A stretch of DNA of 39,017 bases from Parcubacteria group bacterium GW2011_GWE2_39_37 (GTDB taxonomy: Bacteria > Patescibacteriota > Patescibacteriia > Patescibacteriales > GWE2-39-37). The stretch spans positions 1 to 39,017 of the forward strand of contig LBWY01000002.1 of NCBI GenBank assembly GCA_000995135.1, in the 5' to 3' direction. A program made the position numbers and the translations under genes. Positions 1 to 39,017 of this stretch are shown here, in pieces; the first letter of the stretch is position 1; each line of letters begins with the position of its first letter. Below the pieces are notes generated by a model, which did no database searches, was not told the origin of the DNA, and saw only the letters and a program-made list of their open reading frames with translations.

Positions 1-1495
1 GATTATCTTCTCCAAAAGGCGCAAGATTTTCAATTTGTTCAACTAATTGTTCGTCTAGTAAGGCGAAATCTAATTCAGCATCAATACTCAAGGTTGGCAA
101 AAGATTCATTTGGCTTAATTGTTCTCCAGCCAACGAAGTAATCTCTTTGATAAAGTTATTCAAGTTATCTTGTCCGGCAATGCTGAAACCGCAGGCCGCA
201 GCATGGCCACCGTATTTTTCTAAATTCTTATTCAAAGATTCCACCGCTTTGATAACATTGAATTCTTCGATGCTTCTGCCGGATCCCTTAATTTCCTTGT
301 CGTTACCGGTAATGACAAGAGCAGGCAAATAGTACTTTTCCGATAGTCTGCCTGCGACCAGACCGATAATGCCTTCATTCCAAGGCTCTTTTGTCTGATC
401 ATAGATACTCGGGCTGACAGCAATCAGAATTTTTTGGCCGTTCGCTAAAGATTCTTGATTGATATCTTTGATTATTTCAAATACGATTTCTTCTGTTATC
501 TTTTGTCGGTCAATATTGCGATTATTCAAATCGCGAGCCAATACTTCTGCTTCTTCCTTGTCCTTGGTAATTAGCAATTCATAGGCAGTGTTGGCATGGT
601 CCATCCTGCCTGCAGCATTTAGCCGTGGTGAAATTTGAAAGCCGATATTCCAGCTGTCCAATTTTTTATCAGTATTGATTTTTGCCACACTGAACAATTC
701 CTTCAAACCCACTCGGTTGGTTTTGTTCAAGATTTCCAGTCCTCTTTTTACCAAAACCCTGTTTTCTCCCAGTAGCGTTACACAATCCGCTATAGTCCCG
801 ATTGCGACCAGGTCCAATATTTTATTTTCCAGCTTAGTTTTATTCTGTGCTTCCAAGGTCGATCTCATAATGATCGCCAGCGCCAATTTTGACGCCACAC
901 CGACTCCGGCCAAATATTTGAAAGGATATTTCTCATCTGCCAAAACAGGGTTGATGATCAATGTATCCGGTAATTCACTCTTGTTCGGAGGCCCGACATG
1001 ATGGTCTGTGATGATCACATCAACATTAGCTTTCTTGATATATTCGACTTCTTTCTTGTTTCTGATGCCATTATCAACAGTAATGATGAGTTTAACGCCA
1101 GAATTAATTATCTCGTCAATCGCTGGGATATTCAAACCATATCCTTCAGTAACTCGGTTTGGGATATAGACCTCTGCTTTTGCATGCAGACTGGTAAGCA
1201 CGCTCCAAAGAATAGCTGATGAGGTTACGCCATCTGCATCATAATCGCCATAGACCACCATCTTATTGCCCGCTTTGATATGCGAAATGATCAAGGCAAC
1301 TGCCTTTTCCATGTCGGTAAAAAGGAAAGGGTCATGAGAATACTTTTCATAATCAGCATCCAAAAAAGCTTCGATTTCCTGGGGTTCAATCAATCCGCGA
1401 TTCTTTAATAATTGAAGTACGGTCTCGTTGTGCAGAGGAAATTGCTTTTTAAAGTCGGTACTGATTCTTGGCATGATCTGCCATTTCTTAGCCAT
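1..1495 (-). CDS. recJ: Single-stranded-DNA exonuclease RecJ (3' end outside window)
   Basis: RecJ is a 5'-to-3' single-strand DNA exonuclease of the DHH phosphoesterase superfamily, acting in recombination and mismatch repair. About 498 codons are visible and the stop lies beyond base 1, which suits a family length near 560-580. Visible motifs are DYDADG at about residues 84-89 (motif I), VDNG near 140, DHH at 164-166 (the metal-binding triplet), a GTIADCV stretch, NAAGRMDHA in the DHHA1-linking part, and GGHAAACGFS, the glycine-rich DHHA1 signature. I chose the ATG at 1495, which gives an N-terminus reading MAKKWQIMP. It lies downstream of lepA and a short membrane-peptide ORF and is probably co-transcribed with them. 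The identification is secure; only the C-terminal domain cannot be seen. Confidence 0.95.
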   Translation of the reverse strand, partial: MAKKWQIMPRISTDFKKQFPLHNETVLQLLKNRGLIEPQEIEAFLDADYEKYSHDPFLFTDMEKAVALIISHIKAGNKMVVYGDYDADGVTSSAILWSVLTSLHAKAEVYIPNRVTEGYGLNIPAIDEIINSGVKLIITVDNGIRNKKEVEYIKKANVDVIITDHHVGPPNKSELPDTLIINPVLADEKYPFKYLAGVGVASKLALAIIMRSTLEAQNKTKLENKILDLVAIGTIADCVTLLGENRVLVKRGLEILNKTNRVGLKELFSVAKINTDKKLDSWNIGFQISPRLNAAGRMDHANTAYELLITKDKEEAEVLARDLNNRNIDRQKITEEIVFEIIKDINQESLANGQKILIAVSPSIYDQTKEPWNEGIIGLVAGRLSEKYYLPALVITGNDKEIKGSGRSIEEFNVIKAVESLNKNLEKYGGHAAACGFSIAGQDNLNNFIKEITSLAGEQLSQMNLLPTLSIDAELDFALLDEQLVEQIENLAPFGEDN

Positions 1496-1525
1496 ATTTT
1501 GAATAAAAATAAATTAAACTCGTCC

Positions 1526-1636
1526 TTATTGCATGAATGCCGAGCCTACAGTCAAGATGACCATAGAAAAGATTACCACCAAACTAACAATGGTAAATAA
1601 TATTTTTATTCTTTTTTTTCTTTTAGTATCGTTCAT
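1526..1636 (-). CDS. Small single-pass membrane peptide, 36 aa
   Basis: This ORF begins MNDTKRKKRIKI and continues as one hydrophobic helix of about 22 residues (LFTIVSLVVIFSMVILTVG), ending in TAA. A positive N-terminus followed by one hydrophobic segment predicts an N-in membrane anchor. It sits 29 bases after the lepA stop and 30 bases before the recJ start, filling most of an otherwise unexplained gap. A TATAAT-like hexamer (1648-1653 on the minus strand) lies just upstream, but no convincing -35 accompanies it. There is no recognisable domain and I do not assign a function. The basic-then-hydrophobic composition argues for real translation, but a chance ORF in an AT-rich gap cannot be excluded. 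Confidence 0.5.
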   Translation of the reverse strand: MNDTKRKKRIKILFTIVSLVVIFSMVILTVGSAFMQ

Positions 1637-1666
1637 AGGAATTTTAAATTATACAATTTCTAATTT

Positions 1667-3448
1667 TTAACGTTTTAAAATTTTGACAAAAGTATCACTT
1701 GGAATATCCACACTGCCTTTGCCCATGGACATCATTTTCTTTTTTCCTTTCTTCTGTTTTTCCAAGAGCTTGCGCTTTCTTGAAACATCGCCGCCGTAAA
1801 GTTTTGCAGTTACATCTTTGCGCATGGCTGAAATTCTTTCTGCGGCAATCACTTTACTGCCAATTGCAGCCTGCAATTTAACTACGAACATTTGTTTTGG
1901 TAGGGTATCTTTCAAAACATTAACCACTTCCTTCCCCCTTCTAAAAGCTTCATCACGATAAACGATGGTAGATAATGCCTCGACAATATCTTCAGCAACC
2001 ATGATATCCAGTCTCACAACATCTGTTTCTCTGTAATCGATGAATTCATAATTGATTGAGGCATAGCCAGAACTGATACTTTTCAATTTGTCATAGAAAT
2101 CGGTCAGAATAGCACTCATCGGCATTTCATAATGCAGCACGGCTCTCATTTCTTCTAAATATTCTGTATTTTTGTAGACGCCTCTTTTTTCCTGAGCAAA
2201 AGTCATTATTGAACCGATATAATCTTTTGGCGTAACGATATCCATTTTTACCCAAGGCTCATTAATTTTAGTTATTTCATTCGGTTCAGGCAACATTTGC
2301 GGACTGCTGACAACAATCTCTTCTCCGCTTGTTTTTGTAACCCTATAAGAAACACTAGGGACAGTCACGATCAAATCCAGATTGTATTCGCGTCTTAATC
2401 TTTCTTGAAAAATTTCCAAATGCAGTAGGCCTAAAAAACCGCATCTAAAACCCAAGCCCAATGCCTGAGACTGCTCCGGTTCATAAACTAAGGCGGAATC
2501 GTTTAATTTTAATCTTGAAACTCCTTCACGCAACAACTGGAACTCATCGCCTTCTTTGGGGAAAATACCGGCAAAGACCATCGGCTTGGCCTCTATATAA
2601 CCTTGGAGCGCTTCTACCTTGTCTATATCTTTTTGTAAAATCACCGTATCACCGACACGACATTCGCTGACATCTCGAAAACCGGTAATGATATAGCCGA
2701 TCTCTCCTGATTTAAGCGATTCTTTAGAAAAATAATCCGGCTTAAAAATACCCACATCAATCGCCTCACTTTTTGCTGCGGTGGCAATCAGGTTGATTTT
2801 ATCACCTTTTTTGATTTCTCCATCAACAACCCTGACATAGGCGACCACACCGCGATATTCATCATAGTTTGAATCAAAAATCAACGCACGTTCAAGCTTT
2901 TCCGGCTCGCCCTTTGGCGCCGGAATGTACTTGATGACGGCATCCAAGATATCGTTAACGCCCAGACCTGTTTTTCCGGAAGCGCTAATTATCTCTTCTT
3001 CTTTGCAGCCAAGCAGCTTGATTATTTCTTTTTTTGTCTTTGGTACATCTGCCGCAGGCAAATCAATCTTGTTCACTACAGGAATGATGGTTAGATTCTG
3101 TTCGATGGCCAGATAGAGGTTTGCCAAAGTTTGCGCCTGGATTCCCTGAGTGGAATCAACTAATAAAATAGCTCCTTCAACCGCAGCCAAGCTTCTTGAA
3201 ACTTCGTAGCTGAAATCAACATGACCAGGCGTATCGATCAGGTTGAAGGTATAATCCTTATAGTTCATGGTAACCGGTGCCAATTTGATAGTTATACCGC
3301 GTTCCCTTTCCAGGTCCATCTTGTCCAAAACCTGTTCCTTCATCTTCCGTTTTTCAATCGTCCCGGTCAGTTCAAGCATACGATCCGCCAAGGTAGATTT
3401 ACCATGGTCTATGTGGGCAATGATACAAAAGTTTCTAATATTATTCAT
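1667..3448 (-). CDS. lepA: Elongation factor 4 (LepA), back-translocating ribosomal GTPase
   Basis: LepA/EF4 is a translational GTPase that binds ribosomes and affects initiation and elongation under stress. The 593 residues match the normal family length. The G1 loop reads AHIDHGKST at residues 11-19, followed by the switch I region (ERERGITIKL), DTPGHVDFSYEV (G3) and NKIDLP (G4). The C-terminal end KKMMSMGKGSVDIPSDTF is the hallmark EF4 C-terminal domain. The start is the ATG giving MNNIRNFCIIAHIDH, the usual family N-terminus. A 29-codon ORF that copies this same N-terminus ends 12 bases upstream (see the 3461-3550 entry). A candidate promoter lies at 3610-3638. Confidence 0.98.
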   Translation of the reverse strand: MNNIRNFCIIAHIDHGKSTLADRMLELTGTIEKRKMKEQVLDKMDLERERGITIKLAPVTMNYKDYTFNLIDTPGHVDFSYEVSRSLAAVEGAILLVDSTQGIQAQTLANLYLAIEQNLTIIPVVNKIDLPAADVPKTKKEIIKLLGCKEEEIISASGKTGLGVNDILDAVIKYIPAPKGEPEKLERALIFDSNYDEYRGVVAYVRVVDGEIKKGDKINLIATAAKSEAIDVGIFKPDYFSKESLKSGEIGYIITGFRDVSECRVGDTVILQKDIDKVEALQGYIEAKPMVFAGIFPKEGDEFQLLREGVSRLKLNDSALVYEPEQSQALGLGFRCGFLGLLHLEIFQERLRREYNLDLIVTVPSVSYRVTKTSGEEIVVSSPQMLPEPNEITKINEPWVKMDIVTPKDYIGSIMTFAQEKRGVYKNTEYLEEMRAVLHYEMPMSAILTDFYDKLKSISSGYASINYEFIDYRETDVVRLDIMVAEDIVEALSTIVYRDEAFRRGKEVVNVLKDTLPKQMFVVKLQAAIGSKVIAAERISAMRKDVTAKLYGGDVSRKRKLLEKQKKGKKKMMSMGKGSVDIPSDTFVKILKR

Positions 3449-3460
3449 AAATCACTAAAT

Positions 3461-3550
3461 TTAAATCATCTGAGTCTCGCCCGCTGTAGCCTTTGGCGTA
3501 GGCGGGTGGTCGATAAGAGCTATAATACAAAAATTGCGTATATTATTCAT
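3461..3550 (-). pseudogene. Duplicated lepA 5' fragment fused to a palindromic element (29-codon ORF)
   Basis: This short ORF starts MNNIRNFCIIALIDH, matching the first 15 residues of the adjacent lepA at all but one position (A-L-I-D versus A-H-I-D). It then leaves the LepA sequence exactly where the P-loop GKST should come and enters a GC-rich palindromic repeat translated as PPTPKATAGE, and stops. The DNA copies differ at many third positions, so this is not a fresh exact duplication. The ORF ends 12 bases before the lepA ATG. It could be a scar from replacement of lepA by a diverged homologue, a decayed tandem copy, or a leader peptide in the lepA transcript. I favour a remnant but cannot rule out translation. 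Confidence 0.6.
3478..3508. repeat. GC-rich palindromic repeat element
   Basis: The arms 3480-3491 and 3495-3506 fold around a three-base loop. GCC pairs with GGC at the tip, there is a short internal mismatch, then five GC pairs plus a GU wobble at the base. It is much richer in GC than its surroundings. From memory, sequences of this shape (CGCCTACGCC then AAAGGCTACAGCGGG) recur across many CPR genomes as dispersed palindromes. Here it has landed inside, or created, the truncated lepA copy and stays in its reading frame, much as Rickettsia palindromic elements do. Confidence 0.6.
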
Positions 3551-3609
3551 AAGTTAGCTAAAAAAAGAATGCTGTTCAATTTCCAGCAAATCTTTTATAT
3601 CTATCCAAT

Positions 3610-3638
3610 ATCTTACTAATTTTAATCCTTTTGGTCAA
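3610..3638 (-). promoter_or_regulatory. Candidate sigma70 promoter for lepA
   Basis: On the minus strand a TTGACC hexamer (3633-3638) is followed after 17 bases by TAAGAT (3610-3615). It points towards the duplicated 5' fragment and lepA. The -35 matches 5 of 6 consensus bases and the -10 matches 4 of 6. The DNA is AT-rich, so chance matches are common. Confidence 0.35.
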
Positions 3639-3696
3639 CCGATAACTATTTTCCGATATTTTCTTAACTTAATTTATTAATTCTTCTCTTTCAAAT

Positions 3697-4095
3697 TCAA
3701 GATCCCTTAGAAATCACGACTTTATTTGAATCGAAATATTCTTCCACCCTAATAAACGCTTCTTTTTTTAACAGATCAATGGTCTTTTTTGATTGATTCT
3801 TTATCAAAAAATCAATCTCAATCTCCAAGACTTTCTTGGTAACATCAATAAGCTTGCTGTCATTTTTAATCTCAATCGAGGTGCTTGATTTGATATGAGT
3901 AAATACATTGGTACTCATTTTCTTCCACGTATCAAGCAAGCCCACAGCTTCGGCGATTGCTTTGCCGTCTGATGCCGACAGATTCGAAGACAGAATGTAA
4001 TGATAAACTTGATTCATGTGATAACATAAATCATTGGTATAATTGATTACTTTTTTTAGATAGATTTTATAAAATAGTCTTCTTAGTAGATTCAT
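3697..4095 (-). CDS. Hypothetical protein, 132 aa, downstream of murJ
   Basis: I do not recognise this protein. It is rich in Lys, Ile and Leu, has a basic N-terminus (MNLLRRLFYKIYLKK) and looks largely alpha-helical, with no clear membrane segment, signal peptide or Cys motif. The ATG follows the murJ stop by 9 bases, so it is very probably read from the murJ message. That linkage suggests an envelope connection, but nothing in its own sequence supports one. No catalytic motif is visible. Confidence 0.75.
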   Translation of the reverse strand: MNLLRRLFYKIYLKKVINYTNDLCYHMNQVYHYILSSNLSASDGKAIAEAVGLLDTWKKMSTNVFTHIKSSTSIEIKNDSKLIDVTKKVLEIEIDFLIKNQSKKTIDLLKKEAFIRVEEYFDSNKVVISKGS

Positions 4096-4104
4096 AATTT
4101 TAGT

Positions 4105-5727
4105 TTAAATTCCTCTAGCCTCTCCCTGGTCATCAGCTTGGATGGTTTTCCAGGGCAAGCGCCTTTTGAAGCCGTTCCAAAAGCTGTTAAGCTCTTCGCT
4201 TTTCAAGAGCGCGCAAATCAATAGATATACGAATAAGCCTGCAACGCCGGCAATCGCTCCTTGGAGAAATACGCCCCAAAGCTTGGTCATATCGACAAAA
4301 GGCCAAACAATCGACTTGGTCTGCTGGCTTATTGCTCCGCAAAAAATTGCGGCCGCTAAAAATTTTGTAACTGAGATAAAAATTTTGAATTCATCCAGAC
4401 TGCCGACCTCTTTTCTTAAAAAGATCCATAACAGACTGAAATTGATCACATTAGCGATCGAAAATGCTAAGGCGATTCCTGCCACCCCAAGATATTTTGA
4501 AAGCCACAAAGACAGGACAATGTCAGAAAATACTGAAACTAGACCGATATAGAAAGGTTTTTTGCTGTTTTGTTTGGCATAGAACATCCGTACCAGCAAA
4601 GGGATGCTTGCTTGGGCAAAAAGGGAGAGCGAAAAATAACCCAATGTTCTGATAGTTAAAATAGTATCTTCCCAGTTAAAAAGACCGCTGCCCAAAACCA
4701 CCCGAACAATCTGTGCCCTTAAAACTAAGAACAAAACTGTAGCCGGAATGATAAAAAATAAAATCTGCCTCAGCGTCCACGAAAAACTATTCACCAATTT
4801 TTGCTTGTCATTTACTTGCGCTGACAGGGTTGGAAAAACTGCAGTGGCAAATGAAATGCCAAAGATTCCTATCGGAAATGATTGCAGATTGTTGGCAAAA
4901 TTAAAGACTGCTAATGAACCGGCGGCCAAGGTGGAAGCGATTGCCGTACTGACTAATAAATCGATTTGGGCAATCGCAAGGGAAAGGGTGCGTGGAATCA
5001 TCATTCGGCCAACGCTTAGTATATTCTGATTTTTAAAGTTCAGCTTGAATTCGTATTTGAAACCGAGAGTATAAATTGAAGGCAGCTGGATTAACAGATG
5101 CATAAAAGCGCCAAGAACCACGCCCCAGGCAAGCCCATAGATACCGTATATGGGCACCAAATACAACGCGCCGACGATAATGCCGATGTTGTACATGATT
5201 GGAGCTAACGAATAGACAAAAAATCTTTTGAAAGATTGTAACACTCCGCCAAAAATACCGGATAAGCCAAGAAATAGTGGTGACAAGAACATGATGCGGC
5301 TTAATGCTACCGTAGATTTCAACTTTTCGGCGTCGAATCCCGGAGCAAAAAGTTTCATTAAGGGTTCGGAAAATATTATTGCCAATAAAGACAGGCCAAC
5401 CAAAGCTAAACCCAGGATATTTATTATACTACTGGTAAAAGACCAGGCATTATTATTATTTTTCTGATCTTTTTCTTCGGATAGCAGCTTGGTAAAAAGC
5501 GGTATAAAGCCGGCTGATAAGGCGCCGAGGATTAGTAAGTTAAAAATCAAATCTGGAACTCTGAATGCCGCATAATATATATCCAATGTATCGCCAGCGC
5601 CGAATTCACCTGCAAGAATACGATCACGAAAAACGCCCAAAAGCCGGCTAACCAAAGAAGACAGCGCCACTAGTAGCGCTGCTGTAGAAATGCTGGATAT
5701 CTGCCCATTAAAAAGCTTCTTTATCAT
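4105..5727 (-). CDS. murJ: Lipid II flippase MurJ (MviN family)
   Basis: MurJ moves lipid-linked peptidoglycan precursor (lipid II) across the cytoplasmic membrane. It belongs to the MOP exporter superfamily and has about 14 transmembrane helices. The 540-residue protein carries the typical N-terminal MurJ stretch SRLLGVFRDRILAGEFGAG near residues 27-45, followed by DIYYAAFRVPD, and repeated hydrophobic helices throughout. Asp and Arg residues in these first helices belong to the family's conserved central cavity. The start ATG lies 12 bases after the ackA stop, so it may be read with the pfkB-pduL-ackA genes. Its presence, with PBP2, MurF and MreBCD in the same window, argues for a real peptidoglycan wall. 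Confidence 0.96.
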   Translation of the reverse strand: MIKKLFNGQISSISTAALLVALSSLVSRLLGVFRDRILAGEFGAGDTLDIYYAAFRVPDLIFNLLILGALSAGFIPLFTKLLSEEKDQKNNNNAWSFTSSIINILGLALVGLSLLAIIFSEPLMKLFAPGFDAEKLKSTVALSRIMFLSPLFLGLSGIFGGVLQSFKRFFVYSLAPIMYNIGIIVGALYLVPIYGIYGLAWGVVLGAFMHLLIQLPSIYTLGFKYEFKLNFKNQNILSVGRMMIPRTLSLAIAQIDLLVSTAIASTLAAGSLAVFNFANNLQSFPIGIFGISFATAVFPTLSAQVNDKQKLVNSFSWTLRQILFFIIPATVLFLVLRAQIVRVVLGSGLFNWEDTILTIRTLGYFSLSLFAQASIPLLVRMFYAKQNSKKPFYIGLVSVFSDIVLSLWLSKYLGVAGIALAFSIANVINFSLLWIFLRKEVGSLDEFKIFISVTKFLAAAIFCGAISQQTKSIVWPFVDMTKLWGVFLQGAIAGVAGLFVYLLICALLKSEELNSFWNGFKRRLPWKTIQADDQGEARGI

Positions 5728-5739
5728 AGCAACAAGTAT

Positions 5740-6792
5740 TTATTTCAGTAAATTTTTTATTTTTCTTAAAATCAAAAGTTCTTCGTTGGTTTTGATCGCT
5801 AAAATATTTATTTTGCCAAGAAATTTAAGTTTTCTTTTTACTGTATCCAAGGTGATAGGATTGCCGGAACCGATAGCGCCAGTAAAAATAATTGCGTCAA
5901 CTTTTCCTTCCAACAAAAACCAGTAAAAACTGATCGCTTTTACGAGCCTATAAATAAACAGATCAAAAGCTTTGGTTGCATCCGACTTGCCGGATGACAT
6001 CTGACTAATCAATTCTTTAAAATTTTCCACTCCATCAACCAAACCTTTTATGCCTGATTCGTGATTGATCAGATTTTGGACGCCATCAATTTTTTGCTGA
6101 TTTATTTCTCCGGGCATAATTTCAACTAACTTCAAGATTACTCCTGGATCGACATCACCGCTCCGAGTCATCATGACCAAGCCTTCTGATGGCGTATAAC
6201 CCATTGTCGTTTCGATTGCCTTGCCATCTTTTATCGCAGTAACCGAGCAACCACCACCCAGGTGACAGGTGATAAAATTACATTTTTCTATCTTTTTTCC
6301 AATCTGTGTAGCCGCTTCGTTCATTACGTACTCATGCGAGGTACCATGAAAACCATAACGGTAAAGTTTATATTTTTCTGTAATTTCTTTCGGCAAGGCA
6401 TAAATCTTCGCTATTTCAGGCATCCGATGATAAAAAGCCGTATCAAAGACAGCAATCTGCGTTATGTCCTGCATATAAGACATGGCAGTTTTGATCCCCA
6501 AAATATTATATGGGTTGTGCAGGGGCGCTAAATCATTGAATTTTTCAAGCTCTTGGATTTTGTTCTCGTCAATGATGATAGGCTCATAAAAAACACCACC
6601 ACCATGGACAACCCTGTGACCAACCGCCTTGATTTCGCCCAGATTGATTATTTGTCGCAAAAGCTGCTTAAAGGCTTGCTCGTAATTTTCTACATCGGAC
6701 AATTCATTCTCAAGCAATAAATTTTCATTTTCATCAAATACTTTATATTTGATCGAAGTTGAGCCTGCGTTGATGATTAAAAAATTTGCCAT
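5740..6792 (-). CDS. ackA: Acetate kinase (short form with altered active-site motifs)
   Basis: Acetate kinase interconverts acetyl phosphate plus ADP with acetate plus ATP. The protein has the ASKHA fold signature INAGSTSIKYK at the N-terminus, GHRVVHGG (R60), FDTAFYHRMP (D117), YGFHGTSH (H149), MTRSGDVDPG (R210) and TNEEL (E337/E338) near the C-terminus. At 350 residues it is about 50 shorter than usual. Two motifs differ: GHLGNG is CHLGGG here (the usual Asn is G180), and the nucleotide loop GIGEN is GAIGSGN. HLGGG is the form I recall from butyrate kinases, but the RSGDVDPG motif is the acetate kinase one. The start is one base after the pduL stop, giving a PduL-AckA pair that makes ATP from acetyl-CoA. 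Substrate preference is not certain. Confidence 0.88.
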   Translation of the reverse strand: MANFLIINAGSTSIKYKVFDENENLLLENELSDVENYEQAFKQLLRQIINLGEIKAVGHRVVHGGGVFYEPIIIDENKIQELEKFNDLAPLHNPYNILGIKTAMSYMQDITQIAVFDTAFYHRMPEIAKIYALPKEITEKYKLYRYGFHGTSHEYVMNEAATQIGKKIEKCNFITCHLGGGCSVTAIKDGKAIETTMGYTPSEGLVMMTRSGDVDPGVILKLVEIMPGEINQQKIDGVQNLINHESGIKGLVDGVENFKELISQMSSGKSDATKAFDLFIYRLVKAISFYWFLLEGKVDAIIFTGAIGSGNPITLDTVKRKLKFLGKINILAIKTNEELLILRKIKNLLK

Positions 6793-6793
6793 A

Positions 6794-7381
6794 CTAACCG
6801 ATTAAGATTCCTATATTATTTTCGCGATCAACACCTGCAGCATCGGCCTCGTCGGTATCGATATGCATATGCCAGTCATAATTATCGCGAACCTTAACCA
6901 TGACATTTTCAAAAACAAGCGCTCTTGGACCGGGAATTCTTACTTTAACTAATTTACCGTGTTTTAAATTATATTTTTTGGCTTGCAGAGTCGATGCGTG
7001 GATATGACGATAGGCCAAAATTACGCCTTGCTTAAGAGCGACCTGACCTTTTGGACCAATTAGAGTTGCACCGGGAGTGCCTGCCAAATCTCCGCTTTCC
7101 CTGATAACTGGGTTTAATTTTAATTTAAAAGCCTCAGTTTTTGAAATTTCTACCTGAGTGTAATCCCTTATCGGTCCCAATATTCTCACATTTTCCAGAA
7201 TGCCTGCTTTTGTTTTAATGCTGACCTTTTCATTTTCAGCAAATTCCCCTGGTTGCGACAAGGGATGAAAAACGGTTAATTCATAATTTTTACCAAATAA
7301 TTTATCAACATCTTTTCTTGATAAATGTACATGATGAGCGGAAACTTCCACTTCCACTTTGATATTTTTTTTCTTGGTCAT
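6794..7381 (-). CDS. pduL: Phosphate propanoyltransferase / phosphotransacetylase PduL
   Basis: PduL transfers an acyl group from coenzyme A to phosphate, here probably acetyl-CoA to acetyl phosphate. It is unrelated to the classical Pta. Its zinc-binding histidines are visible in SAHHVHLS near residues 14-21, in AYRHIHAS near 122-129 and in WHMHIDTDEADAAG near the C-terminus. The length of 195 residues is normal for the free, non-encapsulated form. The N-terminus MTKKKNIKVEVEV has no recognisable microcompartment-targeting helix, so the enzyme should be cytosolic. It sits one base ahead of ackA, which supports an overflow-acetate or ATP-generating role. Confidence 0.95.
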   Translation of the reverse strand: MTKKKNIKVEVEVSAHHVHLSRKDVDKLFGKNYELTVFHPLSQPGEFAENEKVSIKTKAGILENVRILGPIRDYTQVEISKTEAFKLKLNPVIRESGDLAGTPGATLIGPKGQVALKQGVILAYRHIHASTLQAKKYNLKHGKLVKVRIPGPRALVFENVMVKVRDNYDWHMHIDTDEADAAGVDRENNIGILIG

Positions 7382-7389
7382 ATTTTTGT

Positions 7390-8373
7390 TTATAAACCTA
7401 TTTGTTTATGTGTCAACAATCCGCTTTGGGCGCCGTATTTCTTGACTACCGACGAAGCGTTCAGCGCAGCCATTTTTAAAGCCTTTTTTATGTCACCAGT
7501 GCGGTACAGGCCTGCGGCAAAGGTGGAGCCGAATGCATCGCCCACACCAACGGTATTCAAACTTACCTTATTTTTTATAGCTGGAATATGGAAAAAATTA
7601 TTTCCATCGAAGGCGGTCGCTCCTTTTTCGCTTTGGGTGATGACAACTATTTCAGAACCCCAGCTTTTTATGATTTGTAATAATTCTTCCGCATTATCAA
7701 ATATGCCTGGATTGCAATTTTCTGATGTTTTATCCGAACACACCAATTCCCTCGCCTCATCGATATTTAAAATCAAAATACCGGTCTTAGCTAAATATTT
7801 ACTCAAGGCGGATTTGCCCGCATTCAGTTGGATATGACCTGGATTCCAAGCGATTTTTACATTTTTTAAGGAAAAAACCTTATCCAGAACACCCTTCCAA
7901 TCCATTGACAATGAGGTTAGATAAATGTTTTTAGTATTTTGCAAACTTTTTAGATTGGTATCGCCTATCTTCAATTTTGAATTAGCGCCTCTAATCGAAA
8001 AGGTGATATGTTCTCCATCTTTATTAACAATAATTGGAGTATAACCGCTTGCTTCATCGGTAATTTTTTGAATCAAACTGACATTAACTTTTTCTTTTTT
8101 AAAATTTTTTACTATAGACTCTCCTCTGCTATCATCCCCAATAGCAACCAAACAAGCTGTTTTTAACCCTAATCTGGAAAATGCGACCGCAGCGTTTGCT
8201 GCACCGCCACCGAAGCCGGAAAAAGCTTTGTTTACCTTTATTTTGGCGCCATATTCAAAGGCCAGTAATTTCTGCCTCAAAATATCCTTTTTGTTATCAA
8301 AAAGAATGCCTTCGTCGGTAAAAATCATCATATCTTCGGTTGCACCACCGATGGTTATAAAGTCATATTTCAT
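7390..8373 (-). CDS. PfkB-family carbohydrate (ribokinase-like) kinase
   Basis: A ribokinase-superfamily sugar kinase that phosphorylates a sugar or nucleoside with ATP. The N-terminal domain has FGGGAANAAVAFSRLGL near residues 53-69 and AIGDDSRGESI. The C-terminal half carries NTVGVGDAFGSTFAAG, with the catalytic Asp in GVGDAF and the anion-hole glycines. Family members usually read DTxGAGDxF, so the Asn in first place is a small variation. The substrate cannot be read from the sequence; ribokinase, fructokinase and nucleoside kinase all remain possible. It is first in the pfkB-pduL-ackA run (8 bases to pduL), with an extended -10 promoter just upstream. Confidence 0.88.
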   Translation of the reverse strand: MKYDFITIGGATEDMMIFTDEGILFDNKKDILRQKLLAFEYGAKIKVNKAFSGFGGGAANAAVAFSRLGLKTACLVAIGDDSRGESIVKNFKKEKVNVSLIQKITDEASGYTPIIVNKDGEHITFSIRGANSKLKIGDTNLKSLQNTKNIYLTSLSMDWKGVLDKVFSLKNVKIAWNPGHIQLNAGKSALSKYLAKTGILILNIDEARELVCSDKTSENCNPGIFDNAEELLQIIKSWGSEIVVITQSEKGATAFDGNNFFHIPAIKNKVSLNTVGVGDAFGSTFAAGLYRTGDIKKALKMAALNASSVVKKYGAQSGLLTHKQIGL

Positions 8374-8397
8374 AAAGTATACTTAATTTCTTTTTAA

Positions 8398-8406
8398 ATT
8401 ATAACA
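8398..8406 (-). promoter_or_regulatory. Candidate extended -10 promoter for pfkB-pduL-ackA
   Basis: The minus strand reads TGTTATAAT, a perfect TATAAT with the TGn extension. It lies about 25 bases before the pfkB ATG and directly after the terminator of the preceding operon. The -35 region is only a T-run, as extended -10 promoters tolerate. Confidence 0.45.
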
Positions 8407-8418
8407 TTAAACAAAGAT

Positions 8419-8454
8419 AAAAAAAAGCGCTTAAATCAATTCGTTTAAGCGCTT
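8419..8454 (-). terminator. Strong rho-independent terminator after the Gld-like operon
   Basis: An 11-bp perfect stem (arms 8425-8435 and 8444-8454, core GCGCTTAAA) encloses an 8-base loop. On the minus strand it is followed by eight T residues (8419-8426). It starts six bases after the stop of the DUF4340 gene, so it should end the ABC-thioredoxin-DUF4340 message. Confidence 0.9.
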
Positions 8455-8460
8455 TTAAAT

Positions 8461-9342
8461 CTATTTTAACTGGTCAAGTTTTTTATTCAATCCCTCCCTA
8501 TCTTCTTTGCTGATCAAATAAATACTATCATTTTCTGCATTTTTAGCGTAATACATTTCTTTGCCATTGTCATTGGCCACCATTACAGTACTGTTTATGC
8601 CTTCACCAGTAGCCTGAACAATGACTGAGCTCTTGTCTAAGCCGGTGGGAAGAAAATCCTGTTCAGGAATTTCATTGGCTCGCAGATTGGAAACTAACTC
8701 AACAATTTTTGTAACTTTCTCTTTATTCAATTTTACAGCACCGGCGAACCACTCTCCATTCTTCTTTTCAATGCTATATTCCGCGTCTTTTAGCTGGATT
8801 CTGAGCTTATTGATTTTCTCCTTGTCAATTGAGACAATGGTTTCGTCCCGCCATTCCACTCCCTCGAATGCAGAATTCAAATCCACACCGATAATTTTAT
8901 ATGTTTCCGCCGAATTCGCTCGACTTACATACGAGCCATCTGTTGGCTTTCCGATAATGAAATCTAGGAGCAAATTTTTACCATTATATAATTTGACTTC
9001 GGTTCCATTTTTGCCGGTATTAAAAACATCTTTCTTTTCTTTATTATTGCCCACCAAATCAACATCAGAATTTTTTGCCTCGTCAAGGCGCTCTAGCGCA
9101 AGAGAAATCTTGGATGGAGAAGCCTTAAAATCTTTCTTGCCCTGCACCTGCCAAAGATCGCCCTTTTTCAAAATTGAAATATTATTAACTTCAATTTTAT
9201 CGATATTTTCTGTTTGCAGTTTGGCAAATAAATTCTCCGGCTTAAGCGAATCCTGACGCAACTTCTTAATCGGGCCATTGTATAAATATCCGGCAACGAT
9301 TAATAATAATAAGATAATACCTAAAACAATATTTTTTTTCAT
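8461..9342 (-). CDS. DUF4340 protein, membrane-anchored, partner of Gld-like ABC system
   Basis: The 293-residue protein has an N-terminal transmembrane anchor (MKKNIVLGIILLLLIVAGYLY) and then a soluble, repeat-like beta-rich region. Segments such as KGDLWQVQG, GTEVKLYNG and KKNGEWFAG resemble DUF4340, which is regularly encoded beside GldG-type ABC components. This predicts one anchor with the bulk outside the cytoplasm. It is the last gene before a strong terminator and follows the thioredoxin gene by 5 bases. The biochemical role of the domain is unknown. The family call rests on motif recognition plus gene order. Confidence 0.75.
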   Translation of the reverse strand: MKKNIVLGIILLLLIVAGYLYNGPIKKLRQDSLKPENLFAKLQTENIDKIEVNNISILKKGDLWQVQGKKDFKASPSKISLALERLDEAKNSDVDLVGNNKEKKDVFNTGKNGTEVKLYNGKNLLLDFIIGKPTDGSYVSRANSAETYKIIGVDLNSAFEGVEWRDETIVSIDKEKINKLRIQLKDAEYSIEKKNGEWFAGAVKLNKEKVTKIVELVSNLRANEIPEQDFLPTGLDKSSVIVQATGEGINSTVMVANDNGKEMYYAKNAENDSIYLISKEDREGLNKKLDQLK

Positions 9343-9347
9343 AATTA

Positions 9348-9611
9348 CTACTTTAAATTTTGCTCAATTATTTCCATTAAATCTTTTTTATTCTGCATGC
9401 CTTCTAGGCGCAAGACTTCATTGCCTTCAGCATCCAAAAAAATAGTGAGCGGTACCTTTTTAACATCATAGTTTTTTAGAACATCTTCATGTTCATCGAA
9501 ATCATATTCTTCGATTTCAAGCTGAGGAAAAGTCTCGGATATTTCTACCCAAGTTTTTCTCATTACGATGCAATCTGCGCACCAAAGTGCTGTAAATTTA
9601 ATGATTTTCAT
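9348..9611 (-). CDS. Thioredoxin-like protein, 87 aa
   Basis: A compact thioredoxin fold with the redox motif WCADC (Cys11 and Cys14), then a beta-strand ending in EEYDFDEHED, the cis-proline strand VKKVPLTIFLD, and a C-terminal helix. The motif differs from the classical WCGPC. I start it at the ATG at 9611 (MKIIKFTALWC); longer forms need a weak upstream start deep inside gldG. The chosen start overlaps the end of the GldG-like gene by 14 bases. No signal peptide is visible, so it is probably cytosolic, although its partners are membrane proteins. Its placement between gldG and DUF4340 suggests a redox function tied to that complex. Confidence 0.82.
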   Translation of the reverse strand: MKIIKFTALWCADCIVMRKTWVEISETFPQLEIEEYDFDEHEDVLKNYDVKKVPLTIFLDAEGNEVLRLEGMQNKKDLMEIIEQNLK

Positions 9612-11142
9612 TATGGTCATTCTTCTTATGGCTTTTTTTACGCCTTGCAGAATACCTGAACAAGCCGAAACCAACCATTGCGATGGTCAAGCCAAAAACA
9701 TTCAAATATCGTAACAATTGTTTCTTGTTTTCTACCAACTCAGCTGTAAGAGGATGACTAGAAACACCTTTTGCTCGAATTGAGATCAAATCCTGGTCCA
9801 AGCTCAAGCTGTCGACTAGATTTTGAAAAAAAGACATATTATCACCCATAGTTAAAAAATTATCACGCAAAAAGTCGCTGTCGGCAACTACGATAATCCT
9901 GGAGTTTTCAACTGTTTTATTACTGAAAGGACTTTTCAGCTTGCCTTCTATAGAAGCCGCCAAGTCATACTGATTTGCAGACTTGTTTTCATAATTTTGT
10001 TGCGGATTCAAATTAAAACTGTCTTTTACAACCCAAGCCTTATTAGTAGATTTTAATAAAGCTGTATATCTGCTTGCAGCGCCCTCGGTTTTTTCAATGC
10101 TGCTTGCCCAGGGCAAGGTCAAGGATTCAAGCTTGGCTGTAGCTACATTTTCCTGATTAAAGCCGCCCTTCAAGACTTTCGGCCAAAAAGGATAATTTAT
10201 ATTAAAAGTAATGAAACCTTGGTTAAATGAAGCTATGCCCGAAGAGACATCCAGAACCAAATTATCGTTAAATTTCACCCCGTAGCTATTTAATAATTTA
10301 TTCAAATCTGCCTCGTTCTTTTCGGCTGTCAAATTACTTTCAACCTTAACCCCATCCGCCATTACCAATAATGATCCGCCGTTCATAACAAACTCATCAA
10401 TTTTTTTCAAATCATCTTCACTAAACTTTTCTTTCGGACCGGCGATAACCAAGGTCTTCATATTCTTGTCCAAACTCTTCTCCTTGGATAAATCAATAAG
10501 GCGGACTTCGTATAATTCTTGCAAGCCTCCATAAGCCTTGTTGATTTCATTCTCCAAACTCAATGTACCATTACTGGTTACTATACCGACGATCGGCGTA
10601 ATTTTGGCAGTAAGTTTTTTTATGTTTGATGTTATCGTATATTCAAGATTATTGGTATTCTCGACCACTGGAATAATTTCTACCTTGTCCGCGTGCTGTA
10701 TCTCAAGACCAAGATAACCGTTTACAACCTGGAACTTGTCTTTTTCCATGACATTGAATTGCAGCTCCGGTATTCCCTTCTGTTGCAATGCCTGTTTTAA
10801 ATCTTTATCATCTTTCGGGTCGATGAATTCTACTTTTATTTTACCTTTTGAATAATTCTGGTAGCCATCCAAAATATCCGCTACCTCTTGGTTCAAATTG
10901 AGATATTGGTTCGGCAATTCCTTGCTGAAATAGGCTTTTATACTAACGATATCATCCAGATTTTTAACTAATGACTTGGTCACATTTGAAAGTGAATAAT
11001 CTTCATTTTTTGTCAGATCAAATCGATAAAAAATTTGATAAGAAAAAAAGTTAACCATTACCAATATACCAATAACAATCGAGATGACCATTCCTAGGCT
11101 AGCCTCATTTTTGAATTTTTTAAATTTATTTAATATTTTCAT
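9598..11142 (-). CDS. GldG-like ABC transporter auxiliary protein
   Basis: This protein resembles the GldG/ABC-type auxiliary family, whose members pair with an ABC-2 permease and ATPase. It has an N-terminal transmembrane helix (about residues 17-37), then the family opening FDLTKNEDYSLSNVTKSLVKNL, a large extracytoplasmic region with ITPIVGIVTSNG and GGSLLVMADG stretches, and a C-terminal transmembrane helix (YLNVFGLTIAMVGFGLF) with a basic tail. I use the ATG at 11142, 4 bases after the permease stop; the longer reading starts with TTG inside the permease. In Bacteroidetes GldG is linked to gliding, but homologues occur in non-gliding bacteria. Here the transported substrate is unknown. 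Confidence 0.82.
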   Translation of the reverse strand: MKILNKFKKFKNEASLGMVISIVIGILVMVNFFSYQIFYRFDLTKNEDYSLSNVTKSLVKNLDDIVSIKAYFSKELPNQYLNLNQEVADILDGYQNYSKGKIKVEFIDPKDDKDLKQALQQKGIPELQFNVMEKDKFQVVNGYLGLEIQHADKVEIIPVVENTNNLEYTITSNIKKLTAKITPIVGIVTSNGTLSLENEINKAYGGLQELYEVRLIDLSKEKSLDKNMKTLVIAGPKEKFSEDDLKKIDEFVMNGGSLLVMADGVKVESNLTAEKNEADLNKLLNSYGVKFNDNLVLDVSSGIASFNQGFITFNINYPFWPKVLKGGFNQENVATAKLESLTLPWASSIEKTEGAASRYTALLKSTNKAWVVKDSFNLNPQQNYENKSANQYDLAASIEGKLKSPFSNKTVENSRIIVVADSDFLRDNFLTMGDNMSFFQNLVDSLSLDQDLISIRAKGVSSHPLTAELVENKKQLLRYLNVFGLTIAMVGFGLFRYSARRKKSHKKNDHNENH

Positions 11143-11146
11143 ATAT

Positions 11147-11878
11147 TTATTTCCAAGATCTAGTTTCAATTACTTTAGTATTTAACCATAAAAAAATAAA
11201 AATGAAAGATAAATAGTAAACCACATCTTTCGTATCGATAACACCTTTTGCAATATTATAAAAATGACTGCCCAAACCAAGGAATTTCATAGTTGGCAGG
11301 GCAAACTGTGGGGCGCCATTCAGGACAAAATCTGCTCCGATAATAAAGAAGGCGAAACTAACGGACAGCGCAAGAATAAAGGCAATGATCTGGTTTTTCG
11401 TAAGACTTGAAATAAACAAGCCTAAAGATATATAAGCACCTGCCATAAATAGCGCACCTAAATACCCCCCGACGACCGGTCCCCAATCAAGGTTTCCCAA
11501 AGAACTAACAGTAAGCGGCAAGGAAATGGTAAGCAATAATGCTGAGGCGATGAATAGCAAGGCCCCTAAAAATTTTGCCAATACCACCTGCCAGTCTGTG
11601 ACTGGCAAAGTCAATAGCAATTCGATCGTACCGCTTTTCTTTTCTTCCGCCCAAAGCCTCATGGTAATTGCAGGAGTCAAAAACAAGAACAACCAAGGCA
11701 ATAGGTCAAAATAGTTCCTGAGACTTGCCTGATTAACCATAAAGAAGGTATTGAAAAAAAGCCAATTACCAACCACTAAGAAAATTCCAATAAAAATGTA
11801 GGCGATAGGAGAATTGTAATAATTCTGAAATTCTTTTTTAAATAACGCGTATACGGTTTTAAAATATTTTTTATCCAT
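11147..11878 (-). CDS. ABC-2 type permease (GldF-like)
   Basis: A 243-residue integral membrane protein with about six hydrophobic helices. The N-terminus (YALFKKEFQNYYNSPIAYIF) and the cytoplasmic motif TMRLWAEEKKSGTIELLLTLP are typical of ABC-2 exporters of the GldF/NosY kind. It lies 4 bases from the ATPase gene and 4 bases from the GldG-like gene, so all three should form one complex. ABC-2 permeases usually export polymers, lipids or drugs, or act in protein assembly; nothing in the sequence says which applies here. Confidence 0.9.
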   Translation of the reverse strand: MDKKYFKTVYALFKKEFQNYYNSPIAYIFIGIFLVVGNWLFFNTFFMVNQASLRNYFDLLPWLFLFLTPAITMRLWAEEKKSGTIELLLTLPVTDWQVVLAKFLGALLFIASALLLTISLPLTVSSLGNLDWGPVVGGYLGALFMAGAYISLGLFISSLTKNQIIAFILALSVSFAFFIIGADFVLNGAPQFALPTMKFLGLGSHFYNIAKGVIDTKDVVYYLSFIFIFLWLNTKVIETRSWK

Positions 11879-11882
11879 ATAT

Positions 11883-12812
11883 TTATTTTGTTAATTCTCT
11901 AAAAATATCTTCGAGGCTAACACTCTTTCGATTGAACTCCAAAATGCTCCAGCCAGATTCCATGATAGTCTTCGACAATTCCTCTCGCAGATCAATTCCA
12001 TGTCTGCCTTTGATCTCGTAACCGTTAATATCTTCCGCTTCTGAATCCACCAGTTCAACCCTGGTTATATTCTCCAACTGAGCCAATTTTTCTAATATTT
12101 TATCTATTTCACCTTTGATTTTTACATAAATCAACTCTTTATGACTGGCTTTCTGAGTTAATTCATCTGGCGTGCCTTCGCCAACAATTTTACCGTTATT
12201 AATTATTATAACTCTGTCACAGGTTGCAGAGACCTCTGAAAGAATATGAGTTGAAAAAATTACCGTTTTTTCTTGACCGATTTTTTTAATCAGGTCTCTG
12301 ATCTCAACAATTTGATTCGGATCAAGGCCAGTGGTCGGTTCGTCAAGGATGAGAATATCAGGTTTATGAATGATTGCCTGAGCCAGACCGACACGTTGTC
12401 GAAATCCTTTTGACAATTCATCAATCGGGCGGTGAAGCACTTTCTTGAGACCGCAAGATTCAACGACTTCTTTGATCCTTGCAGAAATTTCATCTTTTTC
12501 GATACTGCGAACTTCGGCGATAAATTTTAAATATTCCGCAACTGTCATTTCATCATACAATGGCACGGTTTCGGGGAGATAGCCGATTCTGGCACGAGTT
12601 GCTAATGAATCTTTGTCTACATTTATACCGTCGATTTCTACAGAGCCGGAAGTAGACGGCCAAAAGGAGGTGATAATTTTCATAGTTGTGGATTTCCCAG
12701 CGCCATTGGGGCCGAGAAAACCCAAAATTTCGCCTTTTTTCACCGAAAAACTAACATGATCAAGCACTTTTGCGTGATCGAATTTTTTTACCAAATCTTT
12801 TATTTCTATCAT
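11883..12812 (-). CDS. ABC transporter ATP-binding protein (GldA-like)
   Basis: The nucleotide-binding subunit of the ABC-2 system. From the ATG at 12812 it has 309 residues, with Walker A GPNGAGKST at 34-42, Q-loop region IGYLPE, signature LSKGF at 133-137, Walker B ILILDE at 153-158 and H-loop histidine 189 (STHILSE). After the ATPase core there is a C-terminal extension of about 90 residues, as in CcmA/NatA-type and GldA-type ATPases. A reading nine bases longer starts with TTG, so I prefer the ATG. It heads the five-gene Gld-like operon, 66 bases after the htrA stop. Confidence 0.95.
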   Translation of the reverse strand: MIEIKDLVKKFDHAKVLDHVSFSVKKGEILGFLGPNGAGKSTTMKIITSFWPSTSGSVEIDGINVDKDSLATRARIGYLPETVPLYDEMTVAEYLKFIAEVRSIEKDEISARIKEVVESCGLKKVLHRPIDELSKGFRQRVGLAQAIIHKPDILILDEPTTGLDPNQIVEIRDLIKKIGQEKTVIFSTHILSEVSATCDRVIIINNGKIVGEGTPDELTQKASHKELIYVKIKGEIDKILEKLAQLENITRVELVDSEAEDINGYEIKGRHGIDLREELSKTIMESGWSILEFNRKSVSLEDIFRELTK

Positions 12813-12878
12813 ACTTTTCAAGTTATAATATTTTTTATTATAATTTAAAATTTTGAAAACATTCCAGGATAGTCAAAA

Positions 12879-13997
12879 TTATTTAAATTCATCGAGGACA
12901 ACTATCTTATTAAATATCTTATTGCCTCTTTGTATTTTTAAGCCGATTCTATCACCGGGTTTATATCTTTGGGTGATAGAAATTAAGGTATTCTGGCCCT
13001 CAACTTTTATGCCGTTTATTTCAAATACAATATCACCATCAATGATGCCTGCTTTTTCAGCAGGTGAACCTGTTGTAACGGAAGCAAATCCAGAATTACC
13101 TGAGTTTACCCATGCCCCCTGTTGGCGGGTTAATTTTTTTTCAAAAGCTGTCTGTTCGTCAAGCATTAAATATCTGATTCCGACTCTTGGTCGAATGATT
13201 CTGCCATTCTCCTTGGCGCTCTTGATGACTGTTTTAGCATCATTTATCGGAATGGCAAAACCGATGGATGAGCCAGAAGAATCTGTGGCAACATTGACAC
13301 CGATCACCTTGCCATTTAAGTCTATAAGCGGACCGCCGGAATTACCCAAGTTGATCTGTGCGTCCGTCTGAATGACATTGCCTAATGATTCTGAGTTTCC
13401 GGTTTGGTCGCTCGCCACGATACTGCGGTTCAAACCGCTGACAATCCCCTTGGTAACTGAATTCTGGTATAATCCCAGAGTATTGCCGATTGCGATAACT
13501 GCTGTGCCTGCTGATAACTTATCGCTATCGCCAAGTTCAACAAACGGCAAATTTTTGTCAAAAATTTTTAACAGTGCTAGGTCGTTCAAAGGATCCTTGC
13601 CAATGAGTTGAGCGTAATACTGTTTGCCATTATTTAAATATATCTTATACGAACCATTTTCTTTCTCCGTATTGATTACGTGCTTATTAGTAATAATCAG
13701 ACCGTCACTGGAAATTAAAAATCCCGTGCCCGCTCCCTTTTTTACGTTCTCGTTTCTAATGGTAATATTGCCAGTATTAACATCCATGATTTGCGTAGGT
13801 TGTGTTTCATAAACAGTTATACTTACCACAGCCGGGCTAACTTTCTTGATTGCTCGAATGGTCGCTTCTTGTTCGTCAAGGCGTAAAATATCTGCCACCA
13901 AAGGTTCTGCTGTCTTGTATGCAAAATCCTTTAAATTTAACCCAAGCCCAATGCCTGTGAACAAAACAAATAACAAGATTATGATTTTTTTATCCAT
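12879..13997 (-). CDS. HtrA/DegP-family serine protease with one PDZ domain
   Basis: An extracytoplasmic quality-control protease. The N-terminus is a signal anchor (KKIIILLFVLFTGIGLGL). The trypsin-like domain carries the triad His106 (ITNKHV), Asp139 (DPLNDLALL) and Ser220 (GNSGGPL). A single PDZ domain follows at about 275-370, with GSPAEKAGIIDGDIVFEING. The length of 372 is typical of membrane-anchored DegS/HtrA forms. Its start overlaps the end of the 127-residue gene by 8 bases, and that gene follows dnaJ closely. This puts the protease at the end of an operon of cytosolic chaperones, a sensible pairing for stress response but not a universal one. Confidence 0.95.
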   Translation of the reverse strand: MDKKIIILLFVLFTGIGLGLNLKDFAYKTAEPLVADILRLDEQEATIRAIKKVSPAVVSITVYETQPTQIMDVNTGNITIRNENVKKGAGTGFLISSDGLIITNKHVINTEKENGSYKIYLNNGKQYYAQLIGKDPLNDLALLKIFDKNLPFVELGDSDKLSAGTAVIAIGNTLGLYQNSVTKGIVSGLNRSIVASDQTGNSESLGNVIQTDAQINLGNSGGPLIDLNGKVIGVNVATDSSGSSIGFAIPINDAKTVIKSAKENGRIIRPRVGIRYLMLDEQTAFEKKLTRQQGAWVNSGNSGFASVTTGSPAEKAGIIDGDIVFEINGIKVEGQNTLISITQRYKPGDRIGLKIQRGNKIFNKIVVLDEFK

Positions 13998-14373
13998 ATT
14001 TTAAAAATTTATTTTCTTCATCGTCATCACTTCCTCGAGGAGCGCTAAAATCAACGTACCTAATGTTCGACCGCTTGCTTTTTTTCCTTTCCACCCGATC
14101 ATCCGCCCTCAAGAGCATTAAATCGTTATAGCTACGGCCATTTTTTTCTAAAATTTTCGTCACCATCTCAATAAACATCGGGCTGGCGAATGGTAATCTT
14201 TTTTCTGGAGCAATAAGAGGGTCGAGCTGTTCTTTGACCTCAATCAAAAAACTGACAAAAAGTTTTTCCGCATTTTTAAACTCCTCCTTTTCTAGGCATT
14301 TCTCGACTGCACTTTCCAAAACCGCTTCCATTGATTCAGGATTTTTAAATAAATCCAATTGGATCTCTTTCAT
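13990..14373 (-). CDS. Hypothetical protein, 127 aa, between dnaJ and htrA
   Basis: I do not recognise this family. The first two thirds are rich in Glu, Lys and Leu and should be helical (MEAVLESAVEKCLEKEEFKNAEKLFVSFLIEV). The C-terminal part is basic, then acidic (DDRVERKKSKRS, then GSDDDEENK), which suggests a flexible tail. There is no membrane segment. It overlaps the htrA start by 8 bases and follows the 110-residue gene by 7, so translational coupling with htrA is likely. A helper role in the chaperone-protease block is a guess from position only. Confidence 0.78.
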   Translation of the reverse strand: MKEIQLDLFKNPESMEAVLESAVEKCLEKEEFKNAEKLFVSFLIEVKEQLDPLIAPEKRLPFASPMFIEMVTKILEKNGRSYNDLMLLRADDRVERKKSKRSNIRYVDFSAPRGSDDDEENKFLKYG

Positions 14374-14380
14374 AATTTGT

Positions 14381-14713
14381 TTAATTTATCGTTTCTTGGA
14401 ATCGTCGATTTGTTTCTTCAATTTCATCTAAATATTTTTGTTGTTCGGCTTGCTTCAAGGCTTTGATCTCTTTGGTGATAATGCGAATGCCGGGTATCCA
14501 GCGGTTTATTTCGTTATTAGAAACCTGTTTCAGATCCAGATAATAACCCGCTTTTAAATATTTGGCCAAGACTTTTCTATAATAAAGATAAGAGTCGGTA
14601 TCAATTTTGTCTTCTAGTAATTTCTGAATTACTGACTTCAAATCCTCTTTTTCAGAATCTGATAATTCACCAACCGCACCCATAAGTAATTGCTGGAGGT
14701 TTTTCGCTTGCAT
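14381..14713 (-). CDS. Hypothetical helical protein, 110 aa, downstream of dnaJ
   Basis: No family is recognised. The sequence is soluble and predicted mostly helical, with an acidic N-terminal part (GELSDSEKEDLKSVIQKLLED) and a C-terminal Lys/Glu/Gln-rich stretch that could form a coiled coil (EIKALKQAEQQKYLDEIEE). It lacks cysteines and membrane segments. It begins 4 bases after the dnaJ stop and ends 7 bases before the next gene, so it belongs to the dnaJ message. It may be a co-chaperone-like or stress-linked factor, but the sequence itself does not show this. Confidence 0.78.
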   Translation of the reverse strand: MQAKNLQQLLMGAVGELSDSEKEDLKSVIQKLLEDKIDTDSYLYYRKVLAKYLKAGYYLDLKQVSNNEINRWIPGIRIITKEIKALKQAEQQKYLDEIEETNRRFQETIN

Positions 14714-14717
14714 TGTA

Positions 14718-15794
14718 TTATATCCCTAATGATTCTAATAATTGGCGTTGTTTGCGATTAAGATTGGTTGGGGTTTTAACGACAACTTTTATTATATGAT
14801 CACCTCGACCATGGCCATTAAGCTTTGGGACGCCTTTGCCTTTAAAGATAAATTCTTTGCCAGATTGAGTGCCTTCAGGAATTTTAATTGTAAATCTACC
14901 ATCAATCCCCTCCACTTCAATTTTTGTTCCAAGCGCTGCCTCTACCATACCGATCTCAACTGAAGAAAATAGATTATAAGCATCCCGTTTGAATACTTTG
15001 CTCGGATTGACGCGCATTTGTAAATACAGATCACCGGCAGGACCGCCATGGCTTCCAGCCTCGCCTTGACCGCTGAGACGTATCGTCTCTCCGTTGTTTA
15101 TTCCAGCAGGGATTTTCACTTTGAAATTCACTATTTTTTTATGTACGCCGGATCCGCCGCATTGCGTACACTTTTGGCTATATTTTTTTCCTTCTCCTCT
15201 GCAATCAGGACAGACTGCCTGTGTTTGAACATTACCCAAGATTGTTCTTTGCACACGAATTATTCTACCTGTGCCTTTGCAAGTTTCACAAGTGTCTATT
15301 TTACTGCCAGGTTCAGCACCATTGCCATGGCACTTTTCACAAGTTACTGTTTTATTCAAACTGACTTCTTTTTCCACACCAAAAACCGCCTCATTAAAAT
15401 CAATGGTCATCGTAACTTCGATATCGTTACCCTGTCGAGTCTTGCTGCCGCCCTTACTGCTGCCGAAGCCGAACATATCACCAAAACCGCCGAAAATATC
15501 TCCCAGATCATTCAAATCGAATTCATAATTGCCATTCTGTCCTTGAGAGAAACCGCCGAAACCGCTGAAGCCGCCACGAGCCTGATCAAAGTTCGAACCG
15601 AATTGATCATACTGGGCACGCTTTTTCGGATCGCCTAACGCCTGATAAGCTTCATTGATTTCTTTGAATTTTGCTTCGTTGCCGGTCGGTTTATCAGGGT
15701 GATATTCATGAGCCTTCTTTCTGAAAGCTTTTTTTATTTCTTCATTGCTTGCGTCCTTACTGACTCCGAGAATTTTATAGTAATCTTTTCCCAT
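14718..15794 (-). CDS. dnaJ: Chaperone DnaJ (Hsp40, type I)
   Basis: DnaJ delivers unfolded proteins to DnaK and stimulates its ATPase. All type I parts are present: a J domain with HPD at residues 32-34, a Gly/Phe-rich linker at about 65-118, and a zinc-finger region with four CxxCxGxG repeats (C152/C155, C169/C172, C195/C198, C209/C212). The C-terminal substrate-binding beta domains follow. The total of 358 residues is slightly short of the usual 370-380. The gene lies 78 bases after the DUF3467 gene and leads into two unknown genes and htrA. Confidence 0.98.
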   Translation of the reverse strand: MGKDYYKILGVSKDASNEEIKKAFRKKAHEYHPDKPTGNEAKFKEINEAYQALGDPKKRAQYDQFGSNFDQARGGFSGFGGFSQGQNGNYEFDLNDLGDIFGGFGDMFGFGSSKGGSKTRQGNDIEVTMTIDFNEAVFGVEKEVSLNKTVTCEKCHGNGAEPGSKIDTCETCKGTGRIIRVQRTILGNVQTQAVCPDCRGEGKKYSQKCTQCGGSGVHKKIVNFKVKIPAGINNGETIRLSGQGEAGSHGGPAGDLYLQMRVNPSKVFKRDAYNLFSSVEIGMVEAALGTKIEVEGIDGRFTIKIPEGTQSGKEFIFKGKGVPKLNGHGRGDHIIKVVVKTPTNLNRKQRQLLESLGI

Positions 15795-15820
15795 TAATTT
15801 ATTTTATTGCATAAAGTGTC

Positions 15821-15844
15821 GCATAGCGTTTTAAAACGATATGC
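15821..15844. repeat. Near-perfect 24-base palindrome between the DUF3467 gene and dnaJ
   Basis: The sequence reads GCATAGCGTTTT followed by AAAACGATATGC, self-complementary except for one internal G/A mismatch. It is followed by ATGCGTTATACGTTACGAG, whose CGTTA/GCGTTA words recall the inverted repeat at 26938-26996. It could form a hairpin in the dnaK-DUF3467-dnaJ message. No T-run follows, so it is not a classical terminator. Confidence 0.5.
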
Positions 15845-15872
15845 GTTATACGTTACGAGTTGCCGTGAATTA

Positions 15873-16160
15873 TTATCCCTTAAATCCTATTTCCTTTTCA
15901 ACTTCTGGAGCCTCTTCTATTTTACCATATTTATCCTCATATTTATTAATGACTTCCGACATTAATACAGCCATATGTTTGAAATGACTAGGATTAGTAA
16001 TTACCTTGCAGACTACCTTGCCGGTAGTTCCAGCAATAGTTAAAAACATCAAATGAAATTCATCCTTATTAGGATTATCTACTTGAATTTCGTTTGCATA
16101 TTCGGCTCCAGGAATCTTGTCAGTTATTTTAATTTCTGGTGGAGGTTGTAGACGTGTCAT
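15873..16160 (-). CDS. DUF3467-type small protein, 95 aa
   Basis: The sequence pattern EYANEIQVDNPNKDEFHLMF, then KVVCKVITNPSHFKHMAVLMSEVINKYEDKYG, matches the small DUF3467 family, which is common in bacteria and some archaea but not characterised. The protein is a compact alpha/beta domain with no membrane segment. It sits 38 bases after the dnaK stop and before dnaJ, in a slot that normally holds nothing. Its role is unknown. Family assignment is by eye. Confidence 0.75.
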   Translation of the reverse strand: MTRLQPPPEIKITDKIPGAEYANEIQVDNPNKDEFHLMFLTIAGTTGKVVCKVITNPSHFKHMAVLMSEVINKYEDKYGKIEEAPEVEKEIGFKG

Positions 16161-16198
16161 ATTTTTATTTTTCCAAATCCAGAAATAGATTTAGAAAT

Positions 16199-18091
16199 TT
16201 ATTTAACTACTTCACCCTCAACTGGCTCTTCTTTATCCGGCCCTGCTTCGGTCGCACCATCCTCGGTCTTTGGTTGCCCTTCTGCTCCTCCTTGCGCGGA
16301 ATACATTGCGGCGCCGATTCTTTGAGCAACAGCGGAAAGATCGTCCATCTTTTGCTTAGTTTCCTCAGTATTTTTTGACTCTTTTGCTTTTTTTAGCAAT
16401 TCAAGTTTTTCTTCAAGCTCTTTTTTGTCCTCTTCTTTCATTTTTTCACCTGATTCTTTCAACAGCTTGTCAGTAGTAAAGATTACAGAATCTGCTTGAT
16501 TCATAATTTCTGCTTCTTCTTTTCGTTTCTTATCCTCATCAGCGTGCATTTCTGCTTCTTTTTTCATTTTTTCAACTTCTTCTTTTGATAAACCTGATGA
16601 AGAAGTAATGGTAATCTTCTGTTCCTTGTTCGTCGCTTTATCTTTGGCTGTTACGTGCAAGATTCCATTAGCATCAATATCAAAAGCAACTTCAACTTGC
16701 GGTACTCCTCGTGGGGCTGGTGGCAAACCATCTAAAATAAACCTGCCTAAAGACTTGTTGTCGGCAGCCATCGGTCGCTCGCCTTGGAACACATTGATTT
16801 CCACACTAGGCTGATTGTCAGCCGCAGTAGAAAATACTTGTGACTTTGATGTCGGTATAGTGGTATTACGTTCAATTATCGGAGTGGCTACGCCGCCCAT
16901 GGTTTCGATACCTAATGTCAATGGAGTAACGTCTAATAATAAAACGTCTTTCACGTCTCCTTGTAAGACACCGGCTTGCACTGCAGCTCCCATCGCAACG
17001 ACTTCATCGGGGTTTACACCAAGGTGGGGCTCTTTGCCAAAGAATTCTTTTACCTTTTGTTGGACTAATGGCATTCTGGTCATACCTCCGACCATCACAA
17101 TTTCTTGTATATCGCCAATACTGATTCCTGCATCTTTTAAAGCTGCCTTTGTCGGTTCCAGTGTTTTTTCTACCAGATCCATAATCAATGATTCAAGCAT
17201 TGCACGGCTGAATTTAATCACTAAATGTTTTGGGCCGTTAGCATCCGAAGTGATAAATGGTTGATTAATTTCGGTTTCAGTAGCAGTAGATAATTCGATC
17301 TTAGCTTTTTCTGCCGCTTCTTTGATTCTTTGCAAAGCCAAAGCATCCTTGCTTAGGTCGATGCCTTGGTCTTTTTTAAATTCTTCAATAATCCAATTAA
17401 TAATTCTCAAATCAAAATCATCGCCTCCCAAATGGGTATCGCCATTAGTTGATTTTACTTCAACTGTATCTTCAGACATCTCCAAAACGGAAATATCGAA
17501 AGTACCACCACCTAGATCATAAACAGCGATTCTTTCACCTTTTTTCTTATCAAAACCGTAAGCCAATGCCGCTGCGGTTGGTTCATTGATTATACGTTTA
17601 ACTTCCAATCCAGCGATCTTACCGGCATCTTTTGTGGCCTGTCTTTGTGCATCATTAAAATAAGCCGGCACCGTAATAACTGCTTCGGTGATTTTTTCTC
17701 CCAGCTTAGCTTCAGCATCAGCTTTTAACTTTGACAAAATCATTGCGGAAACTTCTTCCGGTGAATATTCTTTGTCACCCAATAAAACCTTTACGCCATC
17801 TCCTGATTTGACGATTTTATAAGGCATGATATTCAAATCTCTTTGCACTTCTTCGTCTTCAAATCGTCTACCGATCAAGCGTTTGATCGAAAAAACGGTA
17901 TTGGCCGGATTGGTTACAGCTTGTCTTTTAGCGGTTAAACCGACTAGCCTTTCTCCCGCCTTGGAAATAGCAACGATTGATGGAGTTGTGCGATTTCCTT
18001 CAGCATTTTCTAAAATTTTCGGCTGACCACCCTCAATGATCGCCATTGCGGAATTTGTTGTTCCTAAATCGATTCCTAAAATTTTTGGCAT
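16199..18091 (-). CDS. dnaK: Chaperone DnaK (Hsp70)
   Basis: DnaK is the ATP-driven Hsp70 chaperone. The nucleotide-binding domain shows the Hsp70 signatures [13 protein letters not shown] at the start, then [17 protein letters not shown] and [15 protein letters not shown]. The interdomain linker reads [14 protein letters not shown] and precedes the substrate-binding domain. The C-terminus ends in a Gly/Glu-rich disordered tail, as in bacterial DnaK. The 630 residues are normal length. The gene has an 81-base leader after hsp20 that contains a hairpin (18133-18156). Its co-chaperones GrpE and DnaJ are in the same cluster. Confidence 0.99.
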
Positions 18092-18132
18092 AATATTTAT
18101 AATTATTAATATTTAATTATTAAATTATCTTT

Positions 18133-18156
18133 GGCTATATTGTTTGCAATACAGCC
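18133..18156 (-). other. Hairpin in the hsp20-dnaK gap
   Basis: The arms GGCTATATTG (18133-18142) and CAATACAGCC (18147-18156) pair with one mismatch around a four-base TTTG loop. On the minus strand no T-run follows, so termination is doubtful. A role in mRNA processing or stability between hsp20 and dnaK is possible. Confidence 0.45.
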
Positions 18157-18172
18157 ATCTATAATATAACGA

Positions 18173-18613
18173 TTATTTCTTAGTTTCAATCTTAATGGTT
18201 TTTGGCTTGCTCTCGGTGGCTTTAGGAATGGAAACTTTTAGCACTCCTGCCTCCGCTACCGCGCTTGCTTTGTCACCCACTACATGGGTAGGCAATGGGA
18301 TACTGCGGTAGAAACTACCACGGCGGATTTCTTTGCGGTAATAATTCTTATCCTCAACCTCACTTTTCTTTTCGCTCTCTCCTTTGATCGTCAAAATATC
18401 GTTCTCAATGGAGATATCAACTTTTTCTGGATCGATGCCGGCAAGTTGTGTCTCGATGATGATATTGTCCTTGTCTTCATACATATCAACAGCAGGCATA
18501 AAACCACCTTGCATCATCCTACTGGAGGGTACGGTAGGTAAGAATTCTTGAAACATTTTATCCATTTCTTCGAATGGCTCGAGAAACGGAGTCCATTTTA
18601 TTAATGCAGACAT
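18173..18613 (-). CDS. Small heat-shock protein (Hsp20/alpha-crystallin)
   Basis: Hsp20 proteins are ATP-independent holdases that bind unfolding proteins and hand them to DnaK. The 146 residues contain an N-terminal arm, an alpha-crystallin domain from about residue 42 (VDMYEDKDNIIIETQLAGIDPEKVDI) to about 133, the conserved AxxxxGVLxVxIPK element (AEAGVLKVSIPK), and a basic C-terminal extension. It is unusual but not unique for hsp20 to lie between grpE and dnaK. Its own promoter and a 5' hairpin are suggested upstream. Confidence 0.95.
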   Translation of the reverse strand: MSALIKWTPFLEPFEEMDKMFQEFLPTVPSSRMMQGGFMPAVDMYEDKDNIIIETQLAGIDPEKVDISIENDILTIKGESEKKSEVEDKNYYRKEIRRGSFYRSIPLPTHVVGDKASAVAEAGVLKVSIPKATESKPKTIKIETKK

Positions 18614-18624
18614 ATTTTTTCTCT

Positions 18625-18649
18625 CTGCAAGGCTGTAATTTCCCTGCAG
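18625..18649 (-). other. Hairpin in the hsp20 5' leader
   Basis: The arms 18625-18632 and 18642-18649 (CTGCAGGG and CCTTGCAG on the minus strand) form an 8-bp stem with one GU pair and a nine-base loop. It lies 11 bases before the hsp20 ATG. Heat-shock leaders sometimes act as RNA thermometers, but no clear Shine-Dalgarno is sequestered in this stem, so that role is only a possibility. Confidence 0.4.
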
Positions 18650-18671
18650 AATTTATTAATTAACATGCAAA

Positions 18672-18699
18672 ATTATATATTTCCATAATGAACTGAAAA
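18672..18699 (-). promoter_or_regulatory. Candidate internal promoter for hsp20
   Basis: On the minus strand TTTTCA (18694-18699) is followed after 16 bases by a perfect TATAAT (18672-18677). It lies directly after the grpE stop and about 60 bases before the hsp20 ATG. The -35 matches 4 of 6 consensus bases. Confidence 0.35.
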
Positions 18700-19257
18700 T
18701 TAAGTATGTTCTTCTGTTTTTTTATCTTTATATTCATAAACAATCACTTTTGCCGGAGAAATAACCTTGTCTTTAAGCTTGTAGCCGGATTTCATCTCTT
18801 TGGCAACCGTATCATTCAATTTTTTATCATCCGTCATCACTTTATCAATCGCTTCCATAATGCTGTGATCAAATTTCAAACCAAATGTCTCAATTTCTTC
18901 CACACCCAATTGACTTAAAACATCCTTGAATTGACGGATCACATGCTTTACTCCCAGAAGCCAGCCGCTTTGATCTAACTCGGAATTTATATGATTTAAT
19001 GATATTTTTAAATTATCATAGACGGGCAGGATCTGGTAGAGCATATTCTCATTTGCATATCTGACAATTTCAATTTTTTCTTGTGCCGCCTGCTTCATCA
19101 GATTTTGGTAATCTGCCAATGCTCTTTTGTATTTATTTTCAATTTCCTCACATCCTTGGGTAATTTTTTCTTCAGCGTTAACTTTATTAGATATTGCCTC
19201 ATCATTTTTTATCTTTTTCTTTTGCTGGTCTTGCTCGTTGTTTTTTTGTGACTGCAT
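18700..19257 (-). CDS. grpE: GrpE, nucleotide exchange factor for DnaK
   Basis: GrpE releases ADP from DnaK and resets the chaperone cycle. The 185-residue protein begins with a charged, probably disordered stretch (KNNEQDQQKKKIKNDE), then a long coiled-coil dimerisation helix (EEIENKYKRALADYQNLMKQAAQEKIEI), and ends in the beta-wing head with MKSGYKLKDKVISPAKVIV, the family C-terminal motif. Length and architecture are normal. The gene starts 30 bases after the hrcA stop and should be on the CIRCE-controlled transcript. Confidence 0.97.
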   Translation of the reverse strand: MQSQKNNEQDQQKKKIKNDEAISNKVNAEEKITQGCEEIENKYKRALADYQNLMKQAAQEKIEIVRYANENMLYQILPVYDNLKISLNHINSELDQSGWLLGVKHVIRQFKDVLSQLGVEEIETFGLKFDHSIMEAIDKVMTDDKKLNDTVAKEMKSGYKLKDKVISPAKVIVYEYKDKKTEEHT

Positions 19258-19287
19258 ATTTAAGATTTATTTATATAATCAATTATT

Positions 19288-19965
19288 TTAGCTTAATTTA
19301 TTTTTTATAAAATTTATCAAGGCGATGTTCTTCTCGTAGTTCATCCTGATCGGACCAAGTAGGCCGAACATCCCGATATGACCTTTGTGCTTATAGCGGA
19401 CAACGATGGTTGAACAGATGGGGCTGAATGGATTTTTTGAACCTAGAAAAATTTGCGGTTCAAAATCGATATCATCAAAAACTTTGTCAATTATTTCCTC
19501 CATCCGATCAATAATTGCTGAAACATCATAAATCATGGTCGGAGAAAATTCTGGCTGAGATAGGAAGTTTGCAATGCCGGTGTAATAAAGATTGTGTCGA
19601 TGAAAGGCCCAAAATACTGCCGTATTGGCTATTTCTGCCAAGGCCTTGGCTGTTTGCTTGAAACTTGCCTCATCTTTTTCATTAAGTATTTCTTCCAGTG
19701 CTTTAACTTCCTGCTCTGACAACTTTTTTGCCTTGATGTTTTTTAAATAATATTCATAAGCTTTCTCGGTCGGGATTCTGCCAGCGGAAGTATGTGGCTG
19801 AATAATATAGCCATCGTCTTCCAGGTTTGCCATTTCATTTCTGACTGTTGCCGGTGATACGCCTAATTTATATTTGTTAACCAAAATTTCAGAACCGACA
19901 GGCGTTCCGGCTTTTACATGCTCTTTGATTACGGCAAACAAAATTTGTTCGGTTCTTTTTTCCAT
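19288..19965 (-). CDS. hrcA: Heat-inducible repressor HrcA (short form)
   Basis: HrcA represses class I heat-shock genes by binding CIRCE. The N-terminal winged helix is clear: KAGTPVGSEILVNKYKLGVS, then PATVRNEMANLEDDGYI and HTSAGRIPTEKAYEYYL. The C-terminal GAF-like effector domain is present but reduced, ending with GHIGMFGLLGPIRMNYEKN, which corresponds to the family's GxIGxIGPxRMxY motif. At 225 residues it is over 100 shorter than usual, so the inserted dimerisation subdomain is probably missing. The matching CIRCE site lies 18 bases upstream, predicting autoregulation. Confidence 0.95.
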   Translation of the reverse strand: MEKRTEQILFAVIKEHVKAGTPVGSEILVNKYKLGVSPATVRNEMANLEDDGYIIQPHTSAGRIPTEKAYEYYLKNIKAKKLSEQEVKALEEILNEKDEASFKQTAKALAEIANTAVFWAFHRHNLYYTGIANFLSQPEFSPTMIYDVSAIIDRMEEIIDKVFDDIDFEPQIFLGSKNPFSPICSTIVVRYKHKGHIGMFGLLGPIRMNYEKNIALINFIKNKLS

Positions 19966-19971
19966 ATTCCT

Positions 19972-20001
19972 ATTTTATTATATCTAGCACTCACCTGTCA
20001 A
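19972..20001 (-). promoter_or_regulatory. Candidate hrcA promoter overlapping CIRCE
   Basis: On the minus strand a perfect TTGACA (19996-20001) lies inside the CIRCE spacer and is followed after 18 bases by TAAAAT (19972-19977). A perfect TATAAT (19977-19982) is also present, but at a spacing of only 14 it is less suitable. The start would fall at or next to the hrcA ATG, giving a very short or leaderless message. Confidence 0.5.
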
Positions 20002-20010
20002 GAGTGCTAA
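19984..20010. promoter_or_regulatory. CIRCE operator (HrcA binding site)
   Basis: The arms CTAGCACTC (19984-19992) and GAGTGCTAA (20002-20010) flank a nine-base spacer. They match the CIRCE consensus TTAGCACTC-N9-GAGTGCTAA at 17 of 18 arm positions. The site lies 18 bases before hrcA, which fits repression of the hrcA-grpE-hsp20-dnaK operon. Confidence 0.96.
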
Positions 20011-20042
20011 GAATGTATTAATTTTATTTTATATTAGCAAAT

Positions 20043-20072
20043 AAAAAAACTAGCAGCTAGCTAGGTTTTTTT
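20043..20072 (-). terminator. Rho-independent terminator after mrdA
   Basis: The stem CTAGC/GCTAG (20050-20054 and 20060-20064) has a five-base loop, with A-runs and T-runs on either side extending the pairing. On the minus strand seven T residues follow (20043-20049). It lies 12 bases past the mrdA stop, separating the shape operon from the heat-shock block. Confidence 0.8.
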
Positions 20073-20084
20073 ATTTTTGGGCAA

Positions 20085-22133
20085 TTAGATTTTTGGAACG
20101 GAGCTAGTGGAAGATGCTTTTGATCTATCTGAGAAATACCAAGACAATACCTCTTGTGCAACCGGTACTGCTACTGTGCTTCCCTCCTTGCCCTCTTCAA
20201 TCAAGACAGTAAGAACTATTTTCGGATCATTATACGGCGCGAAGCCGGTGAACCAAGCATGGGGATTCTTTTTGCTTGACCATTGCGCTGTACCGGTTTT
20301 ACCGGCAACAGCAACTGGAACTGTCTGTAGGCTCCTGGCGCTTCCTGCGATAACCGTTTGTCTCATTCCATCACGAACGATTTCTAGATTAGATTTCTTA
20401 ACAATATTTTCTCTGACTATGTTCGGCTCGATATTCTTGACCTCCACCTCATCCCCGGATAATATCTTTTTTACCAGATGTGGCTGAAAAATCTTGCCTC
20501 CATTGGCAAAATAGGCTGTAAATTGAGCAACCTGCAAAGGAGTTGTAATCAAATCTCCTTGACCGATCGCCAGATGGTAAGTATCACCTATGTACCATTT
20601 TTCTCCTTTTACCGACTCTTTCCAATCCTTGGTAGGCAAAAATCCTTTTGCCTCTCCCGGCAGATCAATTCCTGTCTGCTGCCCCAAGCCGAACAACTTA
20701 CCATATCTGATTATGCGATCGACACCCAAGCCTTGGAAGTTATCCAAACCGCCACCGATGATATAAAAAAAAGTATTCACTGATTCTGCGATCGCTTTTT
20801 TTACGTTGGTCATGCCATGACCGCCTGCTTTCCAGTCAGGAAAAAACCACTGATTGATTCTGATACCGCCCGAACTAAGAAAAGCTGTCGATTCATTGAT
20901 TATCCCTTCCTCCAAAGCTGCGGCAGACATAATAGGTTTAATTGTTGAACCAGACGGGAATTCACCGCTTACCGCCTTGTTAAAAAGCGGCCGATTCGGA
21001 TCATTGATCAATTTCGAGTACTCTTCACGACTAATGCCTTTGGCAAATAAATTATTATCATAGCCTGGTAGGTTGACCATAGCCAAGATTTCTCCATTTT
21101 CCGGATCCATGGCGATAACTGAAGCTTTGCTTAGATTATGCTTGTCTAATGTCTTTTGGGTAACTTCTTCAATTTTATTCTGCAATTCGACATCAAGTGT
21201 TAATACCAGGTTATTGCCGTCTTGAGATTCTGACTTACTGATTATTTTCTTCTCCTTGCCCATAGCATCTACCTCAATCTGCTTCTTACCATTTATACCC
21301 TTCAATTCATTCTCCCAAAAGTTCTCGATACCGATCTTACCGATGTAATCAATGGCGATATATTCATCACCGACTTTATCCAATTCTTTTTCACTGATTT
21401 TGCCGGTATAACCGATTACATGAGATAATGATTGTGCAGAAAGCAGATATTCTCTCCTGACTTTGTTTGACAAGACAACGCCTTTCCAGCCTGTTGCTTC
21501 CAGATGAAGTAGTAAAGCTTTTTCATATTCGATATTATCATCGATAAAAAGCGGTTCAAAGGATTTTGCAGAACCTGGCTTTATCTTACTTAAAAGGTTT
21601 TTGATATATTGCTCTACTTCTTCTTTTGATTTTGGACCGTTTTTTATTTTATCCAAATCGTCACCCTTAATTCTGATTTCCCCTAATATCTCGCTTACCC
21701 TTTTGATAATAATGTCTAAGTTGTTCGTATCTTTTGGCAAATCGGCTGGTATAAAATACAACAAAAAATTAGCTTGGTTTCTGACCAATGGCTTTAAGTT
21801 TCTGTCATAAACAATGCCTCGTTTCGCTTCGATCCTTTCAATTCTTATCCTGTTACCCTCAGCCATCTTGTAATAATATTCTCCTTTAACTATCTGCAGC
21901 CAAGCCGAGCGCATGATGATGATAAGAAAAAACACAAACAATATTAAAGCAAGCTTTCTCAATTTGGAAAAATCAAAGGTTCTGCCCACTGTTTCCCTGC
22001 CGGATTGATTCATAATAAACGAATCTTCAGTCCATCCAAGCCGATAAGAACTCTGGATTCCGCCCTTTTTTATATTACCGCTTTTTATAACGAATGGGTC
22101 ACTTGAATTCCTGCCATTTTCTTTAAATTTCAT
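20085..22133 (-). CDS. mrdA: Penicillin-binding protein 2 (elongasome transpeptidase)
   Basis: A class B PBP that crosslinks peptidoglycan during rod elongation with MreB, MreC and MreD. After a cytoplasmic N-terminal stretch of about 55 residues comes one transmembrane helix (about 60-75), the PBP dimer domain from about 95 (RIERIEAKRGIVYDRN), and the transpeptidase domain with STIK (Ser396, Lys399), SVN at 451-453 and KTGT beginning at 612. The 682 residues are normal for the family. The start ATG overlaps the mreD stop by four bases. An RodA partner is not visible in this window. Confidence 0.95.
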   Translation of the reverse strand: MKFKENGRNSSDPFVIKSGNIKKGGIQSSYRLGWTEDSFIMNQSGRETVGRTFDFSKLRKLALILFVFFLIIIMRSAWLQIVKGEYYYKMAEGNRIRIERIEAKRGIVYDRNLKPLVRNQANFLLYFIPADLPKDTNNLDIIIKRVSEILGEIRIKGDDLDKIKNGPKSKEEVEQYIKNLLSKIKPGSAKSFEPLFIDDNIEYEKALLLHLEATGWKGVVLSNKVRREYLLSAQSLSHVIGYTGKISEKELDKVGDEYIAIDYIGKIGIENFWENELKGINGKKQIEVDAMGKEKKIISKSESQDGNNLVLTLDVELQNKIEEVTQKTLDKHNLSKASVIAMDPENGEILAMVNLPGYDNNLFAKGISREEYSKLINDPNRPLFNKAVSGEFPSGSTIKPIMSAAALEEGIINESTAFLSSGGIRINQWFFPDWKAGGHGMTNVKKAIAESVNTFFYIIGGGLDNFQGLGVDRIIRYGKLFGLGQQTGIDLPGEAKGFLPTKDWKESVKGEKWYIGDTYHLAIGQGDLITTPLQVAQFTAYFANGGKIFQPHLVKKILSGDEVEVKNIEPNIVRENIVKKSNLEIVRDGMRQTVIAGSARSLQTVPVAVAGKTGTAQWSSKKNPHAWFTGFAPYNDPKIVLTVLIEEGKEGSTVAVPVAQEVLSWYFSDRSKASSTSSVPKI

Positions 22134-22660
22134 ATTCTTTTTTCTTTATTTAAAAAAACCGGCTTGAACTTATGACTGATGTAATTGACTATTTGAAATA
22201 ATACAGCAGAAATTAAAAGATTGATAAATAATTCTTTTACAAGGCCGGAATAATAAGAGCTTCCCAAGGAAATGCTAGTTCCATCCATCAACCTAGTAAT
22301 AGAAAATAATGAGGTCGAGATAAATTGACAAGTGAATGAAGCTACGATTGTAAGAGTTAAAAATGAATACAATGATCGATCAGTAAAAAACCCTACCAAT
22401 AAAAAATTGGTCGCAATAATAGTAATAGTCAAACTTATAAGATTGAGACCAAAGGGAGTAAAAGAAAATAAATCAACCAAAAAGCCTGTTACCAAAGACC
22501 AGAACAATGCAGTTTTCAAATCGCCTAAAACCAAAATAAACAGCAAAACTATAATAATCAAATTCAAGCTGCTGAGATATCCCGGCAAACCGCTGACAAA
22601 CCCTAGCTGAAATATCGCCAGACCAAAGGCTAATAAGATATTAAAAATTTTACTATACAT
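22130..22660 (-). CDS. mreD: Rod shape-determining protein MreD
   Basis: A small integral membrane protein (176 residues, about five or six hydrophobic helices) that belongs to the MreBCD complex. The sequence is almost entirely hydrophobic, with ALFWSLVTGFLVDLFSFTPFGLN matching the MreD pattern. It sits between mreC (13-base gap) and mrdA (4-base overlap), which strongly supports the assignment of this poorly conserved family. Confidence 0.9.
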   Translation of the reverse strand: MYSKIFNILLAFGLAIFQLGFVSGLPGYLSSLNLIIIVLLFILVLGDLKTALFWSLVTGFLVDLFSFTPFGLNLISLTITIIATNFLLVGFFTDRSLYSFLTLTIVASFTCQFISTSLFSITRLMDGTSISLGSSYYSGLVKELFINLLISAVLFQIVNYISHKFKPVFLNKEKRI

Positions 22661-22673
22661 AATGAATCATATT

Positions 22674-23474
22674 CTAGGGTAGCAGCACTGATACTACCAC
22701 CAAGTCTTCAAGATTTGTCAAAGGCTCAATTCTAGCAGCTTGCCATAATTCATTGCTTTCTTTTTTTATATGGCTTATCTGTCCGATAACCAAGCCTCTG
22801 GGGATGCTCTTTTCTAAACCTGAAGAAATGATTATATCCCCTACTTTTATATCTGCATTTTGCGGTATGAACTCCATTTTTATTGTCAGACCAAGATCTC
22901 CTTGAGCTATGCCGACAGTCTTTTCCTTGTTTTGGATCGCTGCAGCCAATTGACACCTACTAGCATTGATTATGCAAACCTCCGAAATATTTTCCTTGGC
23001 ATTGATTATTTTGCCTACTATATTCCCCTCGCTGCTTAGAATTGCCAAGCCTGAATACAGACCGTCTTTAGTACCCTTGTCCAGTAGTACGGACTGACTA
23101 TTAAGGTCGATACTGCCGCTTGAAATAACGTTCGCCATTAGATATTTTTTTTCTTTAGTCGATAAAAATTTTAAATAGTTTCGCAAAGTTCTATTTTCAT
23201 CTTCCAATGATTTCAATCTTGAATTTTCTGCAATTAACTGGTTCATTCTTGTATTCTGTTGCTCAACTATCGCCGATAAATCACGTTTATCAGCTTGCTT
23301 ATCATAGGAAGTTTTTATTTTGGAACTGGTCAAATACATTCCGTTCATGACCGGGCTAAGAGATTTGAGGAGAAAGGATTCTAGGGGCAAGATTAATTTA
23401 CTAAAATGCAAAAAAATAAGCAGCATAATCACTGCTCCGATATAGATGATTTTTTTAAAATTAATCCGCTTCAT
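22674..23474 (-). CDS. mreC: Rod shape-determining protein MreC
   Basis: MreC is a bitopic protein that links the MreB filaments to PBP2 outside the membrane. The 266 residues have one N-terminal transmembrane helix (about 10-24), then a coiled coil at about 63-102 (IVEQQNTRMNQLIAENSRL), and two beta-barrel domains with ANVISSG, LDKGTKDGLYSGLAILS and the closing DIIISSGLEKSIPRGLVIG motif typical of MreC. It follows mreB by 36 bases. Confidence 0.95.
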   Translation of the reverse strand: MKRINFKKIIYIGAVIMLLIFLHFSKLILPLESFLLKSLSPVMNGMYLTSSKIKTSYDKQADKRDLSAIVEQQNTRMNQLIAENSRLKSLEDENRTLRNYLKFLSTKEKKYLMANVISSGSIDLNSQSVLLDKGTKDGLYSGLAILSSEGNIVGKIINAKENISEVCIINASRCQLAAAIQNKEKTVGIAQGDLGLTIKMEFIPQNADIKVGDIIISSGLEKSIPRGLVIGQISHIKKESNELWQAARIEPLTNLEDLVVVSVLLP

Positions 23475-23510
23475 AATGTTTTCATTTCCACACTATGACT
23501 CAAATGTTAA

Positions 23511-24554
23511 TTAAAATTCTTCCGTACCCTGAGAAAGTACCTTTTCTAACAAGGCCTGATCCGAAAGCAAAATTCCGGTACCTTTAACCAAGGATATTAA
23601 TGGGTCATCGGCAATTCTGACCGGAATTTTTGTTTCTTGAGCAATTTCTTTATCCAAGCCGCGCAATAAAGCACCCCCTCCGGTCAGAGTGATGCCATGT
23701 TCATAAATATCCGCCACTAGTTCTGGCGGTGTCGATTCAAGCGTAAGCTTGATGCTTTCAATTATCTGTTTCAGGGTCCGGCTGATCGTTTCACGGATCT
23801 GAGAATCGTTGATCATGATGCTACGGGGCAAACCATTAATCAAATCTCTTCCACGGACTTCCATCTGCATCGATTCTTTTAAAGGTGTAGCGGAACCGAT
23901 TCTGATTTTAATATTTTCCGCCACTTGCTCGCCGATCAAAATATTAAATTCTTCCCTGATGTATTGGATGATATTATTGTCTAGCTCATTGCCTGCAAAC
24001 CTGAGCGATTTATAGGTAACGACTCCGCCTAGGGAAATAACTGAAATTTCGGTAGTGCCTCCACCGATATCCACAATCATAGTCGCTGTAGCATCGGTAA
24101 CAGGGAGTCTCGATCCGATAGCGGCTGCCATTGATTCTTCTACCAAATAAACCTTCCTGGCTCCCGCAGATTTTGCTGCATCTTCGACCGCCTTTCTCTC
24201 AACTTCTGTCACATCCAAGGGAATACCTATTATCACTCTCGGTCTTGGTGAAAGCCCGAAGCCGCCTTCATGGGCCTTATCAATAAAATATTTAAGCATT
24301 TTCTCTGTTACCTCAAAATCAGAAATAACCCCATCAACCAATGGCTTGATAGCCTGTATGTGACTAGGTGTTTTGCCAACCATTTTTCTTGCCTCTTCTC
24401 CCACTGCCAAAATCTCATCTGTACGCATATTGACTGCGACTACGGTAGGTTCATTTATAACAATACCTTTATCCTGAACGTACACTAATGTGTTCTTGGT
24501 GCCAAGATCAATACCCAGATCTTTACTAAATTTTCCAAAAAATTTATCTAACAT
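23511..24554 (-). CDS. mreB: Rod shape-determining actin homologue MreB
   Basis: MreB forms membrane-bound filaments that guide cell-wall elongation. The 347 residues carry the actin-fold phosphate loops GIDLGTKNTLVYV (about 14-26) and DIGGGTTEIS, the adenosine loop LTGGGALLRGLD, and the conserved VEESMAAAIG. Length is normal. It is followed closely by mreC and preceded by proS at 23 bases, so it should share the proS promoter. A rod or elongated cell is predicted. Confidence 0.98.
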   Translation of the reverse strand: MLDKFFGKFSKDLGIDLGTKNTLVYVQDKGIVINEPTVVAVNMRTDEILAVGEEARKMVGKTPSHIQAIKPLVDGVISDFEVTEKMLKYFIDKAHEGGFGLSPRPRVIIGIPLDVTEVERKAVEDAAKSAGARKVYLVEESMAAAIGSRLPVTDATATMIVDIGGGTTEISVISLGGVVTYKSLRFAGNELDNNIIQYIREEFNILIGEQVAENIKIRIGSATPLKESMQMEVRGRDLINGLPRSIMINDSQIRETISRTLKQIIESIKLTLESTPPELVADIYEHGITLTGGGALLRGLDKEIAQETKIPVRIADDPLISLVKGTGILLSDQALLEKVLSQGTEEF

Positions 24555-24577
24555 AATAATTCTGTTGTAAGACCTGG

Positions 24578-25822
24578 TTATTTCTTTAAGAATTTAATTA
24601 AACTTCCAAAACTGACCAACTCCATCTTTTCCTCATTTCTTTTTTTCACCTCCACCTTGTTTTGACTCAAAGTTTTTTCACTGACTATCAAACGGAAGGG
24701 ACAGCCGATCAGATCAGCACCAGTAAATTTCTCTCCTGCACTGACATCTCGATCATCAAACAAGACTTCTATTCCTGCCTCTAACAGCTCTTTGTAAATT
24801 GAATCAACTTTTTTTATCGCTGCTTCATCCATCTGACCGATCCTTAATAAATGAACCCTGAAGGGGGCTACCTCCTCCGGCCATATTATCCCTTTCCCGT
24901 CATGGCTGGTCTCTACGATAGTGGCCATAACCCTGCTTGGACCGATGCCATAACAGCCCATTTCAACTATTTTTTCCTCACCTTCCTTATCTTTGTAATT
25001 AAAATTGAATGCTCCAGAAAATTTTGTCCTTAATTTAAAGATATTGCCGACCTCAACTGCCTTGGCCTGACGCAATTCTTCACGTTCGCAATTAGGACAG
25101 CCCTTTTGTTCCTCGATTATTTCCTGATTTATAGCAATCTGGCAATCATCACAGATAAAAATCTGATCTTCACCTGCTTCAGTCACAGTCTGGAATTCAT
25201 GTGAATATTTTGAGAATGCACCGCCACTGGCGAAAGTCAGGTAAGTAAGGTTCAATAGGCCGCAACGGTTAAAGATTTTAAAATATGATTTTTGGACTTC
25301 TTTATAATATTCATTCAGATCGTCTTCAGTTTCGTGAAAAGAATATAGATCCTTCATTGAGAATTCTCGCCCACGAATCAAGCCTGCCTTGGCTCTTTTT
25401 TCATTTCTGAATTTTGTCTGGATCTGATAAACGTAGGCAGGAAGTTCTTTGTAAGAAAATACATGTTTTTTTACCAACGGAGTAACAATCTCTTCATGCG
25501 TAGCACCAAGGGCATATTCTTTTTTATCAGAACCTGCCAATCGGAATAAAGCGTCAAAGGTTCCCCAGCGGCCGGTTGTTTCCCATACATCTTTTGGCGT
25601 CAAACCAGGCATTAGAATTTCCTGTCCACCGATTTCATTCATTTCTTCCCTGATAATATTGCAAATTTTATTATGAACACGTAAACCTAATGGGAGAAAG
25701 GTGTAGATTCCAGCGGCAACCTTGTCTATGAATCCTGCTCGGATTAGTATTTGTGCATTAAAACTTGCCTCATCTTTCGGCAATTCACGGGTTATTTTGG
25801 AAAAAAGTTTGGATTGACGCAT
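24578..25822 (-). CDS. proS: Prolyl-tRNA synthetase, short form without editing domain
   Basis: A class II synthetase that charges tRNA-Pro. Motif 2 is FRNEKRAKAGLIRGREFSMKD and motif 3 is GCYGIGPSRVMATIVE; the C-terminal anticodon-binding domain includes VLFDDRDVSAGEKF. At 414 residues it is far shorter than the roughly 570-residue bacterial type because the INS editing domain between motifs 2 and 3 is absent. In its place is a short stretch with CDDC and CPNC, a probable zinc knuckle. Loss of INS means Ala-tRNA-Pro clearance would need a free-standing factor or be absent. It is first in the proS-mreBCD-mrdA transcript. Confidence 0.96.
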   Translation of the reverse strand: MRQSKLFSKITRELPKDEASFNAQILIRAGFIDKVAAGIYTFLPLGLRVHNKICNIIREEMNEIGGQEILMPGLTPKDVWETTGRWGTFDALFRLAGSDKKEYALGATHEEIVTPLVKKHVFSYKELPAYVYQIQTKFRNEKRAKAGLIRGREFSMKDLYSFHETEDDLNEYYKEVQKSYFKIFNRCGLLNLTYLTFASGGAFSKYSHEFQTVTEAGEDQIFICDDCQIAINQEIIEEQKGCPNCEREELRQAKAVEVGNIFKLRTKFSGAFNFNYKDKEGEEKIVEMGCYGIGPSRVMATIVETSHDGKGIIWPEEVAPFRVHLLRIGQMDEAAIKKVDSIYKELLEAGIEVLFDDRDVSAGEKFTGADLIGCPFRLIVSEKTLSQNKVEVKKRNEEKMELVSFGSLIKFLKK

Positions 25823-25865
25823 AGAATATAATTCAAAACTTAAAAATAAAAATTCAAAATTAAAT

Positions 25866-25898
25866 TAGCACCCAAGAGTCTTATATTACTGGTTGCTA
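25866..25898 (-). other. Hairpin in the proS 5' leader
   Basis: The arms TAGCACCCA (25866-25874) and TGGTTGCTA (25890-25898) pair with one mismatch around a 15-base loop. It lies between the promoter at 25932-25960 and the proS ATG. It does not match a T-box, because the conserved AGGGTGG antiterminator sequence is missing. Confidence 0.4.
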
Positions 25899-25931
25899 TT
25901 TAAATTTATCTTCATATTTAATAATATATTA

Positions 25932-25960
25932 ATTCTACTCTATGCGCTCTGTCTTGTCAA
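25932..25960 (-). promoter_or_regulatory. Sigma70 promoter for the proS-mreBCD-mrdA operon
   Basis: On the minus strand a perfect TTGACA (25955-25960) is followed after exactly 17 bases by TAGAAT (25932-25937). It lies just after the secF terminator and gives a leader of about 100 bases before proS. This is one of the best promoters in the window. Confidence 0.7.
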
Positions 25961-25963
25961 AAC

Positions 25964-25993
25964 AAATAAAACTGGCAAAAGCCAGTTTTATTT
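25964..25993 (-). terminator. Rho-independent terminator after secF
   Basis: A 13-bp perfect stem (25964-25976 and 25981-25993) closes on a four-base loop, with core ACTGGC/GCCAGT and AT-rich outer pairs that supply the U-tract. It starts 18 bases after the secF stop and separates secDF from proS. Confidence 0.85.
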
Positions 25994-26011
25994 TTGATAT
26001 TTTGACTAATA

Positions 26012-26932
26012 TTAAGATTTTTTCATCTTTTCCCAAACCACCAATACTGGTGATGCCACAAAGATGGATGAATAGGTTCCGATAAAGATACCGATAGTTA
26101 AAGCGAGGGCGAAAGACCTGATTGAAGAGCCGCCAAAAATTGTAATCGCAACCAAAGTTAACAACACGGTAACCGAAGTATTGATTGATCGGACCAAGGT
26201 TTGGTTCAAGCTAGTATTGACTGTTCCTTCAAAATCTTCATGACTCTTAGGCAAATTTTCCCTTAAACGATCAAATACCACGATAGTGTCATGAACAGAA
26301 TAACCGATAACAGTCAAGATAGCTGCCACAAAAGAGGTGTTGATTTCTACTCCGTAAAACTTACCTAATACTGAAAAAATTCCCAAAGTAATGATTACGT
26401 CATGAAACATGGCAATCAAAGCTGCCAAGCCGTATTTCCAAGACGCAACCGGCTTTGATACTTTTCTGAATGCATAGCTGATATATAAAACTATTGCCAG
26501 AAGTACAAAGAAAATAGCATTTATAGATTTACTTTTAAGCTCTTGACCGATAGAAGGTCCGACGGAGTCAAAACGTAATTCTTCAACTGTATTCGTTTTA
26601 TCTTTTTCTACAGCTAATTTTTTTAAAGCTCCTAATACGGCCAGGTGTTTTTCTTCGGTAGATTCTTGAAAACGGATACTGGCTTGTGTTTCGCCTAAAG
26701 GCTGGACAACCAAGCTGCCCAGATTGCCGACAGCCTCGTGGCTCAAGGCTTTTTGCATTTCAGTTACATCCGGTCTTACCTTGGTGAAATTGACCTCCAA
26801 TAAACTACCGCCAGTGAAATCAACACCAAATTTAAAGCCCCAGGTTAATAAGGCAGCGCCAAATATCACAAACAGCGCTCCAGAAATGAACAGCCAGATA
26901 TTTCTTTTTTGAATGATTTTAAAGTTTGTCAT
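26012..26932 (-). CDS. secF: Protein translocase subunit SecF
   Basis: SecF works with SecD to pull proteins across the membrane using the proton gradient. The 306 residues begin with a transmembrane helix (IWLFISGALFVIFGAALLTW) followed by the family motif GVDFTGGSLLEVNF. An extracytoplasmic loop and five further helices follow, with YSVHDTIVVFDRLREN and SLNQTLVRSINTS as the conserved SecF motifs. Length is normal. It follows secD by 105 bases, a gap occupied by a strong inverted repeat. Confidence 0.97.
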   Translation of the reverse strand: MTNFKIIQKRNIWLFISGALFVIFGAALLTWGFKFGVDFTGGSLLEVNFTKVRPDVTEMQKALSHEAVGNLGSLVVQPLGETQASIRFQESTEEKHLAVLGALKKLAVEKDKTNTVEELRFDSVGPSIGQELKSKSINAIFFVLLAIVLYISYAFRKVSKPVASWKYGLAALIAMFHDVIITLGIFSVLGKFYGVEINTSFVAAILTVIGYSVHDTIVVFDRLRENLPKSHEDFEGTVNTSLNQTLVRSINTSVTVLLTLVAITIFGGSSIRSFALALTIGIFIGTYSSIFVASPVLVVWEKMKKS

Positions 26933-26937
26933 AATCT

Positions 26938-26996
26938 CGCGTAACGCATAACGTGGAACGTGAAACGCATTCGATTTTTTCGTTATGCGTTACGCG
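26938..26996. repeat. REP-like element with 16-bp perfect inverted repeat between secD and secF
   Basis: The arms CGCGTAACGCATAACG (26938-26953) and CGTTATGCGTTACGCG (26981-26996) pair perfectly around a 27-base loop. The loop itself holds further AACGTGGAACGTGAAACGC words. The element begins five bases after the secF start codon's upstream side, so it lies directly over the secF leader in the secDF message. No T-run follows. It resembles repeats of this CGTAACG type that I associate with CPR genomes, and it shares words with the palindrome at 15821-15844. Confidence 0.75.
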
Positions 26997-27037
26997 TTAT
27001 GCAAATATTTATTTCTAGTAATTAAATTAATTTATGT

Positions 27038-29113
27038 TTATTTTTTCCTAGTACCGATTAACCACGCCTTCTCAAGCCAGCTTTCCGGAATCAATTTCAA
27101 GAAGGTTCTGGTTATAAAAATTGCTGTAAACATCGAGACCAATACACCGACAGTCAAGGTAACGGCAAAGCCTTTCACCACGCTAGTCGAGAATTGAATC
27201 AGGATGAAACAGGTAATCAATGTTGAAACATTACTATCTCTGATTGATGGCCACGCTCTTCTAAAGCCTTCTTCAATCGCCATGCCAAGGTGTCTACCAT
27301 TTTTAATTTCTTCACGCATACGAGAGAAAATCAGAACATTCGCATCCACTGCCATACCAATCGACATGATAAATCCGGCCAAACCGGAAAGTGTCAAAGT
27401 GACCGGCCAAAGCTTAAAGATTGATAATACTATAATTCCATAGATAGCTAGCGCAATCACTGAAAGTACGCCTGGTAGACGATAGAACAGGATCATAAAC
27501 AATGCTACCAATGCGAAGCCGATAAACCCGGCCTTAAAGCTATCATCTACCGATTTCTGACCTAAACTTGCTCCGATTGTCTGTTGGTTTACCAAAGAAA
27601 TTGGCACTGGCAAAGCACCAGCATTCAACCTTTGAGATAAAAGTTTTGCCTCAGTTACATTGAATCTACCACTAATAACAGCCTTGCCACCGGTGATTGC
27701 CTCATTTACTGTGGGTGAGCTGATCGGATAACCATCCAAGAAGATAGCGACTTGTTTGCCAACATTCCTCTTGGTAATATCGGCAAAGTATTTTGAGCCT
27801 TGATCATCAAATTCCAATGAAACTTCAGGTGAATTGTCGTTTGGATTGAATTGGACTGTCGCTCTCTTCAGATATTTCCCGGTCAATTCCGTATTTTTCC
27901 ACTCGCCCTGATCTCCGACATAATCAGCTTCACTTTTGGTGATTATCAAGATATGTCTGATCTTATATTCTTCTATTTTTCTTTCATCTTGTTTCAGAAT
28001 CAAATGATAACCGAATTGGGTTTCAATCGGTTCTGAGATGGATCCGACTTTCTGTGGAAAGACCGCATCTTCAAATTGTTTAACCATCTTCCCACGGTTA
28101 AACCAGCCCAATTCTCCGCCCAAATCCTTTGCTCCCGGTTCGGTAGAATTCTGTTTGACTAATTCCTTGAAGTTGGCTGGAGTAGCTTTACTCTTTAAAT
28201 CTTTGATTTTTTGTAACACTTCCTCTTTAGTTAAACCGCTTTCGCAACCTTCGATATCTTTATAACAAATCAATAAATGTTCAGCCTTCACTTCTACTTC
28301 TTCCTGATTGGTAAAAGGATCTATTTTGGCTCGTTTATCTTCTACTTTGATTATTTCATAGCCCTGGCTAGTCTTGGCGACATCATTAGAAATCTTGCCT
28401 TTTCCGATCTTACTGGCTAAATCGTAGAGTTCTTTGCTGTCGTCCTGATTAATCCAACCTAGATCCCCGCCTCTTTTATTGCCTTTGTCATCAGTATTGG
28501 CAGGATCTTGGCTGAATTGATTTGCAAGCGCGGCAAAATCACCATTTGCCAAAGCTTTACCCAATACTTCGATCGCTTTTGCCTGTGCATCTTTATTATA
28601 TTTATCCATTTCCGCTTTTTGTTCTGCGGTAATCTGTTTTTTTTCTGTATTTTGCTCTTTAAATTCGAGCAATGGAGTTTCACCGATCATTTTAATAGCC
28701 TGCGCTGTGTCTTTGATGCCAGCCAATTCAACCATGACATAATATTTACCTCCAGAATAATTGGTCTGGATATTCGGCTCAGCCACACCGAAAACATTCA
28801 CCCTTCTTTCTATCACATCCCTAACTCCTTCGACTGCGGTGGCCTGATCTTTTCCGGGAATAGCAGAGACATCAGCCTGATAGATCAATTGAGTTCCGCC
28901 CAATAGATCCAGTCCCAATCGGAAAGGGACTACCTTGACTTTGGGTAAGTTTATTTTTTGTCCTGTATTTTTTGCAATGAAATCAACGCTTCTATTATAA
29001 TAACTACCATCAACGATCAGTAAGCCGATAATGGTCATGATTACAATTGCTGCAAAAATCCGCCAGACTTTTGCCTTTCCACCCGAAGATAAGAGTTTTT
29101 GTATATTTAACAT
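27038..29113 (-). CDS. secD: Protein translocase subunit SecD with inserted parvulin-like (PpiC) domains
   Basis: SecD is the six-helix partner of SecF in late protein export. Ordinary SecD parts are all visible: a TM helix at about 18-34, FRLGLDLLGGTQLIYQAD at 64-81, VRDVIERRVNVFGVAEP at 97-113, TGKYLKRATVQF at 411-422, VAIFLDG at 455-461, and a C-terminal membrane domain with AVDANVLIFSRMREE at 588-602. Between about 155 and 403 lies an extra segment of about 250 residues. It holds a partial parvulin-like unit (GDFAALANQFSQDP, GGDLGW, GYEIIKVED; 178-258), a complete one (EHLL with H279, GGELGWFNRGKMV, FGYHLIL with H370; 276-376), and a third start (IRHILII, 385-391). The insert replaces part of the extracytoplasmic P1 loop. 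SecD function is certain; isomerase activity is inference. Confidence 0.95.
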   Translation of the reverse strand: MLNIQKLLSSGGKAKVWRIFAAIVIMTIIGLLIVDGSYYNRSVDFIAKNTGQKINLPKVKVVPFRLGLDLLGGTQLIYQADVSAIPGKDQATAVEGVRDVIERRVNVFGVAEPNIQTNYSGGKYYVMVELAGIKDTAQAIKMIGETPLLEFKEQNTEKKQITAEQKAEMDKYNKDAQAKAIEVLGKALANGDFAALANQFSQDPANTDDKGNKRGGDLGWINQDDSKELYDLASKIGKGKISNDVAKTSQGYEIIKVEDKRAKIDPFTNQEEVEVKAEHLLICYKDIEGCESGLTKEEVLQKIKDLKSKATPANFKELVKQNSTEPGAKDLGGELGWFNRGKMVKQFEDAVFPQKVGSISEPIETQFGYHLILKQDERKIEEYKIRHILIITKSEADYVGDQGEWKNTELTGKYLKRATVQFNPNDNSPEVSLEFDDQGSKYFADITKRNVGKQVAIFLDGYPISSPTVNEAITGGKAVISGRFNVTEAKLLSQRLNAGALPVPISLVNQQTIGASLGQKSVDDSFKAGFIGFALVALFMILFYRLPGVLSVIALAIYGIIVLSIFKLWPVTLTLSGLAGFIMSIGMAVDANVLIFSRMREEIKNGRHLGMAIEEGFRRAWPSIRDSNVSTLITCFILIQFSTSVVKGFAVTLTVGVLVSMFTAIFITRTFLKLIPESWLEKAWLIGTRKK

Positions 29114-29317
29114 AAAAAAATAAACACCCTATCCGCATAATTCTTAAAGGTGATTAAGGGATATCGAGGTATTGTCAAGTTCTTAAGTTAATTTTAAATT
29201 AAAGCCTTTAAAAAAGCAAGCTGGTTTATACACAATATTAGCGATAAATATTGACTTATAACTAAATTTGTGTTCTATCATTAAAAAATTTACATTAAAA
29301 AATTAGAAATATGAGAT

Positions 29318-29722
29318 TTATTTTTTTAATTTAGAAGATTTAAACAGGTCGGGTTTATAGGGTTTTAATTGAATGATTAGAGTATTTTTCAAACCGAATT
29401 CTTTTAATTTACTCTCCAATTCATCAATAAAAGCTACTTGGTCATAACCTAGACAAATTACATCCGGTTTGTAATCTTTTACCACCTTGTAGACATCCCT
29501 GACATTCCCCAAGACAACTTCATCGGCAAGGGCGGATTTTTCGATATTCGCTTTACGTTCTAGCTCGTTGTTTAACGGCCAAAGGTTTTTAACTTTAAGA
29601 ACAGTTTTGTCACGAGCAATAACCACACGCAACCAATCGCCATGCATTTTTGCCTGACGTAAAAAATTTTTATGTCCTTCATGAAAAATATCGAATGTTC
29701 CGAACACTAAAACTTTTTTCAT
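29318..29722 (-). CDS. Cytidylyltransferase-like nucleotidyltransferase (RibL/TagD type)
   Basis: A small enzyme of the HxGH nucleotidyltransferase superfamily that transfers a nucleotide to a phosphorylated substrate. The signature GTFDIFHEGH lies at about residues 8-17, and the region VICLGYDQ near 95-102 matches archaeal-type FAD synthetase (RibL) and glycerol-3-phosphate cytidylyltransferase (TagD). The second signature, usually ISTT/S, is not clear. At 134 residues it is the length of TagD or RibL. Its substrate (FMN, glycerol phosphate or ethanolamine phosphate) cannot be told from sequence. It ends a long operon that includes nucleotide and envelope genes. Confidence 0.85.
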   Translation of the reverse strand: MKKVLVFGTFDIFHEGHKNFLRQAKMHGDWLRVVIARDKTVLKVKNLWPLNNELERKANIEKSALADEVVLGNVRDVYKVVKDYKPDVICLGYDQVAFIDELESKLKEFGLKNTLIIQLKPYKPDLFKSSKLKK

Positions 29723-29726
29723 TTGA

Positions 29727-30155
29727 TTATTCTAAATATTTTAGAACGTCTGTCGGTTGGCCATTTAAAATCACCGGTTTTATTATTTCGATTTCGTGAG
29801 CATATTTTTGGTTATGATCGATATCAAATAATAAATATATTTGTTTGTTTAAATAATACGCCAGACCTATTTCCATCAAGACTGAAGCGCCCAAGTATCC
29901 CGGAATACCATTCTTTTCATAATTACAGACCAAGTAGACATCGCTTTTTGCAATTTTATCAAAAAATTCTCTAATAACATCATATTTGATTGAGAGTTCC
30001 AATGATTTTTCCGCATCATCTTTGATTTCTGGCTGTTCAATAAAATGGCTTATATCTTCCGTAAGAAATACTTCATATCCTCTTTCTTCTAAAAACTTAC
30101 TTGCTTCAAGTTGTTCTTTGGCAAATGTCATGCTGCCCCCGATGGTGATTTTCAT
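29727..30155 (-). CDS. Nucleoside 2-deoxyribosyltransferase-like / SLOG-like protein
   Basis: The 142-residue Rossmann-like protein opens MKITIGGSMTF, has a central helix and strand (SDVYLVCNYEKNGIPGYLG) and a helix carrying the conserved Glu in ASVLMEIGLAYYLNKQIYLLFDI. This pattern occurs in nucleoside 2-deoxyribosyltransferase-like proteins, where that Glu is the nucleophile. The family also includes SLOG-type nucleotide-binding sensors without known activity. Placement between an HD phosphohydrolase and a nucleotidyltransferase supports a nucleotide role. It starts 15 bases after the HD gene stop. Confidence 0.75.
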   Translation of the reverse strand: MKITIGGSMTFAKEQLEASKFLEERGYEVFLTEDISHFIEQPEIKDDAEKSLELSIKYDVIREFFDKIAKSDVYLVCNYEKNGIPGYLGASVLMEIGLAYYLNKQIYLLFDIDHNQKYAHEIEIIKPVILNGQPTDVLKYLE

Positions 30156-30170
30156 ATTTTAAAAAATAAC

Positions 30171-30779
30171 TTACATAAATAAATCATATTCATTTTTCCA
30201 ATCGATACCCTTCTCAATATATTTATTTTTAAACTCACCTTTGATAGTAGCTAATAAAGGAATCAGGTTTTTGTATTGCGCTACAGCTTCATCGGCATAA
30301 GTTATAATCAGATCAAACCTAGGAAATCCTTTAAGGCCAATATCTAAGGCATGAATCATTGCCTCAATTTTATCTAGAGCATTTACAAATCTTCCCTCTT
30401 CAGTATTTAGGTTTTCAAACTCCATCCATAATTCATAGATCTCATCACCCAATTCCGCATTTAAAGAGTTTTTAAAAGATTCAAAGGCTTTTATTTCGTT
30501 TAATTTCTTTTCTTCAGTCAGATCTTTATTCCCATGAGTAAGATCTGCAGGAATGTCTCCTGTTATCGCCTCTGCCAAATCATGGACCAAAGCGATTTTT
30601 ATCGCTCTGTCTATATTTATTTTTAAATCTAATTCCTTCGCCATGACATAGGCCATCATAACCAGCCGCCAACTATGTTCAGCGGTTGATTCAGGACGGC
30701 CGTGACTTTCCACCGTGCCCCATCGCAAAGTTGTTTTCAGGTCTTCAATTTTATGTAAAAATTCTAATATTTTATCCAT
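30171..30779 (-). CDS. HD-domain phosphohydrolase, YfbR/HDDC2-like
   Basis: The HD metal-binding motifs are visible: H in STAEHSWRLVMMAYVMA near residue 35, the HD pair in ALVHDLAEAITGDIP near 70, and a later Asp in ALDKIEAMIHALD. This pattern and the 202-residue length fit the YfbR/HDDC2 group of 5'-deoxynucleotidases, which remove phosphate from deoxynucleoside monophosphates. It lies 12 bases after corA and before the deoxyribosyltransferase-like gene. A role in nucleotide salvage is therefore likely but not proven. Confidence 0.85.
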   Translation of the reverse strand: MDKILEFLHKIEDLKTTLRWGTVESHGRPESTAEHSWRLVMMAYVMAKELDLKINIDRAIKIALVHDLAEAITGDIPADLTHGNKDLTEEKKLNEIKAFESFKNSLNAELGDEIYELWMEFENLNTEEGRFVNALDKIEAMIHALDIGLKGFPRFDLIITYADEAVAQYKNLIPLLATIKGEFKNKYIEKGIDWKNEYDLFM

Positions 30780-30791
30780 AATTTAATCTCT

Positions 30792-31712
30792 TTATAACCA
30801 GCGGTTTTTTTTGAAAATCATGATAAAAATCAGTACGGAAAACAGCGTTACACCCAGGATGCCGATATAGGCAAAAGCTGAATTTTCAAAAGGTAAATTA
30901 ATATTCATTCCATAAAAACTGGATATCATGGTCGGCACCGTAACAATGATCGTCAGCGAGGTTAAAAGCTTCATGACTCGATTCAAGTCTTGACTGATGA
31001 TGGTTGAATAAGCTTCGCGGATATTAACGATATTCTTTAAAGTTGATTTAGCATTTTCCAGCAACTGCTCGCTGCTCAACAGTAAATCTTCAATCGAGTC
31101 AAGGTTGTCTTCATGCAATTTCATAATGTTGCCTTTGAGCAATGATCTTAAAATAGCACTCATTGGCTGTAATGCAGAAACAAAATCGTTCAAGATCTGT
31201 TCAAAGTCAACGAATTTAATTATATCCTTATTATCGATCCGTTCAATTCCGGCACGAATACTCCGAACTTTTTTGTTGATTTCGGTAATGCGTCGGTAAT
31301 AAAGATTATTGACCATAGAAATTATCTGATACAGGAAATCAATCTTTTGATTTGTTTGGAAATCTGTTTCATTCTTGATGAATTTTTCCATAAAAGACAT
31401 CTGCTCGCGTACTACGGTCAGAATAAATTGTTTGCCCAGAATTATCAAAAACGGCATCGTATTGCTGCCACTCCTGTCTTTAACCGGCACCCGAAGAAAA
31501 ATATAAACATCACCATCTTCAATTTCCAAACGCGGAACTTCAAATTCGTCCAAAGCATCCACCAGATGCCCTTCCTCCAAATTGAACTCACTTGCCAGTT
31601 TTTCAATCTCGTCTTTATTTAAATCTTCAGCATAAATCCAAGCACCTTGCTTGAAGCTGCTTAATTCTTTTAGCTCTTTATTTTCTTTGTCACGGAAATA
31701 ATATTTTATCAT
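30792..31712 (-). CDS. corA: CorA-family magnesium/divalent cation channel
   Basis: CorA forms pentameric Mg2+ channels with a large cytoplasmic funnel and two C-terminal membrane helices. The pore signature GMN is at residues 268-270 (SFYGMNINLP) at the end of TM1, TM2 follows at about 281-300, and the protein ends in basic KKNRW. The 306 residues match the family. The N-terminal cytoplasmic domain has the usual acidic start and long helices. It lies 10 bases after the FemAB gene. Confidence 0.95.
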   Translation of the reverse strand: MIKYYFRDKENKELKELSSFKQGAWIYAEDLNKDEIEKLASEFNLEEGHLVDALDEFEVPRLEIEDGDVYIFLRVPVKDRSGSNTMPFLIILGKQFILTVVREQMSFMEKFIKNETDFQTNQKIDFLYQIISMVNNLYYRRITEINKKVRSIRAGIERIDNKDIIKFVDFEQILNDFVSALQPMSAILRSLLKGNIMKLHEDNLDSIEDLLLSSEQLLENAKSTLKNIVNIREAYSTIISQDLNRVMKLLTSLTIIVTVPTMISSFYGMNINLPFENSAFAYIGILGVTLFSVLIFIMIFKKNRWL

Positions 31713-31722
31713 AAACTTTAAA

Positions 31723-32736
31723 TTAATATCTGCGTTTTATTCTGCGCAATGTTTCAACGGCATAATTCAACCAATATTTTATGGTTATAGGATAGTCCTG
31801 GGAGTGGATATATTCCTCAGCAAAACCGCCGAAACCTTTTTTAAAGCGAGTGATGCCTACCCAGGGATGATTTACGAGTTCTTCCGGTGCAATTCCCCAG
31901 AAGTTATAATAGTTCATGCCCCTTTTCTTTGCCTCTAAGATTGCATGCCATTGAAGATATTCGGATGCCGGTATATTCGCATGATTACGAGTTGATGCCC
32001 CGTGATGGTAAAAGCCTGAGCCATTGGAATATATGATCATGGCAGTTGCAATTATTTCTTCTTGAAGCTTTGCAAAAAATAGTAAAATTTTTCCATCCCG
32101 GTTAAATATTTCAAATTCTTTTTTTATGTAGTTCTTGGAAAAAGGCACAAAAATTTGTCGTGATGCTGTTTCCAAATAAGTATCATAAAATTTTTCTATG
32201 TCCCCCGAGTCAGTCGAACTGACAATCCGAACATTGTCTTTTTGCGCCTTAGTAATTGAATACCTGGTTCGCTTTTTCATATCCTTTAATAATTGCTCTT
32301 CTGTGATTGAAACATCGAGCATCCAGGAAAGCTCGGGATGAGTATGAATCGGTGAACCGCGAAAACCTAGATTCTTATACTGATCTTCGATTTCTTGATT
32401 TCTTTTTTCAATCGGACTGATTCTGATAAAATCTACTTTTTCTTTTTTTGCCAAGTCTTTTAAATAAATAAATAATTCAGCAAAGGCCTTTTCTTTTTCT
32501 TCTTTAATTATCGGTCCGTGAGGACAGAATAAGAAAGATCCTCGCCTGGCAACAATCTTGTAAACGAAAGCCACCCCTATTAACTTATTTTCATTATAAA
32601 TTCCCAAATTAAATGTTTTGTTGCCCAAAACTTCTTGGGAAAGCTTCCATTCCCAAGTATGCAAGAAAGTGTGAGGCAAGGCTTCATCGATGAATTGTTG
32701 CCATTCTTCTCTTTTGTCAATCAATCTTATCTCCAT
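31723..32736 (-). CDS. FemAB/FemX-type peptidoglycan bridge aminoacyltransferase
   Basis: FemAB-family enzymes add amino acids from aminoacyl-tRNA to lipid II or related acceptors. The 337 residues show two GNAT-like halves: FLHTWEWKLSQEVLG and LIGVAFVYKI in the first, and IIATAMIIYSNGSGFYHHGAS, PASEYLQWHAILEAKKRGMNYYNFWG in the second, the characteristic C-terminal block. The tail GITRFKKGFGG is also typical. It lies 2 bases after a DegT-type aminotransferase and near MurF, supporting an envelope role. Some members modify other acceptors, so the target is not certain. Confidence 0.9.
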   Translation of the reverse strand: MEIRLIDKREEWQQFIDEALPHTFLHTWEWKLSQEVLGNKTFNLGIYNENKLIGVAFVYKIVARRGSFLFCPHGPIIKEEKEKAFAELFIYLKDLAKKEKVDFIRISPIEKRNQEIEDQYKNLGFRGSPIHTHPELSWMLDVSITEEQLLKDMKKRTRYSITKAQKDNVRIVSSTDSGDIEKFYDTYLETASRQIFVPFSKNYIKKEFEIFNRDGKILLFFAKLQEEIIATAMIIYSNGSGFYHHGASTRNHANIPASEYLQWHAILEAKKRGMNYYNFWGIAPEELVNHPWVGITRFKKGFGGFAEEYIHSQDYPITIKYWLNYAVETLRRIKRRY

Positions 32737-32738
32737 TT

Positions 32739-33995
32739 TTAAAATTTATTTAATAAATCAACGATGCGTTTTGCCGCCTTCAAATCGATATGGCGATCAG
32801 TTGGCAGATTTACTGATCTTTCTGCCAATTGCTCCGCCTTGGGACAACTACCTGCATTGTAATCAGTTTTTGAAAAGTCGATGTCGATTGGGGCAATTAC
32901 CGAATTATACCAATCACCTAAAATAACTCCGTTTATTTTACCATATGCGCGCAAAGCTCTAGCTTGCTCAGCCAATAAAGGATATCGTAAATAAATACAA
33001 TCTTCTTTTTTTATCTTATTCAACCAAGGCGAAACGATTTTTGCATTTTTTAAATTTCCATCATAATATTCAGCGATTTTTTTACGATGTTGATTGATTC
33101 GATCAGCATCTTTGAGTTGATTCAGCAGGATCCTGGCCAAAGAATGGGCATACTTAGCCGGATAAAAGCTGACTTGCTCACCCATCTTTTCTTCTTTATA
33201 AATTATTTTATTGATCAAATTGATTTTCTTGGCCAGGCCTAGAATCAACTTGCCCAAATATAGACTGTAGAAAAGTCTGCCTTTTAAAAAAATCGGGTAA
33301 TGCATCAAGTGCTGGATAGTCTTCCCGATTCTTGGCAATGGCAGATTATCCTGATAACTTTTTAAAGCTTTGCTGATTTCTTCATTATCAGTAATTACTG
33401 CCCCGCCTCTGACACTGGATATCACTTTGTCTGCGCCAAAGCTCAGGATAGCCGCATCACCGAAGGTGCCGACAAATTGACCATTATATTTAGCGCCGAA
33501 CGCGTGAGCACAATCTTCAACAACGAATATATTATTATTTTTCGCAATCTGCATCACTTGGTCCATCGGGCATGCTAAGCCAAAAGTGTGTTGGACTAAA
33601 AGAGCTTTTGATCTGGCAGAAATCTTTTTTTCTAAGTCTGCGACACTTAAATTAAAATCATCGTTTACATCCAGATATACCGGAGTCGCCCCTGTCCATT
33701 TGATCGCATTGACCACTACCATGCAAGTGTAAGCCTGCACTAATACCTCATCTCCTGATTTTACCCCCAATGCCTTCAGGATGAAATATAACGCGGAACG
33801 GCCGCTATCAAAGGTATAACAATGCTTGATATTGAAATATTTTTCTATTTCCCTTTCGACAACACTGACATTGTTGCCGCGTCTAATAAAAAACCATTTC
33901 CAGGGTAACACTAAAAATGACACTGCCAACAGCGTATCTCTCAATGTTAAATTAGGTGAAAACCCAGTAAAAATTGTTTTTTTAAATATATTCAT
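32739..33995 (-). CDS. DegT/DnrJ/EryC1-family PLP aminotransferase
   Basis: A sugar-aminotransferase family protein (418 residues) that uses pyridoxal phosphate. The catalytic lysine is in LSFGADKVISSVRGGAV; FDSGRSALYFILKALGV near residue 62-78 and VVEDCAHAFGAKYNGQ (with the PLP-contacting Asp) support the fold. The N-terminus has a short hydrophobic stretch (LLAVSFLVLPWKWFF), perhaps peripheral to the membrane. Such enzymes usually aminate nucleotide-linked keto-sugars. No partner sugar-nucleotide enzymes are in the window. It overlaps the murF stop by one base. Confidence 0.88.
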   Translation of the reverse strand: MNIFKKTIFTGFSPNLTLRDTLLAVSFLVLPWKWFFIRRGNNVSVVEREIEKYFNIKHCYTFDSGRSALYFILKALGVKSGDEVLVQAYTCMVVVNAIKWTGATPVYLDVNDDFNLSVADLEKKISARSKALLVQHTFGLACPMDQVMQIAKNNNIFVVEDCAHAFGAKYNGQFVGTFGDAAILSFGADKVISSVRGGAVITDNEEISKALKSYQDNLPLPRIGKTIQHLMHYPIFLKGRLFYSLYLGKLILGLAKKINLINKIIYKEEKMGEQVSFYPAKYAHSLARILLNQLKDADRINQHRKKIAEYYDGNLKNAKIVSPWLNKIKKEDCIYLRYPLLAEQARALRAYGKINGVILGDWYNSVIAPIDIDFSKTDYNAGSCPKAEQLAERSVNLPTDRHIDLKAAKRIVDLLNKF

Positions 33996-35569
33996 TAGCT
34001 TTTTAATTCATTAAGCACTGAACCCGGCATTCTATTCTCCAATAGAATGATTGATCTAGTCGTTTTCGATTGTTGTATAAGCTTCAATAACTCATCGGGG
34101 CTAAAACAGGAAATGATTTTTATTTTTTCACCTGCGCCTTTTTTCAGATCTGCTTCAGAATCCCTGGATATGACAATCAACTCATCTGCATTCTTTGCTA
34201 TTTCGGCGCCAATTTTTTGGTGTAGCTCTGAACTTTTTTCACCAAGCTCGAGCATACCACGAGTGATAACCAATTTTCTATAATCAGAAGAGTAATTTTT
34301 TAAAATATTTATTGCTGCCAAAAAACCGTCTGGATTAGAATTGTAGCTATCATCAATAACAACACTTTCTCCATATTTTAAAGCCCTCAAAGTTCCTTCC
34401 GGAGCTTCGAGCTTTGCTACTTGTTCGATAATTTCTTGATTGTTAAATCCCAAAGTCTTGGCAATAATTACGACCGGCGCGATATTCATCACGTTGTGCT
34501 GGCCGAGAACTTTTGCTTCAAGATGTAAATTTTCTTTATCAAATTCGATATTGAAATTTATCTTCTCCTGATCTGTCTTTACATCAGCAATGTGTGCATT
34601 GGGGGCGAATAATGGATTCTGACCGAAAGTTTTATATTCACATTTCAGCTTTGGCAGCAATTCGCGGCAATATTGATTATCGGAATTTGTGATTGCCAAG
34701 CCATCCGCCGGCAACGAATCCAACAATTCGAACTTTGCCTTTTGTGTTTTTTTGATATCGCCGAAAAGAGATAGATGCTGTTCATTGATCGCGGTTAAGA
34801 TACCTATCTTTGGCCTAACCATATCACAAATCTGTTTGATTTCCCCCATCCTGTACGCGCCCATCTCAACGATAAAAATATCAACCTTGCTAAAATCCGT
34901 CTTGGAAATGAATTTTGCGATTCCTATTTCTGTATTGATGTTTTTTGGCGTTGCAACAACATTATATTTTGCGCCAAGTATTTGTTTTAAATAATTTTTT
35001 ACCGTCGTTTTTCCAAAACTGCCTGTGATGCCGATAACCTTGACTTGCGGGTTGAGAAACATTTTCTTGCTTGCGATGATTATATAGGCACTCTTTATCA
35101 GCTTGGTCGGCAAATAAAATAAACCGACGATAAAAGTTAAGATAAAAAATCTAGAACAATATAATAGGAACATTATCTTCACGTCCTTCACTAAAAACCA
35201 AGCGGCAAATTCAATCAATACAGCTATGAAGACTATCAATAAAGCCTTGGCAGTTCTTTTGGGATATCTGATCTGTTTTTTTAATATTTTGTATATGATT
35301 CTCGATAATTCCAAAATCGTTAATAAAAGGACTGCGGGGAGAAAAATCGAAACTTTGAAAAAAAACAGAAAAATTAAAACGATAAAAAGACCTAGTCGAC
35401 CGCTGATCAAATAGCTTTTTAGAAATTCCTTGCCTTGTACGGTGGACAAGAAATCTTTAAATCTATCAAGACGATATTCTTTCAGCTGCCAGATATAGCC
35501 GAATTCTCCATAATCAAATAGAGCGACAATGAACCAAAGCAAGGTTGTAACTGCAAAAATCAAGCTCAT
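33995..35569 (-). CDS. murF: MurF-type Mur ligase with an N-terminal membrane domain
   Basis: MurF adds D-Ala-D-Ala to the peptidoglycan precursor. The Mur ligase part begins near residue 176 with the P-loop GITGSFGKTT (180-189), then ATPKNINTEIG, VEMGAYRMGEI, a central-domain block with NEQHLSLFG, and DDSYNSNPDGFLAAI, a MurF hallmark. Before it lie about 170 residues with roughly five hydrophobic helices (about 1-19, 56-73, 74-92, 107-125 and 131-152). Ordinary MurF is soluble and about 450 residues, so this is an added membrane domain. It shares a 4-base overlap with the hydrolase gene. Another Mur ligase activity cannot be excluded, but MurF is the best fit. Confidence 0.88.
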   Translation of the reverse strand: MSLIFAVTTLLWFIVALFDYGEFGYIWQLKEYRLDRFKDFLSTVQGKEFLKSYLISGRLGLFIVLIFLFFFKVSIFLPAVLLLTILELSRIIYKILKKQIRYPKRTAKALLIVFIAVLIEFAAWFLVKDVKIMFLLYCSRFFILTFIVGLFYLPTKLIKSAYIIIASKKMFLNPQVKVIGITGSFGKTTVKNYLKQILGAKYNVVATPKNINTEIGIAKFISKTDFSKVDIFIVEMGAYRMGEIKQICDMVRPKIGILTAINEQHLSLFGDIKKTQKAKFELLDSLPADGLAITNSDNQYCRELLPKLKCEYKTFGQNPLFAPNAHIADVKTDQEKINFNIEFDKENLHLEAKVLGQHNVMNIAPVVIIAKTLGFNNQEIIEQVAKLEAPEGTLRALKYGESVVIDDSYNSNPDGFLAAINILKNYSSDYRKLVITRGMLELGEKSSELHQKIGAEIAKNADELIVISRDSEADLKKGAGEKIKIISCFSPDELLKLIQQSKTTRSIILLENRMPGSVLNELKS

Positions 35570-36285
35570 AACTTATTTTCTATAAATTTAGAAATTATTT
35601 TATATAAATTTTCCGGCTGCTGAATATGCAAGCCATGATTACCTCCTTGTACTACCCGAAGCTCGGCATTAGGTATCTTTTCGGCAATTATTTTGCCTTG
35701 GCTTAATGATACATAACTATCTTCAGATCCCCAAATAACCAAAGATGGAATTTTTATTTGAGGCAAAAGATGGACCTGGCTTTGTCTGATTATTTTCTTG
35801 AAAATTTCTCTTTTGACGCCGGAGGTTTCTTCATAATCTGGTGAATCAGCCGCTTTATACAATACCCTTCTTGCAATTTTTTCCACTGGCCTTAGGATCG
35901 GCAATTTGAATATCATCTTCCCTACCGTTGCAATCATCTTGAAAATTATTCTTTTAAGGGTATAACTTGGTCGCAAGATTGCCGCTCCGCTCAAAATCAA
36001 AAGGGAAAATAAATCTGGATTAGTAGCTGTCAGATTGGCAGCTACTTGACCACCAAAAGAATGACCGAGCAAGATAGGTTTATGCAAATTTAAATCTTCA
36101 ACTTTCTTTTTGACGAACAAAGCATATTCATCAACTCCCCACACTTTATCCGGACATGGCAGATCACCAAAACAGGGCATGTCTATAAAAAACACCTCGA
36201 AATTATCTTTGGCTAGATCAATAAAATTCTGCCAAGATTTTCGATTACCTCCCCACCCCGGAATAATGATTAATTGTTGTTTCAT
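35566..36285 (-). CDS. Alpha/beta hydrolase
   Basis: A 239-residue alpha/beta-hydrolase-fold protein. The oxyanion region is IIPGWGGNRKSW, the nucleophile elbow is GHSFGG, the acid is in WGSEDSYVSL, and the catalytic His is in GGNHGLHIQQP. A cap of helices (residues about 105-165) is basic and hydrophobic (LKRIIFKMIATVGKMIFKLP), which suggests lipid-like substrates or membrane contact. The true substrate is not known. Its end overlaps the MurF-like start, and the PLD-like gene precedes it by 9 bases. Confidence 0.9.
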   Translation of the reverse strand: MKQQLIIIPGWGGNRKSWQNFIDLAKDNFEVFFIDMPCFGDLPCPDKVWGVDEYALFVKKKVEDLNLHKPILLGHSFGGQVAANLTATNPDLFSLLILSGAAILRPSYTLKRIIFKMIATVGKMIFKLPILRPVEKIARRVLYKAADSPDYEETSGVKREIFKKIIRQSQVHLLPQIKIPSLVIWGSEDSYVSLSQGKIIAEKIPNAELRVVQGGNHGLHIQQPENLYKIISKFIENKL

Positions 36286-36294
36286 TTTTGAAAG

Positions 36295-37338
36295 CTAAAG
36301 TATAGTATGAAATGGCCAAGTCAGAAGCTCGACAAATTTCTGCCAGATTGAGCGATTGCGCCACTCCTCGCCTACTAAATCTTCTGCCACTAATAAATCG
36401 TTGATGAAATGGTTTTTAAGTTCACCCACGAACATCCTATCTTCGGAAATCAGATTGGCCTCATAATTAAAAAGCAGACTTAAGTTATCCAAATTAGCGC
36501 TGCCAACTGACGCCCACTTATCATCAATGATCGCAATCTTGGTGTGCAACATACCATTTTTCAATCGATAAATTTTTATTCCCCATTTCAGTGCAAGCCC
36601 GAAATATGATCGGCCGGCAGCATCTACAAGCGGATGATCGGACTTTTCTGGAATAATTATTCTTACATCAACACCCCTTTTTACGGCTCGTCGCAAAATC
36701 AGAAAAAAATGCTGACTAGGCACGAAATACGGAGTGGTCAGATAGACATATTCCTTGGCTTGACGGATTGCATCATTAAGTCGGCGGTAAAAAAATCTTT
36801 GTCTGAAATGAGGTGAATTGGTATGAAAATGAAAATCGCCTTCTCTGCCAAAGTCTACTATTTCCCACATTTTTTCAAATGCCTGGGACATTTCTAGCAC
36901 GACCGGCCCGACAACTCTAACCTGTGCATCTCGCCAACCTTCAAGTTTTTTATCAATTCCGACTCCTCCGGTATAGCCGATTTCTGAATCCACGATTAAT
37001 ATTTTTTTATGATCACGAAAAAACCATGAAGTGAAATTTTTTAATCGCCACGGGCTGATCGGATTAAAAAATCTTATCTCGATTCCCTGCTTTTGTAGCT
37101 CGTTTGCAAAGACAGAATTATACAAACTGTAACTTCCCGCTGAATCACATAACAACCTAACCTTTACACCTTCTTTTACTTTAGAAATAAAAACATCAAA
37201 GAATTTTTTTCCAACCTCATCATTAACAAAAATAAATTGCTCAAAATCAATAGAAATTTTTGCAACAGCACAATCAGCAAGCATAGCTTCCCAAGCATCC
37301 TCAGAATTCAAATAAAATTTCCAATTTGTTTCTTGCAT
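36295..37338 (-). CDS. Phospholipase D family protein, cardiolipin synthase-like
   Basis: The two HKD motifs of the phospholipase D superfamily are present: H110-K112-D117 (DHKKILIVDSEIGYTGG) and H265-K267-D272 (LHTKIAIIDDKWASVGSANLD). The internal motif TTPYFVPSQ and the tandem arrangement fit bacterial cardiolipin synthases. Unlike ClsA it has no N-terminal transmembrane helices, so it resembles ClsB-type soluble or peripheral forms. Whether it makes cardiolipin or another phosphatidyl transfer product is not visible. It starts 4 bases after a small membrane-protein gene. Confidence 0.9.
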   Translation of the reverse strand: MQETNWKFYLNSEDAWEAMLADCAVAKISIDFEQFIFVNDEVGKKFFDVFISKVKEGVKVRLLCDSAGSYSLYNSVFANELQKQGIEIRFFNPISPWRLKNFTSWFFRDHKKILIVDSEIGYTGGVGIDKKLEGWRDAQVRVVGPVVLEMSQAFEKMWEIVDFGREGDFHFHTNSPHFRQRFFYRRLNDAIRQAKEYVYLTTPYFVPSQHFFLILRRAVKRGVDVRIIIPEKSDHPLVDAAGRSYFGLALKWGIKIYRLKNGMLHTKIAIIDDKWASVGSANLDNLSLLFNYEANLISEDRMFVGELKNHFINDLLVAEDLVGEEWRNRSIWQKFVELLTWPFHTIL

Positions 37339-37342
37339 TTTT

Positions 37343-37609
37343 TTAGGCTTTTGTTTTGTTCCACTTTTTAACCCAATAATACTTGATTTTATTCAATGAA
37401 ATAGTTGAAAGTATAAAGCCAATAACAGGTACGATAGCGTTAATCCATGGATTTACAACACTTATTGCCGTCAGATATAGCCCGATTACTAGATAGGTAA
37501 AAAGAACAATCATGGTTTTTCTAGTCCAGCTTGTTTCCCATGCCTTATCTGATTCCACGTTTTTATTTCGCTCTTCTATTTTACTTATTCTAGTTTCAAT
37601 ATTTTCCAT
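37343..37609 (-). CDS. Small two-helix membrane protein, 88 aa
   Basis: The N-terminal half is charged (ETRISKIEERNKNVESDK) and leads into AWETSWTRKTM, then two hydrophobic helices (about 32-49 and 54-72) and a basic end. From memory, small proteins with the AWETSWTRK motif and two helices are widespread in CPR and some other bacteria and have no assigned function. It lies 5 bases after the broken UMPH-1 gene and 4 bases ahead of the PLD gene, so it should be part of this operon. Confidence 0.8.
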   Translation of the reverse strand: MENIETRISKIEERNKNVESDKAWETSWTRKTMIVLFTYLVIGLYLTAISVVNPWINAIVPVIGFILSTISLNKIKYYWVKKWNKTKA

Positions 37610-37614
37610 AAATA

Positions 37615-38492
37615 TTAATGTATTAATAATTCTTTTAATAAAATATTAACAAAATCCATTGGTCCATCGTTTAATATCACCACATCAAAAGCTTGCTTGA
37701 AAGATTCTAAAATATGGTCCATTGTGCCGTCGTTTAAAATAATTATATCATAATTATTTTTAAATGCAGCCAATTCTCCTTGTGAGTTTTCATTTAAAAA
37801 ACCGATCTTGATCACATTGTCATATTCGAAGCCATTTAGCATGTCCGCATCGCCCAGGACATCACCCAAAAGTATCACATTTTTTCTATTTTCAATTTTT
37901 TTATAAAAAGAAAATTCTTTGACTGCTGAAAAATCCTTGTTAAAAGTATGGATTATGGGCTCTTTTACTCCGAGAGCCTTTTCATTTTTATCCCAGACAA
38001 ATTCATTTGAAGCAATATAAATGTTGTCATACAGCTTGGCGAATTTTTCTAAATATAATGCGATTGTTTCTGCACCGACTCCGGCTGAAGAAAGGATAAC
38101 AAGGGGAATCTTGTGTGAATATAGAAAATCAAAAAAATCTAAAGCTCCTGGTCTTAGAGCAATTTTTTTTGACTCTACAACATTTTTTAAATCTGTCTTG
38201 GTCAAGCCTGACTTAATGAGAAGTTGATAATGCAGAAACCACCACTCATGCATCAGTTTTTTCTTTTCTTCCGATAGGATTTTCGGATCTATTTCGATTA
38301 GATGATATTTATCATAAAGTCATCGCGAAGTATAGAAATCAATGATGTAATTTTTTGACCATCAACAAAGCAAGAAGTTAAAGTCTTATCAAAATCTGAA
38401 ACCACCTGGAGTTTTTCAACTCCATCAGCCATCATCCGTTGCTTAATTTCCTCCAACCGTTCTTGATTTGTGATGATTATGTTTTCTGGCAT
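37615..38492 (-). pseudogene. UMPH-1-type pyrimidine 5'-nucleotidase, split by frameshift
   Basis: The N-terminal part (38298-38492, 64 codons) carries the HAD nucleophile motif VVSDFDKTLTSCF and ISILRDD, then stops early. The next frame then continues without interruption from about 38310 as DKYHLIEIDPKIL, MHEWWFLHYQLL, LVILSSAGVGAE and ILLGDVLGDADM, which are UMPH-1 (HAD-type pyrimidine 5'-nucleotidase) motifs. The break is near 38300-38322, and about a dozen residues expected there seem to be missing. The C-terminus has a tandem repeat (DIIILNDGTMDHILESF then DVVILNDGPMDFVNILL). It may be a true pseudogene, a sequencing error, or a programmed frameshift. Confidence 0.85.
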
Positions 38493-38516
38493 ATAGTATC
38501 TACCTAAATCATAAAT

Positions 38517-38634
38517 GTGTCATCCTGAACTCGTTTCAGGATCAGGTGGATTATTGTATTACTATGATATATTATGCTTATTAAGAAAATCAACGTGATC
38601 CCGTATCTCCGCTCCGCTACTTACGGGATGACAC
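38517..38634. repeat. Repeat element bounded by GTGTCATCC inverted ends
   Basis: GTGTCATCC (38517-38525) and its exact complement GGATGACAC (38626-38634) flank about 100 bases. Inside are two smaller hairpins: CCTGAA/TTCAGG at 38524-38540, and ATCCCGTA/TACGGGAT at 38598-38605 and 38622-38629. The wording GTCATCCTGAACTCGTTTCAGG is one I recognise from repeats in several CPR and other bacterial genomes. The element lies between the small Cys-rich protein gene and the UMPH-1 gene. Confidence 0.65.
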
Positions 38635-38640
38635 AGGAGA

Positions 38641-38829
38641 TTATTTCAATATAGTTAATTTCAGTTTTTCAACGTCTTCATTTGCTTCAATAAATTCACC
38701 CTTTCCCAATTTGTATAACAGAGGAATAACTCCGCATTTTACACATTCTCCCCAATTACACTTATTACCATTCTTCTTGGATAATTCTTTACAAATTGCA
38801 ATTTCTTTTTCAAAAGTTTCAATATCCAT
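38641..38829 (-). CDS. Small Cys-rich protein, 62 aa
   Basis: An acidic 62-residue protein with CNWGECVKCGVIPLLYKL at its centre and another Cys nearer the N-terminus (AICKELSKK). The close Cys-x4-Cys-x2-Cys spacing suggests metal or Fe-S binding. From memory, similar small proteins with CNWGxCxxCG are scattered through CPR genomes without known function. It starts with an ATG and lies beside the repeat element, separated from the UMPH-1 gene by 148 bases. Function is unknown. Confidence 0.7.
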   Translation of the reverse strand: MDIETFEKEIAICKELSKKNGNKCNWGECVKCGVIPLLYKLGKGEFIEANEDVEKLKLTILK

Positions 38830-38894
38830 ATAAATGATTTAATTTAAATTCCACTTTGCCCACAAACATATTCATTCAGCTGAAAACACCCCAT

Positions 38895-38919
38895 AATCTC
38901 CTCCATAAGGAGAGGGGGA
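38895..38919. repeat. CTCCTCCATAAGGAG hairpin in the gap before 38829
   Basis: A short hairpin CTCCT/AGGAG with a five-base loop, flanked by a G-run, sits in the 91-base gap between the partial upstream gene and the Cys-rich gene. On the minus strand it reads CCCCCTCTCCTTATGGAG, similar to repeats seen in many CPR genomes. It is partial and could be chance. Confidence 0.3.
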
Positions 38920-38920
38920 A

Positions 38921-39017
38921 TTACCACCTTACAACTACTAAATGACTGTCTTCCAGGGCTTCATTCTCATGATAGCTATCAGAATAAACCAAATAATCCC
39001 CCGGCTCTAACAAAATT
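38921..39017 (-). CDS. C-terminal end of an unidentified protein (5' end outside window)
   Basis: The minus strand enters the window in an open frame whose last residues read ILLEPGDYLVYSD, then SYHENEALEDSHLVVVRW, followed by TAA. About 32 codons are visible. The wording does not match any family I can name with confidence. It precedes the Cys-rich gene by 91 bases. The direction agrees with every other gene in the window. Confidence 0.5.
   Translation of the reverse strand, partial: ILLEPGDYLVYSDSYHENEALEDSHLVVVRW

Follow-up and report, generated by a model that had tools for sequence, protein, structure and literature searches.

Why would a bacterium carry, directly in front of a complete gene, a second and truncated copy of the start of that same gene joined to a palindrome? 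The question arises from the window, a stretch of 39,017 nucleotides that is contig C2 of the 970-kb genome of Parcubacteria group bacterium GW2011_GWE2_39_37. The gene, named lepA in the initial annotation, is one that we take to encode elongation factor 4. In that annotation, the truncated start was thought to be an older or imported lepA 5′ end rather than a recent duplication, and possibly a leader peptide for lepA.

A partial lepA copy, a hairpin and a tail in front of lepA

The features of the locus are listed in Table 1. The short ORF begins with MNNIRNFCIIALIDH, in which 14 of 15 residues are those of LepA, and a gap of 12 bases (3449–3460) separates it from the lepA ATG at 3448, as initially described. 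At the DNA level, the two copies of the lepA start (3507–3552 and 3405–3450) are 78% identical over 46 nt. This short match reached E = 1.2e-4 against the whole 970-kb genome, and its local alignment score was 48, whereas 40 shuffled versions of the upstream region reached 28 at most. The many synonymous changes reported at first sight are present: among the 14 codons compared between R1 and R2, seven differ silently and one changes the amino acid. R1 encodes M..IRNFCIIAHIDH, and the hairpin is placed at the codons just before the glycine-lysine of the P-loop. On the minus strand, the sequence runs from ...GACCA into CCCGCCTACGCCAAAGGCTACAGCGGG, the hairpin, and then into CGAGACTCAGATGATT; intact lepA starts just past the element tail.

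Table 1. Features of the lepA locus in the window (positions from its first letter)
Feature	Position	Strand	Basis
lepA, intact, 593 aa	1667..3448	-	ORF call
R2, matching start of intact lepA	3405..3448	-	alignment to R1
Element tail, CGAGACT-CAGATGATT..., up to the lepA ATG	3449..3479	-	sequence
29-codon ORF through R1, hairpin and tail	3461..3550	-	ORF MNNIRNFCIIALIDHPPTPKATAGETQMI
Element hairpin CCCGCCTACGCCAAAGGCTACAGCGGG; base of the stem at the junction with R1	3480..3506	-	fold
R1, partial copy of the first 44 nt of lepA; 3′ end abuts the hairpin	3507..3550	-	alignment
Likely promoter TTGACC-17-TAAGAT, upstream of the short ORF	3610..3638	-	by eye, inferred

The hairpin of the window is imperfect. 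Folded together with the 7-nt tail it gives a dG of -11.8 (z -2.0), and 5 of 100 shuffles fold equally well. We found no second copy of the palindrome in the window genome with up to 3 mismatches, which discards a repeat family expanded in this genome. A motif like the likely promoter is also seen, by eye, upstream of lepA in three other genomes (G027, G009 and G037; G and L numbers denote genomes and loci throughout).

Recurrence at lepA and at other genes

The full arrangement is present at lepA in 12 genomes from at least ten families: that of the window (G000) and 11 further ones, namely G027, G053, a Gracilibacteria MAG, G396 (locus L069), G254, G212, G177, G298, G122, G278 and G293. G027 was found among the lepA upstream regions of related genomes. 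A junction pattern matched six of the 111 genomes of the order, at lepA in G000, G027 and G053 and with a palindrome elsewhere in the other three. In public bacterial genome contigs a junction pattern gave eight loci, four of them lepA (the records of G053, from Falkowbacteria, of G027, of the Gracilibacteria MAG and of G396, equated by identical sequence) and four unrelated chance matches away from lepA. Searching 380 genomes of the class for a lepA- or typA-like start followed by CC returned ten genomes, eight of them true (G000, G254, G212, G177, G396, G298, G122 and G278) and two, G398 and G300, matching by chance. Finally, G293 came from a lepA-start search of 38 chosen relatives. In every full case at lepA, the start of the hairpin falls on the same codon, GAYCAC before GGNAAR, or next to it. 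No full case of a relative with the ORF but without the palindrome turned up; in a weaker thirteenth case, G049, a different hairpin adjoins 23 nt of the lepA start.

The genome of the window is a draft of 49 contigs, approximately 83% complete, and one could argue that the structure arose from chance similarity or from the assembly. However, the same structure occurs in 11 other assemblies, with scores far above those of shuffles. This recurrence already refutes such an explanation, to which we give practically no credence, and the assembly artefact that the initial annotation had contemplated is in practice excluded.

How the unit is distributed also bears on the proposed leader peptide, in which ribosomes translating a short ORF that copies the LepA N-terminus would open the hairpin and tune lepA translation. 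We consider this unlikely. It would fit with the stop codon of the short ORF, which lies near or overlaps the lepA start in several genomes, with lineage-specific N-terminal extensions common to leader and gene (MDTQ, MEL.K and MSN.IRN), and with the spacing of 28–29 nt from tail to ATG observed by eye in several families. Yet the unit is sporadic, the junction pattern having placed it at lepA in 3 of the order's 111 genomes, and the short ORF with its start is not kept in sister species: G009 and G037, of the same genus as G027, lack the unit, as does G163, of the same genus as G122. In G254, G298 and G001, moreover, the stop lies more than 110 nt before the gene, and two units are located in promoters.

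Measured by eye from GACT to the lepA ATG, the spacing is 28 nt in the window, 29 nt in G027, G053, G298, G396 and the sisters G372 and G415, and 23–27 nt in other genomes. G372 and G415 (loci L232 and L233) have the tail upstream of lepA, as GGCAAGACTTGGATTATTC and GGTGAGACTAGGATTATTC respectively, with neither hairpin nor partial copy, so part of the tail could be native to the region upstream of lepA; in these two genomes it is either a relic or native.

The unit is not confined to lepA. A search with the tail GGGGCGAGACTYRRATAATT, which contains no gene information, gave 14 places in 13 of 362 genomes. Eight of them have a hairpin (by eye), joined in all eight to an incomplete copy of the neighbouring gene end or promoter: four at lepA, one at tsaD (MFILGIETSCD precedes MIILGIETSCDE), one at a glycosyltransferase-like gene (MKLLMIT precedes MKLLMITRK), one at the 3′ end of a gyrB-like gene and one in a promoter, which brings the promoter sites to two in all. 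The remaining six show no such structure and, by eye, look like chance. Besides, two stacked units were found at typA in G001 and a single one in G408. The names typA, tsaD, gyrB-like and glycosyltransferase-like are those we presume from the translated sequence rather than from a family search. Downstream of the unit, the starts of lepA, typA and tsaD are intact, with an open frame and the start codon kept.

Separately, locus L042 (G076:C43, approximately 1300–1530) contains stacked 5′ fragments of a tRNA-like gene, each joined to a hairpin, before an apparently complete tRNA.

Anatomy of the element, flanking copies and long elements

After folding 19 units, we found that pairing begins at, or at most 1 nt from, the R1 junction in all of them. 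The joining of a partial lepA copy to a palindrome, first noticed in the window, is thus general, and the partial copy has its boundary at the base of the palindrome. An unpaired CGAGACT-like stretch comes after the 3′ arm in most units; L066 and the typA units G001a and G408 are without the full CGAGACT tail. Stem sequences vary from genome to genome. The inserted unit measures 45–167 nt, which leaves no room for an integrase. Regarding fold energy, 13 of the 19 units are equalled by no more than 6 of 100 shuffles, while the other six (G027, G396, G254, G212, G177 and typA G001a) are equalled by 10 to 41 of 100, and energy alone cannot tell these from shuffles. A known RNA family was discarded, with no Rfam match on the element in ten loci at E up to 1; the Rfam hits listed for these loci lie elsewhere and below gathering scores.

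In 19 cases, the identity between the two copies holds up to about 45–50 nt from the hairpin and then falls to 0.2–0.3, the background level. The drop, at around 48 nt, is the same in coding starts and in promoter or 3′ cases, and copy length is 19–66 nt by an anchored measure. Some genomes have copies identical over 29–49 nt beside the hairpin, and perfect or near-perfect copies occur in G411, G254, G177 and G396.

Five long elements of 118–125 nt (at lepA in G254, G177 and G298, at the gyrB-like gene in G254 and at the glycosyltransferase-like gene in G360, so that two of the five share one genome) are homologous in their interiors, that is, with the ends removed: z ranged from 3.3 to 8.6 and at most 1 of 300 shuffles reached the score, in 10 of 10 pairs. 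Related long elements are thereby dispersed at different genes. The long typA element of G001 has no clear relation to these five (z 1.0–3.0). A covariance model built from the five and searched over the window and 167 loci recovered one new full-length element at a different place, L058 in G411 (66 bits, E 2e-12); its other matches were the five themselves and weak partial ones to four short or unrelated-looking units. At L058 (G411:C29), the element interrupts a promoter-like sequence after TTTGAC and is flanked on both sides by a perfect 49-nt direct copy that ends in TTTGAC. Just upstream of this element there is an ORF for an IS1595-type transposase (PF12762, 27.6 bits) with ends GGGTCTTGCCTAG and CTAGGCAAGACCC; the IS1595-type end GGCAAGACCC is loosely similar to the element tail. 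We found no transposase or integrase tied to the element.

Generic palindromes of similar sequence, whose pattern is matched in 40 of 379 genomes of the phylum, are also found inside ORFs, near genes and at tRNA ends. Among the 43 that were placed, three score at least 24 for a flanking copy and three more are marginal. The other 37 gave no clear flanking copy, although one of them, L058, was later recognized as nested within the long element that has such a copy. At L046, L047, L053 and L061, CCAGCCTTCGCCAAGGCTTCGGCTGG-type palindromes directly abut the 3′-terminal CCA of apparent tRNA genes from several members of the class. At L045 (G076:C98), a generic palindrome lies inside an apparently T-box-like leader (GATGGAACCGCG). 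The LepA ORFs of G053 (L044), G041, G018, G015 and G024 match in two pieces within one open frame, split near residues 176–180, and the insert of G053 holds a CCTCCCCCTTGCCAAGGGGGAGG-type palindrome. This in-frame palindromic insertion within the protein is separate, and we set it aside as different from the upstream unit.

Divergence of the copies and a candidate mobile element

Across 17 coding pairs, 75 codons differ silently and 21 change the amino acid. Twelve of these pairs have five or more differences (68 silent, 17 changing). Their changing fraction is 0.20, compared with 0.77, and never below 0.62 in 400 runs, in simulations of a freely decaying copy; this contrast is inflated, since the patterns that retrieved most of the coding pairs select for a conserved peptide. 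The three coding pairs outside lepA that came from the tail search still lean in this direction, with 12 silent and 2 changing codons (4:1 in tsaD, 2:0 in the glycosyltransferase-like gene and 6:1 in the gyrB-like gene). A plain model of insertion and decay does not predict this bias. Selection on a leader peptide would explain it in the 5′ cases, where the short ORFs diverge almost only silently. However, the pattern must have some cause besides the fragment being translated, because the gyrB-like fragment, at a 3′ end, has no start codon in spite of its six silent changes to one, and an ATG is missing from the G122 fragment.

The silent bias would also follow from exchange with related genomes, either during insertion or later. 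A rival reading is import, in which recombination with the lepA of another species would have brought in either the partial copy with its hairpin or the intact start, the hairpin merely marking the end of recombination. The silent divergence of the copies fits such an import, and so does G396, whose leader retains the initial codons ATGAATCAA that its relative G415 also has. In G027 the leader reads FAIL, whereas its own gene and both same-genus relatives (G009 and G037) read FCII. The fragment, not the gene, looks foreign there, and this comparison favours import of the leader, since the relatives resemble the downstream copy. Against import stand the perfect or near-perfect copies of G411, G254, G177 and G396, and importing lepA alone would leave a tail common to unrelated genes unexplained; we regard import as quite improbable. 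The initial view of an older or imported end therefore stands as far as the copies have diverged, mostly silently, and as far as G027 goes, but not in its dismissal of duplication, which, given the identical copies elsewhere, also happens linked to insertion. The leader idea keeps the silent bias in its favour and has against it the relatives without the unit, the missing ATG of G122 and the copies at a 3′ end and in promoters. Both ideas survive in part.

With moderate confidence, we favour reading the unit of the window as a copy of a mobile hairpin element of Patescibacteria, small and non-coding, that duplicates approximately 30–50 nt on insertion. The element would consist of a hairpin of about 18–150 nt and a short unpaired tail, usually CGAGACT-like, plus some 25 nt. 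An enzyme or a replication process would insert it after a (T)TGAC- or GAYCAC-like sequence, leaving a direct copy of about 30–50 nt on each side. Insertions at gene ends would survive because the copy closer to the body of the gene leaves it complete, and the other copy would remain as a truncated fragment joined to the hairpin. Older elements may then have been exchanged between related genomes by homologous recombination, which would yield copies with silent differences. More tentatively, these units may belong to a new class of mobile hairpin elements in bacteria, one defined more by its structure than by its sequence, with the hairpin base as the 5′ end and duplications of around 45 nt. 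In many lineages, such elements would have hit lepA at the same P-loop codons and typA at the matching site, and they could thereby stack repeatedly before a gene that is left whole. CRISPR-like repeat duplication, replication template switching, ribosome bypassing and a link to the IS1595-type end were considered as candidates only.

Several known systems resemble this putative element in part. The Rickettsia palindromic elements (RPE) and the Wolbachia palindromic elements are small palindromic non-coding repeats in or near genes. The likeness lies in size and placement, although only the generic palindromes are, like them, dispersed in and near genes; compared by description, the unit differs from RPE in carrying a defined tail and a truncated duplicate of the neighbouring gene end. 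MITEs make short target-site duplications of fixed length, about 2–10 bp. Like them and bacterial insertion sequences, the unit is short and non-autonomous, occurs in several copies and has direct repeats at its target. Unlike MITEs, it has no inverted terminal repeat partner on the left, the CGAGACT tail being unpaired in the folds of most units, and its direct copies span 19–66 nt (about 30–50 nt, with 49 perfect nt in L058) instead of a few. Like REP elements (TnpA-REP/RAYT) and the IS200/IS605 family, it is defined by a hairpin, and insertion after a TTGAC-like target is found in some IS200/IS605 members; neither group is known to make target duplications, whereas the unit has direct copies. 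Integrative elements are also found at gene 5′ ends, and passages of PMC8409611 describe IMEVchUSA3 in dusA and SXT in prfC, islands that supply a new N-terminus to the target gene. As in those passages, the target gene here keeps a complete start; unlike those islands, which encode an integrase, the unit, at its size, has none. A phage or virus source is out as far as searched, with no match in phage records and none of two patterns in viral contigs. We found no description of such an element in the open-licence papers covered, and it is apparently undescribed.

The genomes of Patescibacteria are small and poorly understood, and an element that spares the genes it enters would explain puzzling fragments of gene starts that annotators would otherwise label as genes, pseudogenes or artefacts. 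Insertion of this gene-sparing kind would point to a new insertion mechanism. Besides, these loci offer a natural test of whether short ORFs that copy a protein's own N-terminus regulate.
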